DNA of 64,000 bases from Anaerocolumna chitinilytica (lineage in GTDB: Bacteria > Bacillota > Clostridia > Lachnospirales > Lachnospiraceae), in contig NZ_AP023368.1 of assembly GCF_014218355.1 (NCBI RefSeq), forward strand, positions 1,182,001 through 1,246,000, read 5' to 3'. Shown here in pieces: positions 1-64,000 of the stretch. The position numbers and the translations under genes are program-made. The notes below the pieces were generated by a model that was not told where the DNA came from, made no database searches, and saw only the letters and a program-made list of their open reading frames with translations. Positions within the stretch are counted from its first letter, which is position 1; every line of letters begins with the position of its first letter.

Positions 1-2182
1 AGATCAGAGTTTCAAGGAAGCGGTCAGATTAAAAAGCCAGGCAGTTGGAACAGAGCATATTTTAATTGCTCTTATCAAAGAATCCGATTGTATTGCGGTT
101 AGACTGCTTAATACCTTAGGCACTAACCTGCAAAAACTTTATGTTGATTTGCTTACTGCAATCGGTGCGGATATGAACACTGCTAAGAACGAATATTCAG
201 CGAATAAAAGCAAATCAAAAGCCAAATCCAATACACCTACTCTTGACCAGTACAGCAGAGACTTAACAGAATACGCAAGAGAAGGAAAGCTTGACCCGGT
301 AATCGGAAGAGAAACTGAAATTCAGAGAGTTATACAGATATTAAGCAGAAGAACGAAGAATAACCCCTGCCTCGTAGGAGAACCGGGAGTTGGTAAAACT
401 GCTATTGCAGAAGGTCTTGCCAGAAAGATTGTAGAAGGAAATATTCCCGAAGTAATTAAGGATAAGAGAGTCTTAACCCTTGATTTATCCGGAATGGTTG
501 CAGGCTCTAAGTACAGAGGAGAATTCGAAGAGCGTATTAAGAAAGTTATCAGCGAAGTTATGAGTGATGGCAATGTGCTTCTCTTTATTGATGAGATTCA
601 TACCATCATTGGTGCCGGCGGTGCAGAGGGAGCAATCGATGCCTCTAATATTCTAAAGCCTTCATTAGCCAGAGGAGAACTTCAGTTAATCGGTGCCACT
701 ACCAGAGAAGAATATCGTAAATATATAGAAAAGGATGCGGCACTTGAGCGAAGATTCCAGCCGGTAGTGGTGGAAGAACCTTCCGAAGAGGAAGCAATTC
801 TTATCTTAAAGGGGCTTAGAGACAGCTATGAAGCCCATCATAAGGTAAAGATTACAGATGAAGCCTTAGAAGCTGCTGTAAAGATGTCAAGCCGTTACAT
901 CAATGACCGCTATCTTCCTGATAAGGCTATTGACTTAATGGATGAAGCAGCCTCTAAAGTAAGATTAAGTACTTATATCACATCCCCAGAGATAAAAGAT
1001 CTGGAAGGTCAGATTCAAGCTCTTGAAGAAGAGAAGGAACAGGCTATTAAGAGTGAAGAGTATGAAAAAGCCGGAGATTTAAAGAGACAACAGGAAGAAA
1101 TAACCTTAAAGATGAATGCACTTCAGGTGAAGTCAGAAAAAGAAAAGCAAGATAATCTGCTTGTAGTAGGAGAAAATGAAATTGCAGATATCATATCAAG
1201 CTGGACTAAGATTCCTGTGAGAAAGCTTGCCGAAGAAGAATCCGAGCGGTTAAGGAATCTGGAGAAAATACTCCATGAGCGTGTTATTGGCCAAGAGGAT
1301 GCCGTATCTGCCGTATCAAAAGCCATCAGACGAGGTCGTGTAGGATTAAAAGATCCGGGAAGACCCATTGGCTCCTTCCTCTTCTTAGGGCCGACCGGTG
1401 TCGGTAAGACGGAGTTGTCTAAGGCTCTTGCTGAAGCGATGTTTGGCAGTGAGAATTCCATGATACGTGTTGATATGTCCGAATATATGGAGAAACACAG
1501 TGTATCAAAACTTATCGGTTCCCCTCCGGGATATGTTGGATATGATGAAGGCGGGCAGTTAAGTGAAAAGGTAAGACAGAATCCTTATTCTGTTATCCTT
1601 TTTGATGAAGTAGAAAAGGCCCATCCGGATGTCTTTAATATTCTTTTGCAGGTGTTGGACGACGGACATATTACAGATGCCCAGGGAAGAAAAGTAAGTT
1701 TTAAGAATACCATTATTATCATGACTTCCAATGCCGGAGCTCAGAATATTATAGCACCGAAACGACTTGGTTTTGCTTCTGTGAGTGATGAGAAGGAAGA
1801 TTACAAGAAGATGAGAGAAGGAGTATTAGAGGAAGTAAAACGAATCTTTAAGCCGGAATTCATTAACCGAATTGATGAGATGATTGTATTCCACTCTCTG
1901 ACCAGAGAAGATATCAAGAGTATCGTTGGTATTATGCTTTCCTCCATTACGAAGAGAGCAAAGCAGCAGATGAATATCAGCCTTGAGATCAATGATGATA
2001 TTATAAGCCACATCGCAGAGAAAGGCTTTGACCAGAATTACGGTGCAAGACCTTTAAGAAGAGCGATACAGACTAATATTGAAGATAAACTGGCGGAAGA
2101 AATCCTGGACAGTAATATTAAAAGCGGAGATACCGCGCTTGTCGAATTAATCGACAAAGAAATCAAAATTTCCAAAAAATAA
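1..2182 (+). CDS. clpC: ATP-dependent Clp protease ATPase subunit ClpC (5' truncated by window edge)
   Basis: Class III Hsp100 unfoldase that feeds substrates to ClpP in the cytoplasm. The frame is open from base 2, so the gene starts before the window. Bases 2-150 encode the second Clp-N repeat (a [11 protein letters not shown] motif is readable). Two AAA+ modules follow, with Walker A motifs GEPGVGKT at 377 and GPTGVGKT at 1388, separated by a UVR-type coiled region near 1010-1110, which marks ClpC rather than ClpB. About 726 residues are visible against roughly 810-820 for the family, so only the first part of the N-domain is missing. The TTG at 149 is internal, not the start. No mcsA/mcsB/ctsR is visible; they would lie upstream. 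Confidence 0.95.
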
Positions 2183-2205
2183 TTCAAAACTTATGCATTA
2201 TCCTG

Positions 2206-2234
2206 TGGAAATTGCTTAGAAAATATAGTATAAT
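2206..2234 (+). promoter_or_regulatory. predicted sigma-A promoter for the 2446-2859 gene
   Basis: A TATAAT at 2229-2234 lies 17 bases after a weak -35 (TGGAAA, 2206-2211). It sits just after the clpC stop, so the small downstream gene probably has its own transcript with a leader of about 205 bases. Confidence 0.5.
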
Positions 2235-2235
2235 A

Positions 2236-2372
2236 TGAAACATAATCATAAAATGTTTCATGAAGCGGAATAAGGAACCCCTTGCTATAAAGAGAGGTTA
2301 GCCAGCACATATCGCAAGCTTGCTTGCGATATTGCTGACAATAAGTGAAAATTGTAGGATTGTTTTCACTTA
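2236..2372 (+). other. structured leader with three successive hairpins
   Basis: Three inverted repeats follow one another in the untranslated leader. TGAAACAT pairs with ATGTTTCA (2236-2260). An 11-bp stem, ATATCGCAAGC with GCTTGCGATAT, lies at 2309-2332, and CAGCA/TGCTG extends it across a one-base bulge. A 10-bp stem, TAAGTGAAAA with TTTTCACTTA, lies at 2342-2372. I do not recognise a known riboswitch class. A small inserted palindromic repeat is the alternative reading. Confidence 0.5.
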
Positions 2373-2445
2373 CCGTTCTTTCCGGATGATTATCATATAT
2401 GTCTTATATTGCATGGCAAGCATTTATCAATTGGGAGGATTCTAC

Positions 2446-2859
2446 ATGTCAGTTGTAAAAGAATTAATTCGAAAAGAAGGCAATGGGACAATCAGTTTCG
2501 GCAATTATGAATTAAGTGAGAAATCCAAAGTGAATGATTTCGAGCACAACGGAGATTTGTATAAGGTAAAGACCTTTAAGGAAATTACAAAACTTGAAAA
2601 GAACGGTATGATCGTATATGAGTCTGTTCCGGGAACCTCAGTAACAGGTCTTGAGCTGACAGAAAGAGAAATTAGCTTTATTGTCGAAGGCTTTGAAGAT
2701 TCTCAGATTACTCTGGAATTAGAAGCTGAGAAGGAATATAAGATATTCATCGATGATACCAACGTAGGAAAAATGAAAACAAATCTTGGCGGTAAACTTA
2801 ATTTCAGCGTTGAACTCAGCAATACAAGTAAAGCTGAAGTAAAAATTATAAAGCTGTAA
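2446..2859 (+). CDS. conserved hypothetical protein, 137 aa
   Basis: I do not recognise a characterised family. The open frame extends back to 2320, but ATG 2446 is preferred because GGGAGGA lies directly upstream (2433-2439) and the upstream codons fall in the hairpin-rich leader. The protein is acidic and soluble, with no signal peptide or membrane segment. It alternates beta-rich stretches, with a C-terminal half of short strands (FIVEGFED, LELEAEKEYKIFIDD, KLNFSVEL) that suggests a small beta-sandwich. It lies alone between clpC and radA and is closed by a hairpin at 2902. Function unknown. Confidence 0.75.
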   Translation: MSVVKELIRKEGNGTISFGNYELSEKSKVNDFEHNGDLYKVKTFKEITKLEKNGMIVYESVPGTSVTGLELTEREISFIVEGFEDSQITLELEAEKEYKIFIDDTNVGKMKTNLGGKLNFSVELSNTSKAEVKIIKL

Positions 2860-2901
2860 CAGGATATATTCATGAGCTAAGAGGCATACACAGTGAGACA
2901 C

Positions 2902-2930
2902 AAAGGAGAGGCGAAGACCTCTCCTTTCTT
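2902..2930 (+). terminator. hairpin terminator after the 2446-2859 gene
   Basis: A perfect 10-bp stem (AAAGGAGAGG / CCTCTCCTTT) with a 6-base loop. The T tract after it is short (CTT), so termination may be partial and could let transcripts enter radA. Confidence 0.6.
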
Positions 2931-2974
2931 ACAATTAAAAATTTATTCAAGATTTTATACATAATGAGGATAAC

Positions 2975-4330
2975 ATGGCAAAACAAAAAAATGTATTTTT
3001 CTGCAAGGAATGCGGATATGAAGCCTCTAAATGGATGGGACAGTGCCCAGCTTGTAAGGCTTGGGACACCTTTGTAGAAGAACCTCCATTAAAAGCAAAG
3101 GAAAAAGCCAGAGGACGCGGCCTTTTCATGGAACCGGAGCTATTAGCCAAGGTTAGCACAACAGAAAACAACCGGATAACAACCGGCCTTATAGAAATGG
3201 ACAGGGTATTAGGCGGAGGAATCGTTATTGGGTCACTGGTTTTGGTTGGCGGTGATCCCGGTATAGGAAAATCGACCCTGTTACTTCAGATTTGCAGAGA
3301 ATTAACCGATAAACAGCATAGTGTACTTTATATATCCGGTGAGGAATCTTTACAGCAGATTAAAATGCGGGCGGACAGGCTTGGTACCTTCCAGGGAGAC
3401 CTGTTGTTGCTCAGCGAGACCAATCTGGATAATATTGAAGAGATTTTACGAAGCAGAAAGCCTGAGGTGGTAATCATTGATTCCATTCAAACAATGTATA
3501 AGGAAGACATTGGAGCAGCCCCCGGCAGTGTAAGTCAGGTCAGGGAGACTACCGGAGTTTTAATGCATCTGGCGAAGGGCCTTGGAATTACCATCTTTAT
3601 AGTTGGACATGTTACCAAAGAAGGCGTAGTGGCAGGTCCCAGAGTGTTAGAGCATATGGTAGATACCGTGCTTTATTTTGAAGGAGAGGATAAGGCTTCT
3701 TACCGTATACTTCGTGCAGTTAAGAACCGTTTTGGCTCTACCAACGAAATCGGAGTGTTTGAAATGCAGGATAAGGGACTTAGGGAAGTACTGAATCCTT
3801 CCGAATTCATGCTTCAGGGGAAACCGGAGGATGAACCGGGTTCTGTAGTAGCTGCTTCCATGGAAGGAACCAGACCAATTCTTGTAGAAGTTCAGGCACT
3901 GGTATGCCAGACCAATTTTAATATGCCAAGACGTACTGCAGCCGGAACAGATTATAACAGAGTTAATTTGTTGATGGCGGTTCTGGAGAAAAGAATTGGT
4001 ATACAGATGTCCGGAATGGATGCCTATGTCAATGTGGCGGGAGGCATGAAAATAAATGAACCGGCTTTGGATTTAGCGATTGTGCTGGCCCTCTTATCCA
4101 GTTACCGTAATCTTAGCCTGGATGAGCATACGATCTGCTTTGGTGAAATTGGTTTGACCGGAGAAATCCGCGGAGTCAGTATGGCGGAGCAGCGTGTACT
4201 GGAAGCAGAAAAGATGGGATTTCACACTTGTATTTTACCCAAAACCAATGCAGAAAATATTAAAAGAACTAATATAAAGTTGATTGGAGTTAAGAATTTA
4301 AAGGAATTAAACAGATTATTTACCAAGTAA
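2975..4330 (+). CDS. radA: DNA repair protein RadA (Sms)
   Basis: RecA-like branch-migration helicase used in recombination and repair. The order is typical: an N-terminal C4 zinc finger (C10, C13, C24, C27), a RecA core with Walker A GGDPGIGKST at 92-101, the RadA-specific KNRFG motif at 251-255, and a C-terminal Lon-like domain. At 451 aa it has normal length. ATG 2975 follows ATGAGGA. In many Firmicutes disA follows radA; here the next gene is a chemoreceptor-like protein instead. Confidence 0.96.
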   Translation: MAKQKNVFFCKECGYEASKWMGQCPACKAWDTFVEEPPLKAKEKARGRGLFMEPELLAKVSTTENNRITTGLIEMDRVLGGGIVIGSLVLVGGDPGIGKSTLLLQICRELTDKQHSVLYISGEESLQQIKMRADRLGTFQGDLLLLSETNLDNIEEILRSRKPEVVIIDSIQTMYKEDIGAAPGSVSQVRETTGVLMHLAKGLGITIFIVGHVTKEGVVAGPRVLEHMVDTVLYFEGEDKASYRILRAVKNRFGSTNEIGVFEMQDKGLREVLNPSEFMLQGKPEDEPGSVVAASMEGTRPILVEVQALVCQTNFNMPRRTAAGTDYNRVNLLMAVLEKRIGIQMSGMDAYVNVAGGMKINEPALDLAIVLALLSSYRNLSLDEHTICFGEIGLTGEIRGVSMAEQRVLEAEKMGFHTCILPKTNAENIKRTNIKLIGVKNLKELNRLFTK

Positions 4331-4458
4331 ACACTACTAAGATTCTAGTACAAAGTATAGCCTGTGTAGTAAAAACATGATTAATAGAACAACCTCCCGG
4401 AGTCCGGAGATTGCGAGAACTGCATAAAAGTTTGAATACACAGCAATGGAGGTAAAAA

Positions 4459-5157
4459 ATGGATTGCGCAGATGGATGTATGGAAATTGGTAAACTACTA
4501 AAAAAACAGGAAGGATTCATTAATAGTTTAGGCGATATTGTCAAAAACCTCGATACTTCCCAGCTCAAGGTTGAAAAGAATGCTTTTGATGCCATTAATA
4601 GCTCAGATACTTCTTTAAATCTTGTAAAAGAAGGAATTACATGCGTAGATGATATGCTTGACAGAATAAATTCACTTAATGAGGTAGTTGAGAATTCCTC
4701 CAATAATATTAACCAGATGAAAAACCTATCCAATATGATCGTAGGATTTGCTGAAGTGATAGGCAGCATTTCCAATAAGACCAACATGCTTTCATTAAAT
4801 GCTTCCATAGAAGCTGCCAGAGCCGGTGAGCAGGGAAAAGGTTTTGCGGTCGTAGCAGGAGAAGTCAGAAATCTTGCGGCACAGTCTGCTAAATCCTCAA
4901 AAGAAATATCAGAAACCATTGCTTCCATTCAAACCTTTGTTACAGAAACGGTAAAAGCCATCGATAGTATTTATGACATCGTTAAAATGCAAAATGATAT
5001 GGTAAGTGATGTAAAAACGGTGTTTCAGAAAATCCTGGAAGCAGCTTATATTTCCAATGATGTATCCAGGAATATGGAGCATGAGATAGCATACCAGAGA
5101 GATATAACGGATAATGCAAGAAATGCCCTTGAAATGTTAATCGATTTGGGAGAATAA
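4459..5157 (+). CDS. soluble methyl-accepting chemotaxis-type signalling protein
   Basis: A 232-aa protein consisting almost only of an MCP signalling domain. The conserved hairpin tip that contacts CheA/CheW is at residues 113-140 ([16 protein letters not shown] and what follows). Residues 1-100 are helical without a transmembrane segment, HAMP or recognisable Cache/PAS sensor, so it should be cytoplasmic and act within or beside larger receptor arrays. Two cysteines (C3, C7) at the extreme N-terminus might bind a metal or sense redox state; that is speculation. GGAGG at 4449 fixes the start. The gene stands alone, and no che genes are in the window. Confidence 0.88.
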
Positions 5158-5175
5158 TAATACATAGAAAAATGG

Positions 5176-5209
5176 AGAAGGAGAAGGGGTTTAAGCCCCT
5201 TCTCCTTCT
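5176..5209. terminator. bidirectional 14-bp hairpin terminator
   Basis: AGAAGGAGAAGGGG pairs perfectly with its complement across a TTTAAG loop. On the minus strand it is followed by a T-rich tract (CCATTTTTC), so it suits the 5191-5343 ORF best. It also lies 19 bases after the chemoreceptor-like gene on the plus strand. The right arm doubles as the last codons of the minus-strand ORF. Confidence 0.75.
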
Positions 5210-5343
5210 GCTACGATTTGCTCTAAAATCTTAATTAAATCCTGCATATTATTTAATGTTACATTGCGCCTTAGGATAGCGTCCTTTAATTCAATAGGCA
5301 GCGATTCAAACTTATCTTTAATTGCCGGAGCTACGTGTGACAT
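5191..5343 (-). CDS. small hypothetical protein, 50 aa
   Basis: An intact ORF starting with ATG at 5343, preceded by AAGAGG at a usable distance. It encodes 50 residues: MSHVAPAIKDKFESLP at the N-terminus, a predicted amphipathic helix through about residue 44, and an EGEGA tail. The predicted helix content, clean start and dedicated terminator make it look like a real small gene rather than noise. Its final codons form one arm of the terminator hairpin. No function can be assigned. It lies convergent to the chemoreceptor-like gene and divergent from rubrerythrin. Confidence 0.65.
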   Translation of the reverse strand: MSHVAPAIKDKFESLPIELKDAILRRNVTLNNMQDLIKILEQIVAEGEGA

Positions 5344-5496
5344 AAGAACCTCTTTTCTAAGAAATTTTCTGATTTATCAAAATCATTGTTCCCATTGAAG
5401 TAAAAATTATTCGCTTATTAATAATAATTATCCTTTTACATAAATACAATATTATTCTCATAGTATTTAGTAGATTAGAGAAAACGAGGAGAGGGA

Positions 5497-6036
5497 ATGG
5501 ATTTTAAGCAAAGCAAGACTTACCAAAATCTGCAGCTGGCTTTTCATGGTGAATTAATGAGCAGTACCAGATATCAGATTAATGGTATCAGAGCCAGGCA
5601 GGATGGCTATATACAAATAGGAAATGTCTTTGAGATAATCTCAGGTTTTGAAAGAGAACATGCAATTATATGGCTACGTCTTATTAACGAAGGAACACTT
5701 CCAAGCACCCTTGAAAATCTTATAGAAGCCTCTGCAGCTGAGGATGAGAAAGGAAACGGAAGTTACAGACAATATGCAGAAGTTGCAAGACAAGAAGGTT
5801 TTAATGAGATTGCAGCTTTATTTGATGGCGTCGCAAATATCGAATTAAATCATGATGTGATTTTTCAAAATTTTGCAGATGATATTAAGGAAAATGAGGT
5901 TTTCTGCAAAAAAACAGAGGTTTTGTGGATTTGTGTAAACTGCGGAAATATTTTGGGAGGAGTTTGTGCACCTGCCATATGTCCTATTTGTGGATTTCCA
6001 CAGGGGTATTACCAAGTATATGACACCACTCTGTAA
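5497..6036 (+). CDS. rubrerythrin
   Basis: Non-haem diiron peroxidase that detoxifies hydrogen peroxide in anaerobes. The N-terminal ferritin-like four-helix domain carries candidate iron ligands E19, E52/E54-H55, E95, E116 and H119. The C-terminal rubredoxin-like domain has C146-x2-C149 and C162-x2-C165. The rubredoxin domain is short, as in many clostridial members. GAGGAGAGGGA just before ATG 5497 decides the start. The gene is monocistronic, and the upstream region is AT-rich. I did not find a clear PerR box. Confidence 0.92.
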   Translation: MDFKQSKTYQNLQLAFHGELMSSTRYQINGIRARQDGYIQIGNVFEIISGFEREHAIIWLRLINEGTLPSTLENLIEASAAEDEKGNGSYRQYAEVARQEGFNEIAALFDGVANIELNHDVIFQNFADDIKENEVFCKKTEVLWICVNCGNILGGVCAPAICPICGFPQGYYQVYDTTL

Positions 6037-6190
6037 GAATTTCTGCAAGAGAACTATATAAGAAACTACATGCTATTTATACAGAATAACAAATGAAACC
6101 AATTTACAAAAGGGTCTTTCCTACGATATAATAATTTTCTGACACTATAAACAAAAGTATGCAGAAAGTGTATGGAGGACTTTATTTTTC

Positions 6191-7630
6191 ATGTCTTGTG
6201 GTTTACATTATACAAATCAATACCTGCTTGCGAAGCTTCGCCGGATATACTTCATGGCACTTCCTGAAAGCAAAGAAGATTATAAAAAAAGCAGAGTAAA
6301 TTTTACAATAGGGGATAGTGCGGCTCAGACAATCGGACAGCTTGCCGGCGGTGCTTTTATTGCCAGCTTAATGACTTATTGCAAGATTTCGGATGCCAAT
6401 ATCGGAATTATAACCTCACTTGCCAGTTTGGCAGCTTTGGCGCAGATTTTTCTGATACAATTTATGGGACGTATTAAAAAATATAAATTTTTGGTATGTT
6501 TTACCTCCCTTCAAAGAATATTATTTTCTGCTATTTATTTTATTCCTTTTCTAGACATCAGTAATAAATGGAAAGCAATTGCAATCATATTTCTCTATTT
6601 TATAGGGCAAGTATTTGTCCAGGTGGGAACGCCTGCCTCACAGGACTGGATAGCAAGCCTGGTCCCCAGCCGGCTGAGAGGAAAATATTTCTCCATCAAA
6701 GATTCTATCGCCGTTTTCATAGTATCCGGAGTAATGCTGATAGCAGGTATGATACTGGATTATTTTAAAGCGAGTGCTATTCGGACAGGTTTCTTAATAG
6801 TTGGAGTGCTAATTTTTATTCTTGTAATAATTAATGTGGTAGCAATGTCCAAAATGAAGGAACCAAGAGTTTCCTATCTGAATGAGGAAGGAAAGGAAAT
6901 GCATGGGCGCCTTGCTAAAAAAGCAAAGGAAATGGAAAGTGATACCGAAGGCAATAAGAGCAATAACCTCTTTTCAGAGCTGACGCATGCCTTTCGAAAC
7001 AATAAGTTCCGAAAAGCTCTTATACTGCAAAGCCTATATATCACAGGCTTTTATATTTCGGCACCTTTTGTGGCAAGTTATCAGGTCAATATCTTGAAAC
7101 TGCCATATACCTTTATGATGCTGGTTGGCTTTATTTGTAATTTGTACAGAATATACATAACTCCCAAGTTCGGAAGAATGGCTGATAAATATGGTATGGC
7201 AAAAATATTGCGATACAGTTTAACGATTCTGGCCTTGAATATTTTGGTAATAGCCTTAACCGTACCCGGAAATGCTTATCCCTTTTTCATCTTTGGGGCG
7301 GTACTGTCTTCTACTGCCTGGGCATTTGTAGGAATTGGACTATTTGGTGTTCAGTTGGATTTCTTCCAGGGTGAGAAAAGAATGATATGGCTGTCCCTTG
7401 TTTCCTCTATCTCCGGTGTATTAGGCTTTCTGGTATCCATTGTAGGAGGAAAGATACTTAATGTCTTAGAGGCCAATCCGGTAATTATCGGAGGTAAATT
7501 CATCTATGCACAGCAGATATTAAATGGTTTAGGTTTTCTTATATTAATTGGCAGCGCTATATATATAAAAGTAAAAATTGAGACAGAAAAGATAGATAGT
7601 AATCGAAAGGACGGAAGAGTGACCGTATAA
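6191..7630 (+). CDS. MFS transporter
   Basis: A 479-aa polytopic membrane protein with about 12 hydrophobic segments and the MFS-type loop between helices 2 and 3. A charged central loop around residues 230-265 (KEMHGRLAKKAKEMESD) separates the two halves. Substrate unknown. ATG 6191 has GGAGG 12 bases upstream. ATG 6254 (MALPESKED) would remove a 21-residue extension that is atypical for the family, but it has no Shine-Dalgarno of its own. A perfect 12-bp palindrome, GCGAAGCTTCGC (6228-6239), lies between the two candidates, so the true start is uncertain. Confidence 0.85.
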   Translation: MSCGLHYTNQYLLAKLRRIYFMALPESKEDYKKSRVNFTIGDSAAQTIGQLAGGAFIASLMTYCKISDANIGIITSLASLAALAQIFLIQFMGRIKKYKFLVCFTSLQRILFSAIYFIPFLDISNKWKAIAIIFLYFIGQVFVQVGTPASQDWIASLVPSRLRGKYFSIKDSIAVFIVSGVMLIAGMILDYFKASAIRTGFLIVGVLIFILVIINVVAMSKMKEPRVSYLNEEGKEMHGRLAKKAKEMESDTEGNKSNNLFSELTHAFRNNKFRKALILQSLYITGFYISAPFVASYQVNILKLPYTFMMLVGFICNLYRIYITPKFGRMADKYGMAKILRYSLTILALNILVIALTVPGNAYPFFIFGAVLSSTAWAFVGIGLFGVQLDFFQGEKRMIWLSLVSSISGVLGFLVSIVGGKILNVLEANPVIIGGKFIYAQQILNGLGFLILIGSAIYIKVKIETEKIDSNRKDGRVTV

Positions 7631-7762
7631 GCCTGAAAGAGGAAAAAAAACAAACGATTAGAATATAATAGGTTAGAGGGAGCTGTTTTCCTGACAGCTT
7701 ACCTTATCTGTCGACAGTTTGTTTGTGGTGCCACAATAAGAGCACCGGAAAAAGAGGAAGCT

Positions 7763-8095
7763 ATGGATTTCTTAAATCAATACGTAGTACTGATAATAGT
7801 CGGCATCTGCTATTGTCTGGGCTATATTATAAAGCATAGCATTACGGTAATACCCAACAAATATATACCATTGATTATGGGAGCTCTGGGTACTTTCTTA
7901 AATATCTGGATGAATAATTGGACTTTTTCACCGGAGATTTTCCTTGGAGGACTTGCAAGCGGTCTGGCCAGCACCGGAGCTTTTGAGTTAGTTCGGAATA
8001 TAAAGAACAAAAGTAATTGTACAGATGCTCAAGCAAAAGGTAATGGTTCAAATTCGGATGATGCGGGTGGGAGTAGTAACAAAAAAGATTCCTAG
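7763..8095 (+). CDS. holin-like small membrane protein (Phage_holin_5_2-like)
   Basis: A 110-aa protein with two to three hydrophobic segments (residues 8-27, 33-50 and 58-75) and a charged, glycine/serine-rich tail. The IPNKYIPLIMGALGTFLNIW stretch resembles the PF16079-type holins found in clostridial phages and as stand-alone chromosomal genes. No lysin or phage structural gene is nearby, so it may be domesticated, for example in murein-hydrolase export or autolysis. The upstream 130 bases contain several short inverted repeats (AGCTGT/ACAGCT, GGTGC/GCACC). The start is supported by AAAGAGGAAG. Confidence 0.7.
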   Translation: MDFLNQYVVLIIVGICYCLGYIIKHSITVIPNKYIPLIMGALGTFLNIWMNNWTFSPEIFLGGLASGLASTGAFELVRNIKNKSNCTDAQAKGNGSNSDDAGGSSNKKDS

Positions 8096-8161
8096 AAAGA
8101 CACACAATTGTATTTTTGCAGTTATGAACGGATATTGAGTATTGCTTTAGAATGAGGAAAG

Positions 8162-8195
8162 GGGCTGTCGTAATAAATTATGCGACGCCCTTTTT
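8162..8195 (+). terminator. Rho-independent terminator after the holin-like gene
   Basis: GGGC-T-GTCG pairs with CGAC-GCCC across an AT-rich loop, followed directly by TTTTT. Confidence 0.85.
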
Positions 8196-8269
8196 ACATT
8201 TGTGAGGGTTAGCATTTTTAGGTATATAAATTTATAATCCAGATTATTATGTTTTACGGAGGTGCAATT

Positions 8270-8773
8270 ATGAAGTCAGAATTAATAAATGCTATAAAAC
8301 TTAATACAGAGGTTTTGTTTACAAATGTAAGTATTATGTTGCAAACGTGTAACCTTGATTTCATTCTTTGTGATATGCCTATATGGAAACATGTATATCA
8401 TATGCTACATTCCTGTGATCAATGGTATATAAATCCAACCGAGTATAAAGAGCCTGATTTTCACGAACCCAATTTAAACTCTTTAGACATAAAAAGCGAA
8501 AAAAAACTCACAAGAGATGAATTATTACGATATCTTGAGAGCATTAAGACGAAAATTATGAACTATTTAGATACACTAACGGATGAAATGCTATATGACA
8601 TCCCATCTGGTTGTAAATCCAACCGATTAAGTTTGATTCTTTCGCAATTTCGCCATTTTTATGCTCATTTAGGTAATATAAACGCTACAACTATAATAGA
8701 AACCAATAAATGGCCACGAGTTATAGGAATAAGTGGGAAAAGTGGGAAATCAACCGAAGGACTTTATGAGTAA
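8270..8773 (+). CDS. DinB-like superfamily protein
   Basis: A 167-aa four-helix-bundle protein of the DinB/YfiT type, normally a metal-binding enzyme often linked to thiol-dependent reactions. Candidate metal ligands are histidines in the WKHVYHMLHSCDQWY segment and in QFRHFYAHLGNI near the C-terminus, the usual positions. The open frame extends back to 8249, but GGAGGT at 8258-8263 selects ATG 8270. Its codons are more AT-rich than those of the neighbours, which hints at a different history. Substrate unknown. Confidence 0.75.
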   Translation: MKSELINAIKLNTEVLFTNVSIMLQTCNLDFILCDMPIWKHVYHMLHSCDQWYINPTEYKEPDFHEPNLNSLDIKSEKKLTRDELLRYLESIKTKIMNYLDTLTDEMLYDIPSGCKSNRLSLILSQFRHFYAHLGNINATTIIETNKWPRVIGISGKSGKSTEGLYE

Positions 8774-8832
8774 ATAGATTGTTATAAAATGAGCATAATG
8801 TGAGGTTCAACAAGTATTTTTTAGTGATGCAA

Positions 8833-8958
8833 TTATAATCGCTGCACATGTAACTCCACATCCGGAAGATTTATAGTATTTGTTTCTCCAGAAACAGAAT
8901 AGTCAGAGCTAGACCATTTAGCGTCATAATAAAAAGTCAATTTTTCGAGACCTCTCAT
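8833..8958 (-). pseudogene. possible small ORF or gene remnant, 41 codons
   Basis: The minus-strand frame from ATG 8958 reads MRGLEKLTFYYDAKW..., with a protein-like composition (aromatic-rich, then INLPDVELHVQRL before a stop). There is no Shine-Dalgarno before the ATG. The frame stays open for about nine more codons upstream before a stop. It may be the end of a decayed gene; I cannot name a family. Confidence 0.3.
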
Positions 8959-8991
8959 AATAATGCCATAGTTTCTTATAACTACTCAACT

Positions 8992-9025
8992 AAAAAACAG
9001 AGAGAACCGTCGTTTAGATTCTCTC
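8992..9025 (-). terminator. terminator of the DUF4177 gene
   Basis: On the minus strand GAGAGAA pairs with TTCTCTC (9000-9025), and a TTTTTT tract follows (8992-8997). Confidence 0.75.
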
Positions 9026-9088
9026 AAGTTTCATAAAATATGCCTTTATTTCATTACTGGAAACTTAAATATAGCCAATTTGTTTGTT

Positions 9089-9295
9089 TTATATAAGCTC
9101 AAACACTAGAGTAGCCTGTATCCTATCTCCACCCATAAATCCTTTACTTGCAGCAGAAGCTGTAGTTATCGTATGTAATCGATAGCCCTTTGCTGCTTGA
9201 GCATTAATTACTCCTTCTAACTCTGTTAAATTTCCAGATCCTGTTCCAATAAACTTTTCTTTCAATGTTACCTGTAATACTACATATTGTTGCAT
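9089..9295 (-). CDS. DUF4177 domain protein
   Basis: A 68-aa single-domain protein that starts with a strand (QYVVLQV), then a turn with KEKFIGTGSGN, a helix (LEGVINAQAAKGYRLHTIT), and ends in a beta strand (ATLVFELI). This is the compact DUF4177 fold, of unknown function. Two ATGs lie close together. The second (9295) is preferred because AGGAG then has a spacing of about seven bases, while it almost touches the first (9301). It is monocistronic, with its own terminator. Confidence 0.8.
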   Translation of the reverse strand: MQQYVVLQVTLKEKFIGTGSGNLTELEGVINAQAAKGYRLHTITTASAASKGFMGGDRIQATLVFELI

Positions 9296-9618
9296 AATCA
9301 TTCTCCTTTCGTAAATTAATTACAAATTACTGACATAATTATATCACATATGGATAAAAATAGGAAAATTATATTTGGATAAACATAATAATTTGAAAGA
9401 TTATGGTAGAAATAATAAGTTAAATAAATTGAAATTTTGAAAGATGTGGTTAATTAATAAATCAAATCCGTTTTTGGTTCTGAATAGGAAAGAGATTGTC
9501 TTTAGGGAGATTCGTCCCTTCTTCTCTTTGCCATAAAATAAAACTTCCAAACGGAGTAATTTATATTACATCAGTTTGAGGGTTTACATAAACTTTGGGA
9601 TTCTCCCTGTAATTCCAA
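9296..9618. other. AT-rich intergenic region
   Basis: This is a 320-base non-coding stretch between the DUF4177 gene and the tRNA-Trp terminator. It is strongly AT-rich. A minus-strand TATAAT (9339-9344) could be the -10 of the DUF4177 promoter. A weak hairpin (AAAGAGA/TCTCTTT, 9489-9529) is present. No gene is supported. Confidence 0.5.
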
Positions 9619-9650
9619 TAAAAAAAACACTACCGACTATCGATAGTGTT
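9619..9650 (-). terminator. terminator of tRNA-Trp
   Basis: On the minus strand AACACTA pairs with TAGTGTT (9626-9650), and a run of seven T follows. Confidence 0.9.
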
Positions 9651-9654
9651 CTAA

Positions 9655-9725
9655 CAGGGGATGAGAGAATCGAACTCCCGCTAAAGGTTTTGGAGACCCT
9701 TGTCATACCATTTGACCAATCCCCT
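9655..9725 (-). tRNA. tRNA-Trp (anticodon CCA)
   Basis: The cloverleaf can be folded by eye: a 7-bp acceptor stem (AGGGGAT/ATCCCCT), a 3-bp D stem, an anticodon stem AGGGT/ACCTT with loop CTCCAAA (anticodon CCA), and a T arm GGGAG-TTCGATT-CTCTC. The discriminator base is G, as expected for tRNA-Trp. The 3' CCA is not encoded. It is 71 nt long and is followed by a strong terminator. Confidence 0.95.
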
Positions 9726-9794
9726 ATTTATTGGCCATGCTCTCTGCACTGCTTATTTAGTTTATTATAAATTGTGTCAATTGTCAAGAAAATT

Positions 9795-12350
9795 TTAAGA
9801 AAATTTTATGGATTTCACATCATTTTGATAGACTTTTTCAGTTGTATCATTCCCTGTATCCTCGGAGGCTGGAATTAATGTTTCAAATAGTACATGAGGT
9901 AATATCGGTTTGCTGTAAATATAACCCTGGATGATATCGCATTTATTTCTTCTTAATACTTCCAATTGTTCTACTTTTTCAACACCTTCTGCAATAACTT
10001 CAAGCTTCATGCTGTGGGCCAGATTAATAATGCCGGAGGCTATTCTGGCGTCTTTTGCATTACTGCAGATGTTATTAACAAAGGACTTGTCCATTTTAAG
10101 TGTATCAATTGGCATGTTTGTAAGGTAATTCAGGGAAGAATAGCCTGTACCAAAATCATCCAATGATATCAATACTCCAAGTTCTTTTAGAGAGGATAAT
10201 TGAACGGAAGCATTGGTTAAGGAAGATACGAGGGTGCTTTCTGTGACTTCCAATTCTAAGTTTGCTGCCGGTAAGCCCGTTTCCTCCAGAATGTTTTGAA
10301 TAATATCTTTAAAGTTGGCCTTACTTAATTGTACGCTGGATATATTTACGGAGACAGAGAGTGAGTCATGACCGCAATCAATTAATCTTTTATTAAATAA
10401 ACAGGCTTCTCTTAAGATCCATTCCCCTAATTCCGTAATCATGCCGCTTTCTTCCGCTACGGGAATGAATTCCTGGGGAGTCAGCTCTCCCAGTTTTGGA
10501 TTATGGATACGCATAAGAGCCTCAAATCCGGTCATTTCTTCCTTGCGGATATTATACTGAGGCTGGTACATAACATAGATTTCTTTGTTAGCTATAGCAT
10601 GGCGCAGAACCTCGGTAATAAGTGAGTTACGGTTTAATTCTTCTTCCATGGTTACATCAAAGAGTGTAAATTTGTTCTTTCCGGTATCCTTTGACTTGTA
10701 CATAGCGATATCGGCATTTTTTATCAAAGAAGTATGTGTAAGCCCGTTTTTAGGATAGAGGGCAATTCCGATGCTTAGGGATACGTAGATATATTCCTCA
10801 TTAATATGAAAAGGAACTTTAAGTGAGTCAATAACTGTCTCGGCAAAATCCAAAGCCTCCTGCTCATTCTCCAAATCCTCACGAAATAGCAGGAATTCAT
10901 CTCCACCGGCTCTTGCAAGAATATCGTCGCTGGTAGTCAGGGAAAGCAAATGGGCTGCCGTTTGTGACAAAAGATTATCACCGCATTCATGTCCCAAGGT
11001 ATCATTGACTGTCTTAAAATCATCCATATCTACAAAGAATACGGCATGGATCTTATTAGAGCCCGGCGAAGAGGAAATAGCCTGATTAACCCTTTCAATA
11101 AAAGCCATCTTATTGGGAAGGTTTGTTAGAATATCATGGTAAGCAAGATATTCTATGTGATTGTAATTTAATCGAAGCTGTTCTTCCTTTGTAATGAGCT
11201 CTTCATGCATGGCGGATAACTCATTGTAGCTGCTTCTTACGATATGAAGCATCTTGTTCAGGTTTCTGGAGAGTTCCCCGAATTCGTTTTTAGACCGGAT
11301 ATTACTTTGGGCTCTTAAGTTTCCTTCAGATGCGGTCCTAAGAGTATTTTTAAGTTCCATAATAGGTTCCGTATAGAAGGTAGCTACCTTATCGCTTGCA
11401 AATAACATAATAAGAGAACATAGAACGATACCGGCCATAAATATGTATAATATAATTCGTGCGAGGCCGGTTACGGAATTGGCTTCCTGCTTCATAACAA
11501 CAACCCATCCCGTATCTTTTAAGATGCTATAGCCATAGATGGTATCCAGAGATTCAAAAGCGTACCGAAAGCTGCCGGATTCTTCTATTTTTCCGCTATA
11601 GTAATCGGTGACAAGCCTTCCTAGCCGATCGTCTTTTATATTGGTATCAATGTATCTGCTGTTGGGATGAAAGATATAATTGCCATACTTGTCAAGACAG
11701 AAAGCATAACCCTTACTGCCTACAGTCATGGAGCTTAGATAAGAATAAAAACTTGATATATCAAGGGTACCTACCAGATAACCTAAGATATTTTTTGAAT
11801 TATTTATTTGTTTAACGGGACAGCCTACTTCGATGTAGAAGCGAGAAGAACCATCAGCCTGTTTTTTCTTTAAGATACCACTAACGGCATTTGCTTCCTT
11901 TGATGTTGCCCTCATATAAGTGAGAGTCAGGTTGTCCGATACCTGTTTATTCGTTTCCTGTCCATCAGTACTTAATATCACAGTATTATCCCGGTCATAC
12001 ACTTTTATGTTCTGATAATAGGATAAGGTTTTACTATGGTTATACAGTGAAGCAGCTGCAGCTTTAAAGAGAGTATTCTTTAAAGCCGTGCTTGAAGCAG
12101 ACTTCTCCGAAGCCAAGGACATATAGTCATAAATACTGCTGTCCTGAGCCAGAAGATTGATTTCTGTTTGCCTGCTCTCTAAGAGGGCCTTCAGACCTTG
12201 ACTGTTAGTTACTGCCGTCTGCATTAAAGCAGCTTTCTCTGCTGCTATCAGCTTGCCGGACATCATATGATAGGATAGTGCCGACAGAAAAATAATTGGC
12301 AGAAGAGACAGTACGAATAGCGTAATCCTAAGATTATTCCTGATAGACAT
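9795..12350 (-). CDS. membrane Cache-HAMP-GGDEF-EAL cyclic-di-GMP protein
   Basis: An 851-aa bifunctional-type cyclic-di-GMP enzyme. Order: a transmembrane helix near residues 10-30, an extracellular double-Cache sensor (about 40-330), a second membrane helix, HAMP (about 365-415), then GGDEF and EAL. The GGDEF active site is intact (bases 10893-10907), as are the EAL motif (10515-10523) and the DDFGTGYSSL loop, so both synthesis and hydrolysis are possible. The frame is open upstream to 12482, but that part is hydrophobic and lacks a Shine-Dalgarno. ATG 12350 (MSIRNNLR) is preferred, with AGAAAGAAG upstream. It is divergent from tgt. Confidence 0.92.
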   Translation of the reverse strand: MSIRNNLRITLFVLSLLPIIFLSALSYHMMSGKLIAAEKAALMQTAVTNSQGLKALLESRQTEINLLAQDSSIYDYMSLASEKSASSTALKNTLFKAAAASLYNHSKTLSYYQNIKVYDRDNTVILSTDGQETNKQVSDNLTLTYMRATSKEANAVSGILKKKQADGSSRFYIEVGCPVKQINNSKNILGYLVGTLDISSFYSYLSSMTVGSKGYAFCLDKYGNYIFHPNSRYIDTNIKDDRLGRLVTDYYSGKIEESGSFRYAFESLDTIYGYSILKDTGWVVVMKQEANSVTGLARIILYIFMAGIVLCSLIMLFASDKVATFYTEPIMELKNTLRTASEGNLRAQSNIRSKNEFGELSRNLNKMLHIVRSSYNELSAMHEELITKEEQLRLNYNHIEYLAYHDILTNLPNKMAFIERVNQAISSSPGSNKIHAVFFVDMDDFKTVNDTLGHECGDNLLSQTAAHLLSLTTSDDILARAGGDEFLLFREDLENEQEALDFAETVIDSLKVPFHINEEYIYVSLSIGIALYPKNGLTHTSLIKNADIAMYKSKDTGKNKFTLFDVTMEEELNRNSLITEVLRHAIANKEIYVMYQPQYNIRKEEMTGFEALMRIHNPKLGELTPQEFIPVAEESGMITELGEWILREACLFNKRLIDCGHDSLSVSVNISSVQLSKANFKDIIQNILEETGLPAANLELEVTESTLVSSLTNASVQLSSLKELGVLISLDDFGTGYSSLNYLTNMPIDTLKMDKSFVNNICSNAKDARIASGIINLAHSMKLEVIAEGVEKVEQLEVLRRNKCDIIQGYIYSKPILPHVLFETLIPASEDTGNDTTEKVYQNDVKSIKFS

Positions 12351-12535
12351 AACGGTCTTCTTTCTAATGTAATTATTTAACATATTATCAAAAGTAAGAG
12401 AAAAAAGCAACAAATTTGGTAATAATACTATAAATTTTAGTTGAAAAAGCGTTCGCCAACAGGTATACTTGTACAGTAGCAATCAGCTTTTTTAATGAAA
12501 AGTAATTTATGCGGTAAAACAGATCGGAGAATATA

Positions 12536-13684
12536 ATGTACAAGTTACTGGCAAAAGACGGAAGAGCCAAGCGGGGAGAATTTCATACCGTTCATGGCGT
12601 GATACAGACCCCGGTCTTTATGAATGTCGGAACAGCAGCGGCAATAAAAGGTGCAGTATCTACCCAGGACCTGCAAGAGATAAAAACGCAGGTGGAATTA
12701 TCCAATACCTATCATCTACATGTAAGACCAGGAGATGAAGTGGTAAAAAAACTGGGCGGACTTCATAAATTTATGGTATGGGATAAACCAATACTTACTG
12801 ATTCCGGTGGGTTTCAGGTGTTTTCCCTGGCAGGGCTTAGAAAAATCAAAGAAGAAGGCGTTTATTTTAATTCCCATATCGATGGGAAGAAGATATTTAT
12901 GGGACCGGAAGAAAGTATGAGAATACAATCCAATCTGGCTTCTACTATAGCAATGGCATTTGATGAATGTCCCCCTCATCCGGCAGAAAGAAGCTATATG
13001 CAAAATTCTGTGGACAGAACTACCAGGTGGCTTGTTCGGTGTAAAGATGAGTTATCCAGACTGAATAGTCTGCCGGATACCATCAATAAGAACCAGATGC
13101 TTTTTGGCATCAATCAAGGTGGTACTTATAAAGATATTCGAATTGAACATGCCAAAAGGATATCCGAATTTGACCTGAATGGGTATGCTCTGGGAGGCTT
13201 GGCGGTTGGCGAGAGCCATGCGGAAATGTATTATATTCTGGAGGAAACCGTTCCTTATCTGCCTTTAGAAAAACCCACGTATTTAATGGGAGTGGGAACG
13301 CCCGAGAATATTCTGGAATCCGTTGAAAGAGGAGTTGACTTTTTTGATTGCGTCTATCCGGCAAGAAACGGTAGACATGGACACGCCTATACAAACCATG
13401 GTAAAATGAATCTGATGAATGCCAAATACGAACTGGATGGCGCACCGATTGAATCCGGCTGTGGCTGCCCTGTATGCAGGCATTACAGCAGAGCATATAT
13501 CAGGCATCTGTTAAAGGCGAAGGAAATGCTGGGCTTAAGGCTTTTGGTAACTCATAACCTGTATTTCTATAATAATATGATGGAAGAAATCCGTGGTGCC
13601 ATTGAAGAACAAAGGTATGCGGAATATAAGAAAGCTAAGCTGGACGGTTTTGCCGCAGGCAATTTCGCCGTAGGCGAAGAGTAA
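12536..13684 (+). CDS. tgt: tRNA-guanine transglycosylase
   Basis: Exchanges guanine-34 for a queuosine precursor (preQ1 in bacteria) in tRNAs with GUN anticodons. It is 382 aa, the normal length. Visible features are the catalytic D89 in TDSGGFQVFSL, the nucleophile D271 in FFDCVYPARNGRHG, and the zinc site C309, C311, C314 with H340. GGAGAAT precedes ATG 12536. yajC follows after 28 bases in the same direction, the common tgt-yajC order. Confidence 0.97.
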   Translation: MYKLLAKDGRAKRGEFHTVHGVIQTPVFMNVGTAAAIKGAVSTQDLQEIKTQVELSNTYHLHVRPGDEVVKKLGGLHKFMVWDKPILTDSGGFQVFSLAGLRKIKEEGVYFNSHIDGKKIFMGPEESMRIQSNLASTIAMAFDECPPHPAERSYMQNSVDRTTRWLVRCKDELSRLNSLPDTINKNQMLFGINQGGTYKDIRIEHAKRISEFDLNGYALGGLAVGESHAEMYYILEETVPYLPLEKPTYLMGVGTPENILESVERGVDFFDCVYPARNGRHGHAYTNHGKMNLMNAKYELDGAPIESGCGCPVCRHYSRAYIRHLLKAKEMLGLRLLVTHNLYFYNNMMEEIRGAIEEQRYAEYKKAKLDGFAAGNFAVGEE

Positions 13685-13712
13685 ATAATATTTTATTTGT
13701 AGGAGGAACAAT

Positions 13713-14048
13713 ATGCAATTTGGAATTTTAACAAGTCAGGCCAGTGGACTTACATCTATGGCAACACTTATCATGTGGATCGTAGTTATGGTAGGTATCT
13801 TTTATTTTATGGCTATACGTCCCCAGAAAAAGCAGCAGAAGAAAATGGATGCTATGATGTCAACACTTGAAAACGGAGACAGTGTTCTGACTTCCGGTGG
13901 TTTTTTCGGCGTTGTTATTGATGTGATGGATGATGTGGTAATTGTTGAATTCGGTAATAATAAAAACTGCCGTATACCTATGAAAAAGACCGCAATTGTA
14001 GAAATCGAGAAACCTCAGGCAGCAGTAGCTTCCAAGGATAAAGAGTAA
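13713..14048 (+). CDS. yajC: preprotein translocase subunit YajC
   Basis: A 111-aa accessory subunit of the SecDF-YajC membrane complex. One transmembrane helix lies at about residues 15-37 (MATLIMWIVVMVGIFYFMAI), followed by the YajC signature RPQKKQQKKMD and a small basic/beta cytosolic domain. AGGAGGA sits at the right distance before ATG 13713. It is probably cotranscribed with tgt and ends at the terminator at 14070. secD/secF are not in the window. Confidence 0.95.
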   Translation: MQFGILTSQASGLTSMATLIMWIVVMVGIFYFMAIRPQKKQQKKMDAMMSTLENGDSVLTSGGFFGVVIDVMDDVVIVEFGNNKNCRIPMKKTAIVEIEKPQAAVASKDKE

Positions 14049-14069
14049 TCACTTCAATAGGAATAATGA

Positions 14070-14098
14070 AAAGGTCCCTTATTACAGGGACCTTTCTT
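14070..14098. terminator. bidirectional terminator between yajC and the PHP gene
   Basis: AAAGGTCCCT and AGGGACCTTT form a perfect 10-bp stem with a 6-base loop and T-rich flanks on both strands. The stop codon of the convergent PHP gene lies in the loop. Confidence 0.85.
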
Positions 14099-14951
14099 TT
14101 AAGCGTTTTTCCATAGGTTCTAAAAGAGTTTCAGGAATCAACAGATTTCCTTTTCCAGTGCCAAGAGCAATGTCTGGTTTATTATTGCCATGAAAATCAG
14201 AACCACCGGTTATCATTAGATTATAACGGTTGGCAAATCTTCTTACAATACCCTCATCGAAACCGGTGTTCATGGAATAGATAGCCTCAATACCATCCAA
14301 ACCATAACCGGCAAAGAGAGAGATAATTTCATCCAATTGTTCCAGGTTATACTTATATAATAAGGGATGGGCAAGGACCGCCAGGCCTCCTGCCTGGTGT
14401 ATAAGAGAAATGGCTGTTTCAGGGGAGAGATATTCTCTTGGAACATAGTAAGGAGAGGAGTCGTTTAAGTATTTTTCGAAAGCATCTTTATTGGATTTGG
14501 TATATCCATGCTCGGTCATATACTTGGCAAAATGTGCTCTGGTTAACACAGCTTCACCTTCAGCAGCCTTTAAAGCTTCAACGGTAATATTAATACCGGC
14601 GCCACGAAGTCTGGCAGTCATTTCTTCATTGCGTTCATTGCGTTTTTGAAGTGCTTCTTGCAGTGCATCATTTAAAACTTTATTATCAATATCAAGAAAA
14701 AGTCCAAGGATATGGATATCTCTTTTATTGTAAGCCACTGAAATCTCTGTACCTGGTATAATGCGCAAAGGGTTCTCGGAGTCAGATAGCAGTAATGCCG
14801 CTGTCTGAGCTTCTCTGATTCCGGCTAAGGTATCGTGGTCGGTCAATGCAATAGCAGAAAGAGACAAGGTAGCAGCAAGCCTGACCACTTCTGTGGGAGT
14901 TAACGTGCCGTCTGAGGCATTGGAATGTACATGCAGGTCAATATATCTCAT
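14082..14951 (-). CDS. PHP-domain phosphoesterase (YciV/RNase AM-like)
   Basis: A 289-aa metal-dependent phosphoesterase. The N-terminal PHP motifs are clear: DLHVHSNASDG (residues 4-14) and ALTDHDT (about 36-42), with a later metal-binding GGSDFHGNN segment. The domain insertion and length match the TrpH/YciV family, whose members hydrolyse 3',5'-nucleoside bisphosphates or trim the 5' ends of RNA. The exact substrate here is inference. Histidines of the trinuclear metal site appear complete. The gene is monocistronic and converges on tgt-yajC. Confidence 0.85.
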   Translation of the reverse strand: MRYIDLHVHSNASDGTLTPTEVVRLAATLSLSAIALTDHDTLAGIREAQTAALLLSDSENPLRIIPGTEISVAYNKRDIHILGLFLDIDNKVLNDALQEALQKRNERNEEMTARLRGAGINITVEALKAAEGEAVLTRAHFAKYMTEHGYTKSNKDAFEKYLNDSSPYYVPREYLSPETAISLIHQAGGLAVLAHPLLYKYNLEQLDEIISLFAGYGLDGIEAIYSMNTGFDEGIVRRFANRYNLMITGGSDFHGNNKPDIALGTGKGNLLIPETLLEPMEKRLKERSL

Positions 14952-15150
14952 AATAACCCCTTTCGCGTCTATGATTGGTAATTCGTTAATCTACCATTGA
15001 GTGCAAATCTGAATGTCAGCATATCATAAAACAATTCTACAAGCATTTTACCCTTTTTCCTATCCTTTTACAACCTTAAATTTACTGCTTGGAAGCATAG
15101 AAAGAACCTTGTGATAATATACTACTGTATAAAGTAAACGGAGGTATTTC

Positions 15151-15525
15151 ATGGACAAAGTACTTAATCGTAATTCCAGGGTTACCGTCATATTAAAAGA
15201 TTTAGTATTATCCTACATTGTAACAGGGCTTATGCTGTTTATACTGTCCTTTCTTATGCTGAAACTGGATGTTTCCAATAAGGTATTAAGTGGTGGAATA
15301 ATAGCGACCTACATACTCTCTACCTTTTTAGGAGGATTTCTCTTTGGTAAAGGTGCTTCTCAGAAAAGATTTTTATGGGGCCTTTTAATCGGAGGTCTGT
15401 ACTTCATAATTCTGTTTCTGATCTCCATACTTACCGGCTCTCTAATGGGGATGGAGATGTCCAGAGTCTTTACAGTAATGCTTCTATGCTTGTTTGGCGG
15501 TATGCTTGGCGGTATGGTATCTTAG
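15151..15525 (+). CDS. TIGR04086 family membrane protein
   Basis: A 124-aa protein with four hydrophobic helices and short loops (KGASQKRF between helices 2 and 3). It matches the TIGR04086 small membrane protein family, which is found next to yajC and the SCIFF genes in many Clostridia. Function unknown. Conserved neighbourhood suggests a link to the SCIFF locus or to secretion, but nothing in the sequence gives a mechanism. CGGAGGT before ATG 15151 fixes the start. Confidence 0.8.
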   Translation: MDKVLNRNSRVTVILKDLVLSYIVTGLMLFILSFLMLKLDVSNKVLSGGIIATYILSTFLGGFLFGKGASQKRFLWGLLIGGLYFIILFLISILTGSLMGMEMSRVFTVMLLCLFGGMLGGMVS

Positions 15526-15545
15526 CAGTTATGGTAAAAAATATC

Positions 15546-15574
15546 TTTTCAACTTGGGACAGATATGATATAAT
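15546..15574 (+). promoter_or_regulatory. predicted promoter of scfA
   Basis: TATAAT at 15569-15574 lies 17 bases after a weak -35 (TTTTCA, 15546-15551). It is placed just after the TIGR04086 gene and gives scfA a leader of about 45 bases. Confidence 0.5.
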
Positions 15575-15626
15575 GGTTGCGGATATTGATGTTAAGAAAT
15601 ATCAAGGAATAAGAAGGAGGAAAATC

Positions 15627-15767
15627 ATGAAACGTATTAAGACTTTAAATACAAGAAACCTTAAAGAATCCATGAAAAAAGGCGGCTGCGGTGAGTGCCA
15701 GACTTCCTGCCAGTCAGCATGTAAAACATCCTGCACAGTAGGAAACCAGAGCTGTGAAAACCAATAA
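15627..15767 (+). CDS. scfA: SCIFF ranthipeptide precursor ScfA (six cysteines in forty-five)
   Basis: A 46-residue ribosomally made precursor peptide. It begins MKRIKTLNTRNLKESMKKGG, the leader recognised by the maturase, followed by a core with six cysteines (C21, C24, C28, C32, C36, C43). In studied members ScfB makes a Cys-to-Thr thioether at a non-alpha carbon, and the threonines between the cysteines here (T26, T34, T37) are possible acceptors. AAGGAGG at 15613 decides the start. A longer frame open to 15375 is only an extension into other sequence. The maturase follows after a hairpin. The biological role of SCIFF is unsettled; quorum-type regulation has been proposed in Clostridia. 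Confidence 0.95.
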   Translation: MKRIKTLNTRNLKESMKKGGCGECQTSCQSACKTSCTVGNQSCENQ

Positions 15768-15833
15768 TTTCACGCTACCAAAGGTACATAGTAACGAATA
15801 GTTGCTTTAAAATCAATAAGCAATCATGTAAAC

Positions 15834-15864
15834 TAAGCAGCGTCTTATAGTCGCTGCTTATTCC
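15834..15864 (+). terminator. hairpin between scfA and scfB (attenuator-like)
   Basis: TAAGCAGCG and CGCTGCTTA form a perfect 9-bp stem with a 9-base loop. The sequence after it is only moderately T-rich. Placed between peptide and maturase, it would let scfA be expressed in excess over scfB. Confidence 0.55.
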
Positions 15865-15943
15865 TTGTGTATGGGTAAGATTTGTACTCACGGCAACTGC
15901 CATTAGCTGCAGATTACTCATAAACAGATAGAAGGAGGAAAAT

Positions 15944-17398
15944 TTGGTTCATCAGTATAAAAACAACGGATATAATATTGTTTTGGATGTGAATAGCGGT
16001 ATGGTCCATGTAGTGGATGATTTAATCTATGATATTATAGAGTTGTATAATCAAGCAGATAGAAATGAGAAGCATCTGGCCGCAGAGCAGGCGAAAGAGG
16101 CTATCATACATAAAATAACCGAAAAATACAGTAAAGAAGAATATACCGACCTGTTTGCAGAATACATAACGGAAGGAAATACAGCTTCAGATGCTGTTAG
16201 TGCGGCAGTAAAAGAAGCTGTTTCAGACATAGAAGAGCTGATAAATGACGGAGCTTTGTTTACGGAAGATATTTATGAGAATTATATTTCAGAATTTAAA
16301 TCCCGTTCAACCGTAGTGAAGGCATTGTGTCTTCATATTGCACATGACTGTAATCTTGCCTGTAAATACTGCTTTGCAGAAGAAGGAGAATATCAGGGAA
16401 GACGTGCTCTTATGAGCTATGAAGTAGGAAAGCAGGCCTTGGATTTCCTCATTGCCAATTCCGGCAACCGAAAAAACCTGGAAGTGGATTTCTTTGGCGG
16501 TGAGCCTCTGATGAACTTCGAAGTTGTGAAAAAGCTCGTAGAATACGGCAGAGAACAGGAGAAACTTCATAACAAGAAGTTCCGTTTTACGCTTACTACC
16601 AATGGAATTCTTCTGAATGATGAAGTAATGGAATTTGCCAACAAAGAAATGGCCAATGTAGTACTTAGCATTGACGGAAGAAAGGAAATCAACGATTTGA
16701 TGCGCCCTTCCAGAAACGGAAAGGGAAGCTATGATATCATTCTTCCGAAATTTGAAAAGGTAGCAGAAAGCAGAAACCAAAATAACTACTATGTAAGAGG
16801 AACATTTACCCATAATAATCTGGACTTTTCAGAAGATGTAATTCATCTGGCTGAGCTGGGCTTTAAGCAGATATCCGTAGAGCCTGTTGTGGCACTTCCG
16901 GAGGAGAGTTACGCTATCAAAGAAGAGGATGTAGAGAAGGTTTATGAAGAGTATGATAAATTAGCAGCTTATATCCTTCAGAAAAAAAAGGCAGGTGAAG
17001 GCTTTAATTTCTTCCACTTTATGATAGACTTGTCCGGCGGTCCATGTGTAGCAAAGCGTCTTTCCGGCTGCGGTTCGGGTACGGAATATATGGCAGTTAC
17101 ACCTTGGGGTGACTTGTACCCTTGCCATCAGTTTGTAGGGGAAGAGAAATATCTCATGGGAAATGTCTTTGAGGGAGTGAAGACACCGGAACTGCAGGAA
17201 GAATTTAAGTGCTGTAACGTATATTCCAAAGAGAAATGTAAGGACTGTTTTGCCAAGTTCTATTGCAGCGGAGGTTGTGCTGCCAACTCTTATAAATTCC
17301 ACGGAAGCATTCATGATGCCTATGACATCGGCTGCCAACTGGAAAGAAAACGTGTTGAGTGTGCCCTTATGATCAAAGCTGCGGAAGCAGATCTCTAG
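15944..17398 (+). CDS. scfB: SCIFF radical SAM maturase ScfB
   Basis: A 484-aa radical SAM-SPASM enzyme that installs thioethers in ScfA. The N-terminal peptide-binding (RRE-like) region covers about residues 1-110. The SAM cluster CxxxCxxC is C136, C140, C143 in DCNLACKYC, and the GGEP motif is in FFGGEPL. A long SPASM domain with many cysteines (for example CGSGTEY, CCNVYSKEKCKDC, YCSGGC) binds two auxiliary [4Fe-4S] clusters. The start is TTG 15944 after GGAGG; homologues begin with the same xHQYK sequence, which supports this choice over any later ATG. Confidence 0.95.
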   Translation: MVHQYKNNGYNIVLDVNSGMVHVVDDLIYDIIELYNQADRNEKHLAAEQAKEAIIHKITEKYSKEEYTDLFAEYITEGNTASDAVSAAVKEAVSDIEELINDGALFTEDIYENYISEFKSRSTVVKALCLHIAHDCNLACKYCFAEEGEYQGRRALMSYEVGKQALDFLIANSGNRKNLEVDFFGGEPLMNFEVVKKLVEYGREQEKLHNKKFRFTLTTNGILLNDEVMEFANKEMANVVLSIDGRKEINDLMRPSRNGKGSYDIILPKFEKVAESRNQNNYYVRGTFTHNNLDFSEDVIHLAELGFKQISVEPVVALPEESYAIKEEDVEKVYEEYDKLAAYILQKKKAGEGFNFFHFMIDLSGGPCVAKRLSGCGSGTEYMAVTPWGDLYPCHQFVGEEKYLMGNVFEGVKTPELQEEFKCCNVYSKEKCKDCFAKFYCSGGCAANSYKFHGSIHDAYDIGCQLERKRVECALMIKAAEADL

Positions 17399-17424
17399 AA
17401 ATCGGACAAAGACTTTTAAGAAAG

Positions 17425-17472
17425 AATGCCTGTCTGACCGCCTGAAATAACGGGCAGCCGGACAGGCATTTT
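17425..17472 (+). terminator. terminator after scfB
   Basis: AATGCCTGTC and GACAGGCATT make a perfect 10-bp outer stem, with a weaker inner stem (CCG...CGG), followed by TTT. Confidence 0.75.
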
Positions 17473-17501
17473 CGAATAGGTTTTACAGAAGTGAGGACTC
17501 T

Positions 17502-19277
17502 ATGGAAAAGTGGGTACTAAGGAATAAAAAAGCAGATTTTGAATCTATTATGCAAAAGCATAGTATCAGTGAATGTCTTGCGAGGTTGATTGTAAACAGA
17601 GGGCTGCTTCAGGAAGGGGATATCGATTTATACCTAAATCCAGACTACAGCAGGATTTGCACACCTTATGGTATGAAGGATATTACAAAGGCCTGTGAAA
17701 TATTAGAGGATAAAATAAATCGTTCACTTCCAATTCGGATAGTAGGGGATTACGATGTGGATGGAATCTCTTCCACTTACATACTCTATAAGGCATTAAC
17801 CCTTTGCGGGGCCAGGGTGGATTATGAGATACCGGACCGTATCAAAGACGGATATGGGATAAATGAGCAGATAATTGATGCTGCCTTTGAAGCTGGAATA
17901 GATACCATATTAACCTGTGATAACGGAATTGCTGCCTTAGCACAGGTACAAAAGGCAAAGCAGCTTGGAATGACAGTTATTATAACCGATCATCATGATA
18001 TTCCTTACATAATGGAGGAGGAGAAGAAGAGGTATCTGCTGCCGGAAGCAGATGCAGTAGTTAATCCGAAGCAGGAGGAGTGTGAGTATCCGTTTAAGCA
18101 GTTATGTGGGGCAGCTGTCGCTTATAAGCTCATGGAAGTTCTGTTTAAAAGCAACGGGATAGACGAAGCAGAACTAATACCTTTGCGGGAAATCGTTGCT
18201 ATAGCCACAGTCTGTGATGTAATGGAATTAACAGGAGAGAACCGTATCCTGGTAAAAAAGGGTTTGGAACTTCTTAGAAAAACCGAAAATCTTGGCTTAC
18301 GGGCACTTATGGAAATGAACGGAATTGCCTTGGAGAATTTAACTTCTTATCACTTGGGATATGTCATCGGTCCTTGTCTCAATGCAGGCGGAAGGCTGGA
18401 CACAGCTAAAAAGGGGTTGAGGCTTCTTTTGGCAGAGAGCCGGGAAGATGCCAGGAAGCAAGCAGAAGAGTTAAAGAATCTGAATGATTTGAGAAAGCAG
18501 ATGACAGAGGAAGGGTTGTTTGGAGCCGTTTCCATGATAGAAGGCTCCGGTTTAAAAGAAGATAAGGTATTAGTTGTTTATCTTCAGGAATGTCATGAAA
18601 GTCTCGCGGGAATTATAGCAGGAAGGTTAAGGGAAAAGTACAATAAACCGGCCATTGTATTAACCAAGGCTCATGAGATGGTAAAAGGCTCCGGGCGTTC
18701 TATCGAAAAGTATAATATGCACGAAGAACTTACCAGAGTGGCGGAACATCTCACGAAGTTTGGAGGTCATCCTATGGCAGCGGGTATGTCATTGACCATA
18801 GAAGCGATAGAACCTTTTCGAAGCAGTCTAAATAAGAATACAATTTTAACTGCGGAAGACTTGATTCCCAAAGTCGTAATTGATATAGTACTGCCCTTAG
18901 GATTAATTACAGAGGAAATGATTGAAGAGCTAAAGGTCTTAGAGCCTTTTGGAAAAGGAAATGAAAAACCTTTGTTTGCGGATAGAAGTCTATCTGTGTT
19001 AAAACTTTCAGTAATCGGAAAAAATAAAAATGTTATTAAGCTGCTGGTAAGAAACCAATATGGAAAAGAAATGGAAGCTATGTATTTTGGTGATACATCA
19101 GGGTTTCTTGAAGGCCTTTATGATAATTACGGCAAAACTGAAGTGGAGCGTGCCTTTACACATAGAGAAAACAAGATAAAGCTGTCACTGACTTATTATC
19201 CTACTATAAATGAATACAATGGAAACCGTAGTATTCAAATAATTATACAGAATTATCTTTATGAAAAGGCAGAGTAA
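17502..19277 (+). CDS. recJ: single-stranded-DNA-specific exonuclease RecJ
   Basis: A 591-aa 5'-to-3' ssDNA exonuclease of the DHH superfamily, used in recombination and mismatch repair. Visible motifs: GDYDVDGISS (D83, D85, D87 region), CDNG (about 139-142), DHHDI (163-167), GPCLNAGGR and the DHHA1 motif with SGRS in KGSGRSIEKYNMHE, then a C-terminal OB-fold region. The length is typical for Firmicute RecJ, which is shorter than the apt-recJ fusion forms. apt follows about 1.6 kb later, so the common recJ-apt neighbourhood is interrupted by one inverted gene. Confidence 0.95.
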   Translation: MEKWVLRNKKADFESIMQKHSISECLARLIVNRGLLQEGDIDLYLNPDYSRICTPYGMKDITKACEILEDKINRSLPIRIVGDYDVDGISSTYILYKALTLCGARVDYEIPDRIKDGYGINEQIIDAAFEAGIDTILTCDNGIAALAQVQKAKQLGMTVIITDHHDIPYIMEEEKKRYLLPEADAVVNPKQEECEYPFKQLCGAAVAYKLMEVLFKSNGIDEAELIPLREIVAIATVCDVMELTGENRILVKKGLELLRKTENLGLRALMEMNGIALENLTSYHLGYVIGPCLNAGGRLDTAKKGLRLLLAESREDARKQAEELKNLNDLRKQMTEEGLFGAVSMIEGSGLKEDKVLVVYLQECHESLAGIIAGRLREKYNKPAIVLTKAHEMVKGSGRSIEKYNMHEELTRVAEHLTKFGGHPMAAGMSLTIEAIEPFRSSLNKNTILTAEDLIPKVVIDIVLPLGLITEEMIEELKVLEPFGKGNEKPLFADRSLSVLKLSVIGKNKNVIKLLVRNQYGKEMEAMYFGDTSGFLEGLYDNYGKTEVERAFTHRENKIKLSLTYYPTINEYNGNRSIQIIIQNYLYEKAE

Positions 19278-19338
19278 GACAGGGATACATGAAAAGACTG
19301 TTATCTTTTTCATTTAGGCAGTATCACAGATAAATATG

Positions 19339-19386
19339 AAAAGGAGTTGTTTTAAGCTAATTTGTTTAAAGCAGCTCCTTTTTCGT
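19339..19386 (+). terminator. terminator after recJ
   Basis: AAAAGGAG pairs with CTCCTTTT and the stem continues inward with G-U pairs (TTGTTTTAA / TTTAAAGC). T residues follow. Confidence 0.75.
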
Positions 19387-19389
19387 AGA

Positions 19390-20451
19390 CTAATTTACAC
19401 TTTCTGCCGGATTAAAAATTGCCAGGATGCTTTGGTATTGATTGCTATTTAAAGGTACATAGCCTCCAGCTGTAGTATAACCTGCCTGATTCACGAAGAT
19501 TTGAGTTAATCCGCTGGGGTATAATAATTCTGTATTGTCCCAGAGTATCTGTTTTCCGCATCTGTCAATTACAGCAATATAAGCATGGTCCACGTTATTT
19601 ACAATAAGGCTTCCGCCCAGACCGTAATTACCTTCCGGAGTCTGCAGTACAGAACTCATATTAAAGGCTTCATTCTGGAAAGACCATATAATATTGCCGC
19701 AGGCGCCGATTTCCATTACCACAGATTTGGCGGCAACAATAAAATGACCATTTGCCGTTTCTTTAATATCGCTGTCTAACAGTACATATATCTCGTACTC
19801 ATCATATATTTTACTCCATATAATATTCCCGGCAGGATCCAGCCTGAGAATATAAATATTACTGTTTAATCCACCCGGAAGAAGATGATATCCGGATAAT
19901 ATATAGCCGAGATCTTTTGTCTGATTGATAGAGTATGCGACACCGCTGCTGAATTTTTTATCCCATTGAAGATTGCCGTCGGAATCAAATTTCAATACCC
20001 ATGTAAATAAATTAGAGGTCTCCTTTTCTCTGATTAACCCTGTAACGGCAAAGCCTCCGTCAGCAGTGGCGGTTACATCATAACCGTCTGTTTGTTCATT
20101 TACATTTCCCAGTTGCTTTTCCCAGATTTTTTCTCCTGCTTCATTCAATTTTACTATCCAGAGATATTCGTCTCCTGCAAATTCTGAATAAAAGTAAGAA
20201 CCGGTAGCAATGAAATTACCGTCTGAAATCTGGGTAATAGCTTGAAAGAAATCGGAATATTGGGAAGTATATTCCTTATACCATATTAGGTTTCCATCAC
20301 CTGCTGCCCGCAGGGCAAAGGCGGAGGATTTTGAGTTTACATCAAATAACCTGCCAGCAAGGACATAATCACCATTGGTGCTCTGAATTGTTCCGTTTGT
20401 GATAGAGGAATAGCCAAGTTCATAGGATCTGGCTAATACAAGTTGGGACAT
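19390..20451 (-). CDS. beta-propeller-like repeat protein of unknown function
   Basis: A 353-aa protein with at least six repeats of about 50 residues, each ending in a motif like DGNLIWYKEY, GEKIWEKQLG, DGNLQWDKKF, AGNIIWSKIY or CGNIIWSF and containing DGG/NGxFIVAG-type turns. This pattern fits a bacterial beta-propeller of the delta-60/SBBP kind. There is no signal peptide and no membrane helix, which is unusual because such proteins are often secreted. The frame opens at GTG 20460, but AAGGTGG upstream favours ATG 20451. It lies inverted between recJ and apt. Confidence 0.7.
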   Translation of the reverse strand: MSQLVLARSYELGYSSITNGTIQSTNGDYVLAGRLFDVNSKSSAFALRAAGDGNLIWYKEYTSQYSDFFQAITQISDGNFIATGSYFYSEFAGDEYLWIVKLNEAGEKIWEKQLGNVNEQTDGYDVTATADGGFAVTGLIREKETSNLFTWVLKFDSDGNLQWDKKFSSGVAYSINQTKDLGYILSGYHLLPGGLNSNIYILRLDPAGNIIWSKIYDEYEIYVLLDSDIKETANGHFIVAAKSVVMEIGACGNIIWSFQNEAFNMSSVLQTPEGNYGLGGSLIVNNVDHAYIAVIDRCGKQILWDNTELLYPSGLTQIFVNQAGYTTAGGYVPLNSNQYQSILAIFNPAESVN

Positions 20452-20846
20452 ATAAACCACCTTTCAGTTATAAGGTATTGCTTATAAGCAAAGAATATGG
20501 ACTCCATATTCCTATATATATTATGTCGAAAAAATAGACATTGCTACTGAAACCATGATGAAGGGATAATAGGTACCAGAGCAGGGAGATTACATCTTTT
20601 TGAAAAAGGCAAGAAAAGTTCCTGGGTTTTTTATAGAATGACCTTATATTTTATTTGAAAAGAAATTCCTGAAATGATATAATATAAGTTGGGTTTTTAA
20701 GCATATTTCGTTTCAAGTGTCAAAATAGCAGACTTGATTATCCATATTTGGCGCTTTATGTTAAGTATTAGCAGAAGATACTTACCGGCAGATAAAAATA
20801 TCACCTATTTAACATTTTTTAATATAATAAGAAAGAGGCAGATACC
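20452..20846. other. intergenic region upstream of apt
   Basis: A 395-base AT-rich gap between divergent genes. It contains the predicted apt promoter (20655-20683) and about 160 bases of leader with no clear stable hairpin or riboswitch. I see no gene in it. Confidence 0.6.
20655..20683 (+). promoter_or_regulatory. predicted sigma-A promoter of apt
   Basis: TTGAAA (20655-20660), a 17-base spacer and TATAAT (20678-20683), close to consensus. Confidence 0.7.
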
Positions 20847-21371
20847 ATGAAAAAGTTAGAAGATTATGTCAGGAGTATACCTGATTTTCCGGAAAAAGGA
20901 ATAGTTTTCAGGGATGTAACCAGTGTTTTGCAGGATAAGGACAGCTTAAAGATGTCAATCGACCAGATGCAGGCATTATTAGATGGAAAAGACATTGATG
21001 TTATTGTGGGCCCTGAATCCAGAGGATTCATATTTGGTGTACCCATTGCTTATAACCTGAACAAAGCATTTGTACCTGTACGTAAGAAAGGAAAGCTTCC
21101 CTGCGAGACAATAGAGATGGAATATGCACTGGAATACGGTACAGCTACCATTGAAATGCACAAGGATGCCATTAAACCCGGCCAGAAAGTTGCTATCGTA
21201 GACGATCTGATTGCTACAGGCGGAACCATTGAAGCAATTACTAAGTTAATTGAAAGCTTAGGCGGCATTGTTGTTAAGATTATATTCCTGATGGAACTGG
21301 AAGGACTTCATGGACGCGATAAGTTAAAGGGATATGATATTGAGACCGTTATCAAATATGAGGGCAAGTAA
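20847..21371 (+). CDS. apt: adenine phosphoribosyltransferase
   Basis: Purine salvage enzyme: adenine plus PRPP gives AMP and pyrophosphate. At 174 aa it has the usual length. The PRPP-binding loop VAIVDDLIATGGT is at residues 115-127, and the APT-specific FRDVTSVL and GPESRGFIFG motifs precede it. AAGAGGC before ATG 20847 supports the start. It lies upstream of the RelA/SpoT homologue, the common apt-rel order in Firmicutes, but a terminator separates the two. Confidence 0.96.
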   Translation: MKKLEDYVRSIPDFPEKGIVFRDVTSVLQDKDSLKMSIDQMQALLDGKDIDVIVGPESRGFIFGVPIAYNLNKAFVPVRKKGKLPCETIEMEYALEYGTATIEMHKDAIKPGQKVAIVDDLIATGGTIEAITKLIESLGGIVVKIIFLMELEGLHGRDKLKGYDIETVIKYEGK

Positions 21372-21407
21372 AAGGTACTGTTAGCCTAGAAACAGGCTTG
21401 ACAATAG

Positions 21408-21475
21408 AGGACTTTTTGTAAATAGTTGAATCTTTTGGTTGAAACCGTGAAGACTATTTGCAAAGGTCCTTTTTT
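21408..21475 (+). terminator. terminator after apt
   Basis: A long stem (AGGACTTTTTGTAAATAGT with its near-complement ACTATTTGCAAAGGTCCT) ends in a T6 run. Confidence 0.8.
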
Positions 21476-21597
21476 ATAATTATACCGTAGTTACATCAGA
21501 AATGACTGTCAGAATACGACATAATAATAAAGGAATTGATTTTTTCTCTTTATTTGTTTATAATTAAAAGATAAATTTATAGGCTGGTGGTGATTAC

Positions 21598-23901
21598 ATG
21601 GAAAAAGATGCGAATACAAATTTAATGGATGAAAATTTATATAGAAAAAAGAACGCCGAACCAATCATTCCTGCTGATTTTACGAGTCCTGATGAGCTTT
21701 ACGGGCAGCTTATCAAAATCGTGGAAGGCTATCATCCTTCCGCAGATATTTCCATTATTGCTAAGGCCTATCAGGTAGCGGCAAAAGCCCATCAGAATCA
21801 GATGAGAAAATCCGGAGAGCCTTATATCATACATCCTCTCTGTGTTGCTATCATACTGGCTGAACTTGAATTGGATAAGGAAACGATTGTAGCGGGTCTG
21901 CTTCATGATGTCGTTGAAGATACTGTATGTACGGTAGAAGAACTGGCCAAGGAATTCAATGAAGAGATTGCACTCCTGGTAGATGGTGTTACGAAACTGA
22001 CTCAGTTAAGCTATTCGAAAGATAAAGTGGAGATTCAGGCAGAGAATCTGCGAAAGATGTTCTTAGCGATGGCGAAGGATATCCGAGTTATCTTAATAAA
22101 ACTCGCTGACAGGCTTCACAATATGCGTACTCTTCAGTACCAGACGCCTACAAAGCAAAAGGAAAAAGCGAGAGAGACTATGGATATCTATGCACCCATA
22201 GCACAGCGTCTTGGTATTTCCAAAATTAAAATAGAACTGGATGATCTGTCTTTAAAATATCTGGAGCCGGATGTTTACAATGATTTAACGGAAAAGATTA
22301 ACTCTAAAAAAGGCGAAAGAGATGAGACGATTAACCAGATAGTAGAGGAAGTTCGCTTTCATATAGAGCAGGCAGAAATCGAAGCAAAGATCGATGGCAG
22401 AGTAAAGCATTTCTTTAGTATTTATAAGAAAATGGTTAATCAGCATAAGACCTTGGACCAGATTTTTGATTTATTTGCCGTACGTATTATCGTGGAATCC
22501 GTAAAGGACTGTTATGCGGCACTGGGCGTGATCCATGAGATGTATAAGCCGATTCCCGGCAGGTTTAAAGATTATATTGCCATGCCAAAGCCTAATATGT
22601 ATCAATCTCTTCATACCACTCTTATCGGCCCCGGAGGACAGCCCTTTGAGATACAGATAAGAACCTATGAAATGCACCGCACCGCAGAATACGGTATTGC
22701 AGCCCATTGGAAGTACAAAGAGGGTCAAGACGGCAAGAACAGCCAGGATACAGAGGAAGCTAAACTAACCTGGTTAAGACAGATACTGGAATGGCAGAAA
22801 GATATGTCTGATAATAAGGAATTCTTAAGCCTTCTAAAGAGCGACTTGGATCTGTTTTCCGAGAGTGTATACTGTTTTACCCCAACCGGAGATGTTAAAA
22901 ATCTTCCGAATGGTTCCACGCCAATTGATTTTGCTTACAGCATACACAGTGCGGTGGGAAATAAGATGGTAGGAGCGAGAGTCAACGGTAAGTTAGTAAA
23001 TATTGATTATGTCATCCAAAACGGAGACAGAATTGAAATCATAACTTCTCAGAATTCCAAGGGACCCAGCAGAGACTGGTTGTCTCTTGTTAAGAGCACC
23101 CAGGCGAAGAATAAGATTAACCAGTGGTTTAAGACAGAGTTAAAAGAAGATAATATTGTCAAAGGGAAGGAAATGATAGTTTCCTATTGCAAGACCAAGG
23201 GTATCGTATTAAGTGATCTAATGAAACCGGAATATACCAATAAGGTTATGTCGAAGTACGGTTTCAGAGACTGGGATTCTATCTATGCAGCAGTCGGACA
23301 CGGCGGATTAAAGGAAGGCCAGGTCATTAACAAGCTGAAAGATGAATACGATAAAAAACACAAAAAAGAAATAACCGATGAAAAGGTTCTGGAATCCGTA
23401 ACTGAGATAAAAGACAATAAGCCCAATGTTAAGAAGAACAAGAGTGGAATTGTAGTAGAAGGTATTCATGATGTAGCAGTACGTTTCTCAAAATGCTGCA
23501 GTCCCGTACCCGGCGATGAAATCGTAGGATTTGTTACCAGGGGCAGAGGGGTTTCCATTCACCGAACGGATTGTGTAAATTTAATGAATCTCTCGGAAGA
23601 AGACAGAGCAAGGCTTATTGAAGCTGAGTGGAATGTGCCCCAGGATAAAGCACAGGGAGAACTCTATGCCGCAGAAATTAAGATATATGCCAATAATCGC
23701 AGCGGTGTTCTGGTGGACGTATCTAAGATTTTAACGGAAAATAAGATAGATGTTACCTCAATGACCGTAAGAACCAGTAAGCAGGGGACTGCTACCATCA
23801 GCGTTGGGTTTGAAATCAATGGTGTAGAGCAGCTTCGTTATATTGTAGGTAAGCTTAGAAGTATCGAAAGTGTATTGGATATTGAGCGTACAACCGGTTA
23901 A
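21598..23901 (+). CDS. relA: bifunctional (p)ppGpp synthetase/hydrolase (Rel)
   Basis: A 767-aa stringent-response enzyme that makes and degrades (p)ppGpp. Order: HD hydrolase (H103, D104 in GLLHDVVEDT; RLHNMRT later), synthetase domain (about 235-365, KPNMYQSLHTT), TGS (about 395-460), a zinc-finger/helical region with CCSPVPGDEI, and a C-terminal ACT domain. The intact HD motif indicates that it hydrolyses as well as synthesises, as in the single Rel of most Firmicutes. GGTGGTG is a weak ribosome binding site before ATG 21598. Confidence 0.95.
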   Translation: MEKDANTNLMDENLYRKKNAEPIIPADFTSPDELYGQLIKIVEGYHPSADISIIAKAYQVAAKAHQNQMRKSGEPYIIHPLCVAIILAELELDKETIVAGLLHDVVEDTVCTVEELAKEFNEEIALLVDGVTKLTQLSYSKDKVEIQAENLRKMFLAMAKDIRVILIKLADRLHNMRTLQYQTPTKQKEKARETMDIYAPIAQRLGISKIKIELDDLSLKYLEPDVYNDLTEKINSKKGERDETINQIVEEVRFHIEQAEIEAKIDGRVKHFFSIYKKMVNQHKTLDQIFDLFAVRIIVESVKDCYAALGVIHEMYKPIPGRFKDYIAMPKPNMYQSLHTTLIGPGGQPFEIQIRTYEMHRTAEYGIAAHWKYKEGQDGKNSQDTEEAKLTWLRQILEWQKDMSDNKEFLSLLKSDLDLFSESVYCFTPTGDVKNLPNGSTPIDFAYSIHSAVGNKMVGARVNGKLVNIDYVIQNGDRIEIITSQNSKGPSRDWLSLVKSTQAKNKINQWFKTELKEDNIVKGKEMIVSYCKTKGIVLSDLMKPEYTNKVMSKYGFRDWDSIYAAVGHGGLKEGQVINKLKDEYDKKHKKEITDEKVLESVTEIKDNKPNVKKNKSGIVVEGIHDVAVRFSKCCSPVPGDEIVGFVTRGRGVSIHRTDCVNLMNLSEEDRARLIEAEWNVPQDKAQGELYAAEIKIYANNRSGVLVDVSKILTENKIDVTSMTVRTSKQGTATISVGFEINGVEQLRYIVGKLRSIESVLDIERTTG

Positions 23902-23957
23902 ATGCATGGGAAAACCTTAGACATAAATTCGCATTTCCTTGAAAAAACGGAGGTTAA

Positions 23958-23987
23958 GTTGAAAAAACTAAAAGGAGTTTTTTCAAC
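23958..23987 (+). terminator. hairpin between rel and the MBL gene
   Basis: GTTGAAAAAACT and AGTTTTTTCAAC form a perfect 12-bp stem around AAAAGG. No T run follows outside the stem, so termination may be partial and the downstream genes may be read through. Confidence 0.55.
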
Positions 23988-24011
23988 TACGTATTCACGA
24001 AAGGAGTTAAA

Positions 24012-24644
24012 GTGGAGATAAAAAGCCTTATACTAGGACCTGTAAGTACAAATTGTTACTTTTTAATTAATTCAAAGACAAAAGAAACAATACTGATAGA
24101 CCCTGCAGATAGAGCAGATCAAATTATTGCTAAAATCTCAGGGGAACAGCTAATGCCTGTGGCGATATTACTGACCCATGGGCATTTTGACCATATAATG
24201 GCAGTAGAGGAGGTAGCGCGCACCTATTCCATTCCCTATTATATCTGCGATTCAGAAGCAGAGTTAATGGAGCAGCCTGATTTAAACGGAGCCTTCCTGG
24301 TTAGAGAAAATATTTCCGTCAGAAGAGACCGGCTGGTAAAGGACAAGGAAATATTAGAATTAGCAGGCTGTGTGGTGGAAGTGCTTCATACTCCGGGACA
24401 TACGGCAGGCAGTGTCTGCTATTATATCGAGGATGAGAAAGCGCTTTTTTCAGGAGATACACTATTCTGCAAGTCAGTAGGAAGAACAGACCTGCCTACG
24501 GGTAATAGTGAAGTGTTATTGGAAAGCATAAGTGAGAGGCTTCTTTGCCTCCCGGAGGAGACTCATGTTTATCCGGGACACGGGATGGCGACAACCATTG
24601 GTTATGAAAAGAAGAATAATCCTTATCTTAGCAGGAATTATTGA
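24012..24644 (+). CDS. MBL-fold metallo-hydrolase (glyoxalase II-like)
   Basis: A 210-aa metallo-beta-lactamase-fold hydrolase. Metal ligands are H56, H58, D60 and H61 in THGHFDH, then H130, D149 and H190 (VYPGHG). It resembles hydroxyacylglutathione hydrolase, but without the C-terminal substrate domain, so the natural thioester or other substrate is unknown. The start is GTG 24012 with AAAGGAG directly upstream. hemZ follows 43 bases later, so the two are likely cotranscribed. Confidence 0.88.
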   Translation: MEIKSLILGPVSTNCYFLINSKTKETILIDPADRADQIIAKISGEQLMPVAILLTHGHFDHIMAVEEVARTYSIPYYICDSEAELMEQPDLNGAFLVRENISVRRDRLVKDKEILELAGCVVEVLHTPGHTAGSVCYYIEDEKALFSGDTLFCKSVGRTDLPTGNSEVLLESISERLLCLPEETHVYPGHGMATTIGYEKKNNPYLSRNY

Positions 24645-24687
24645 AATGAATATCCTGCAATGGGAAAGGTATGAAGGTTAGGAGGCA

Positions 24688-26217
24688 ATGGTGATTCACT
24701 TAATTTTGGACAGAGAGGATTATGAAAATGACATATATCCTTTGATAAAAGCCTTTTATCCCGGTGAGGAAGTAAAGGTTCACCGACATAATTCAAATAT
24801 GGAAATAACGAGAGAATCCCTGGCCATTATGGTGGTTATCGAGGATTCTTATCTTTGCGTGGCAGCGGTAAAGGATGAAAAGCAGTTATATAAAGAGGAA
24901 GAGCATATCAGTACCAAAGAGCTTGAAAAAGAAGAGGAGCTTAATGCCATGAAAGAACAGGAACTGCTTCTACAGAAAAAGAAGCAAATCCGAAATCTTC
25001 TGAAAAGGACTGTATACCGCTGCTTAAGAGGTCTTACAGGAGAAGAGCTTCCCTGGGGAACTTTGACCGGCATCAGACCGACAAAGATTGTTTTGGAAAA
25101 GCTGGAAGCGGGAGAAGAAAGAGAAGCTATTCGCCGCTTTATGCTGGAAGAGTATTACTGCTCGGTAAGAAAGGCGGACTTAAGCCTTATGGTGGCAGGA
25201 AGAGAGCATGAGCTTCTAAAGGAAATGGACTACAGGAATGGCTACAGTATTTATATAGGTATCCCCTTTTGCCCAAGTACCTGTCTATACTGCTCATTCA
25301 CCTCATACTCAATTGAAAGGTACGGGCATATGTCAGAGCCTTACCTGGAAGCCCTTATGAAAGAAATTAAGTATGCATCAACGGTGTTTAATAATAAAAA
25401 GCTTACAACGGTTTATATCGGCGGCGGTACCCCTACTACTTTAAATGAAGTGCAGCTGGATAAACTGTTAACTTATATTGATACTTATTTAAAACCTGGA
25501 CTGGCCATGGAATATACGGTGGAAGCCGGAAGACCTGACAGCATTACGGAAGGTAAACTTCGGATATTAAAAGAACATGGAGTTAACAGGATATCCATTA
25601 ATCCCCAGTCCATGCAGCAAAGGACCCTGGATTTAATCGGAAGAAAACATACGGTGAACCAAATAGAAGAAGCTTTTGCACTGGCTAGGAAAACCGGTCA
25701 TGAAAATATTAATATGGATATCATTATCGGCCTTCCCGGTGAGAGAAAGAATGATGTTGCAAATACCCTTGAACAGATAGAAAAGCTTAACCCGGACAGC
25801 CTCACCGTTCATGCCCTGGCATTAAAGAGAGCAGCAAGGTTGAATACAGAAAAAGTCGAATATGAATCTGCTGATGTAGAAGAAGCGGGCAGCATGGCAG
25901 AGTTAACGGAAGAATACGCACATAGTAAGGAATATCAGCCCTACTATCTCTACCGCCAAAAGAATATGGCTGGAAATCTGGAAAATACCGGCTATGCCAG
26001 AAAAGGGAAGGAAGGTCTTTATAATGTTCTCATTATGGAAGAAAAACAGACGATTATTGCTCTTGGCGCAGGAGGACAATCAAAATTTGTTTTTCATGAC
26101 GAGAACCGGATCGAACGAGTGGAGAATGTGAAGAGTCTCAAAGATTATGTGGAAAGAATAGATGAAATGATTGAGAGAAAAATCAAATTCCTAACAGAAA
26201 ACGAACATTTGTTATAG
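24688..26217 (+). CDS. hemZ: oxygen-independent coproporphyrinogen III oxidase-like HemZ
   Basis: A 509-aa radical SAM protein of the HemZ family (coproporphyrinogen dehydrogenase-like). An N-terminal HemZ-specific region of about 180 residues precedes the SAM cluster C195, C199, C202 in PFCPSTCLYCSF, and GGGTPT follows at about 242. HemN-type proteins convert coproporphyrinogen III to protoporphyrinogen IX anaerobically. No other haem genes are nearby, so the substrate is uncertain. The Shine-Dalgarno AGGAGG almost touches ATG 24688; GTG 24691 has better spacing and may be the true start. Confidence 0.9.
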   Translation: MVIHLILDREDYENDIYPLIKAFYPGEEVKVHRHNSNMEITRESLAIMVVIEDSYLCVAAVKDEKQLYKEEEHISTKELEKEEELNAMKEQELLLQKKKQIRNLLKRTVYRCLRGLTGEELPWGTLTGIRPTKIVLEKLEAGEEREAIRRFMLEEYYCSVRKADLSLMVAGREHELLKEMDYRNGYSIYIGIPFCPSTCLYCSFTSYSIERYGHMSEPYLEALMKEIKYASTVFNNKKLTTVYIGGGTPTTLNEVQLDKLLTYIDTYLKPGLAMEYTVEAGRPDSITEGKLRILKEHGVNRISINPQSMQQRTLDLIGRKHTVNQIEEAFALARKTGHENINMDIIIGLPGERKNDVANTLEQIEKLNPDSLTVHALALKRAARLNTEKVEYESADVEEAGSMAELTEEYAHSKEYQPYYLYRQKNMAGNLENTGYARKGKEGLYNVLIMEEKQTIIALGAGGQSKFVFHDENRIERVENVKSLKDYVERIDEMIERKIKFLTENEHLL

Positions 26218-26232
26218 AGAAAGGAGGTATCT

Positions 26233-26868
26233 ATGTCAGAAGCAGCCAAAGTATTAAATGATATTTTGACAGATGATTTAGAAGAAGCAATAGATCATGG
26301 TATTCTGGTAAGCAAGTTAGCCTATTTGCTGGCAAAGGAGGCAGGCTGTGAAGAAGATTTCTGCTACACCATGTCAAATGCCGGATTGGTGCATGATATC
26401 GGGAAATTAAGGCTTGGAAAATACCTTTATGCCAGTGACAGAAATACAATGATAGTAGAAGAAATGAAGTATATCCGCATGCATTCGGATATAGGATTTG
26501 ATATTCTTAAAAAATACGGCTATAACGATGAAGTCTTAAATGCGATTCTTTATCATCATGAAAATTATGACGGCTCCGGGTACCCCCAGAATCTTAAAGG
26601 GAACCAAATTCCCTTAGGTGCCAGAATTCTTCGAATCTGTGATGTATATGCGGCTCTTATCTCGGATAGAAGGTATCGCTGCTGTTATCAGAAGGAAGCT
26701 GCAATCCAGCTGATGATTGAAGAGGTTAAGAATTTTGATATGAAATTATTCCTTCATTTCCTTGGAATTATCTATACAGAACCTTTTAAAGAAATCGATC
26801 ATTATGCCAGTGAAGTTAATAAGAAGGGTTTTACCTGGAAGAATATCCTTCATGACGGAACCTATTAA
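26233..26868 (+). CDS. HD-GYP domain protein
   Basis: A 211-aa stand-alone HD-GYP phosphodiesterase-like protein. The HD doublet is H54-D55 in HDIGK, and the extended motif HHENYDGSGYP is at 108-118. All signature residues are present, so cyclic-di-GMP hydrolysis is plausible. No sensory domain is attached. AAGGAGG lies before ATG 26233, only 15 bases after the hemZ stop, so it probably belongs to the MBL-hemZ transcription unit. With the GGDEF-EAL protein at 9.8-12.4 kb it makes two potential cyclic-di-GMP enzymes in the window. Confidence 0.87.
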   Translation: MSEAAKVLNDILTDDLEEAIDHGILVSKLAYLLAKEAGCEEDFCYTMSNAGLVHDIGKLRLGKYLYASDRNTMIVEEMKYIRMHSDIGFDILKKYGYNDEVLNAILYHHENYDGSGYPQNLKGNQIPLGARILRICDVYAALISDRRYRCCYQKEAAIQLMIEEVKNFDMKLFLHFLGIIYTEPFKEIDHYASEVNKKGFTWKNILHDGTY

Positions 26869-26978
26869 AGAAACCGATAATATAATTGTTATCCTGTAGG
26901 GATGCATAGCAGGACAGTTGTCTTGTAAGAAAGCTATTTCACAAATCGGTATTTGTTATATATTAGCGGCACCTGCGG

Positions 26979-27007
26979 TTGAAATTTCCCTTTAAAAGCA
27001 TTATAAT
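26979..27007 (+). promoter_or_regulatory. predicted sigma-A promoter of the M18 peptidase gene
   Basis: TTGAAA (26979-26984), a 17-base spacer and TATAAT (27002-27007). A GTGTG/CACAC hairpin lies in the leader around 27021-27047. Confidence 0.75.
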
Positions 27008-27105
27008 GAACCACGGACAGTGTGAATACTTCGTAATATTCCACACGCTGCAAGTGAATTATTGTTATTATAAACAGGATAATAATGGAAAGAAAGGAAA
27101 AATAA

Positions 27106-28485
27106 ATGAGCAATAAGAATGCATGGTTAAAATATGAAGAAAATCAGTTAGCAGACATTACTGCCTTTAATGAAGGGTATAAGAAGTTTATAACTGATTG
27201 TAAGACAGAAAGAGAATGTGTCAGAGAAAGTATCAGACAGGCAAAAGATGAAGGCTTTCAGGATTTAAAAGAATACATCCGTACAGGCAAAAAATTAAAA
27301 GCCGGAGATAAGTTGTACATATCTAATATGGAGAAGGCTATCGCACTCTTCGTAATTGGAAGTCAGCCTTTGGAAGAAGGTTTAAAGATTCTGGGTGCTC
27401 ATATTGATTCCCCCAGAATGGATTTAAAACAGGTTCCTTTATATGAGGATGCCGAACTGGCATTGTTTGATACTCATTATTACGGCGGAATAAAAAAATA
27501 CCAGTGGGTTACACTTCCATTAGCAATACATGGTGTTGTAGTGAAAAAGGACGGAACCGTTGTAAATATTGTAATCGGAGAAGATAAGAATGATCCGGTT
27601 ATCGGAGTAACAGACCTGTTAGTACATCTTTCCGGAGCTCAGCTTGAGAAGAAAGGTGCTAAAGTAGTTGAAGGTGAGGACTTAAATATCCTTATCGGCA
27701 GCATGCCTTTAAAGGGAGAAGAAAAGGACGCTGTTAAAGCCAATATAAAGAAGATTTTACAGGATAAATACGGCATTGAAGAGGATGATTTCTTATCTGC
27801 AGAGTTAGAGATAGTTCCGGCAGGAGAAGCAAGAGATTACGGACTGGATAAGAGCATGGTTATGGGCTATGGTCAGGATGACAGAGTATGCTCTTATACC
27901 TCCTTAAAAGCAATCTTCAATGTAAAAGAGACAGACAGAACCTGTGCCTGCATTCTTGTGGATAAAGAAGAAATCGGCAGTGTCGGAGCTTCCGGTATGC
28001 ATTCCAAGTTCTTTGAGAATGCGGTGGCTGAAATCTTGGCATTAACCGGCGAATATTCAGAATTAAAGGTAAGACGTACCATGTCGAATTCCCATATGCT
28101 TTCCTCCGATGTAAGTGCTGCCTTTGACCCCAATTATCCGGCAGTAATGGAGAAAAAGAATGCCGCTTATTTTGGGCAGGGTATGGTATTTAATAAATAT
28201 ACCGGCTCCAGAGGAAAGTCTAATTCCAACGACGCTAACCCGGAATTCATGGCAAGGCTTCGCAAGATTATGGAAGATAATAAGGTAACTTTCCAGACGG
28301 CAGAGCTTGGTAAGGTAGATGAAGGCGGCGGCGGTACCATAGCATATATCATGGCTAATTATAACATGGAAGTAATAGACAGCGGTGTTGCCGTATTAAA
28401 CATGCATGCACCCTGGGAAATTACCAGCAAAGTAGACATTTATGAAACCTATAATGGTTATATTGCATTTTTAAAGGATATGTAA
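27106..28485 (+). CDS. M18 family aminopeptidase
   Basis: A 459-aa cytosolic zinc aminopeptidase (aspartyl aminopeptidase family). Metal and catalytic motifs are seen in order: GAHIDSPR (H99, D101), GYGQDDRVCSY, the catalytic/metal pair in DKEEIGS, SSDVSAAFDP, and the terminal histidine in NMHAPWE. This complete set predicts an active enzyme releasing N-terminal acidic residues. AGAAAGGAAAA precedes ATG 27106. It is followed by a Dabb protein with its own ribosome binding site. Confidence 0.92.
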   Translation: MSNKNAWLKYEENQLADITAFNEGYKKFITDCKTERECVRESIRQAKDEGFQDLKEYIRTGKKLKAGDKLYISNMEKAIALFVIGSQPLEEGLKILGAHIDSPRMDLKQVPLYEDAELALFDTHYYGGIKKYQWVTLPLAIHGVVVKKDGTVVNIVIGEDKNDPVIGVTDLLVHLSGAQLEKKGAKVVEGEDLNILIGSMPLKGEEKDAVKANIKKILQDKYGIEEDDFLSAELEIVPAGEARDYGLDKSMVMGYGQDDRVCSYTSLKAIFNVKETDRTCACILVDKEEIGSVGASGMHSKFFENAVAEILALTGEYSELKVRRTMSNSHMLSSDVSAAFDPNYPAVMEKKNAAYFGQGMVFNKYTGSRGKSNSNDANPEFMARLRKIMEDNKVTFQTAELGKVDEGGGGTIAYIMANYNMEVIDSGVAVLNMHAPWEITSKVDIYETYNGYIAFLKDM

Positions 28486-28544
28486 GAAAATAATCCTGAT
28501 TTATGGCTGCACAGAGGCTGTATATAAGCGGAAAGGAGCTTTAC

Positions 28545-28850
28545 ATGGTAAGACATTTGGTATTATGGAAATACAAAGAAGGTCTGACAGAGGTAGAGAA
28601 AGATAATCTGGTATTAGAAGCAAAGTTTAAATTAGAAGCTATAAAGGAAGTAATACCCGGCATACTGTCCCTGAAAGTAATAACTAAGACACTGCCTACG
28701 GGAAGTGATAATTGCGATTTTATGTTAGATAGTACTTTTATCAATCAAGAAGCGCTGGACTTCTACCAGAACCATGAAGAACATTTAAAAGCTGCATCCT
28801 TTGTACGCAGCATTGTAGGAAGCCGTATTTGTGTGGATTATGAAGAGTAA
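28545..28850 (+). CDS. Dabb (stress-responsive alpha/beta barrel) protein
   Basis: A 101-aa single-domain protein of the Dabb/ferredoxin-like dimeric barrel family. It opens with MVRHLVLWKYKEG, the family's conserved first strand, and ends with VGSRICVDYE. The usual function in bacteria is unknown. The frame opens at 28503, but AAAGGAG at 28532-28538 selects ATG 28545. It lies between the M18 gene and aspS on the same strand and may be cotranscribed with either. Confidence 0.85.
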   Translation: MVRHLVLWKYKEGLTEVEKDNLVLEAKFKLEAIKEVIPGILSLKVITKTLPTGSDNCDFMLDSTFINQEALDFYQNHEEHLKAASFVRSIVGSRICVDYEE

Positions 28851-28896
28851 GTTTTAATAAATCAAGTAATGAAGTAAGAAATATCAGGAGGATATC

Positions 28897-30684
28897 ATGG
28901 CAGAGTCGATGAAGGGCTTGCACAGGAGCCACAGGTGTACCGAAGTAACAAAGGCTATGACCGGCGAGAAAGTAACGGTTATGGGATGGGTACAAAAAAG
29001 CAGAAATAAAGGTAGTATTATATTCGTCGATCTTAGAGACCGTTCAGGACTTCTTCAAATAATATTTGAAGAAGGGGAGATAAGTTCAGAGGATTTTGCA
29101 AAGGCTGAAAAGTTAAGAAGTGAATTCGTGGTTGCAGTAGAAGGAAAGGTTGAACTTCGTTCCGGCGGAGTAAATGAAAATATTCCTACAGGTGAGATAG
29201 AAGTCAGAGCTGAAAGCATTCGTGTACTTTCAGAGGCAGACACCCCTCCTTTTCCTATTGAAGAGAACAGCAAAACGAAAGAAGATTTACGTTTAAAATA
29301 TCGTTACCTTGATCTTAGAAGGCCGGATCTGCAGAAAAACCTAATTATGAGAAGTAGGGTAGCAACCCTTACAAGACAGTTTCTTTCTGAAGAAGGCTTC
29401 TTAGAGATCGAAACCCCAATGCTGACTAAGAGTACCCCGGAAGGTGCCAGAGATTACCTTGTACCAAGCCGTGTACATCCTGGTAATTTTTATGCTCTGC
29501 CTCAATCACCTCAGATATTTAAGCAGCTCCTAATGTGCTCCGGTTATGACAGGTATTTTCAGATTGTAAAATGTTTCCGTGATGAAGACTTACGTGCTGA
29601 CCGTCAGCCGGAATTTACACAGATAGATATGGAACTTTCCTTTGTTGATGTGGATGATGTTATTGGTGTAAATGAAAGACTTCTCCAGAGAATGTTTAAA
29701 GAGACTATCGGTATTGAAGTACCCCTTCCAATTCAGAGAATGACCTACAAGGAAGCCATGGAAAGATTCGGCTCCGATAAGCCTGATATTCGTTTTGGAA
29801 TGGAATTAAAGGATGTGTCTGCAGTTGTTAAAGACTGTGGTTTCTCTGTATTTACCGATGCGATTAAAAATGGAGGTTCCGTAAGAGGAATCAACGCAGA
29901 GGGACAGGCTGAGATGCCGAGAAAGAAGATAGATGCACTGGTTCAGTTTGCTAAGGATTTTGGTGCCAAGGGTCTTGCTTATCTTGGTATTAATGCAGAT
30001 GGTACCTTTAAGTCCTCTTTTGCAAAGTTTATGACAGAAGAAGAACTAAAAGTTCTTGCTGATACAATGCAGGCTAAGTCTGGTGATTTATTATTCTTCG
30101 CTGCAGACGAAGATGATGTTGTTTTTGATGTGTTAGGTAATTTAAGATTAGAGCTTGCAAGAGGCCTTGAGCTTCTGAAAAAAGACGAATATAAATTCTT
30201 ATGGGTAACAGAGTTCCCTCTTTTGGAATACTCCAAGGAAGAAGGCAGATATACCGCTAAACACCATCCTTTTACCATGCCCATGGAAGAGGACTTAGAC
30301 CTTCTTGATACTCATCCTGAAAAGGTCCGTGCAAAAGCATATGATATCGTATTAAACGGTACAGAAATCGGTGGCGGAAGTGTAAGAATCTATCAGAATA
30401 ATGTACAGGAAAAGATGTTTGAGGTATTAGGATTTAGCAAGGAAGATGCCTATGATCGTTTTGGCTTCCTCTTAAATGCATTTAAATACGGAGTACCTCC
30501 TCATGCCGGATTGGCATATGGACTTGACCGCCTCATTATGCTTATGGCACAGGAAGATAGTATCCGAGACGTTATAGCCTTCCCGAAGGTAAAGGATGCA
30601 TCCTGTCTTATGACAGAGGCTCCGAACATCGTAGAGAAAAAACAGTTAGATGAGCTGGGAATTGGTGTTGTTGAAACAGAATAA
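28897..30684 (+). CDS. aspS: aspartyl-tRNA synthetase
   Basis: A 595-aa class IIb aminoacyl-tRNA synthetase charging tRNA-Asp. Order: an N-terminal OB anticodon-binding domain (about 1-110), class II motif 1 and motif 2 (FRDEDLRADRQPEFTQ), the bacterial GAD insertion (about 290-420), and motif 3 near the end (GLAYGLDRL). The length is typical of the bacterial type. AGGAGG lies before ATG 28897. Whether it is discriminating or also charges tRNA-Asn cannot be told from the sequence by eye. Confidence 0.97.
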   Translation: MAESMKGLHRSHRCTEVTKAMTGEKVTVMGWVQKSRNKGSIIFVDLRDRSGLLQIIFEEGEISSEDFAKAEKLRSEFVVAVEGKVELRSGGVNENIPTGEIEVRAESIRVLSEADTPPFPIEENSKTKEDLRLKYRYLDLRRPDLQKNLIMRSRVATLTRQFLSEEGFLEIETPMLTKSTPEGARDYLVPSRVHPGNFYALPQSPQIFKQLLMCSGYDRYFQIVKCFRDEDLRADRQPEFTQIDMELSFVDVDDVIGVNERLLQRMFKETIGIEVPLPIQRMTYKEAMERFGSDKPDIRFGMELKDVSAVVKDCGFSVFTDAIKNGGSVRGINAEGQAEMPRKKIDALVQFAKDFGAKGLAYLGINADGTFKSSFAKFMTEEELKVLADTMQAKSGDLLFFAADEDDVVFDVLGNLRLELARGLELLKKDEYKFLWVTEFPLLEYSKEEGRYTAKHHPFTMPMEEDLDLLDTHPEKVRAKAYDIVLNGTEIGGGSVRIYQNNVQEKMFEVLGFSKEDAYDRFGFLLNAFKYGVPPHAGLAYGLDRLIMLMAQEDSIRDVIAFPKVKDASCLMTEAPNIVEKKQLDELGIGVVETE

Positions 30685-30708
30685 GTAAGTGCTATATAGA
30701 CCAGAATT

Positions 30709-30781
30709 GCAGAAGCTTCATACCCCTCCGGGGAATTTGTTTGTTAAAAAACCCCGGAGAGCATGCAGCTTCTGCTTTTTA
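30709..30781 (+). terminator. strong terminator after aspS
   Basis: A two-part hairpin: GCAGAAGCT/AGCTTCTGC outside and CTCCGGGG/CCCCGGAG inside, followed by T5. Confidence 0.9.
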
Positions 30782-30801
30782 ATGTAATCAGCTTATCTGT
30801 A

Positions 30802-31071
30802 TTAATATAGCAGATATAGCAAGATGGATATGTGCACAAGTAAAATACAAGGCATAAAAATAATAAATTTTTTATGCTTGGTCTTGTGATGGAAAAAGAA
30901 CATACCAAGGATTGAACCTAAGCTGCCTCCGATTACAGAGGAGAGAAAAAGTGTACTCTCCTTTATTCTCCATTGATGTTTTCTAGCCTTATATTTGTCA
31001 ATTCCCATAAGCAGGAATGAGAGAATATTTACAAATATGAAATAGCTAAGCAGTAAATAAAAAAAATGCAA
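30802..31071 (-). CDS. DUF1294 membrane protein
   Basis: An 89-aa protein with the DUF1294 signature: a first helix, then GIDKYKARKHQWRIKESTL, a glycine-rich second helix (GGSLGSILGMFFFHHKTKHKKF) and a third helix. Function unknown. The frame is open to 31293, but that extension overlaps the XRE gene and is not coding. No ATG is available after the XRE stop. TTG 31071 lies 11 bases after AAGGAGG, and an ATT codon lies 5 bases after it, so the exact start is unsure. The two genes are translationally coupled. Confidence 0.75.
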   Translation of the reverse strand: MHFFYLLLSYFIFVNILSFLLMGIDKYKARKHQWRIKESTLFLSSVIGGSLGSILGMFFFHHKTKHKKFIIFMPCILLVHISILLYLLY

Positions 31072-31087
31072 TGTAATCCAAACCTCC

Positions 31088-31510
31088 TTACCGTGGTTTA
31101 TTATTTTTTTTAGCGACCTTCTTTTCCAAGAAAGACAATAACTGCTTTTTTTCACAATCATTAAGTCTGCGAAAAAGTGCAAACAGCCGTTTTTCTTCCG
31201 AAGAGAGGTGTAAAATTCGGGATTTATACGGCAGCTGCGTCTCATTGACGGCAAATTTATGATAATTTGATTCTTCATGAAAAAACTCATCATACATGGG
31301 CACTGTAGTTGAATTAATAAAAATATCTATGTCAACATCATACAGTTTCGATAGTTTTAATAAGGTTCTGTAATCGGGAGTGCGTATTCCGGCCTCGTAA
31401 TGAGCATACCCTTGCCTGGTCATACTTAGGTAGCCTGCTACTTTAGTCTGGGTATAACGCCTTGACGTTCTTAATTCCTTTAATTTGTCCTTAAGTAATA
31501 ATTCTGACAT
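31088..31510 (-). CDS. XRE-family transcriptional regulator
   Basis: A 140-aa DNA-binding protein. The HTH occupies about residues 7-60 (LKELRTSRRYTQTKVAGYLS, then MTRQGYAHYEAGIRTPDYRT), and the C-terminal half is a helical, charged region ending in a lysine-rich tail (LEKKVAKKNNKPR). The frame opens further upstream, but GGGGAG before ATG 31510 sets the start. The stop codon overlaps the ribosome binding site of the DUF1294 gene. It probably controls itself and its partner. Confidence 0.85.
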   Translation of the reverse strand: MSELLLKDKLKELRTSRRYTQTKVAGYLSMTRQGYAHYEAGIRTPDYRTLLKLSKLYDVDIDIFINSTTVPMYDEFFHEESNYHKFAVNETQLPYKSRILHLSSEEKRLFALFRRLNDCEKKQLLSFLEKKVAKKNNKPR

Positions 31511-31861
31511 AGTAAACTCCCCTTTTCGTTTTTGGGTATCATTGTAACAGTACAACAGGATTATTTACCGGAATCATGTAACTTTTCTAGGTTAAGTCAA
31601 ATTGTATAGTTTTTTCGCCTTATTATCCCCCGCATTTAGTGAATTTGTAGTTCGATTTATAGAATTGTAATACTGCTAAAATTATATAACAATTCCATTA
31701 TTATCTCAATTTAAACTTTAGTAGGAGATAATTTATGGGATAACTGTAAAGAAATTTCCAAAAAAAATGTTTGACATAAACATAATAAAGTGTTATTATA
31801 AGCTTGTTGCAGAAGATGCAATGTACTATAAATGTAGATTATTTTATTTGGAGGAATTAAC
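31511..31861. other. intergenic region between XRE gene and csp
   Basis: 350 AT-rich bases between divergent genes. The csp promoter is at 31771-31799. The rest shows no credible ORF or stable hairpin. Confidence 0.55.
31771..31799 (+). promoter_or_regulatory. predicted sigma-A promoter of the cold-shock gene
   Basis: TTGACA (consensus -35) at 31771-31776, a 17-base spacer and TATTAT at 31794-31799. The leader of about 55 bases ends in TTGGAGG. Confidence 0.85.
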
Positions 31862-32062
31862 ATGAACAAAGGTACAGTTAAATGGTTTAACAATCAAAAA
31901 GGTTTTGGTTTCATTTCCGATGAGCAGGGTAACGATGTATTCGTACACTATTCAGGACTTAACATGGACGGCTTCAAGTCATTAGAAGAAGGACAAGAAG
32001 TTGCTTTTGATGTTGTTCAGGGAGCAAAGGGACCTCAGGCAACCAACGTAACAAAATTATAA
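31862..32062 (+). CDS. cold-shock protein (CspA family)
   Basis: A 66-aa single cold-shock domain, an RNA chaperone binding single-stranded nucleic acid. RNP1 KGFGFI (13-18) and RNP2 VFVHY (26-30) are intact, and the length is exactly typical. GGAGG precedes ATG 31862. It has a near-consensus promoter and a UUCG-capped terminator, which fits high expression. Confidence 0.97.
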
Positions 32063-32166
32063 TCATCAGTTTCAGTGTACCTTTTTCTTGATATATAAAT
32101 TTTAAGAATTTTATTTTTAAGAATTTTTATACAGAAAATAGCTATATTGTAATGACTAGAGTGATT

Positions 32167-32198
32167 AAAAGGGTTATCCTTCGGGATAACCTTTTTTT
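32167..32198 (+). terminator. terminator after csp
   Basis: GGTTATCC-TTCG-GGATAACC, a perfect stem with a UUCG tetraloop, followed by T7. Confidence 0.93.
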
Positions 32199-32226
32199 GT
32201 ACCTGAAAAGACTATGAAAGGCATGG

Positions 32227-33801
32227 TTGGTTATCAGTATGGAGATTATTTTTCTTCCCTTTAATAAAAAGCTTGTCACTGAAAAGAGCATAAGCCTTCA
32301 AAAAGCTGCATTTGATTTAGGAATTGATACAGGTGCATTATGCGGAGGTAAGAAGACCTGCGGTAAATGCAAGGTTCTGGTAAGCAAAGGAAACAACAGA
32401 ATATTCTCCGCGGAAGAAAACCTGTATTTGACAGAGGAAGAAAAAGACAGGGGAGTAAGACTTGCCTGTTGCTTCTATCCCACATCGGATACCTGTGTAA
32501 TCCTTGATAATGGGTATAGTGAGAGAAATGGAGAAGAAGAAATAGTTGTAAAAAAGGATACTTTCACGAAAGGTGTCTATGGAGCAGCGATTGATATTGG
32601 CACCACGAATATAGAAGGTATGCTATATGACAGAAAGCTGGGAAATCCCCTTGTCACAAAAGGTTTATCCAATCCTCAAAAACTCTATGGCGCTGATGTA
32701 GTTTCCCGCATTACCTATGCTTTGGAAGGAAATGAACATTCTGAAAAACTGCAAGAAACAGTAAGAAAAGCAATTCAATTACTCTTAGAGGAACTAAGCC
32801 GCCAGGCGGGAATATTAATGTCTCAGATTGACAGAGTAGTATTAGCTGGAAATACTACAATGACAAATCTCTTTCTTGGGCAGTCTGTGATGGGCCTATC
32901 CAGAGCACCATTTCAAAGTGAATCCTACAGTGGAGAGTTTCTAGAGCCCCAGACGGCAGGGTTTCATATTAACCCGGAGGGACTTGTCTATGTTATGCCC
33001 GGCATAAGCGGTCATGTAGGCGGAGATGCACTGGCTTGTATCTTATCAAAGGATTTACAGAAGGAAACGAGAAAGATTCTGCTTTTGGATATCGGTACGA
33101 ATGCTGAACTTATTCTATGTGACGGAGAGAAGCTGATAGCCTGTTCGGTAGCAGCCGGTCCTGCTTTTGAAGGAGGAAATATTTCCTGCGGTATGAGGGC
33201 AGAAGCTGGGGCAATTATATCAGCCGTTTATAAGGAGGAGTCCTTAGAGGTAGAGTTTATTAGGGAGGGAGATAAAATTACATCTCCAAAAGGTATATGC
33301 GGTTCCGGACTTATCGAGTGCATCTATGAGCTTTATAAGAATGGGAAGATAGACGAGACCGGTCGGCTGTTAGGCAGAGCAGGTGAGGAAAATCTCTATA
33401 GATTATGGAGAAAAGCAGGCAAGGAAGTCTCTATAACTCAAAAGGATATCAGAGAATTTCAGCTGGCGCAGGGAGCCATTGCTGCCGGAACGGCTATGTT
33501 GCTTGCAAAAGCCGGTTTAGAACCAACAGAATTGGATAAAGTATATCTTGCAGGGAATTTTGGCGGAAAGCTCTCTATAAAAAAGGCAATCGCATTAGGA
33601 TTGCTGCCACCGGTACCGGAAGATAACATTGAATATATTGGAAATGGTTCCCTAAGAGGCAGTGCCAGAATCCTTATGGAAGAAATTATGCCAAGAGAAG
33701 CGGAGCAGATAAGCCAACGGATTGAGCATATAGAACTTGCACTGGAACCTGATTTTAGCGAATTATTCATAAAAGCCATGACATTTCCGGAATTAACTTA
33801 A
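32227..33801 (+). CDS. ferredoxin-ASKHA (DUF4445) protein, corrinoid-activator-like
   Basis: A 524-aa protein with an N-terminal plant-type [2Fe-2S] ferredoxin domain (cysteines C39, C45, C48 and C81 or C82) fused to an actin-like ATPase (ASKHA) module. Its nucleotide motifs include AIDIGTTN, VVLAGNTTM, LLLDIGTNAE and LAGNFGG. This is the layout of RACE/RamA-type proteins that reductively reactivate corrinoid methyltransferases with ATP. No methyltransferase or corrinoid protein is adjacent, so its client is unknown. GAAAGG gives TTG 32227 good spacing; ATG 32239 is the alternative. It faces the cobalamin-regulated genes downstream. Confidence 0.85.
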   Translation: MVISMEIIFLPFNKKLVTEKSISLQKAAFDLGIDTGALCGGKKTCGKCKVLVSKGNNRIFSAEENLYLTEEEKDRGVRLACCFYPTSDTCVILDNGYSERNGEEEIVVKKDTFTKGVYGAAIDIGTTNIEGMLYDRKLGNPLVTKGLSNPQKLYGADVVSRITYALEGNEHSEKLQETVRKAIQLLLEELSRQAGILMSQIDRVVLAGNTTMTNLFLGQSVMGLSRAPFQSESYSGEFLEPQTAGFHINPEGLVYVMPGISGHVGGDALACILSKDLQKETRKILLLDIGTNAELILCDGEKLIACSVAAGPAFEGGNISCGMRAEAGAIISAVYKEESLEVEFIREGDKITSPKGICGSGLIECIYELYKNGKIDETGRLLGRAGEENLYRLWRKAGKEVSITQKDIREFQLAQGAIAAGTAMLLAKAGLEPTELDKVYLAGNFGGKLSIKKAIALGLLPPVPEDNIEYIGNGSLRGSARILMEEIMPREAEQISQRIEHIELALEPDFSELFIKAMTFPELT

Positions 33802-33817
33802 GTTTCCGGTAAAACTG

Positions 33818-33862
33818 AGAGGCATAGAGCGTAAATAAAACGCTTTCTATGCCTCTAATATT
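33818..33862. terminator. bidirectional terminator between convergent genes
   Basis: AGAGGCATAG and CTATGCCTCT pair perfectly, with an inner GCG/CGC stem. Confidence 0.8.
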
Positions 33863-33901
33863 TTGGTTATTAGTACTTGTTTAATGTAATAAATAGTTAT
33901 A

Positions 33902-34444
33902 TTAAAGCTGTCCATAATTTTTGGTAAGCATATTTAATACCTTATACGAAGGCCTGAATAAAAAAAGTGCTACAATAAAATTACTGATACCATGAATCAG
34001 GTCAAAGGTAATTCCACTTACCCAATAACCAAAGGCACTGGTAAGACCACCGCTTATTCCACCGCTTGCAAGGCCCAAGAAGAAGCTGATTAGGGCAAAG
34101 GAAGCTCCAAAACCTAAACCAAAAGCACCGGATGCCAATGCCCAGGTCAGGGGGTGAATTTCAAGAGGAGCATGATTCTTGCATAATAATCGAGCTATCA
34201 GATATAGAAGAAACCATATATACAAATAACCGATAAACCAGATTCCAAAGCCATAAAAAAATCCCTCCAGTAAAACAAAAACTGCTATAATATAAAGGGT
34301 CTTACGCTTTAACACACAGGTATAAACCAAAATCAGAAGTGATACCAATTCCACATTTGGAATTCCCTGTAATATATACTGCAGTGCAAAAAGGATGGAA
34401 CTTAGCATGCCGATAAGGGTAATGTTCTTGATACTGATACGCAT
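33902..34444 (-). CDS. ECF transporter S component, predicted cobalamin-type
   Basis: A 180-aa integral membrane protein with about six helices, consistent with a substrate-binding S component of an energy-coupling factor transporter. Assignment to cobalamin is inference from the upstream cobalamin riboswitch and the coupled DUF4430 gene. No EcfT/EcfA genes are nearby, so it would share a common energising module (group II type). The start ATG is one base after the DUF4430 stop and has only a weak ribosome binding site, which suggests translational coupling. Confidence 0.8.
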   Translation of the reverse strand: MRISIKNITLIGMLSSILFALQYILQGIPNVELVSLLILVYTCVLKRKTLYIIAVFVLLEGFFYGFGIWFIGYLYIWFLLYLIARLLCKNHAPLEIHPLTWALASGAFGLGFGASFALISFFLGLASGGISGGLTSAFGYWVSGITFDLIHGISNFIVALFLFRPSYKVLNMLTKNYGQL

Positions 34445-34445
34445 T

Positions 34446-34850
34446 TTAATAGCCTGTAGTTAAAGTGATTTCAAAATGGTCTCCATCTGCGATAGGAGTT
34501 GTGTCAACGCCGGTAGTAATCTGTTCTCCGCCTTTTGTAAAGCACCACCATTGCTGTTTACTGTCATCAACGGTAACACCGTCAACCGTTTTAACAAATA
34601 ATCCATAATCAGATTCCTCACCTGAAATCAATTTCTTCTCTTCCAGTGCCTGTCTTAAATATTCTGCATCGGTATTAATATCAATGTTCTTGCTTGTGCC
34701 GTCACCTAAAATAACTTCTGCTACGATATGTTTAGAACCTTCTGTAGTTTCGGGCTTAAAGACATTGTATAAAATGGCCATAGCAGCAATAACAACTACA
34801 AAGATAATGACGCCGATAATCGGCTTTTTCATGGATTTCTTATTTTCCAT
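34446..34850 (-). CDS. DUF4430 membrane-anchored protein, predicted cobalamin-capture factor
   Basis: A 134-aa protein with a cytosolic basic start, one membrane helix (residues 10-27, IIGVIIFVVVIAAMAILY) and an extracellular DUF4430 domain. That domain is related to the C-terminal domain of eukaryotic B12 carriers (transcobalamin-like). The QWWCFTKGGEQ motif and GDHFEITL are typical. Placed first behind a cobalamin riboswitch and fused by a one-base gap to an ECF S component, it likely hands a corrinoid to the transporter. It is not a lipoprotein (no lipobox). GGAGGG precedes ATG 34850. Confidence 0.82.
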   Translation of the reverse strand: MENKKSMKKPIIGVIIFVVVIAAMAILYNVFKPETTEGSKHIVAEVILGDGTSKNIDINTDAEYLRQALEEKKLISGEESDYGLFVKTVDGVTVDDSKQQWWCFTKGGEQITTGVDTTPIADGDHFEITLTTGY

Positions 34851-34891
34851 AGTTCCCTCCTATTAATAAAATATGTGATGAAAAAGGGCAT

Positions 34892-34917
34892 AAAAAAATC
34901 CCTTTATTAAAAAGGGG
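34892..34917 (-). terminator. riboswitch-controlled terminator
   Basis: On the minus strand CCCTTT and AAAGGG form a stem, followed by A and T7. It lies between the cobalamin aptamer and the DUF4430 start, so it is the likely expression platform. Confidence 0.75.
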
Positions 34918-34969
34918 AAAGAAAGGCAAAGAAAATAATACCTCATCTTCCATCCTCCGTGGAAATATA

Positions 34970-35160
34970 GCGGTACAGACAATAAGCAGGTATTCTGGCT
35001 TGTGGATCATTATCAGCTATACATCTTCCCAGGCAGACACCCAGTGACTGCGCAACCCAAAAGGATTGACACACTTATAGCAGACTCCTCACATACAGCG
35101 GCGGGACCGCACAGGATTTGAACCTGTTTCCCTATTATGTCACATCATTACAATATGACA
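34970..35160 (-). ncRNA. cobalamin riboswitch
   Basis: On the minus strand I can read the conserved aptamer blocks in order: the B12-box region AATCCTGTGCGGTCCCGCC (about 35098-35117), CACTGGGTGTCTGCC with CTGGGAAG (about 35024-35043), and the 3' block AGCCAGAATACCTGC (about 34984-34999). Spacing agrees with the class. Ends are approximate. It should turn off the DUF4430/ECF-S operon when adenosylcobalamin or related corrinoid is plentiful. Confidence 0.93.
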
Positions 35161-35409
35161 ACTTACTGTCTTTAAGACTTATAAAGTATATCATTGAGAA
35201 GGAAAGCTGTCAATTCCTGTTCTGTAACTTTTAGATAAGTATAAGCATCAGAAAGATGGGATATCATAATAGCTCTTAGGCATTTAAATTACATATCCTG
35301 CATACCTATTCCAGTAACTTTTACTTGGTAAACTATGAAAGATATACTTGAACTTTTGGCAGAGATAGGCTATTCTTATAAATATAAACAGAACAGAAGG
35401 AGAAGCATT

Positions 35410-36468
35410 ATGAGCATAAAGAAACATTCTTTTGGCAAGACTTCTGAGGGGGAAGAAGCCACTCTTTATACATTAATTAACAAAAAAGGTATGTCAGTCA
35501 GCCTGACTGATTACGGCGCTAATATAGTAAATGTAATCGTGCCTGACAAAGAGGGTAAGTATGATGATGTGGTACTCGGATATGAAACGGTAACCGGTTA
35601 TGAAGGCAATAAGGCTGGCTATGGCTCTTTCATAGGACGTAACGCTAATCGTATCGGCGGAGCTTCCGCACTAATAAACGGTAAGGAATATCCCCTTGAG
35701 AAAAATGACGGAGAGAATAATCTTCACAGCGGTTCCAAGAGTTATAATAAATTTATGTATGAGACCGAAATCTTTGAGGAAGAGGATGCGGATTCTGTTG
35801 AATTCTCAAGATTAAGTCCTCATATGGAACAGGGATTTCCCGGGAATCTGGACATTAGCGTAACATATACCTTAACCGATGAAAATGAACTGGTAATTGA
35901 ATATATGGCGGTTTCTGACAGGGATACCCTTTGTAATCTGACAAACCATTCCTACTTTAATCTGAACGGACATGCTTCCGGTTCCATCTTAAATCATAAA
36001 GTTATGCTGAATGCTGACAGCTTTACACCAACGGATGATAAGTTGATTCCTACCGGAGAAATCAGGAGTGTAGAAGGTACTCCTATGGATTTTCGTAAGC
36101 TGAAAACAATCGGAGCAGAAATAGATGCTGATTATGAACCTTTAAAAATAGCCGGCGGTTATGATCATAACTATGTTTTAAATATCAGCGGTACAGAGGT
36201 TGAGAAAGTAGCAGAGCTTGTAAGTGATGAAAGCGGCAGAATAATGGAAGTCTTTACGAATCTTCCGGGAATACAGCTCTATACCGGTAATTTTATAGAT
36301 GGTCAGGAAGAAGGTAAGAAAAATTTTGTTTATGAGAAACGTGCAGGAGTATGTTTTGAGACACAGTTCTTTCCGGATGCCTGCCATAAACCCGAATTTT
36401 CTTCCAGCTTCTTAAAAGCTGCCAATGAATATGATTATGTAACAGTGTACAAATTCGGTTTAAAGTAA
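35410..36468 (+). CDS. galM: aldose 1-epimerase (mutarotase)
   Basis: A 352-aa enzyme that interconverts alpha and beta anomers of aldohexoses. Typical motifs: GRNANRI near residue 75, TNHSYFNLNGH with the catalytic histidine (about 175-185), GGYDHNYVL, and the catalytic glutamate in GVCFETQFFPDA (about 320). The frame opens at 35335, but AAGGAG at 35398 supports ATG 35410, where the protein aligns with the family start. No other sugar genes are adjacent. Confidence 0.94.
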   Translation: MSIKKHSFGKTSEGEEATLYTLINKKGMSVSLTDYGANIVNVIVPDKEGKYDDVVLGYETVTGYEGNKAGYGSFIGRNANRIGGASALINGKEYPLEKNDGENNLHSGSKSYNKFMYETEIFEEEDADSVEFSRLSPHMEQGFPGNLDISVTYTLTDENELVIEYMAVSDRDTLCNLTNHSYFNLNGHASGSILNHKVMLNADSFTPTDDKLIPTGEIRSVEGTPMDFRKLKTIGAEIDADYEPLKIAGGYDHNYVLNISGTEVEKVAELVSDESGRIMEVFTNLPGIQLYTGNFIDGQEEGKKNFVYEKRAGVCFETQFFPDACHKPEFSSSFLKAANEYDYVTVYKFGLK

Positions 36469-36474
36469 AATTCA

Positions 36475-36524
36475 AAAAAAGTGCTTATTCCTTTCAGAAA
36501 ACAAAAGGAATAAGCACTTTTTTT
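36475..36524. terminator. bidirectional terminator between galM and upp
   Basis: GTGCTTATTCCTTT pairs perfectly with AAAGGAATAAGCAC, flanked by A-run and T-run, so it works on both strands. Confidence 0.93.
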
Positions 36525-36540
36525 AATTCTTTGTATATAA

Positions 36541-37170
36541 TTATTTCGTACCGTATATTCTGTCACCGGCATCTCCAAGGCCAGGAAGAATATAGCCATG
36601 TTCATTTAAGCGCTCGTCAAGAGAACCGATAAAGATGTCTACATCAGGATGAGCTTCAGAGAGACGTTTTACACCTTCGGGAGCTGCAATCAGACATAGG
36701 AAATGAATTTTTGATATTCCTTTTTCTTTTAAGAGAGTAATTGCTGCAGAGGCTGAACCACCTGTAGCTAACATAGGATCAACAACAAAGATTTCTCTTT
36801 CACTTGCATCAACAGGGAGTTTACAGAAATACTCAACAGGTTCTAAGGTTTCTTCATTGCGGTAGAGGCCGATATGTCCGACTTTCGCATTGGGAATAAG
36901 ATTTAAGATACCGTCTGCCATATGAAGACCGGCTCTTAAGATAGGAACGATACAGAGTTTTTTACCTTCAATTTCCTGGGCTATCGTTTTCACAAGGGGA
37001 GTTTCTATTTCAATGTCAGTAAGGGGGAGCTCTCTGGTAGCCTCATAGCAGATTAGCATTGCTACTTCCGATACCAAATCACGAAATTCCTTTGTAGAAG
37101 TGTGTTTACGCCTCATGATACCGATTTTATGCTTAATCAACGGGTGATCCATAACTATAACTTTTGACAT
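36541..37170 (-). CDS. upp: uracil phosphoribosyltransferase
   Basis: Pyrimidine salvage: uracil plus PRPP gives UMP. It is 209 aa, the exact family length. The PRPP loop [13 protein letters not shown] and the C-terminal uracil-binding [11 protein letters not shown] are present. The frame opens to 37239, but GGAGG directly before ATG 37170 sets the start. It is monocistronic, and its terminator is shared with galM. Confidence 0.97.
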
Positions 37171-37664
37171 GATTTTGCCTCCAATTTTTATATTTTCAAG
37201 GTTGTCCCATGGAGGGGCCTTGTTTGCTCTACCTGCCATTATATCAAAAAACCTAGCTTAAGAAAAGTAGAAATTTATATTTTATGGCTGGAAATTAGAA
37301 CAATTAAAAGGGGAAATATGTTATGGAATATTATAGAATTTTATCGATAGACAGAGGAGAAGCCCGGTAGAGGGGGGAGGGTTACTACCAGGCTTAGTTT
37401 TATGAAAAAAATTATCTTGTTAGCGTATTAGGTGTGACATTTAAATTATTAATGCAATTGCTTTTTAGCTATTTGCTATGGTTTTATTATATCGGACATA
37501 TATGTTGATAGTATGGCTGTTTTATGAACAATTTGTGAATATTGAATTTTGTGGTTTTCTCCAATTATCAGAATTTACCAAGGCTACAATCAGGGAACTT
37601 ACAGATACTATTTCGTAAAAACATTCGTTTTAAAAAGAAATTTTATCAGGGAGAGGAATTATTT
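37171..37664. other. intergenic region upstream of the 37665 gene
   Basis: About 490 bases with no large gene. It holds a possible 15-codon ORF (37323-37370) whose last codons form a hairpin with 37385-37395, and AT-rich sequence after it. The plus-strand frame open from 37542 into the next gene lacks a start signal before 37665. Confidence 0.55.
37323..37370 (+). CDS. possible leader peptide, 15 codons
   Basis: ATG 37323 follows AAAGGGG by nine bases and encodes MEYYRILSIDRGEAR. The stop codon lies inside the left arm of a hairpin (37360-37395; AAGCC-GGTAG with CTACC-GGCTT), followed by a short TTTT. The layout resembles a leader peptide with a terminator ahead of the membrane protein at 37665, but the stem is modest. 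Confidence 0.35.
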   Translation: MEYYRILSIDRGEAR

Positions 37665-38117
37665 GTGGCTAGCATATTTCAAAAATTGATAAGCAAGGAA
37701 TTCGGAGAGAATATTTATTATAAATACTTTTATGTTTGTCAGAGAAGCCTGCAGGAAAAGTTCTTTGACAGTGATGAGATCTATCAGGATATTTACAGGA
37801 GAGTTGAGAGAAAGGACAGAGGGGATTTGAAGAAGATGCAGAAGCGTCTTAACGATTCTCTGATAATAGCAGTTCGTATTATAAAAACGTATATTATATT
37901 TGTGGTGTATGTTCTGGCAGCAGTTTTATACCTGGTTACCCTTGGAATGAATCCTTATGTAACAGCAGCAGGAATAGTTCTAATCAGTCTGACTCTGCTT
38001 CAGAAGACCTATGAATATATCATTAATAAATACTGCTATATTGATGCCCAGATTGTTCTGATTTATAAGAATGTTCTGGATAAACTTCTTTTAACAGAGC
38101 AGAAGGAATCTCATTAA
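37665..38117 (+). CDS. hypothetical two-helix membrane protein, 150 aa
   Basis: I do not recognise the family. The first 75 residues are charged and helical (QEKFFDSDEIYQDIYRRVERKDRGDLKKMQ). Two hydrophobic helices follow, at about residues 79-98 and 102-120, and then a short cytosolic tail. GTG 37665 is preferred because GGGAGAGG lies just upstream; the open frame reaches back to 37542 without a start signal. Codon use resembles that of the neighbours. No conserved partner is adjacent. Confidence 0.65.
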   Translation: MASIFQKLISKEFGENIYYKYFYVCQRSLQEKFFDSDEIYQDIYRRVERKDRGDLKKMQKRLNDSLIIAVRIIKTYIIFVVYVLAAVLYLVTLGMNPYVTAAGIVLISLTLLQKTYEYIINKYCYIDAQIVLIYKNVLDKLLLTEQKESH

Positions 38118-38449
38118 AAGATATTTCACAAATATAAAAGTGCTGTAGGTCTAGAAATCATTCTGGATTTACAGTATTTTTATATTAAATGAAAATGATA
38201 ATATTTCTCAATACATACACTCGTAATATTTAAAATATAATTTCTGATTATTTCATAAAATGGCTTATTTATTGGGGTTCTACGAGTTTAGAGTAATAAA
38301 AAACTTCTAAATTACAATTGAATATGATTCTCATATACGATTTTCAATCACTTGACAAAGACAATCTCCTTTGATAATCTATGCGAAGTTAGAAACGACT
38401 AACTTCATAGCAACTATCGTTACATAGAGGAAAGAAGAGGAGTTAAAAG
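38118..38449. other. regulatory region of the iron-siderophore operon
   Basis: 330 AT-rich bases. A hairpin (AATATAAAA / TTTTATATT) ends the upstream gene. A Fur-like 7-1-7 site, TGATAATATTTCTCA (38196-38210), matches 12 of 14 specified positions of TGATAATNATTATCA. A second palindrome, ATATGA-TTC-TCATAT (38322-38336), lies 16 bases before the -35. The promoter is at 38352-38380. Confidence 0.6.
38352..38380 (+). promoter_or_regulatory. predicted promoter of the iron-siderophore ABC operon
   Basis: TTGACA (38352-38357), a 17-base spacer and TAATCT (38375-38380). Imperfect Fur-like palindromes upstream suggest iron control. Confidence 0.75.
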
Positions 38450-39547
38450 ATGAAATTGAAAACTTTAAGTTCTATTTTGGTAATAGCAATGAGTTTGACT
38501 CTGACAGCATGCGCCGGCAAATCAGAAAATAACGCTGGAGCAGTCAAGGAGGCAGTAACTGCTGCTCCTACCGAAGAGACTGAACAGGCTGAACCTGGTG
38601 AAACTGGAGCTAAAGATACTGCTGAAACAGAAACACAGTATCCAATTACGATAAAGCATGCTTTTGGTGAGACTGTAATTGAAAGTAAGCCTAAGAACAT
38701 AGTTACTATATCATGGTCTAATCAGGATGTTCCTTTGGCATTAGGTGTAGTACCTGTAGGTATCTCGGAAGCTAATTATGGTGTAACAGATGGCAGTGGT
38801 TTATTACCTTGGACAAAAGAAGCTTTCAAAAATCTTGGTGTTGAGAATCCTGTTTTATTTAAAGATACAGACGGTTTGGATTATGAAGCAATAAGTGATG
38901 CACAGCCTGATGTTATTCTTGCTGCTTATTCCGGTCTTACGGAAGATGAATACAACACCTTGAGTAAAATCGCACCCGTTGTGGCATATCCTACGCTTGC
39001 ATGGCAGACTTACTGGCGTGATGATATTATTATGAATGCGGAAGGAATGGGAATGAAGGCAGAAGGCGAAAAACTGGTTTCCAATTTGGAGAAGCTTATA
39101 GCAGACAAGACCGCTGCCCTCCCTCAGATAGCCGGAAAAACCGCAGCTTTCTGTTATTTTACTCCTACGGATCTTAGTAAATTCTATGTTTATCTTCCAA
39201 CTGATCCTCGTGCAGCTTACTTGTATGATTTAGGTATGAAGGTGCCGGATAGTGTAACAAAATTAGCAGAGACTTCTACCAGCTTTGCTCTTGAAATGAG
39301 CGCTGAAAACGCAGATCTTTTAAAAGATATTGATATTATTGTTGCATATGGTGATGATACATTATTAAAAGCTATGCAGGCAGATAAGCTTGTCGGAACT
39401 ATTCCTGCAGTTCAAAGAGGCTCTGTAGTATTGATTCAGGATGGTACACCGCTTGCTGCTTCTGGTACTCCAAGCGCTCTGTCCATCCCTGCAACCATTG
39501 ATGATTACTTAAAGCTCATAGGAGAGGCAGCTGATAAAGTACAATGA
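38450..39547 (+). CDS. iron-siderophore ABC transporter, substrate-binding lipoprotein
   Basis: A 365-aa lipoprotein with a signal peptide and lipobox LTAC (C21). An acidic/threonine-rich linker (residues 25-65) precedes the two-lobed periplasmic-binding fold of the FecB/FhuD type (class III, TroA-like). Segments such as KNIVTISWSNQDVPLALGVVPVG and IDIIVAYGDDTLLKAMQ are typical of iron(III)-siderophore binding proteins. The chelate bound is unknown. AAGAGGAG precedes ATG 38450. The stop overlaps the next start (ATGA). Confidence 0.92.
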   Translation: MKLKTLSSILVIAMSLTLTACAGKSENNAGAVKEAVTAAPTEETEQAEPGETGAKDTAETETQYPITIKHAFGETVIESKPKNIVTISWSNQDVPLALGVVPVGISEANYGVTDGSGLLPWTKEAFKNLGVENPVLFKDTDGLDYEAISDAQPDVILAAYSGLTEDEYNTLSKIAPVVAYPTLAWQTYWRDDIIMNAEGMGMKAEGEKLVSNLEKLIADKTAALPQIAGKTAAFCYFTPTDLSKFYVYLPTDPRAAYLYDLGMKVPDSVTKLAETSTSFALEMSAENADLLKDIDIIVAYGDDTLLKAMQADKLVGTIPAVQRGSVVLIQDGTPLAASGTPSALSIPATIDDYLKLIGEAADKVQ

Positions 39548-40542
39548 GAGCAAAAAAAATAATAATACTGATAAGTGTCAGTGCAGCTGTACTTGTATTA
39601 TCTGTCTTAACATCCCTTGCGCTGGGTTCCAGAAGTATAGGGCTAAAAGATGTTATGGGAGCAATCTTCCAATCAGATAGTAACTCCTTTAATATGTTGG
39701 TGGCTCGTGAAAGAATTCCAAGAACGTTATTCAGTATTATCGCCGGAGCATCCCTTGGGGTCTCCGGTGCGCTGATGCAGGCAATTACAAGGAATCCAAT
39801 AGCGGATCCCAGTGTATTAGGTGTAAATACCGGGGCTTCCCTGTTTGTGGTTAGCGGAATAGCCTTTTTCCATATCAGTACAGCGAATCAGTATATATGG
39901 TTTGCACTGGCAGGAGCGGCAGTTACTGCAGTTTTTGTATACCGTGTCGGTTCCCTGGGGTCCGGAGGAGCTACTCCTATTAAACTTGCGCTGGCAGGAG
40001 CGGCAACTACTGCTGCCCTTTCTTCGTTAGTAAGTGCTGTAATCCTGCCAAGAACTGAGGTTATGAATGCATTTCGATTCTGGCAGGTAGGCAGTGTAGG
40101 CGGAGCTACCTATGAAGGGATAGGGGCAGTAGCTCCTTTTCTGATTATAGGCTTATTACTAGGGATATTTTCTGCGCCGGCTCTAAACGCTCTTGCGCTG
40201 GGAGATGATGTGGCAACCGGTTTAGGTGTAAATACGGTGTTAGTAAGAGGAATCGGAGCACTGGCTGGTGTACTCTTATGTGGTGCAACGACAGCCATTG
40301 CCGGCCCTATCGGCTTTGTAGGACTTATGATACCTCATGTTATGAGGCTGCTTTGCGGCCCTAATATGCGTTATATCGTGCCTATGTCTGCTATCGGCGG
40401 AGCTGTTCTTTTAACGGTCTCTGATGTCACAGGCAGGCTTATCGGGTATCCTGGTGAACTGGAAGCAGGTATTATAACAGCATTCTTCGGAGCACCTATT
40501 CTGATATTGATTGCAATGAGAGCGAAGGTACGTTCCTTATGA
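39544..40542 (+). CDS. iron-siderophore ABC transporter permease (FecCD family), first subunit
   Basis: A 332-aa permease with about nine to ten membrane helices. FecCD signatures include RIPRTLFSIIAGASLGVSGALMQ, NPIADPSVLGVNTGA and GPIGFVGLMIPHVMR (the ATPase-coupling loop). It pairs with the next permease to form a heterodimeric channel for ferric siderophore. Start and stop overlap both neighbours by four bases, so the operon is translationally coupled. Confidence 0.94.
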   Translation: MRAKKIIILISVSAAVLVLSVLTSLALGSRSIGLKDVMGAIFQSDSNSFNMLVARERIPRTLFSIIAGASLGVSGALMQAITRNPIADPSVLGVNTGASLFVVSGIAFFHISTANQYIWFALAGAAVTAVFVYRVGSLGSGGATPIKLALAGAATTAALSSLVSAVILPRTEVMNAFRFWQVGSVGGATYEGIGAVAPFLIIGLLLGIFSAPALNALALGDDVATGLGVNTVLVRGIGALAGVLLCGATTAIAGPIGFVGLMIPHVMRLLCGPNMRYIVPMSAIGGAVLLTVSDVTGRLIGYPGELEAGIITAFFGAPILILIAMRAKVRSL

Positions 40543-41573
40543 CAAATACAAATTTAAATATTGTTAGAGAAGGTTTTTATAAAAGAAAGCTGCGCTATAT
40601 CTCAGTCATGGTGGTATTAGCAGTATTAACATTTATCCTTTGCGGTATCATGCTATATCTGGGAAATACGAAGTACTCTTTGGATGTAATACTTCGGGTT
40701 CTCTTTGGGGAACAGATAAAGGGAGCCACTTTTGCCATCGGGACCATAAGACTTCCAAGGATGCTAGCGGGACTGCTGGCCGGTATGGCCTTTGGAATGG
40801 CCGGAAACACCTTCCAGACCATGCTTCGTAATCCCCTGGCAAGCCCGGATATTATAGGTATTACCTCCGGCTCCAGTGTGGCAGCAGTTATGTGTATCCT
40901 AATTTTAAGAATTAGCGGAAAATTTGTTTCTATATCAGCAGTAATTGCAGGGCTTTGTGTAGCGTTTTTGATTTATGCCCTTTCCAGGGGAGGCAATTTT
41001 TCCGGAGGCAGGCTGATTCTTATCGGAATTGGTGTGCAGGCTATGCTAAATGCACTGATATCCTATATGCTTTTAAGAGCAAACCAATATGATGTACCGG
41101 CAGCTCTCAGATGGCTAAGCGGAAATTTAAACGGTATGGAAATGAAAAATATTCCCGGGCTGTTTGTGGTTGTTCTCATCTTTGGATGCCTTTTAGTTTT
41201 CTGCGGCAGACAGTTAAAAGTACTGGAACTGGGAGAACAATCGGCGGTTACACTGGGTCTGAAAACAGACAGAACGAGGCTTATACTGGTCTTAAGTTCT
41301 GTTTTCCTGATCGCTTTTGCGACTGCGGTAACCGGACCTATATCCTTTGTGGCTTTTCTGGCAGGTCCTATAGCTGCCAGGATGGCAGGAGCGGGCAATT
41401 CCAATACGATACCGGCAGGTTTCACGGGAGCAATCCTGGTGCTCTTGGCAGATATTATAGGGCAATATGCTTTTGATATCCGATTTCCGGTGGGAATCAT
41501 TACAGGAATACTCGGAGCCCCTTACCTTATCTATCTATTGATACGTATGAATAAAACCGGAGGAGCAGCATGA
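40539..41573 (+). CDS. iron-siderophore ABC transporter permease (FecCD family), second subunit
   Basis: A 344-aa FecCD permease. It has a 20-residue basic cytosolic N-terminus, about nine helices, and the signatures RLPRMLAGLLAGMAFGMAGN, NPLASPDIIGITSGSS and TGPISFVAFLAGPIAARM. It is the partner of the 39544 subunit. The four-base overlaps on both sides match the one-operon layout. Confidence 0.94.
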   Translation: MTNTNLNIVREGFYKRKLRYISVMVVLAVLTFILCGIMLYLGNTKYSLDVILRVLFGEQIKGATFAIGTIRLPRMLAGLLAGMAFGMAGNTFQTMLRNPLASPDIIGITSGSSVAAVMCILILRISGKFVSISAVIAGLCVAFLIYALSRGGNFSGGRLILIGIGVQAMLNALISYMLLRANQYDVPAALRWLSGNLNGMEMKNIPGLFVVVLIFGCLLVFCGRQLKVLELGEQSAVTLGLKTDRTRLILVLSSVFLIAFATAVTGPISFVAFLAGPIAARMAGAGNSNTIPAGFTGAILVLLADIIGQYAFDIRFPVGIITGILGAPYLIYLLIRMNKTGGAA

Positions 41574-42376
41574 ATCAAACACCTGCATTTTCAGCCGGTA
41601 ATATTGTTGCCGGTTATGATAAAAAGATAATAATCAATGACATTAATGTAGTGATACCAAAGAATAAAATCAGTGTAATCATCGGGGCCAATGCCTGCGG
41701 TAAATCGACCTTGTTAAAAACCCTTGCCAGATTAATAAAGCCGGTATCGGGAAAAGTTACCCTTGACGAAAAAGAAATAAGCAGCATCCCACCGAAGGAA
41801 CTGGCTAGAATATTAGGGCTGCTGCCTCAGTCACCGGTAGTACCGGAGGGGATTACAGTATCAGACCTGGTATCCAGAGGCAGGTACCCTTATCAGAACT
41901 TCTTAAAGGGGCTTGGGAAAAAGGATTATGAGGCGGTGGAAGAAGCTCTTGAAATCATGGGAATTACCGAGCTTTCCAATCGAAGTGTGGATGAATTGTC
42001 CGGAGGGCAGCGTCAAAGGGTATGGATTGCCATGGCACTTGCCCAGCAGACGGATATCCTGCTGCTGGATGAGCCGACTACCTTTTTGGATATTACTTAT
42101 CAAATTGAGATTCTGGATTTATTAACGGATCTAAATCGTAAGAGAGGAACTACTATTGTCATGGTGCTCCATGACATTAATCTTTCCGCTCGTTATGCGG
42201 ATTATATTTTTGCTGTAAAAAAAGGGGAGCTTATCGCCCAGGGAGCACCTTCTGATATTATATCAGAAGAGCTGATGAATCAGATATTCGGACTGGATTG
42301 TGCAGTTATTAAGGACCCGGTATCCGGTTCTCCCTTTATTGTACCCAAGGGAAGATATCATGTGGAGATGCAATAA
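41570..42376 (+). CDS. iron-siderophore ABC transporter ATP-binding protein
   Basis: A 268-aa ATPase of the FepC/FhuC type. Walker A is GANACGKST (39-47), the Q-loop is in LLPQSP, the signature is LSGGQRQ and Walker B is ILLLDEPTTFLD, followed by the H-switch in VLHDINLS. All catalytic residues are intact. It is the last gene of the operon. No clear terminator is visible before the CRISPR region. Confidence 0.95.
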   Translation: MNQTPAFSAGNIVAGYDKKIIINDINVVIPKNKISVIIGANACGKSTLLKTLARLIKPVSGKVTLDEKEISSIPPKELARILGLLPQSPVVPEGITVSDLVSRGRYPYQNFLKGLGKKDYEAVEEALEIMGITELSNRSVDELSGGQRQRVWIAMALAQQTDILLLDEPTTFLDITYQIEILDLLTDLNRKRGTTIVMVLHDINLSARYADYIFAVKKGELIAQGAPSDIISEELMNQIFGLDCAVIKDPVSGSPFIVPKGRYHVEMQ

Positions 42377-42378
42377 GG

Positions 42379-42603
42379 TTACATATTGAAGAAAAATTTA
42401 GTTTTTATTTGAAAATAAAATAAAATCACCCTATCTTTTAGGATGCGATAGATAGCTCTTGTGCTTGCATTGGCAATTTCAGTAATATCCTGGATTGCCA
42501 ATGCAGCTTTCTTCTCATCGGGGTTTATGTTATTATAAATCTCTAAATCACGATTTCTGATATATACATGAAGCTCATCAAGATTGGAAAGAAGTTTTAT
42601 CAT
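42379..42603 (-). CDS. doubtful small ORF, possible HTH remnant
   Basis: A 74-codon frame on the minus strand with ATG 42603. AAAGG touches the ATG, so the ribosome binding site is poor. Residues about 28-57 (PDEKKAALAIQDITEIANAS, then TRAIYRILKD) look like a helix-turn-helix, while the last 15 residues are phenylalanine-rich and look untranslated. It may be a decayed regulator beside the orphan CRISPR array. Confidence 0.35.
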   Translation of the reverse strand: MIKLLSNLDELHVYIRNRDLEIYNNINPDEKKAALAIQDITEIANASTRAIYRILKDRVILFYFQIKTKFFFNM

Positions 42604-42647
42604 CCTTTAATCGAAGTTAGCATTCTATTTTTAAGGCAATAAGAAGT

Positions 42648-43129
42648 TATTCAAATCCTTATAGGTAATCTATAAACCAGTAAGCGCCAGTGGCAATATT
42701 GTTGATTTTACTACATTTCAAATCCTTATAGGTAATCTAAAAGCGGAGAAGATGTTTATGATTATACAAATGGAAAATGGTAATTTCAAATCCTTATAGG
42801 TAATCTATAAACTAGGGTTGTTAAGCTGGAAAAGTATGAGTCTGGGGAATTTCAAATCCTTATAGGTAATCTATAAACATGAACAATATCATGCACTTGG
42901 CGGAAATGGAACAAATTTCAAATCCTTATAGGTAATCTATAAACTGAGTTATCCAAGCCGCCTCACTGCAGGCCAACATAATTTCAAATCCTTATAGGTA
43001 ATCTATAAACGTTATCTTTCTTTTCTGCTTCTTTTATCAATTCAAATTTCAAATCCTTATAGGTAATCTATAAACAGATATACAATCCCGGTATAAAGTC
43101 GGACAAGTAGTATTTCAAATCCTTATAGG
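42648..43129 (-). CRISPR. orphan CRISPR array, 7 full repeats plus a terminal half repeat
   Basis: A 30-base repeat, in plus-strand reading starting ATTTCAAATCCTTATAGG and ending AATCTATAAAC, occurs at 42648, 42715, 42783, 42849, 42915, 42981 and 43046, with an 18-base copy at 43112. Spacers are 37, 38, 36, 36, 36, 35 and 36 bases, all different. In the minus reading the repeat starts GTTTATAGATTACC and ends GGATTTGAAAT, the form of clostridial type I-B repeats, so transcription from the right is likely. The two leftmost repeats carry substitutions, as expected for the leader-distal end. No cas gene is in the window. Confidence 0.95.
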
Positions 43130-43138
43130 ATTTGAAAT
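43112..43138. repeat. palindromic end of the CRISPR array
   Basis: The last repeat copy keeps its first 18 bases, then turns into an inverted copy: ATTTCAAATCC-TTATA-GGATTTGAAAT, a perfect 11-bp inverted repeat. In the predicted transcription sense this is the leader-proximal repeat, whose 5' half is lost. Confidence 0.85.
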
Positions 43139-43201
43139 TAAATATGAGTGAATAATAAAATCTGCATACCGCCAACCATTTATCTGTCTAAGGAATAAAG
43201 G

Positions 43202-43438
43202 GGTGGATTCTCCGATTACAAAAAAATCGAGAGGGAGTCGAACTCCCTTTGGCATGCCTGTAATTATTATAATACTCCAATAAAAGTCGAAAATCAAACT
43301 GCATTTGGGTTACAAATGTGGCTTCTCGTTTACAAAAACTGCATCTCGATTACAAAAGTGGCATTTCGTTTACAAATATTCAATTGTCAATTATAAATAA
43401 TGCGTCTCGTTTTACAAAGTGGCATCTCGCTTTACAAT
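43202..43438. mobile_element. cluster of about 20-bp repeats resembling an IS21-family end (remnant)
   Basis: At least seven degenerate copies of a unit like GTGGCATCTCGTTTACAAA or CTGCATCTCGATTACAAA lie at about 43203, 43299, 43318, 43339, 43358, 43399 and 43418, several spaced 19-20 bases apart. Arrays of terminal repeats with a TTACAAA core recall the multiple transposase-binding repeats at IS21-type ends. No istA/istB gene is present, so this would be a scar. A hairpin AGGGAGT-CGA-ACTCCCT (43232-43248), followed by T7 on the minus strand, lies inside. Confidence 0.45.
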
Positions 43439-43582
43439 TAACCGAAGAATTTGTTGATTTATTGGATAATTTGATAAATATATAGTAATGATTAATATAT
43501 TTATCGTAAAACAATAAATGTGCATTGAAATTTTCCGGTGATTGTGGTAATCTATAGTTATCTTTTCTAAGGAGGATTTTTT

Positions 43583-44056
43583 ATGTCATCTAAAACTTTA
43601 TGTGCATGGGTGCGCTTCGCCGTAATTGCGGCGGCAATATGCGGAGGTTTCTTATGTCTCGTTTTTCCGTCTTGGATGAAAAATATTCTTAGTGAACTTT
43701 ATGGTACCCAAGGGTCTTATTTATGGATTGGGTATGTTTTACTTAGCGCTGTGCCTTGCTTTGCAGTACTATGCCTTATTTGGCGTGTTGCAGGAGCTAT
43801 CCGCTTTGAAAAGGTATTCACCGAGGAAACAGCTAAGACGATTCATACGGCGGCGATCTGGTTATTTTCAGATGCCATTTATGTATTTCTTGGTAATATC
43901 GTACTTTTCTTAATGAATATCAATCATCCGGGAATCGTGCTTTGTATTATGGCCGGTGTGCTACTATTGATAGTCTTCGGTGTTCTTGCAGCGGTATTAT
44001 CCCGCTATATCTCAAAAGCCGCTGACTTACAGGAAATCAGTGAGGGAATGATATGA
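43583..44056 (+). CDS. DUF2975 membrane protein
   Basis: A 157-aa protein with four hydrophobic helices (about residues 12-30, 45-68, 90-110 and 117-140). The segment VAGAIRFEKVFTEETAKTIHTAA between helices 2 and 3 is the DUF2975 hallmark. In many Firmicutes such proteins are paired with a tiny XRE regulator, and function is unknown. Here the pair overlaps by four bases (ATGATA). GGAGGAT precedes ATG 43583. Confidence 0.85.
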   Translation: MSSKTLCAWVRFAVIAAAICGGFLCLVFPSWMKNILSELYGTQGSYLWIGYVLLSAVPCFAVLCLIWRVAGAIRFEKVFTEETAKTIHTAAIWLFSDAIYVFLGNIVLFLMNINHPGIVLCIMAGVLLLIVFGVLAAVLSRYISKAADLQEISEGMI

Positions 44057-44271
44057 TAATAATTAATGTTGATGTTATGCTGGCAAAACGTAAAATGAGC
44101 GTTACAGAGCTTACCGAGCGAGTCGGAATGACAATGGCGAATATCTCACTGATTAAAAATGGTAAGGTAAAGGCAATTAAGCTGGAAACGCTGGATAAAA
44201 TCTGTGAAGCTTTGGATTGTCAGCCGGGAGATGTACTGGAGTACCGTCCTAGTAAGGAGAAATCCATATGA
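44053..44271 (+). CDS. small XRE/Cro-type regulator (YozG-like)
   Basis: A 72-aa protein that is essentially one HTH domain (HTH_26 type): MLAKRKMSVTELTERVGM with TMANISLIKNGKVKAIKL, ending LDCQPGDVLEYRP. It overlaps the DUF2975 gene by four bases at its start and the radical SAM gene by four bases at its end. The DUF2975-HTH pair is a widespread unit; the third coupled gene is the unusual part. Confidence 0.9.
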   Translation: MIIINVDVMLAKRKMSVTELTERVGMTMANISLIKNGKVKAIKLETLDKICEALDCQPGDVLEYRPSKEKSI

Positions 44272-45554
44272 AAAATGCTCTTCTTATTACGGTATCCTCC
44301 AATGACATGAAGCAGATCCGCCGTGCCAGATATATCAAGTTTCAGCAATGTACCATGCCATATCTGGCTTCCTTCTTCCCGAAAGACTGGAATGTGCTTC
44401 ACATTGACGAAGAAGAGGAGCAGATACCCTATGAGAAGTCCTTTGACCTTGTCGGGCTGACCTTTCATACACCCTGCAGCAAACATGCTTATGAAATAGC
44501 AGCGAGATTCCGTTTGAGGGGAATAACGGTTATTATGGGCGGCTCTCATGTTACGCTCTGCCCGGAGGAAGCGGAACAACAGGCGGATTGTATTTTTGTG
44601 GGCGAAGCTGAGAACACGCTTCCGGTCTTCTTCACTGATTTTGAAAAGGGGAAGCTCAGGAAACGGTATGAAAGCAATGAAGCAGTAGATATGTCAAAGA
44701 TTCCGTTGCTTACAACAGAGCATTTTCACCGGCATGATCATGCAGCCGGAACAATGTTCGCTTCAAGAGGATGCCCCAATAATTGCGAATTCTGTGCTGT
44801 TTCCTGTATGTATCAGCACAAATTCAGAATGCGTCCTCCGTCTGAGGTTGCACGTGACTTTGCGCAGTTTAAAGGAAAAGTCGTAGTATTTTGGGATGAC
44901 AACATCTGTGCGGATATGGCATATGCGAAAGAAATCTGTAAGGCGATAACGCCATATAAAAAGTGGTGGACGAGTCAGGCAAGTATAAAAGCCGGAGAGG
45001 ATGATGAGTTTTTAGAGCTTGCCTATAAGAGCGGCTGCCGTCATCTTTTCATAGGTTTTGAGAGTATATCCCAAATGTCGCTGGATTTGGCAAAGAAAGA
45101 ATTTAATCAGGTCGAGCGGTATAAAGAGATAATCAAAAACATTCATAACCACGGTATCTCGGTTCAGGCGGGGATTGTCTTTGGCTTTGATTGTGATACC
45201 AGGGATGTATTTGACAGAACACTGGAATTTCTGATAGAGAACGGTGTCCAGAATGCCACCTTTAATATCCTGACACCTTATCCGGGAACCCCATTGTTTG
45301 ACCGTTTGAAATCCGAAGGACGAATCCTAACCGAAGACTGGACTAAATATAACTCCCGTACGGATGTTGTTTTCACTCCAAAGCATATGACAACCCAGGA
45401 GCTTTTAGAGGGTTTTAACTATGTGAACCGCGAATTCTACAGATTGCCACATATTCTAAAACGCCTGAATCATTCACATACCGGCTTGTTCTGGACTCTT
45501 CCCCTGAATATTATTTATTGGTGGCTGCTTAAAACAAAAAGAACCAATCTTTAG
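44268..45554 (+). CDS. B12-binding-domain-type radical SAM protein
   Basis: A 428-aa protein. Residues 1-135 form a Rossmann-like B12-binding-type domain (FDLVGLTFHTP, IMGGSHVTLCPEEA, FVGEAE) without the DxHxxG lower-ligand motif, as in base-off members. The SAM core has C169, C173, C176 in RGCPNNCEFC, and later TFNILTPYPGTPLF. The C-terminal 70 residues contain a hydrophobic segment (FWTLPLNIIYWWLL) that could contact the membrane. This class includes methyltransferases and lipid-modifying enzymes; the reaction here is unknown. ATG 44268 overlaps the XRE stop. Confidence 0.88.
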   Translation: MKNALLITVSSNDMKQIRRARYIKFQQCTMPYLASFFPKDWNVLHIDEEEEQIPYEKSFDLVGLTFHTPCSKHAYEIAARFRLRGITVIMGGSHVTLCPEEAEQQADCIFVGEAENTLPVFFTDFEKGKLRKRYESNEAVDMSKIPLLTTEHFHRHDHAAGTMFASRGCPNNCEFCAVSCMYQHKFRMRPPSEVARDFAQFKGKVVVFWDDNICADMAYAKEICKAITPYKKWWTSQASIKAGEDDEFLELAYKSGCRHLFIGFESISQMSLDLAKKEFNQVERYKEIIKNIHNHGISVQAGIVFGFDCDTRDVFDRTLEFLIENGVQNATFNILTPYPGTPLFDRLKSEGRILTEDWTKYNSRTDVVFTPKHMTTQELLEGFNYVNREFYRLPHILKRLNHSHTGLFWTLPLNIIYWWLLKTKRTNL

Positions 45555-45586
45555 GCAATGAACTCCTAAGCCGCCTAAAGATTGGT
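45543..45586. terminator. bidirectional terminator between convergent genes
   Basis: ACCAATCTTTAGGC pairs perfectly with GCCTAAAGATTGGT across a 16-base loop. The left arm includes the stop of the radical SAM gene. The minus strand is followed by TTCTTTTTG. Confidence 0.8.
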
Positions 45587-45591
45587 AAACT

Positions 45592-46491
45592 TCATTGGTC
45601 TGCTTTATCTGTTACGGATTCCAAGCTTACACCCTGACTTTTCAGATGAAAAACAATCTGTTTTTTGTAAGAGAGGAAAAAACTTCCCTGACAAAGATGA
45701 GACTCTTTTATAACACGGTTCATTTTCCCCTTCGTAGGAGCTGCCAGGTTATAAGCGGAAGGGGAAGAAGTATCTTTTATCCGTATCCGGAAGAAATAAT
45801 CTCCCTGCCGTAGTATGATAAGAGTTGGTGTTGCTTTTAGTATCTTTACTCCCAGATAAGTAGCCAATCGGTACTCTCTGTTTCTGTAATGAATGGCACA
45901 GATACAGCCGGTAAAATGACTGCCCCAAAGAGGAATACGGGCTATGGAGACCATTACAGAGCAGATATCCTCCGTGAAATCATTGCAGTGGAGCCAAAGA
46001 TAAGAACTTGGAAAAGAGTGTCCCCAATCTTTCTCAATATAGCCAATACCTTTATGAAAGGGCAGCAGGTTACCGTTATAAGTGAGATTTCCGGAAAGAG
46101 AGTGGGACATGCTGATTACATTATGCTTACACTCCATACCGGGAAAATAGCGAAAGACTCCCATAATATTATAGGCTATCGGATGAAGCTTATGATACAG
46201 AATAATACCTTTTAGTGTAAGTTCCTCTGTATGAATGTCAATCATAATACCTTCTTTGGTAAAGACGTTATTACCCAACCTTATATAACTGGATTTTCGG
46301 TCAATAAAGCATTCTTCTAAAGGAAAAGTCAGCTGATAGGATTTTTCTCCTGCGATAATCTGAAGAAAGGGAGTGATACTTTTTCCTTTCTCGCGGTTTA
46401 TGCCGGGGATAAAGGCAAGTACTTTGTTATCCTGCTGATGTTTAAAATACCAGCCCTCAAAGTATGGTCTCTGCTTCAGGAGATTCTTCAT
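45592..46491 (-). CDS. tocopherol cyclase family-like protein
   Basis: A 299-aa protein. The N-terminal PYFEGWYFKHQ and the central IEKDWGHSFPSSYLWLHCNDF are the hallmark motifs of the tocopherol-cyclase-like family (PF14249), a two-domain beta-barrel fold. Plant members cyclise prenylquinones. Bacterial homologues in anaerobes are uncharacterised, and tocopherol synthesis is not expected here. Its start overlaps the Rieske-FAD oxidoreductase by 35 bases, so the two are translationally coupled. Confidence 0.85.
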   Translation of the reverse strand: MKNLLKQRPYFEGWYFKHQQDNKVLAFIPGINREKGKSITPFLQIIAGEKSYQLTFPLEECFIDRKSSYIRLGNNVFTKEGIMIDIHTEELTLKGIILYHKLHPIAYNIMGVFRYFPGMECKHNVISMSHSLSGNLTYNGNLLPFHKGIGYIEKDWGHSFPSSYLWLHCNDFTEDICSVMVSIARIPLWGSHFTGCICAIHYRNREYRLATYLGVKILKATPTLIILRQGDYFFRIRIKDTSSPSAYNLAAPTKGKMNRVIKESHLCQGSFFLSYKKQIVFHLKSQGVSLESVTDKADQ

Positions 46492-47950
46492 GAAATTCCC
46501 TCCTCGTTATGGGTTCTCCGGCCGGTTCGTCTAGGAGTGTTCCATCATAATTAAATCGTGAGCCATGGCAGGGGCAATCCCAGGTTTCTTCCTCCTCATT
46601 CCATTCCAGCTGACAGCCAAGATGGGTACACTTAGGATCAACTGCAAATATCTGATTTTCTTTCGTTTTATAGATTCCTACCTTTTCACCTTCTAATTCA
46701 ATAACTCTGCCGCTTCCCGGATTAATAGCAGACAAATCCTGAGGTACCGGTTTTAATTTCTTTAGAACTAGTCCAACTGCGCTGTGTTTCGTTTCATCCA
46801 GAAGACTTGTAATAGAAGCTGTTAACTTAAAACGCTGAGGCGTGAACACTTGCTCGTAGGGATTTTCTTTACCGGTAATCATATCGCTAAGCAAATTAGC
46901 GGCTACCATTGAGGTGGTCATACCCCATTTATGAAAACCTGTGGCAATGTACCAGTTGGGAGTCTGGTCTGAAAACTGCCCGATATAAGGAACACCGTCT
47001 AATGTTTGGCAGTCCTGAGCAGACCAACTATACTTCTCTTCCGCTTCAGGGAAATACTGCTTGGCATATGTTCTGAGAGAATCATATTGTCCGCCTGTCT
47101 TATTTTCACCAGTTCTGTGTCCGCCCCCACCCAGGATCAGCATGTCCTCAAAGCGTCTAAATGAATAACCGTCTTTTTTATCTTCCTTATAAGTACCATC
47201 AAGGGAATAAGGAGTTTTAAGTGCAAGACAGTAGGAACGCTCCTGGTGCATCCTGGCAAAGTAATAACCTGGGGTAATCAGGAAGGGGTAGTGGGAGGTC
47301 AATATAATATGCTTTGCTTTTACCTTTCCTTCTTTTGTTATAACAGTATCTTTTTCTATCCCGATTACCCTGGAATTCTCGTAAATTGTCAGAGATTTTG
47401 CCAATACAGACAAGAATTCAAGGGGATGAAATTGCGCCTGCTCCGGAAAGCGTACAGCACCTTTTACAGGAAAGGGAAGGGATGTTTTATCAGTAAAGCT
47501 CGCAAGAATTCCACATTCCTTCGCTGCTTCAACTTCTCGTTCAATCGAAAGAAGGTCATCCGTACTATACACATAAGCCGGAAGCTTCTCAAAGTGGCAG
47601 GAGATTCCATTGTCTTTAATAAGAGAGGCATATTGAGAAATCGCCTCTTCGTTTGCCGATGCGTAAAGGCTGGCTTTTTCTTTTCCGAAATCCTTTATTA
47701 ATTGATCATACATTAACCCGTGAAGGGAAGTTATTTTAGCGGTTGTATGTCTGGTCTGTCCGGAAGCGGTACGCCCTGATTCCAGTAAGATACAGTCAAT
47801 TCCTTTTTTCTTTAGCATATGGGCGGTGAGAATACCAGTTATTCCGGCTCCGATAATTACTGCCTCTGCGGTGCCTTCCCCTTTCCATTGTGGTCTCTCT
47901 TCGAAGAATGCGCCATTTTCCCAGATAGATAAATAACGATTACTTGGCAT
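46457..47950 (-). CDS. FAD-dependent oxidoreductase with C-terminal Rieske domain
   Basis: A 497-aa fusion. The N-terminal DAO-type flavoprotein has the dinucleotide motif VIIGAGITGILTAHML (about 32-47) and RHTTAKIT. The C-terminal Rieske [2Fe-2S] domain (about 400-490) carries CTHLGC and CPCHGS with all four ligands. This YhfW-like arrangement occurs in Firmicutes; the substrate is unknown. It is the first gene of a two-gene unit with the tocopherol-cyclase-like gene. The start at 47950 is supported by AAAGGA. Confidence 0.9.
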   Translation of the reverse strand: MPSNRYLSIWENGAFFEERPQWKGEGTAEAVIIGAGITGILTAHMLKKKGIDCILLESGRTASGQTRHTTAKITSLHGLMYDQLIKDFGKEKASLYASANEEAISQYASLIKDNGISCHFEKLPAYVYSTDDLLSIEREVEAAKECGILASFTDKTSLPFPVKGAVRFPEQAQFHPLEFLSVLAKSLTIYENSRVIGIEKDTVITKEGKVKAKHIILTSHYPFLITPGYYFARMHQERSYCLALKTPYSLDGTYKEDKKDGYSFRRFEDMLILGGGGHRTGENKTGGQYDSLRTYAKQYFPEAEEKYSWSAQDCQTLDGVPYIGQFSDQTPNWYIATGFHKWGMTTSMVAANLLSDMITGKENPYEQVFTPQRFKLTASITSLLDETKHSAVGLVLKKLKPVPQDLSAINPGSGRVIELEGEKVGIYKTKENQIFAVDPKCTHLGCQLEWNEEEETWDCPCHGSRFNYDGTLLDEPAGEPITRREFHEESPEAETIL

Positions 47951-48055
47951 GATATTATCCTTTCAGGTATGATATTATAATAATACTTATAGGTTAAGTT
48001 TTCCTTTTTTGTAAATTATTAAACATCAGACAGCGATTAAAAGAATAATAAACAA

Positions 48056-48125
48056 AAAGCTTCATGATTTTATGTTAGATTACACAAAAGATTGTGTAAT
48101 GTATAACGTAAAGTCATGAAGCTTT
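48056..48125 (-). terminator. terminator after the DUF3887 gene
   Basis: AAAGCTTCATGA pairs with TCATGAAGCTTT around a second perfect stem (ATTACACA-AAAGAT-TGTGTAAT). On the minus strand T residues follow. Confidence 0.8.
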
Positions 48126-48142
48126 GGTTATAGCAAAAGGCT

Positions 48143-48556
48143 TTATTTCATATACAATCCGATTAGTTTCATATCCGTATCAAAAGATATGGTAAAGGTT
48201 ACTTTCTTTTTTTCATATTTCGCAATTATAATGGCTACGGCACTGTCTTCTTTGGTGGATTTGATCTTTTGCCCTAAGATGGTTGTGCTCTTATATTCGC
48301 TGAATTTACCGGCACTGCCATATGTTTTTTCCACAGCATCTTTTAGGGTATCAGCAGATAAATCTTTTTGCAGGTCCTCCCGAAACATATTTGTTACACT
48401 TTGGTAATCAGCATTATTGAGATATTCTATTACTTGCTTTGCTGATTTTTCAACAGTATCCTTATCAAAAGAATCGGATAATTTGGTAGAGGAACATCCA
48501 CCTAAAAGAGTAGTAGTCATAGCTGCCATTAAGAGTAACACAATTAACTTTTTCAT
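48143..48556 (-). CDS. DUF3887 lipoprotein
   Basis: A 137-aa lipoprotein: signal peptide with lipobox LGGC (C20), then a DUF3887 domain of a cystatin/NTF2-like shape (YLNNADYQSVTNMFREDLQ ... VTFTISFDTDMKLIGLYMK). It is the last gene of a four-gene unit with a LytTR two-component system and a YhfC protease. AGGTTTG before the ATG is a weak ribosome binding site. Function unknown; it may be an extracellular sensor or substrate of the coupled protease. Confidence 0.82.
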   Translation of the reverse strand: MKKLIVLLLMAAMTTTLLGGCSSTKLSDSFDKDTVEKSAKQVIEYLNNADYQSVTNMFREDLQKDLSADTLKDAVEKTYGSAGKFSEYKSTTILGQKIKSTKEDSAVAIIIAKYEKKKVTFTISFDTDMKLIGLYMK

Positions 48557-48562
48557 AAAATA

Positions 48563-49327
48563 TCAAACCTCCATTTTAGATTTATATTCTAGATTTGTCT
48601 CCTTTTTGCGCTTAAATAGCCATAATCCCAAGGAAAGTACAAGAAAGGAGCTTATCATAATAACAGTTTCGAGACCAAGGGTTCCTACGTGATAGGCTGC
48701 GGGGAGAATTACACTTGTGCCGTCTATTAGTCCATGCAAAAGAATTGCCAGTGCGAGGAAGCGAATAGGTTTATTTACCTTGATTCCATACAGTATTACT
48801 AAGGTCGCACCTATATGGAAGGAGATAGCAAAAACTCTTTCAATACCTCCGGTCAAAATAGTTAAATATCCGCTGCCTGATAAATCAAGGTTACCGAGAG
48901 GGTACAATATCATTGCAGCCAGACTGTTAATACCGACAAGAAGCATCGCTTCAATTCCGCCATGACCAAGACCGAAAGCCAGTCCGTCCCCTAATCTGGT
49001 GCGATTAGGTAGAAAATATTTTAAGCAGATGAACCGGGCGGTTTCTTCAAAGATTCCCGCGCTTATTCCTAAGAATAATCCGTAAGCATAGGTATTCACC
49101 TGCAAAGTTAAAAACCATTTAAAATTAGGTAATACAAACTGCAGTAAAGGAATTCTTATTAGTATCTGACTTACAAAAAAGGCAGCCATACCGAATAGAA
49201 AAGGACGGATGACAAACTCAGCTCTTTTGCGAAGCAGCAGTAAGCCGATAATTGGAATTCCAAAGCATATAAGGGCATTAAACAGCAAGCATAATTCTTG
49301 TAATAAAATATTGTTCACCCCATTCAT
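48563..49327 (-). CDS. YhfC family intramembrane metalloprotease-like protein
   Basis: A 254-aa protein with about seven to eight membrane helices. Conserved polar motifs within the membrane are GIFEETARFICL, GLGHGGIEA and AISFHIGAT plus LLHGLIDG, the glutamate/histidine pattern of YhfC/CPBP-type intramembrane proteases. It overlaps the upstream histidine kinase by 50 bases and precedes the DUF3887 lipoprotein by six, so expression is coupled. A role in regulated cleavage of a membrane protein is inference. Confidence 0.85.
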   Translation of the reverse strand: MNGVNNILLQELCLLFNALICFGIPIIGLLLLRKRAEFVIRPFLFGMAAFFVSQILIRIPLLQFVLPNFKWFLTLQVNTYAYGLFLGISAGIFEETARFICLKYFLPNRTRLGDGLAFGLGHGGIEAMLLVGINSLAAMILYPLGNLDLSGSGYLTILTGGIERVFAISFHIGATLVILYGIKVNKPIRFLALAILLHGLIDGTSVILPAAYHVGTLGLETVIMISSFLVLSLGLWLFKRKKETNLEYKSKMEV

Positions 49328-50567
49328 ATTGAATATCTCCTTTATAATCTTTTACCACTCTTGTAACATTTTTTAGTCCAAGTCCCTCGTGCATTTCTTT
49401 GTTCGATCTAAATGTGTCTCCCTGTTTTACCGGAGGAAGAGTTGCTGAGTTTTTCAGGATGATTGAGATAAAATCATGCACCATGGCAACACGGAGAATA
49501 ATTTGCTTTTCGCTGCTGGATGCAGCGGCTTCTATGGCATTATCAAGTATATTTGCGAAGAGGGTTGTGATATCCACATCCCGAATAAAGTGAAGATCAA
49601 CCATGGATATTTTAATATCGGGTTTCATGCCAAGAGCCTCCATGGTTTGCACTTTATCATTTAAAATGATATTGAGTATCTTGTTGTCAGTGTAATATTT
49701 CTGCCCAAGCTGATTTAACATGGTATGGATATCCTTGGCGTACTGACAGCCTTCCTCGTTCTTTTGGTCTTCATATAGATGTTCCATAGCTTGTATATGA
49801 TTTCGGATATCATGAATAAGCTTTCTGGTATTATCATATTTCTGCTCCAGAGTTGAGTAATAACCGGCTTGAATCACTTCCTGCTGGCGAAAGAGATTAA
49901 GTTCATTCTCCAAATGATTATTTTTGGTTATGATATCGAAAACGCTGGTAAAGTAAATATTGAGAGCTAACAACAATAAAATATTCAACAGCAGGAGAAG
50001 TAAAATTTCTTCTGAAATATATACCTGAAGAAAGAATATCATAGAAAGAAGATTGATGATGCTAAAGACCGGAAGAACAAAGGAACTGGCCATCTGCTTC
50101 CAGGTAATCTGATAATGATGCCTTCTTCGTATGATAGCTGTCAATATCTTTAAAATGATAAATTCAATAAAACGTACAGTAATCAGAAAGGTTATATAAT
50201 AAGCCTGCCCGCTTACAAAATATAGTATATTGTGCTGGAACAACAGTGAGAGAAGCATCATAGACAGAATATCCGTCAGATACTCTGCAACTACAAATCC
50301 GGTGTAATAGACAATATACAGGCGAAGGTTATTATACAGGTAATGGCCAATTACCGGAATGATTAAAAGAATAAGAAGGTTGATGATACCGTTGCCAAGT
50401 AAGGAAAAGGCAATGGATATGGTAATATAGCCAGCAACAATCAGATTCTTTTTCAGTTTCCCTGTGGTAATATTGGTGCCGATCCGCTCCATGCAGAAAA
50501 ATATGGCATAAAGAATGAAAATACTGCCAAGCAGAGGTAGAATAGTGTAAATTATAGTGCTCGTCAT
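49278..50567 (-). CDS. GHKL-type sensor histidine kinase (AgrC-like)
   Basis: A 429-aa kinase. Six to seven membrane helices occupy residues 1-210, without an extracellular sensor domain. A coiled linker follows, then the phospho-accepting histidine in KLIHDIRNHIQ (about 255), and a GHKL ATPase with NILDNAIEAA and GLGLKNV. This is the peptide/small-ligand-sensing Agr-type layout. The response regulator upstream overlaps by four bases. No AgrB/AgrD pheromone genes are nearby. Confidence 0.92.
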   Translation of the reverse strand: MTSTIIYTILPLLGSIFILYAIFFCMERIGTNITTGKLKKNLIVAGYITISIAFSLLGNGIINLLILLIIPVIGHYLYNNLRLYIVYYTGFVVAEYLTDILSMMLLSLLFQHNILYFVSGQAYYITFLITVRFIEFIILKILTAIIRRRHHYQITWKQMASSFVLPVFSIINLLSMIFFLQVYISEEILLLLLLNILLLLALNIYFTSVFDIITKNNHLENELNLFRQQEVIQAGYYSTLEQKYDNTRKLIHDIRNHIQAMEHLYEDQKNEEGCQYAKDIHTMLNQLGQKYYTDNKILNIILNDKVQTMEALGMKPDIKISMVDLHFIRDVDITTLFANILDNAIEAAASSSEKQIILRVAMVHDFISIILKNSATLPPVKQGDTFRSNKEMHEGLGLKNVTRVVKDYKGDIQYEWGEQYFITRIMLAV

Positions 50568-51274
50568 AAGGTCAGATTCATTCCTTCCGATAGGTAATGG
50601 TTTAAGGCTCTTCGAAATTCCATTGATTTTTTCTGGGACAACGGAATCGTTAGTCCATTTATAAGATAGATATCATATCCTTTAATGTTCTTAACAGAGT
50701 ACAGATTTACAACAAAACTTTTATGGGGCATATAAAACCCTTTATCACTAAGCTCACCAGCCAGATCTGTAATCTTGCATTTGAGAATGTAAGTATCTGT
50801 ATGGGTACGCAGATAGACCTTACGGCACTGATATTCAAAGTAAAGAATATCCTTTGAATTTACCCGAAGAATACCCTCTGAGGTATTAAACTCCAGCAAA
50901 GAATCAGCAGCAGGCTGCATATATTCAAATACTTCCTCCAATTGTTTATACAGCTCTTCTCTGCTCAAAGGTTTCAGAAGATAAGCAAAGGCATGGACGG
51001 CAAAGGCAAACGTAGTATAATCACTGTAATTGGTTACATAGATTATTTTAACTGATTTATCCTTTTGCCTGATTAAACGGGCTGTTTCTATTCCATTTGT
51101 CTCGGGCATGTCAATATCTAGCAGTATTATTTCATAGTTATGTTCACTAAGAAGTAAATCCTCGCCTCGTGTAAATTCATCAATGGTAAAAGCTGCTCCC
51201 GGGTATTCATTTAATAATAACTTCGTCTGTTGTAAGACTGCTGTTTCATCATCACAGATTGCAATTCGAATCAT
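50564..51274 (-). CDS. LytTR family response regulator
   Basis: A 236-aa regulator: receiver domain with D8, D9, phospho-acceptor D53 (LLDIDMP) and the conserved lysine in YLLKPLS (about 104), then a LytTR DNA-binding domain (about 135-230) with PHKSFVVNL. First gene of a unit RR - kinase - YhfC - DUF3887. AGGGAG before ATG 51274 fits. Targets are unknown; the operon itself is the likeliest. Confidence 0.94.
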   Translation of the reverse strand: MIRIAICDDETAVLQQTKLLLNEYPGAAFTIDEFTRGEDLLLSEHNYEIILLDIDMPETNGIETARLIRQKDKSVKIIYVTNYSDYTTFAFAVHAFAYLLKPLSREELYKQLEEVFEYMQPAADSLLEFNTSEGILRVNSKDILYFEYQCRKVYLRTHTDTYILKCKITDLAGELSDKGFYMPHKSFVVNLYSVKNIKGYDIYLINGLTIPLSQKKSMEFRRALNHYLSEGMNLTL

Positions 51275-51599
51275 TGTACTCCCTCAATAATCCTGTTTAT
51301 GTAGGCGCCATAAGCACATTATAGTAGAACATATGTAAATTACAATACCGATTACATAAGGTAAGGTATTTTGTGCGTAACGTATGGCTGTTACTATATG
51401 TTTTGTTTATTTTAGCATTTGAAAAGGTAAAATTCAAATCCTAAGAGTGCACTTGACTTTGAAAGGTTTTAATTTATAATGAAAGAAGTGTTTCGGGACA
51501 TATAGGAGCATGTAGTATTCTGAAATATTCTGTATTATGAGAATGCTTTACTGATTATAGGATTGTATAGAAAAACATAAGAAAAGACAGGTAAATAAC
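51275..51599. other. divergent intergenic region
   Basis: 325 AT-rich bases between the LytTR regulator and the TSUP permease. A plus-strand promoter lies at 51453-51480. LytTR-type direct repeats could not be confirmed by eye. No gene is supported. Confidence 0.5.
51453..51480 (+). promoter_or_regulatory. predicted promoter of the TSUP permease
   Basis: TTGACT (51453-51458), a 16-base spacer and TATAAT (51475-51480). Confidence 0.65.
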
Positions 51600-52355
51600 A
51601 TGGATATCAATATAACAATCTTTCTCATAGTCTGCCCGCTGGTCTTTCTGGCAGGAGTGATAGACTCCATCGCAGGAGGAGGCGGTTTAATCTCTCTTCC
51701 GGCATATTTGATTGCAGGAGTACCACCCCACTTTGCGCTGGGCACAAACAAGCTGTCCTCCTGTATTGGAACTTTTGCTTCGACAGCAAGGTACATAAAA
51801 AATAAGTCTGTTAATTATAAAATAGCTATGGTTTCCGTTGTATTAGCTCTCACCGGTTCCTTTCTTGGAGCGAATCTCGCACTAAGGGTAAGTGAAAGTA
51901 TAATTAAGAATTTGCTGTTGTTTATACTTCCCTTTACGGCAATTTTCGTGCTGAAAAATAAAAAGGACAGGGATGCTGCAAAAATAATATCAGAAAGGAA
52001 AGCTTTTCTGATAGCCTGTGCTGCTTCTTTGATTATTTCTGTATATGATGGCTTTTATGGCCCGGGAACGGGCACATTTTTACTGCTTAGTTATACGTCA
52101 TTGGCAGGAATGGATATAAAAACAGCATCCGGGAATACAAAGGTGGTCAACCTGTCTTCCAATATTGCAGCATTGATTACCTTTCTTATACATGGAAAGT
52201 TGGTACTGATATTAGGCCTTACGGCAGCGGTGTTCAGCATTGCCGGTCATTATATCGGTTCCGGGCTGGTATTAAAAAGAGGCTATAAGATTGTAAAACC
52301 AATTATGGTGCTGGTGCTGGCTTTATTGTTTGTAACCCTGTTGATTGAAAGATAA
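51600..52355 (+). CDS. sulfite exporter TauE/SafE (TSUP) family permease
   Basis: A 251-aa membrane protein with about seven to eight helices in two homologous halves. Signatures are VIDSIAGGGGLISLPAYL, LGTNKLSSCIGTF and, in the second half, GPGTGTFLL and ASGNTKVVNLSSN. Substrates in the family are small organic or sulfur anions; here unknown. The ribosome binding site is weak (GACAGG). Confidence 0.9.
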   Translation: MDINITIFLIVCPLVFLAGVIDSIAGGGGLISLPAYLIAGVPPHFALGTNKLSSCIGTFASTARYIKNKSVNYKIAMVSVVLALTGSFLGANLALRVSESIIKNLLLFILPFTAIFVLKNKKDRDAAKIISERKAFLIACAASLIISVYDGFYGPGTGTFLLLSYTSLAGMDIKTASGNTKVVNLSSNIAALITFLIHGKLVLILGLTAAVFSIAGHYIGSGLVLKRGYKIVKPIMVLVLALLFVTLLIER

Positions 52356-52364
52356 AAATTTAAG

Positions 52365-52486
52365 TAACAAAGAATGCTAGAAAGAAAAAAGTGTAAGAAA
52401 CCAAGAGTGTCTGAAAGATAAAAGTGTAAGAAACCAAGAGTGTCAGAAAGAAAAAAGTGTAAGAAACAAAGAATGCTAGAAATATT
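52365..52486. repeat. 33-bp tandem repeat, about four units
   Basis: Units begin at 52365, 52394, 52427 and 52460. The two central 33-base units (TAAGAAACCAAGAGTGTC... ending in AAAAGTG) differ at few positions. The outer two are partial and share an AAAGAATGCTAGAAA variant. It is non-coding and lies between the TSUP gene and its terminator. Confidence 0.8.
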
Positions 52487-52520
52487 AAATAATGATACAA
52501 ACCAATCACATTAGAAAGAT

Positions 52521-52586
52521 AAAAACTTCCATAAATTTAGGATGATGATATAGCAATTTCATCCTGAATTTACGGAAGTTTTTTGT
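52521..52586. terminator. bidirectional terminator between TSUP and YitT genes
   Basis: AAAACTTCC/GGAAGTTTT outside, AAATT/AATTT and AGGATGA/TCATCCT inside, flanked by A and T runs. Confidence 0.88.
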
Positions 52587-52604
52587 TATAACTTATCTAT
52601 TAGG

Positions 52605-53468
52605 TTAAGCCCTGAAACCCCGGCCTATAATTTCGCTGGTATTGGTTATGAGGATAAAGGCATCCGGTTCCGTTTCTTTGATGAATCTGCGAAGCAGTAC
52701 AGCCTGACTGCGGTTCATAACGGTAAATATAATCTTCTTTTCCTGATTGCTGAAGGCACCTTTGGCATCGCTGATGGTAGCACTTCGATGGAGTGTATTT
52801 AAGATATAATCAGATATGGGCTGCGGGTCGGTGCATATAATCGTCAGGTATTTGTGGAGGTTCAGGTTTTCAATAATAGTATCAACCATAGTTGACTTAA
52901 TCAAAAGACCCAGCAGAGACAGTAAACTAGTCTTAACATCAAATATCAGGAAGGAAGCCAGGGTAAGAATAAGGTCTGACATGAACAAGGACTTACCGAT
53001 ATCGATATTGGAATACTTTTTCAGTATCATGGCTATAACATCTGTTCCACCGGTAGAGGCTCCAATATTAAAGAGCATTGCGGCACCAACAGCCGGCAGT
53101 AATACGGCAAATGCCAGTTCTAATACAGGTTCATCCGTTAAAGGTGCTTTCATGGGTAAGATATACTGCAAGAAGCTTAAGGAGGCAGACATTAAGACAC
53201 TTCCGTAAGCGGTTTTATTACCGAAACTCTTTCCGATAACAATATATCCCACCAAAAGTAAAATCATATTAATTACAAATACAACTGTACTTGAGCTTAT
53301 TTTCGGTCCCAGCACATTGCTTAGCAAAATAGCAAGACCGGTTACACCGCCGATGGAAAAGTTATTGGGGAATTTAAAGAAATAAACTCCAATTACGACT
53401 AGTTCTACACCTGCGGATATAAACAGATATTCTTTTAAGATATCTATTAATTTCTTTTTGATTGCCAC
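52605..53468 (-). CDS. YitT family membrane protein
   Basis: A 287-aa protein with six helices in the N-terminal 200 residues (two DUF161-type halves; GGVTGLAILL and GASTGGTDVIAMIL) and a cytosolic C-terminal DUF2179 domain (TISDAKGAFSNQEKKIIFTV and ETEPDAFILIT). The domain order is standard for YitT. Function is unknown; transport or signalling roles have been suggested. AGGAGG precedes the ATG. Confidence 0.93.
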   Translation of the reverse strand: MAIKKKLIDILKEYLFISAGVELVVIGVYFFKFPNNFSIGGVTGLAILLSNVLGPKISSSTVVFVINMILLLVGYIVIGKSFGNKTAYGSVLMSASLSFLQYILPMKAPLTDEPVLELAFAVLLPAVGAAMLFNIGASTGGTDVIAMILKKYSNIDIGKSLFMSDLILTLASFLIFDVKTSLLSLLGLLIKSTMVDTIIENLNLHKYLTIICTDPQPISDYILNTLHRSATISDAKGAFSNQEKKIIFTVMNRSQAVLLRRFIKETEPDAFILITNTSEIIGRGFRA

Positions 53469-53685
53469 AAGATCCTCCTTTATTTACCCAGAGAGCATAG
53501 CTGTAAATTTAAGATACTGACTGTGTATTTAGCATTTGTAATTCTAATGCCTTTCATTCGTGATTAAAATGGCAGACACTATTCATGGCTTATTTTTATA
53601 GATTAATAATCGTTTTAGCCCTAAGATAGTATGATAGTATCCAGTTAAAAAGTCAAGATGCATTTAACATTTATAAAAAAAGTAG

Positions 53686-53714
53686 TTGCAAACGGAAGCC
53701 ATCTGTGATAAACT
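53686..53714 (+). promoter_or_regulatory. predicted promoter of the attenuator leader and ABC exporter operon
   Basis: TTGCAA (53686-53691), a 17-base spacer and TAAACT (53709-53714). Transcription would start near 53721, giving a leader of about 330 bases before the ATPase gene. Confidence 0.65.
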
Positions 53715-53743
53715 ACAAAAAATCTTTTTTGGAGAAAACTACC

Positions 53744-53791
53744 ATGAATCGTTCACTGCATTGTCTACCAATTATTATCATCGAAAGCTAA
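53744..53791 (+). CDS. leader peptide, 15 codons with four consecutive isoleucines
   Basis: GGAG at 53731 precedes ATG 53744, which encodes MNRSLHCLPIIIIES and then TAA. The Ile codons are ATT ATT ATC ATC. The last three codons (GAA AGC TAA) are complementary to TTAGCTTTC at 53829-53837, so a ribosome at the end of this ORF would control folding of the leader RNA. Confidence 0.6.
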   Translation: MNRSLHCLPIIIIES

Positions 53792-53924
53792 TTCCTGTAA
53801 CTATGATTAATACCCATAGATGCAGGACTTAGCTTTCTTTGCATCTATGCGGTGAATGAAGATAAATGAAAGACCGCATTATAATATTTCCTATTTGGAA
53901 AATCATTATATGCGGTCTTTTTTT
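53783..53924 (+). promoter_or_regulatory. predicted transcription attenuator with alternative hairpins and terminator
   Basis: Pairings seen: A, 53783-53795 with 53825-53837 (13 positions, one mismatch); B, ATAGATGCA 53816-53824 with TGCATCTAT 53840-53848 (9 bp); C, ATGCGGT 53847-53853 with ACCGCAT 53873-53879; D, terminator AAAGACCGCAT 53869-53879 with ATGCGGTCTTT 53910-53920 plus inner stem and T7. A and B are mutually exclusive, C and D are mutually exclusive, and B and C share two bases. Confidence 0.65.
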
Positions 53925-54054
53925 ATTCTTATTCTAGTATTGCATTGCATAGGAGCTTTGGCTGCATTATATGGTGATTGAGGAAGGCTGCTCTGGAGAC
54001 CGGAAGCTGAAACTAAAAAAGATGATTTAAATATCTAAGGGAGGAGTTAACAGT

Positions 54055-55026
54055 ATGGAGGCTATTACTGCAGAGGAGCTGCAAAAAACCTTTAAGGTAA
54101 AACAGAAGAAAAAAGGACTAAAAGCGAGCCTTGCCGCTTTTGTAAAGACAGAGTATAAGGAGGTGGAGGCTGTAAAGGGTATCAGCTTCCAGGTAAAGGA
54201 AGGGGAAGTACTGGCGTTTATCGGACCTAACGGAGCAGGCAAGAGTACTACAATTAAGATGTTGACAGGGATTCTTTATCCGGATGGTGGGAGAATGTCT
54301 GTACTTGGACTGTCACCTACCAGAGACAGAAAGAAACTGGCCTATGAAATCGGTACTGTTTTCGGGCAGAAAGAACAGCTCTGGACACATCTAACCCCCT
54401 ATGATAACTTTATGTTCTTTGGGAAGGTTTATGATTTGAGTGAAAAGGAAACCGTCAGCCGCATTGAGGAGATGGCTGAAAGCTTTGAATTAGGAAGCTT
54501 CATCAATACACCGGTGAGAAATCTTTCTCTTGGTCAAAGAATACGCTGTGAGATTACTGCTTCTCTGATACACAGACCTAAGATACTTTTTTTAGATGAG
54601 CCTACCATAGGCCTTGACCCCGTTGTAAAGGAAAATATCAGGGGATTTATCAAAAAGTTGAATAGACAATATAATACCACCATCTTCTTAACCAGCCACG
54701 ATGTTGGTGACATTGAGAAATTATGCAAACGTATGATAATTATCAATAATGGCATAGTTGTTATGGATGATGCTATGGATAACCTAAAATACAATTATCT
54801 GAACAGAAAGCAGGTGGAAGTCAGATTGAAGGAAGATGTAGAGATTAAACGAAAAGAAGGTGTGCAGCTTATAAAGAATAAAGGCCTTGAAAGAAGATTT
54901 GAAGTGGATACGAAAAAGTGTCAGGTAAATGAACTTCTAAGTCTCATTGACGGAGATAACATTATGGATGTTAATATCTCAAACATACCTCTGGAGAAAA
55001 TAATCACAGAAATCTATAAGAGATAG
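54055..55026 (+). CDS. ABC-2 type exporter ATP-binding protein
   Basis: A 323-aa ATPase of the ABC-2 drug/lipid exporter class (COG4586-like). Walker A is GPNGAGKST (57-65), the signature LSLGQR is at about 163, Walker B is ILFLDEPTIGLD and the H-switch is TSHDVGD. The N-terminus has an extra basic stretch (KVKQKKKGLKASLAAFVK), as in that group. GGGAGGAG before ATG 54055 fixes the start. It is followed by two permeases. Substrate unknown; the attenuator suggests a translation-linked inducer. Confidence 0.93.
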   Translation: MEAITAEELQKTFKVKQKKKGLKASLAAFVKTEYKEVEAVKGISFQVKEGEVLAFIGPNGAGKSTTIKMLTGILYPDGGRMSVLGLSPTRDRKKLAYEIGTVFGQKEQLWTHLTPYDNFMFFGKVYDLSEKETVSRIEEMAESFELGSFINTPVRNLSLGQRIRCEITASLIHRPKILFLDEPTIGLDPVVKENIRGFIKKLNRQYNTTIFLTSHDVGDIEKLCKRMIIINNGIVVMDDAMDNLKYNYLNRKQVEVRLKEDVEIKRKEGVQLIKNKGLERRFEVDTKKCQVNELLSLIDGDNIMDVNISNIPLEKIITEIYKR

Positions 55027-55113
55027 GGAATCAGCACATAGATGAGATGAATTGGGTTGTAACAGCAGCCTGTATGAATGTGGTTTGATAACTGCATAGA
55101 AAGGAAGAGAATT

Positions 55114-55920
55114 GTGGTAAAAAATCCGGCTAAAAAATATTATTACATCTTTCGGGTCAGCTTTATGGAAAATCTTCAATACCCGTTAAATTGCATTCTG
55201 GGCTTTCTCAGTTATTTTATTATGATATTTTTATTCTTTCAGTTATGGAATTATATCTATGGAGATGCCTCTAAGTTAATCGCGGGATATACCAGAACGC
55301 AGATGATCTGGTATGTTATATTTACTGAAATCATGTGGTTCGGTACGAGAAATGCCACCCTGACAGGAGGAATGAGCAGAGATATCAAGAGCGGAACGGT
55401 TGCTTATGCCATGAATAAGCCATACAGGTATCCATTGTATATACTATCAAAGTATTTTGGTGAAATCGGCTTCCGTTTTCTGTTGTATTTTATTATGGGA
55501 AGTATTATGGGGGTAGTCATGCTCGGGAATATACCGGCCTTTCGTTTTGCAACTGTTGTATGGGTGCTGCCGGTTATACTCTCAGGGTTACTCGTAAACA
55601 GTCTTATAAGAATCTGTATCAGTCTGCTGGCTTTTTGGGTGGAGGATTCTCTTCCCTTCCAGTGGATTTATGATAAGCTTTTAATCGTAATTGGTATTAT
55701 GTTTCCGGTGGAGGTATTTCCAAAGATATTACAGCCTGCAATACGGCTATCCCCTATCTATGCGGTTACTTATGGGCCGGCTAAGCTTTTGGTGGATTTC
55801 TCCTTTGGGGTGTACCGCCAGGTACTTCTGGTACAAATGGGATATCTTTTTACATTTTCTTTGCTTTTGGTTTTAGGCTATAGGAAGGGGGTTAAGAAAT
55901 TAAATGTTAACGGAGGTTAA
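55114..55920 (+). CDS. ABC-2 exporter permease, first subunit
   Basis: A 268-aa permease with six hydrophobic helices of the ABC2_membrane_6 family (COG4587-like). The frame opens at 55078, but AAGGAAGAG and GTG 55114 (MVKNPAKKYYYIF) match the expected short cytosolic start. It pairs with the next gene to form the membrane channel. Its end overlaps the next ORF by 17 bases. Confidence 0.88.
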   Translation: MVKNPAKKYYYIFRVSFMENLQYPLNCILGFLSYFIMIFLFFQLWNYIYGDASKLIAGYTRTQMIWYVIFTEIMWFGTRNATLTGGMSRDIKSGTVAYAMNKPYRYPLYILSKYFGEIGFRFLLYFIMGSIMGVVMLGNIPAFRFATVVWVLPVILSGLLVNSLIRICISLLAFWVEDSLPFQWIYDKLLIVIGIMFPVEVFPKILQPAIRLSPIYAVTYGPAKLLVDFSFGVYRQVLLVQMGYLFTFSLLLVLGYRKGVKKLNVNGG

Positions 55921-56698
55921 AAGTGAAATTCAAATCCTGCTATTAACCGTCAGGTATAATATCATGAGAGAGATGACAAATAAAGCGGCATTTATAACCA
56001 ATGTTCTGTTTATGATGTTGAATAACTCTACTTTTATTATACAGTGGGCGGTATTGTTTCATCTAAAGAAGGAAATTGGTGGTTATGGTATGAAAGAGAT
56101 CATCTTACTTTGGGCGCTGGCCGCCAGTTCTTATGGTTTCGCACATATCTTCTTTCATAAGGCCTTTAGTTTATCTGATCTCATAACGGAAGGGAAGCTC
56201 GATGCGTTTTTAGTACAGCCGAAAAGTGTGTTATTATCAGTAATATCCTCGTCCACCAGCCCTCCGGCTATGGGAGATCTGCTGTACGGATTTGTATTGA
56301 TATTTTTTACGGGAATCACGCCTTTAAAATTCCTGTTGTTTACTTTGTTTACCATAACCGGAGGACTTTTATATTCAGCCTTTGCTGTAATAACCGGAAG
56401 TATTTCTTTTTGGATTACAAGAGGAGATCTCATTGCGATGAATCTTACGAATACTATGGTGAACTTCTCCACTTATCCTGACGGGATATTTAAAGGCCTT
56501 ATAAAAGTATTGGTTTATACCTTGATTCCTATTGGTTTTTATATCTATCTGCCTGTTAGCATATTGCTGCATCTAAATCTTATATACTTAGGACTGGTAT
56601 TCCTGGTTACTGTTATTATCATCAACATTGCCTTTGCGGTATTTTATAAAGGACTTAGGCGTTATTCCTCCGGAAATCTAATGAGTGCAAGAGTTTAA
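55904..56698 (+). CDS. ABC-2 exporter permease, second subunit
   Basis: A 264-aa permease with six helices (COG3694-like). The segment YGFAHIFFHKAFSLSDLITEGKLDAFLVQP is typical of the family: a helix end followed by the conserved G-xLD-xxLxxP loop that faces the ATPase. ATG 55904 lies inside the preceding gene and has GGAAGGGGG upstream. No terminator is evident after it. Confidence 0.9.
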   Translation: MLTEVKSEIQILLLTVRYNIMREMTNKAAFITNVLFMMLNNSTFIIQWAVLFHLKKEIGGYGMKEIILLWALAASSYGFAHIFFHKAFSLSDLITEGKLDAFLVQPKSVLLSVISSSTSPPAMGDLLYGFVLIFFTGITPLKFLLFTLFTITGGLLYSAFAVITGSISFWITRGDLIAMNLTNTMVNFSTYPDGIFKGLIKVLVYTLIPIGFYIYLPVSILLHLNLIYLGLVFLVTVIIINIAFAVFYKGLRRYSSGNLMSARV

Positions 56699-56761
56699 GA
56701 GGAAGGAAAAAGTCACCTATTACTAAAAAATCTTTGTTTCAGTCACAAAATGTAGAAATAG

Positions 56762-56776
56762 TGATAATCATTATCA
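56762..56776. promoter_or_regulatory. perfect Fur-type box upstream of eno
   Basis: TGATAAT-C-ATTATCA is an exact 7-1-7 palindrome equal to the Bacillus Fur consensus. It ends nine bases before the -35 of the eno promoter. Confidence 0.7.
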
Positions 56777-56785
56777 GGACATATC

Positions 56786-56814
56786 TTGTATTCTTATTCC
56801 TTTTGTGGTAGTAT
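56786..56814 (+). promoter_or_regulatory. predicted promoter of eno
   Basis: TTGTAT (56786-56791), a 17-base spacer and TAGTAT (56809-56814). Confidence 0.65.
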
Positions 56815-56823
56815 TTGGGTAAG

Positions 56824-56857
56824 TTATGTGAAGTATATAAAAGCATACTTCACATAA
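56824..56857 (+). other. stable hairpin at the start of the eno leader
   Basis: TTATGTGAAGTAT pairs perfectly with ATACTTCACATAA (13 bp, 8-base loop) within the first bases of the transcript. The leader is about 140 bases and has a second weaker stem-loop (AAGTC...GACTT, around 56870-56915). The hairpin may stabilise the mRNA. Confidence 0.65.
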
Positions 56858-56929
56858 GTTCTGGCCTCTGAAGTCCTCCCCGAATCTTAAGCAGGATCGA
56901 GGAAGACTTTAAGGTCATTACGAATATAA

Positions 56930-58258
<1,329 letters not shown>

Positions 58259-58340
58259 TTAAGAGCAATATGGTAATATTCGAATGAATTCTTTCTTAAA
58301 CTCATAGATAAATTGATAAAATTATAGAAATAAATTAATA

Positions 58341-58499
58341 GAAAGATTCAAAGAAAGATTCAAAGAAAATTTCAAACAAAGAATCAAAAAAAGAATCAAG
58401 AAAAGAATCAAAAAAAGAATCAAAGAAAATTCCAAAAAAATTACAAAGAAAAATTCAAGAAAATTTCAAAGAAAATTTCAAAGAAAATTTCGTAGAAAA
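58341..58499. repeat. A-rich 11-12-bp tandem repeat in the eno 3' region
   Basis: About 13 degenerate units of GAAAGATTCAAA, AAAAGAATCAAA or GAAAATTTCAAA follow each other without gap between the eno stop and the terminator. The coding-strand bias is extreme (A with some G, few C). One frame would read KKES-type tetrapeptides but has stops just upstream and no start codon, so it is taken as non-coding. Confidence 0.85.
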
Positions 58500-58537
58500 A
58501 AGGTTGCAGCAAGCTATCACTTTGCTGCAACCTTTTT
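58497..58537. terminator. bidirectional terminator between eno and the SleB-type gene
   Basis: AAGGTTGCAGCAA pairs perfectly with TTGCTGCAACCTT, flanked by A run on the left and T run on the right. Confidence 0.93.
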
Positions 58538-58577
58538 GGTTTATAATATGGCAAATCCGAAAATATCTTTTCCTATA

Positions 58578-59396
58578 TTATTTTACAAAGACCATTTTTC
58601 CATACTGAGCAGTTTTTGTCTTTGACCATAACCACTTGTTGGTAGAACTGTCATCAAAGTAAAACATAGCACCTTTTGAAGGGTCAGCACCACGAAGGGC
58701 TTCTCCGGCTGCTTTTATGGCAATACTGGAGGCAGGCTTATTAATATAACCATTCTTAACGGGTGTGAATTGATAATATCCGCCGGGAACATCATAGATA
58801 ACATCGTTGATTGTATCGGGCCATTCCTTGCTTTGAACCCTGTTAACAACTACGCCTCCGATTGCAACCATTGCATTATAAGGCTGTCCGGTAGCTTCTG
58901 CAGTAATAAGTCGTGCCAGAAGGTCCTTTTCTTCCTTTGTATAAGGGATTACCCCGTCGCTGGCTGCTTTCATGGTACTGGCTGCTCTCATGGTGCTGGC
59001 TGCTTCTACCTTCTGGCTTACGGTAGTTCCTGGCTTTACACCGGGTATTATTAATTTTTGTCCGGCTTTTAATGAATCTGTCCATTTACTGTTGGCTTTT
59101 CTTAAGGCTCCCAAGGTAATCTTATTGGCTTTGGCAATCTTACTAAGGGTATCCCCTGCCTTAACGGTGTAAATCTTGGCTGATATTTTGAGCTTTTGTC
59201 CGGGATTTATATTATCACTCTTTAAGTTGTTGGTTTTTTTAATTGAGGTAACAGAAGTCTTAAATAGTTTACTGATATTAAATAATGTATCATTTTTCAC
59301 AACTTTATAAGTTGCAGCCGACACAGTTGTCGAACAAATTGTGAGGGATAAGAGTGATGCCGTAAGCACGATTCTTACCGATTTAAGTTTGTTCAT
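58578..59396 (-). CDS. LysM-SleB cell wall hydrolase
   Basis: A 272-aa secreted protein. Signal peptide to about residue 29 (cleavage near VSAA), LysM 1 (about 31-73, YKVVKNDTLFNISKLF), LysM 2 (about 77-121, YTVKAGDTLSKIAKAN), a low-complexity linker with AASTM repeats, and a SleB/hydrolase_2 catalytic domain from about 150 with the active glutamate in LITAEATGQ. Such enzymes are lytic transglycosylases acting on spore cortex or vegetative peptidoglycan. The frame opens at 59450, but AAAGGAG sets ATG 59396. Confidence 0.93.
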   Translation of the reverse strand: MNKLKSVRIVLTASLLSLTICSTTVSAATYKVVKNDTLFNISKLFKTSVTSIKKTNNLKSDNINPGQKLKISAKIYTVKAGDTLSKIAKANKITLGALRKANSKWTDSLKAGQKLIIPGVKPGTTVSQKVEAASTMRAASTMKAASDGVIPYTKEEKDLLARLITAEATGQPYNAMVAIGGVVVNRVQSKEWPDTINDVIYDVPGGYYQFTPVKNGYINKPASSIAIKAAGEALRGADPSKGAMFYFDDSSTNKWLWSKTKTAQYGKMVFVK

Positions 59397-59591
59397 AAGA
59401 ACTCCTTTCGTGAATATCAAGAGTAGGAATTGGTATTCGTGAATGAGCACTCTTCCTAGTGAGTCAGATGTGCTTGTGTCATCAAGTTAACATTATTGTA
59501 ATATATTCGTAACATTAAAGCTATGTAAGATTATTGGAAGTCCATCCAATTATCAACAAGATTACCAAGGTTAGGGGGGAATAGAGAAAGA

Positions 59592-59629
59592 AAGCAGGGA
59601 TATACCCCTAAAGGGGTATATCCCTGCTT
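59592..59629. terminator. very stable hairpin downstream of the sortase gene
   Basis: A 17-bp perfect stem, AAGCAGGGATATACCCC with its complement, loop TAAA. The minus strand is followed by TTTCTTTCT, so it ends the sortase transcript. Confidence 0.88.
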
Positions 59630-59634
59630 GTTGT

Positions 59635-60309
59635 TTACGATTTCGATATCAGATAAGCGGAAATAATATAACGTTTTGGAGCGGAACCAATATAGTTAAA
59701 GGGATAGCAGGTTGTCAATGTAAGATAAGCTGTGGGCTTTGGTACAATGACTGTTGTATCCTCTTTATCTACGATACGAAATTTATGCACCCGGTAGGTA
59801 AAAGTACCAGCCGTTGTCTGAACTACAATTTGGTCACCTTTCTTCAAACTTTTAAGATCAGAAAATACAGTATCTCTGTGACCGGACAGAACACAGTTAT
59901 CCGCTTCCCCGGGAAGAACACTTCCTGAATAATGCCCCACCCCTTTTTCTAATTCTTTTTCTTCGGTACCTTCATAAATTGGCAGGGACATGTTTAAAGA
60001 AGGAAAGGATACGGAGCCTATGGTTTCTCCTGACTCCGGCCTTTTGGAATACAGGGCTTTTACATCATTCTCTGAGGTTTTAGATAGAGGTGATTTCTTT
60101 TTCATTAGTTTCTCAAAAAGATTATTTTTATTCAGGGCTGATGTTTGAACTTCGTCTTCCTTCGCTATCGTAATATTTTCTGTTGAAACGGGAAGAGGCA
60201 CCTTAACCGATTGCCCCTGCCACATCTTCGTCAGACCAAGAGCCAGTACCAATAATCCGGTTGAAATTAAGATAGTAGAAATAATATTCTTACGCAGCGT
60301 TTGCTTCAT
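59635..60309 (-). CDS. class D-type sortase
   Basis: A 224-aa membrane-anchored transpeptidase. N-terminal helix (residues 11-27), a linker of about 80 residues, then the sortase fold with the catalytic histidine in LSGHRDT, cysteine in TLTTCYPF and arginine in APKRYII. The length and TLTTCYP motif fit class D. The upstream gene encodes an LPKTA protein and overlaps by 20 bases, so the pair is dedicated. AGGAAAAAGGGAG lies before ATG 60309. Confidence 0.93.
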   Translation of the reverse strand: MKQTLRKNIISTILISTGLLVLALGLTKMWQGQSVKVPLPVSTENITIAKEDEVQTSALNKNNLFEKLMKKKSPLSKTSENDVKALYSKRPESGETIGSVSFPSLNMSLPIYEGTEEKELEKGVGHYSGSVLPGEADNCVLSGHRDTVFSDLKSLKKGDQIVVQTTAGTFTYRVHKFRIVDKEDTTVIVPKPTAYLTLTTCYPFNYIGSAPKRYIISAYLISKS

Positions 60310-61681
60310 CTCCCTTTTTCCTGTTAAGTTTAAGTGCAGTTCCGGCAACTGTAAGAAGGGCACCTATAATTATCATGGCAGTATAATTGGAAGCGGTTTT
60401 TGGAAGTTTACCGCCGGTAATAGTTTTAACTGCAGTAGAGATAGTCTTGCCGCCGGTAGAATCAGTATCGGTAACCGGTGTATCTTTCACATCTTCTAAC
60501 AATTCGCCAAACATATCGGCGCTAAGGTTGAAATCCATGAGAAGATCATTAGAGTCCGTATAAATATCTACACTCAGAACGGCATTCTCTAAATCTTTTC
60601 CGTTTATTAGATCAAGTAATGTAAGGGGGACTTTTTTGCCATTTTCCAGAATGCTATAGGATATCTTTATTTTCAGGATATCCTGCATTTCCTTATAAAT
60701 ATCTTGCATCTCGTTAATCTGATCAAGGGTTATTTTATCTTCGGATTCCGGAAGTGATTCCATAATTGTCTGAAGGCGGCCCATAAGGGTAAGCATCTTG
60801 TTCATGGTTTCTTCACTGCTGTAATAATCCTTCAGAGTAGTAAAATACTGATAAGCTTTTGTAAATTCTTCTTCTGTCAGGCCAAGTTTATCGGTAATAC
60901 CGGGATAGTATTCTTCAAACATATCCATCATGTACTTATAGGTAATTTTACCATCATCGTTATCCAGAATATCGTACTCCAGATCATCCATGAATACATA
61001 GTCATTCAGAGTCTTGTTTATGGTACCTAAGCGGCTTTCAATATCAGATTTTGACAGACCATATTCTGTCTGGAAATAGTCCAGATTGCTAAGATCACTT
61101 TTAATAACATCGCCCAGGAAATCTTTTAAATCAGCAACTGTTTCCATATCGCTTAGTGACATTTCATATCTGGAAAGAAATGCTTCAATGCTATCACGGC
61201 TTACGGTAAAACCGCGGATGGCGCTGATATCACTTAAATAAGTGTTTAACTTGTCCTCAAAACCTGCTTCCTGCTCTGTCTTGCTATCTTGATAAAAAGC
61301 AATACTTGCCTCAAGTTCATTCAGAAAAATATAATCGTCAAGTGTTTCTCCGTTATCTTCTAAAAGAGCTGTCAGGGAATTTTGATCCAGACTGTATTTC
61401 TCATAGATGTTTGTAAGATTGCTGTAATCTGCTTTAACAACCTCTCCCAGATAGTCTTTCAGACCGGCAACCGAATCAAAATCCGTGAGGCTCTCGGAAT
61501 AGATATTCAACACATATTCTATATCATCTTTTGTAACTTCTTTTCCTCTTTCCTCGCTTAGAAGTGTAAGGTAAGCAGTTAAGTCTGTAGAAAAATCAGT
61601 TGTTTCAGAAGCTTTTACAGACAGGGGGAACAGGCATGCTATAAGAGCAAATGCCAAAAGTATAACTCCAGCTTTTTTCAT
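60290..61681 (-). CDS. processed acidic surface protein with LPKTA sorting signal
   Basis: A 463-aa secreted acidic protein. Signal peptide (about 1-24, cleavage after VKA), then two similar segments of about 95 residues (each with LTAYL/LNTYLS, DDIEYVLNIYSESLTD / DSIEAFLSRYEMSLSD and DYIFLNELE / DYVFMDDLE), a helical middle, and an LPKTA motif (about residue 430), followed by a hydrophobic helix and a basic tail. It matches the processed acidic surface protein family (TIGR04383). It is the likely substrate of the coupled sortase. Ligand or role unknown. Confidence 0.9.
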   Translation of the reverse strand: MKKAGVILLAFALIACLFPLSVKASETTDFSTDLTAYLTLLSEERGKEVTKDDIEYVLNIYSESLTDFDSVAGLKDYLGEVVKADYSNLTNIYEKYSLDQNSLTALLEDNGETLDDYIFLNELEASIAFYQDSKTEQEAGFEDKLNTYLSDISAIRGFTVSRDSIEAFLSRYEMSLSDMETVADLKDFLGDVIKSDLSNLDYFQTEYGLSKSDIESRLGTINKTLNDYVFMDDLEYDILDNDDGKITYKYMMDMFEEYYPGITDKLGLTEEEFTKAYQYFTTLKDYYSSEETMNKMLTLMGRLQTIMESLPESEDKITLDQINEMQDIYKEMQDILKIKISYSILENGKKVPLTLLDLINGKDLENAVLSVDIYTDSNDLLMDFNLSADMFGELLEDVKDTPVTDTDSTGGKTISTAVKTITGGKLPKTASNYTAMIIIGALLTVAGTALKLNRKKGDEANAA

Positions 61682-61781
61682 AAATATCTCCTTTAATAAA
61701 ATTAGAAATCAGGATTTCACCTGGTTCATGTTTTTATTATAAGGTGGCTAATGTAAATTATCTACTGGTGTATACTGGTAC

Positions 61782-61822
61782 AAAAAAAGGATTACCCAGG
61801 CTTTATCCCGGATAATCCGTAT
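61782..61822 (-). terminator. terminator of the 61866-62183 gene
   Basis: On the minus strand GGATTATCC pairs with GGGTAATCC (61789-61818), followed by T7. Confidence 0.85.
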
Positions 61823-61865
61823 TTTTGCATCCATAGCAGGACAGGAATTGCTTCAAGGAGGAAAA

Positions 61866-62183
61866 TTAAACATTTTCCAGGTGGATATCTGTCACTCCGC
61901 CGGAGATATTTTGTTCTCTCAACTTTTCATTTGCTAACTTCATAAGGTCTTCTCTATAGATAGAAACTATCCCTGCAAGGAGATTGTTCATATCCTGCTG
62001 AGGCAGCTCTCTAAAAGCAGCCTCCAGCATTCTTTTAGGAGCATCCCCTAACTTCTCCAGTAAAAGAGCGACTTCCTTGGATTTGACATCCTTATTGGAT
62101 AGATTTTCAAGCAGCATGGGAAGAAAGCCTGCTGCCAGCTCAGCATAATTAATCTCGTCAAAAGTGACTTCTAATTTTAACAT
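61866..62183 (-). CDS. small hypothetical protein, 105 aa
   Basis: I do not recognise the family. It starts MLKLEVTFDEINYAELAAGF, similar to the next gene, so the two are paralogues. A short strand is followed by helices (LAAGFLPMLLENLSN, VALLLEKLGDAPKRMLEAAF, LAGIVSIYREDLMKLANEKL) and a final strand VTDIHLENV. It is acidic, soluble and without signal. GAAAGGAG before the ATG is a strong ribosome binding site. Confidence 0.75.
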   Translation of the reverse strand: MLKLEVTFDEINYAELAAGFLPMLLENLSNKDVKSKEVALLLEKLGDAPKRMLEAAFRELPQQDMNNLLAGIVSIYREDLMKLANEKLREQNISGGVTDIHLENV

Positions 62184-62342
62184 ATATACTCCTTTCGTAA
62201 ATATCCAATCTTTTATTGGATATTTCTAAATCATAGTTGAAAGAACTGTTTTTGGAATTTTTCAACCAATTATTCTTACTTATTGTCTGTAGACTTGGTT
62301 TGACAAGTAAATAGTTACGAAATTCGATTTGTGAACCGTTAT

Positions 62343-62585
62343 TTACAAATGTTTTAAGTAGATGTGATTGACCTTTAAGGGAAGAGATTTTTTGGCAGTG
62401 CCGGCATTGATTTCCCTTATGATTTTATCTTTATTGGCATTAACAAGAAAAGAGGTTATTTGTTCTTTGGCAGGAATCATGCGAATTCCTGCTTTTAAAA
62501 AGATATTTTTAAGATCATTCGGCAGAAATTTATCAGCCGCTTCATTAAAATCCAGATCTCTTACTCTTACAGTAAATTTCAGCAT
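62343..62585 (-). CDS. small hypothetical protein, 80 aa, paralogue of the 61866 gene
   Basis: It starts MLKFTVRVRDLDFNEAADKF and ends with a strand VNHIYLKHL, the same plan as the 105-aa neighbour but without its second helix. The frame opens to 62774, but GAAAGGAG selects ATG 62585. It is probably the first of two linked genes with identical ribosome binding sites. Unknown function; two such paralogues beside each other suggest a small hetero-oligomer (inference). Confidence 0.7.
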   Translation of the reverse strand: MLKFTVRVRDLDFNEAADKFLPNDLKNIFLKAGIRMIPAKEQITSFLVNANKDKIIREINAGTAKKSLPLKVNHIYLKHL

Positions 62586-62844
62586 AGGGGTTCTCCTTTC
62601 GCAAATTCCGCTTTTGGTTACAGCAGGGCCAAAGAGCACATGCTGTAGGATAAGGGTAAATGCTGGTTTATGTAGTTCCATTATAAGGGAAGAAGTGGTA
62701 ATATACAAGTTAGAATGCAGTAACACGGCAAGAACTGATAGGAACATGAAAATTAAGCAAGCGGGCAGATACAATCAGGCTGCTTGGAATGGCAGGAGTA
62801 TTTCGCAGACCTTTGGGTTGCTAAAATACAGATGGGAGTAAAGG

Positions 62845-63252
62845 ATGTACGGTAATACAAAAGTAAAAAGAACATCTGGTAAATGGAAAAGGAATGATAT
62901 TATTATATTACTGCTTGTTGGCATCTGTGCCTTTCTGCTAATGGAGAAGGATGTTATTTTTGCCGAAGGAAATCCTCTGGTCTTTATAAAACCCATGTTT
63001 TTGCTGGCAACAGGCAAGGAATATACAGAGGTTTCTATAAAGGGCACAGAAGAGGGCAAAGAAATAGTATATCTTACCCAAAGAAGTGAAAAAGAGAACC
63101 TTTTTAAGCATATAGAAGAAGCTTATAAAGTGAAATTTACAGAGCAAAATGGAAATGCTTATACATTCTATGGTTCTTCAGGGAAAAAAGTTTTAACCGG
63201 AAGGATATATCTGAAGTATTATATTGTTTGGAGACTCCATGAGAACAAGTAG
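62845..63252 (+). CDS. hypothetical membrane-anchored protein, 135 aa
   Basis: Not recognised. A basic start (KVKRTSGKWKRND) precedes one membrane helix (residues 19-33, IIILLLVGICAFLLM), then an external soluble domain of mixed strands and helix (VSIKGTEEGKEIVYLTQ, NGNAYTFYGSSGKKVLTGR). GGGAG six bases before ATG 62845 fits. Single gene with its own terminator; divergent from the small paralogue pair. Confidence 0.7.
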   Translation: MYGNTKVKRTSGKWKRNDIIILLLVGICAFLLMEKDVIFAEGNPLVFIKPMFLLATGKEYTEVSIKGTEEGKEIVYLTQRSEKENLFKHIEEAYKVKFTEQNGNAYTFYGSSGKKVLTGRIYLKYYIVWRLHENK

Positions 63253-63337
63253 TGCAGCTAATCTGATAACAAATTACGAAAGCGGTGAGGACAAGGACTG
63301 CATATGATATATCTATGAGGTAAAGAATCACTAAACA

Positions 63338-63381
63338 CAGGCTATCTATGATGTTGTTTTATCATAGATAGCCTGCTTTTT
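63338..63381. terminator. terminator between the 62845 gene and the esterase gene
   Basis: CAGGCTATCTATGAT pairs perfectly with ATCATAGATAGCCTG (15 bp), followed by CTTTTTA. Confidence 0.92.
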
Positions 63382-63407
63382 ATAGAAATCTATAACAAAC
63401 TGTCATT

Positions 63408-64000
63408 TCAAAAATTGCTGCATTTCTGCTTAATAAACTCAGATAATTGTACAGCCATTTGATGATGCTTTTTTATTGAGGGGTGCCCGGAGCCGCCCAT
63501 GCCTTCTTCCGGCCGTTTAATCAAAGGGAACTCCATAAAATGAATATGTGTGTCTCCCTCTTCCTGCAAAGTTCTAACCAGTGCTTCTAGATAAGGGCTT
63601 GGACCAAGGTTCATTGGGCCGATGACACAGAACAGCTCGGCAGCCGGATATCTGCTACGGATAAAATCTGTCAGATTACGATAGCGGTTAGTATAGTCAG
63701 TGGGCTCAATAGGTGCTGACCAATCATTGGTTCCGAGATTAACGACAATTACCTCTGGCTCGAAGGGGTCAAGTGCTTTCTGGTCTAGGTCCGGACAGAT
63801 ATTTTCCATAAAATAATCTGTCATACGGCCTTCTTTTGAACCGCCAAAATTCTGATAACAGCCTGTTCCGGAGGCACCTACGATTAAGGTTTCAGCATTT
63901 AAAAAATCCCCTAGCAAAGCGCTGTAAGCCAGAGCGTTATTTTCTCTGGATGCATCACAGTCGCAAGGAATCTGAGCTTCATTTCCGTAACCGCATGTAA
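63408..64000 (-). CDS. SGNH hydrolase, CE2-like carbohydrate esterase (5' part beyond window)
   Basis: The frame stays open to the window end (codons from 63998 read TCGYGNEAQIPCDCD...), so the visible 197 residues are the C-terminal part. TCGYGN is the sequence following the catalytic serine block GDSI in CE2 esterases; the serine itself lies outside. Further motifs are VNLGTNDWSAP (SGNH block III) and the catalytic histidine in GSGHPSIKKH. CE2 enzymes deacetylate plant polysaccharides. The TTG at 63917 is not the real start. It fits a plant-fibre-degrading anaerobe. Confidence 0.88.
   Translation of the reverse strand, partial: TCGYGNEAQIPCDCDASRENNALAYSALLGDFLNAETLIVGASGTGCYQNFGGSKEGRMTDYFMENICPDLDQKALDPFEPEVIVVNLGTNDWSAPIEPTDYTNRYRNLTDFIRSRYPAAELFCVIGPMNLGPSPYLEALVRTLQEEGDTHIHFMEFPLIKRPEEGMGGSGHPSIKKHHQMAVQLSEFIKQKCSNF

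What the first reader, a model, noticed from the sequence alone, without database searches (positions are those of the whole stretch)
53686..54055. Leader-peptide attenuator ahead of an ABC-2 exporter operon
Seen: a promoter, a 15-codon ORF (MNRSLHCLPIIIIES) with a ribosome binding site, and four pairings in a chain. The ORF end pairs with 53825-53837, 53816-53824 pairs with 53840-53848, 53847-53853 pairs with 53873-53879, and 53869-53879 pairs with 53910-53920 plus T7. Known: such layouts control amino-acid operons and some antibiotic-resistance genes. Inferred: a ribosome reaching the end of the ORF blocks the first pairing, favours the second, and frees the terminator. Early stalling or poor initiation gives the first and third pairings and read-through. 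The four Ile codons could instead sense Ile-tRNA. Inducer unknown.
Basis: partly seen in the sequence, partly recalled or inferred. Interest (0 to 1): 0.75.

Follow-up and report, generated by a model that had tools for sequence, protein, structure and literature searches.

The report
Ribosome-read switch ahead of exporter genes
Ahead of a three-gene membrane exporter lies an RNA switch that most likely lets the genes be read only when a ribosome pauses on an isoleucine-rich mini-peptide; the same switch scaffold, with other amino acids in the mini-peptide, sits ahead of genes for enzymes that load those amino acids onto tRNAs.

Summary
The leader at 53686-53930 is real. The four pairings are present, fold far better than shuffles and recur with compensating changes in orthologous leaders. 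With no ribosome this favours termination, so "poor initiation gives read-through" is not supported. Masking a ribosome in silico gives anti-termination while it sits mid-ORF, up to the Ile codons. A covariance model finds the scaffold upstream of argS (leaders ...LRRR...) and of two AspRS subfamilies (...NRDDD...), the codon box naming the amino acid. Sub-threshold matches to Rfam RF04312 ("trpB motif", in print a riboswitch candidate) upstream of hisZ carry HHH boxes. The window's leader is thus an outlying member of a swappable-codon attenuator family, here with an Ile-rich box ahead of an ABC-2 exporter. Trigger unresolved: Ile-tRNA shortage or drug-dependent nascent-peptide arrest; the box is less tandem than in relatives and resembles (recalled) ErmCL/ErmAL motifs. 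In passing: many exporter orthologues elsewhere carry instead a covarying RNA element with no Rfam match in the loci scanned.

The parts
53686..53714 (+). promoter-like TTGCAA-N17-TAAACT (TGA before the second box)
   Evidence: read; similar boxes in relatives by eye; not listed by the scan
53731..53734 (+). Shine-Dalgarno GGAG of the leader ORF
   Evidence: purine-rich SD-like sequence before most leader ORFs listed
53744..53791 (+). leader ORF MNRSLHCLPIIIIES with stop; Ile codons 10-13 (53771-53782)
   Evidence: a leader ORF in 21 ABC-2 leaders, four more
   Evidence: MFE; self-vs-cross permutation
53783..53805 (+). segment B, ORF end and beyond; pairs with C
53815..53837 (+). segment C; pairs with B, or by 53815-53824 with D (53840-53849)
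53840..53859 (+). segment D, three competing partners: C (53840-53849), A (53847-53859), E (53847-53853)
53868..53879 (+). segment E, 5' arm of terminator; 53873-53879 pairs with D as anti-terminator
53910..53924 (+). segment F, 3' arm of terminator (53910-53921) overlapping T7 (53918-53924)
54055..55026 (+). ABC transporter ATPase
55078..55920 (+). permease 1, no Pfam hit; start may lie nearer 55129 judging by relatives
55904..56698 (+). permease 2, PF06182 ABC2_membrane_6

Best explanation
A ribosome-mediated transcription attenuator controls an ABC-2 exporter operon. Untranslated RNA: A pairs with D, B with C, E is free, the terminator forms (OFF). Ribosome that runs to the stop: B is covered, C pairs with D, terminator forms (OFF). 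Ribosome held at about codons 3 to 9-12, as it meets the Ile-rich box: A is covered, B:C forms, D is left to pair with E, the terminator is broken (ON). Sequence, pairing and conservation are shown; the switching logic is computed from folding; the trigger is inferred. My leading trigger is slow decoding of the Ile codons (low charged tRNA-Ile, or an inhibitor of its charging), because in the same scaffold elsewhere the codon box names the amino acid of the controlled gene. Given the mechanism, I put about 0.5 on Ile decoding, 0.35 on antibiotic-dependent nascent-peptide arrest, 0.15 on something else.
For: Fold z -8.85. Pairings in 21 orthologous leaders (20 for E:F) are stronger within a leader than between leaders: A:D, B:C, C:D and E:F all 0 of 20000 permutations as good; four control pairings, run on the 17 non-redundant leaders, flat. 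Within groups: group I 0, 0, 163 and 1 of 20000; group II 724, 1700, 566 and 631 of 20000. Alignment A5: B:C plus E:F with 14 of 23 pairs changed on both sides, 0 of 500 shuffles; C:D 4 of 10 such pairs, 8 of 500, and 4 of the 12 predicted pairs on A4. Ribosome masking, single footprint: an ON window (D:E 0.6 or more at some codon) in 18 of 21, OFF without a ribosome (0.31 or less) in 17 of 21, OFF at the stop (0.3 or less) in 19 of 21; first box Ile codon in the A site gives D:E 0.5 or more in 13 of 21, 0.89 in the window. Same scaffold upstream of argS with RRR and of AspRS genes with DDD boxes (NCBIfam on 9 of these proteins). Ile in box codons 7-14: 44 of 176 residues against 29 of 258 outside; at least one in 21 of 22 leaders.
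Against: Masking fails for L056, L062 and L073 (no ON window); L047, L050, L057 and L064 are not OFF without a ribosome; L050 and L052 are ON at the stop. When all RNA upstream of the ribosome is masked too, 12 of 21 exceed 0.3 at the stop. In the aaRS control only 23 of 32 leaders could be scored; 15 of 23 are ON with the first cognate codon in the A site, 6 of 11 Asp leaders are ON without any ribosome, and the window genome's own argS leader (L182) never turns ON. Three tandem Ile in only 3 of 22 ABC-2 leaders, while all 32 Arg and Asp leaders of the comparison have three cognate codons in a row (that comparison set was picked by its boxes). Ile is not concentrated in the box beyond other hydrophobics (389 of 5000). 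No link between Ile and this exporter is known to me. In group II segment A overlaps the Ile codon, so pairing could itself preserve it.
Confidence: 0.8

Rival explanations
1. The Ile-rich stretch is a drug-dependent arrest peptide of the ErmCL/ErmAL kind: a macrolide or another 50S drug stalls the ribosome on I-x-(V/I/L)-(I/V), and the exporter is a resistance pump. The scaffold came from amino-acid attenuators but its sensor was recoded.
For: Exporters and resistance genes behind drug-sensing leader peptides with transcription attenuation are known (bmrCD, PMC4191407, passages; msrD, PMC10314930, passages; mef(E)/mel, PMC4335068, passages). I.[VIL][IV][ESRQKD] occurs in 7 of 22 peptides; shuffling within codons 7-15 reaches that in 3 of 5000. 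The Ile run is not conserved as a run. Recalled, from no call: ErmCL IFVIS and ErmAL IAVVE.
Against: The relatives of the scaffold with a recognisable box mostly carry the amino acid of a metabolic or tRNA-charging gene downstream. The motif was chosen after looking at the peptides. 15 of 22 peptides lack the full motif.
Confidence: 0.35
2. Generic sensor of slow translation without specific codons: any slowing in mid-ORF turns the operon on, the hydrophobic codons being incidental.
For: The computed ON window spans many codons (3 to 9 in the window); bmrCD responds to several 50S drugs (PMC4191407, passages).
Against: Ile density in codons 7-14 is more than twice that outside, present in 21 of 22; sister leaders use specific boxes.
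Confidence: 0.15
3. The structured leader is a metabolite-binding riboswitch, as proposed in print for the distant relative RF04312, and the ORF is incidental.
For: Sub-threshold match to RF04312, 32.9 bits against a cut-off of 59, E 0.0047; RF04312 is listed as a strong riboswitch candidate (PMC11109978, passages).
Against: The ORF takes part in two of the helices and both covary; codon boxes match the downstream genes in relatives, HHH before hisZ included; the same paper says a classic attenuator cannot be ruled out.
Confidence: 0.04
4. Plain terminator of an upstream transcript plus chance complementarity.
For: An intrinsic terminator is present and the leader lies in an intergenic region.
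Against: z -8.85 for the leader, covariation, a promoter-like box and ORF ahead of the terminator in relatives.
Confidence: 0.01

Closest known systems
RF04312 'trpB motif' (Narunsky et al. 2024, PMC11109978; passages read)
   Same: A 5' hairpin whose right shoulder carries the anti-terminator, then a terminator; aligns to the window over its full length 1-107. Model R2 of the scaffold, built without them, also matches RF04312-type leaders (L259-L263, L265, L266, E 4.6e-9 to 7.6e-3).
   Different: 32.9 bits against a gathering cut-off of 59. In print it is a riboswitch candidate near amino-acid genes; no leader peptide and no ABC-2 exporter in the passages I saw.
Amino-acid leader-peptide attenuators (trp and his of enterobacteria; his attenuators of Eubacteriales, Erysipelotrichales and the Bacillus cereus group, PMC9413887, passages read)
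   Same: Codon box, alternative hairpins, intrinsic terminator.
   Different: Target is an ABC-2 exporter; the box is Ile-rich but mostly not tandem; the ORF start forms a stem that enforces OFF when untranslated.
bmrB-bmrCD of Bacillus subtilis (PMC4191407, passages read)
   Same: [quoted passage not shown] abolishing leader translation lowers expression and abolishes induction there, as predicted here.
   Different: There a 53-residue ORF with the terminator inside it; a different transporter; induced by 50S drugs, untested here.
msrDL / mef(E)L / erm leaders (PMC10314930, PMC4335068; passages read)
   Same: Short ORF, ribosome stall prevents a terminator.
   Different: MTASMRLR and MYLIFM do not look like this box (by eye); drug sensing is not shown here.

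Membership tests
Ribosome-mediated transcription attenuator | Short ORF with ribosome binding site ahead of a conditional terminator | tested here: met
   ORF, SD and terminator in the window and in 21 ABC-2 leaders. Translation itself was not measured.
Ribosome-mediated transcription attenuator | Mutually exclusive, conserved stems linking ORF position to terminator or anti-terminator | tested here: met
   the anti-terminator stem D:E itself hardly varies, so covariation does not test it
Ribosome-mediated transcription attenuator | Read-through changes with ribosome stalling in vivo or in vitro | not testable with these tools
   needs Term-seq or in vitro transcription-translation
Amino-acid (codon-box) attenuator for Ile | Tandem cognate codons conserved at the stall position | tested here: inconclusive
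   Four tandem Ile in the window and Ile in the box in 21 of 22 leaders, but three in a row in only 3 of 22
Amino-acid (codon-box) attenuator for Ile | Controlled gene serves that amino acid | tested here: inconclusive
   ABC-2 exporter of unknown substrate; no PDB relative of permease 1 by sequence at E 0.01
RF04312 trpB motif | Score above the family's gathering cut-off | tested here: not met
   32.9 against 59 bits; nothing in the window leader at gathering
Macrolide-type arrest-peptide leader (ErmCL/ErmAL) | Arrest motif in the peptide | tested here: inconclusive
   7 of 22 carry I.[VIL][IV][ESRQKD]; reference motifs recalled
Macrolide-type arrest-peptide leader (ErmCL/ErmAL) | Drug-dependent stall | not testable with these tools
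   needs toeprinting
T-box | Match to the Rfam T-box model | tested here: not met
   no T-box among matches to the leader at gathering or at E up to 10

The most novel reading that the evidence does not exclude
One modular attenuator scaffold, found in Lachnospiraceae and other families of the same class, has a plug-in codon box (Arg for argS, Asp for two AspRS subfamilies, His for hisZ, Tyr- or Phe-rich for sodium-dependent transporters), and RF04312 belongs to it rather than to the riboswitches. In the ABC-2 branch the box has been recoded from a cognate-codon counter into an Ile-rich arrest peptide, so that an aminoacyl-tRNA-synthetase-type switch now drives an exporter against translation inhibitors.
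Probability: 0.3. Interest if true: 0.78.

Novelty: new variant of a known kind. Interest (0 to 1): 0.62.

Why it matters
It offers a testable explanation for RF04312, an RNA of more than 900 examples filed in print as a riboswitch candidate, as leader-peptide attenuators with exchangeable codons. It shows such a scaffold shared between tRNA-charging genes and an exporter, so its Ile box names a candidate inducer (Ile-tRNA shortage, IleRS inhibitors, or macrolide-like drugs) for an orphan ABC-2 family. Orthologous exporters elsewhere carry a second, strongly covarying RNA element without an Rfam match in the loci scanned, a second route to the substrate.

Tried and rejected
Exporter substrate from homology: Pfam and NCBIfam give only ABC-2 and a DrrA-like ATPase below cut-off; no PDB relative of permease 1 by sequence. 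MAFFT alignment of whole leaders misplaced ORF starts, so A:D was tested without alignment by duplex energies of own against foreign partners. A first C:D count on A5 was off by one column and was repeated. Paper search for the exporter families by COG and Pfam number found one unrelated paper. Searches for this leader or for argS/aspS leader attenuators in print listed none that I recognised from titles and abstracts; that covers only the held open-licence library. PMC2965389, searched for argS, arginyl, phytofermentans and aminoacyl-tRNA, has none of these words. RF04312 hits L264, L267 and L268 look like plain terminators and were not counted as leaders. R1 hit L131 looks like a false positive.

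Dropped rows: L038, L053, L068 and L073 from the non-redundant runs and the group tests; L056 from E:F (no CCGC found); L056 and L048 from alignment A4; L071 has the RNA but no clear ORF. In the peptide counts, L038 and L053 were dropped and L068, whose peptide is identical to that of L067, was not entered. Five exporter loci lack a complete ATPase start or upstream DNA (L041, L051, L054, L055, L103). Of 26 decoded DDD leaders, 18 went into; L162 and L173, whose boxes differ, were left out; 9 of 32 aaRS leaders could not be scored. The scan kept the best 80 of 86 loci.

Full report
WHERE IT IS. The window lies in a 5.6-Mb genome. Contigs of same-genus genomes have the lengths of records named Anaerocolumna (G010:C114 and JAQSXJ010000064.1, both 40284; G011 and CP121445; G012 and CP133190), so the genus is most likely Anaerocolumna (Lachnospiraceae). 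That is inference from equal lengths.

THE OBSERVATION. All elements of the finding are there, within a base or two of the stated coordinates. The leader RNA 53716-53930 folds at -73 kcal/mol against -34.1 (sd 4.4) for 200 shuffles, z -8.85. I name the segments A (53749-53761, ORF start), B (53783-53805, ORF end and beyond), C (53815-53837), D (53840-53859), E (53868-53879), F (53910-53921). A:D is new and forms 13 pairs in the minimum-energy structure.

RELATIVES. Permease 1 has close orthologues (E below 1e-89) in 7 of 15 genus genomes, the window's included, and all seven have the leader. One scan of 84,980 species genomes found 86 relatives of permease 1 and kept the best 80. Model R1 finds the leader on the coding strand in 19 of these 80 (17 of the 19 were in the alignment the model was built from, L056 and L071 were not). 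L048 has it by eye but was missed, so 20 of 80. Their record titles name Lachnospiraceae (Anaerocolumna, Lachnoclostridium phytofermentans, Herbinix, unnamed Lachnospiraceae) and, for L038, Clostridium sp. KNHs205. Some of these loci are the same genomes as the G handles (for example L037 is G010). I decoded 21 leaders with ORF, stems and terminator, later four more peptides (L118, L121, L122, L203; checked). L122 is a remnant: the leader RNA runs straight into permease sequence. One genus genome (G013) keeps a decayed leader with no exporter matched nearby; one locus (L058) keeps the promoter-like box but has lost the rest (by eye).

COVARIATION. Because the ORF starts cannot be aligned reliably, I compared the duplex energy of each leader's own two segments with that of segments taken from different leaders. 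For A:D, B:C, C:D and E:F no permutation of 20000 does as well, with all leaders (21; 20 for E:F) and with 17 non-redundant ones (16 for E:F); four pairings not proposed (A:C, B:D, A:F, B:F), run on the 17, show nothing. Leaders fall into two groups by sequence, so I repeated this inside each group: group I (n 10; 9 for E:F) 0, 0, 163 and 1 of 20000; group II (n 7) 724, 1700, 566 and 631 of 20000, weaker but in the same direction. Column-wise counts agree: RNAalifold on 19 core sequences gives the C:D stem with 4 pairs changed on both sides and the D:E stem nearly invariant; on 20 sequences that include aaRS leaders, B:C and E:F have 14 of 23 pairs changed on both sides and 93.8% of cells paired, against 33-47% when slid; C:D 4 of 10 pairs and 90% of cells paired, though one of its five measures (further pair types) is reached by 52 of 500 shuffles. 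D:E hardly varies, so covariation says nothing for or against it.

HOW IT SWITCHES. I masked a ribosome footprint (12 bases before to 15 after the P-site) at each codon and computed whether E pairs with D before F is made (recounted). For the window: no ribosome, D:E 0.00 and A:D 0.85; P-site at codons 3-9, D:E 0.8 or more; later codons and stop, D:E low. Over 21 leaders: an ON window (0.6 or more) in 18, OFF without a ribosome (0.31 or less) in 17, OFF at the stop (0.3 or less) in 19. Exceptions are L056, L062 and L073 (no ON window), L047, L050, L057 and L064 (not OFF without a ribosome), and L050 and L052 (ON at the stop). With the first Ile codon of the box in the A site, D:E is 0.5 or more in 13 of 21 (window 0.89). 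If everything upstream of the ribosome is masked as well, that rises to 18 of 21 and the window's ON range reaches codon 12, inside the Ile run, but 12 of 21 leaders then exceed 0.3 at the stop. So the direction (mid-ORF stall ON, finished or untranslated OFF) is well supported for the window and most relatives; the exact codon is not. The window's stop lies three codons before the homologous stop of its nearest relatives (IIIIES*FL* against IIIRSRFL*).

THE SCAFFOLD FAMILY. R1 in 397 family genomes matched 12 and in 15 genus genomes 11; several matches lie upstream of other genes. R2, built from exporter group I, argS and AspRS leaders, matched 26 of 397 and 13 of 15. I decoded 47 of the places listed by those two calls. 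Fourteen have an RRR leader; in 11 of these the next long ORF looks like ArgS, in L158 and L159 it does not, in L185 only a later piece was read. Twenty-six have a DDD leader, mostly before what looks like non-discriminating AspRS, in L166 and L172 before bacterial AspRS. NCBIfam names nine of these proteins, at or above a curated cut-off: ArgS for four (L126, L141; L163, L182), aspartate-tRNA(Asn) ligase for three (L149, L139; L205) and bacterial aspartate-tRNA ligase for two (L166, L172); the rest are named by eye. Odd members: L173 has NGNNN before a methylthioadenosine/adenosylhomocysteine nucleosidase; L162 has LERREEERRLL before a methyltransferase-like gene (by eye). L178, L179 and L200 show no leader. 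The window genome holds three members: the window, an argS leader (C1:5233642, L182) and an AspRS leader (C1:3344848, L205). R1 and R2 contain the window and many of these leaders, so such hits are by construction.

RF04312. Against Rfam the window leader reaches no gathering score, but RF04312 'trpB motif' matches over its full length at 32.9 bits (cut-off 59), E 0.0047 (0.0027 on a shorter stretch). Narunsky et al. 2024 (PMC11109978, passages) list it as a strong riboswitch candidate with more than 900 examples, near trpB and mostly near an uncharacterised ABC transporter resembling amino-acid transporters, and add that an attenuator cannot be ruled out. I searched 216 genomes of the window's class: 10 matched at E 0.001 or better, none above the cut-off; of 14 control genomes one (Lactococcus lactis) matched, below the cut-off. 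Of the 10, five precede hisZ-like genes with leader peptides carrying 3 to 5 tandem His (L260-L263, L266), two precede sodium-dependent transporters with Tyr-rich (L265) or Phe-rich (L259) peptides, and three look like plain terminators. HisZ is the best family for L260, L262 and L263 (above a curated cut-off only for L263); fragments of L266 and L261 also match HisZ, the latter about as well as HisS. The transporter is confirmed for L259 (its gene read as L271); for L265 only a weak fragment match. R2, which had not seen them, matches these seven at E 4.6e-9 to 7.6e-3. His attenuators in some Eubacteriales, Erysipelotrichales and Bacillus were already in print (PMC9413887, passages). The joining of all these into one scaffold is mine, and none of my RF04312 hits passes Rfam's own cut-off.

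WHAT THE BOX READS. In codons 7-14 Ile makes 44 of 176 residues against 29 of 258 elsewhere, and 21 of 22 non-redundant peptides have at least one. But three cognate codons in a row occur in all 14 Arg and 18 Asp leaders compared (sets picked by their boxes) and in only 3 of 22 exporter leaders, and Ile is no more concentrated in the box than other hydrophobic residues (389 of 5000). The motif I-x-(V/I/L)-(I/V)-(E/S/R/Q/K/D) is over-represented even against shuffles within the box (7 of 22, 3 of 5000), though I chose it after seeing the peptides and after recalling ErmCL and ErmAL. In the aaRS leaders used as a control, 23 of 32 could be scored and 15 of these 23 (7 of 12 Arg, 8 of 11 Asp) have D:E of 0.5 or more with the first cognate codon in the A site (18 of 23 with all upstream masked), with clear failures: L182 is never ON, and six Asp leaders are ON without a ribosome. 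So family logic speaks for Ile decoding; the loss of tandem codons and the kind of target speak for drug-dependent arrest. Measurement must decide.

WHAT IS KNOWN. Leader-peptide attenuation of exporters is known for bmrCD (PMC4191407, passages): removing leader translation there lowers expression and abolishes induction, the behaviour A:D predicts here. The paper searches made listed no description of this leader that I recognised from titles and abstracts; the library excludes most subscription journals. I rate it a new variant of a known kind.

Noticed in passing
L072:2207-2273 and 68 other matches in 45 exporter loci; model R3: Many orthologous ABC-2 exporter loci without the attenuator carry another structured RNA: 42 of 80 loci at E 3.6e-6 or better, 3 more weakly, none of them among the 20 with the attenuator (29 of the matches built the model), often in tandem. 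Three helices, 98.9% of cells paired, 59 cells changed on both sides; four of five measures beat all 500 shuffles, further pair types do not. A terminator-like stem overlaps the closing helix by eye. No Rfam 15 match in the loci scanned. A riboswitch-like candidate of unknown ligand.
   Followed up: partly
L238, L245 (leuA-like genes); L244, L246, L247 (acetyltransferase and methyltransferase genes): The R3 element also precedes 2-isopropylmalate-synthase-like genes, there followed by Leu-rich leader ORFs (MFIVSNTTNLLLNLLLRL, MKNNNVKFYNALLLGLLLRL), and GNAT acetyltransferase and methyltransferase genes. In 296 genomes of the class of one carrier it occurs in 4, the carrier included.
   Followed up: partly
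L044-L046, L049, L069, L113-L116: A longer variant of that element (AAGAGTTTATCTAA...GAGC...TTACAC...GGAGTCTTAA) precedes the exporter in further Clostridia; R3 finds only L044-L046, weakly.
   Followed up: no
RF04312 hits L259-L263, L265, L266: The Rfam 'trpB motif' riboswitch candidate appears to have leader ORFs with tandem His (before hisZ) or Tyr/Phe-rich codons just upstream.
   Followed up: partly
L173 (G061), L162 (G128): Members of the scaffold with an Asn box (NGNNN) before a methylthioadenosine/adenosylhomocysteine nucleosidase gene and with a mixed Glu/Arg box before a methyltransferase-like gene.
   Followed up: partly
window 53834-53839: TTCTTT just before segment D fits the NusG pause consensus TTNTTT mentioned in PMC10314930; most group II leaders have a TTNTTT there too (by eye).
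   Followed up: no
window 34968-35181 (-): Cobalamin riboswitch, 99.6 bits.
   Followed up: no
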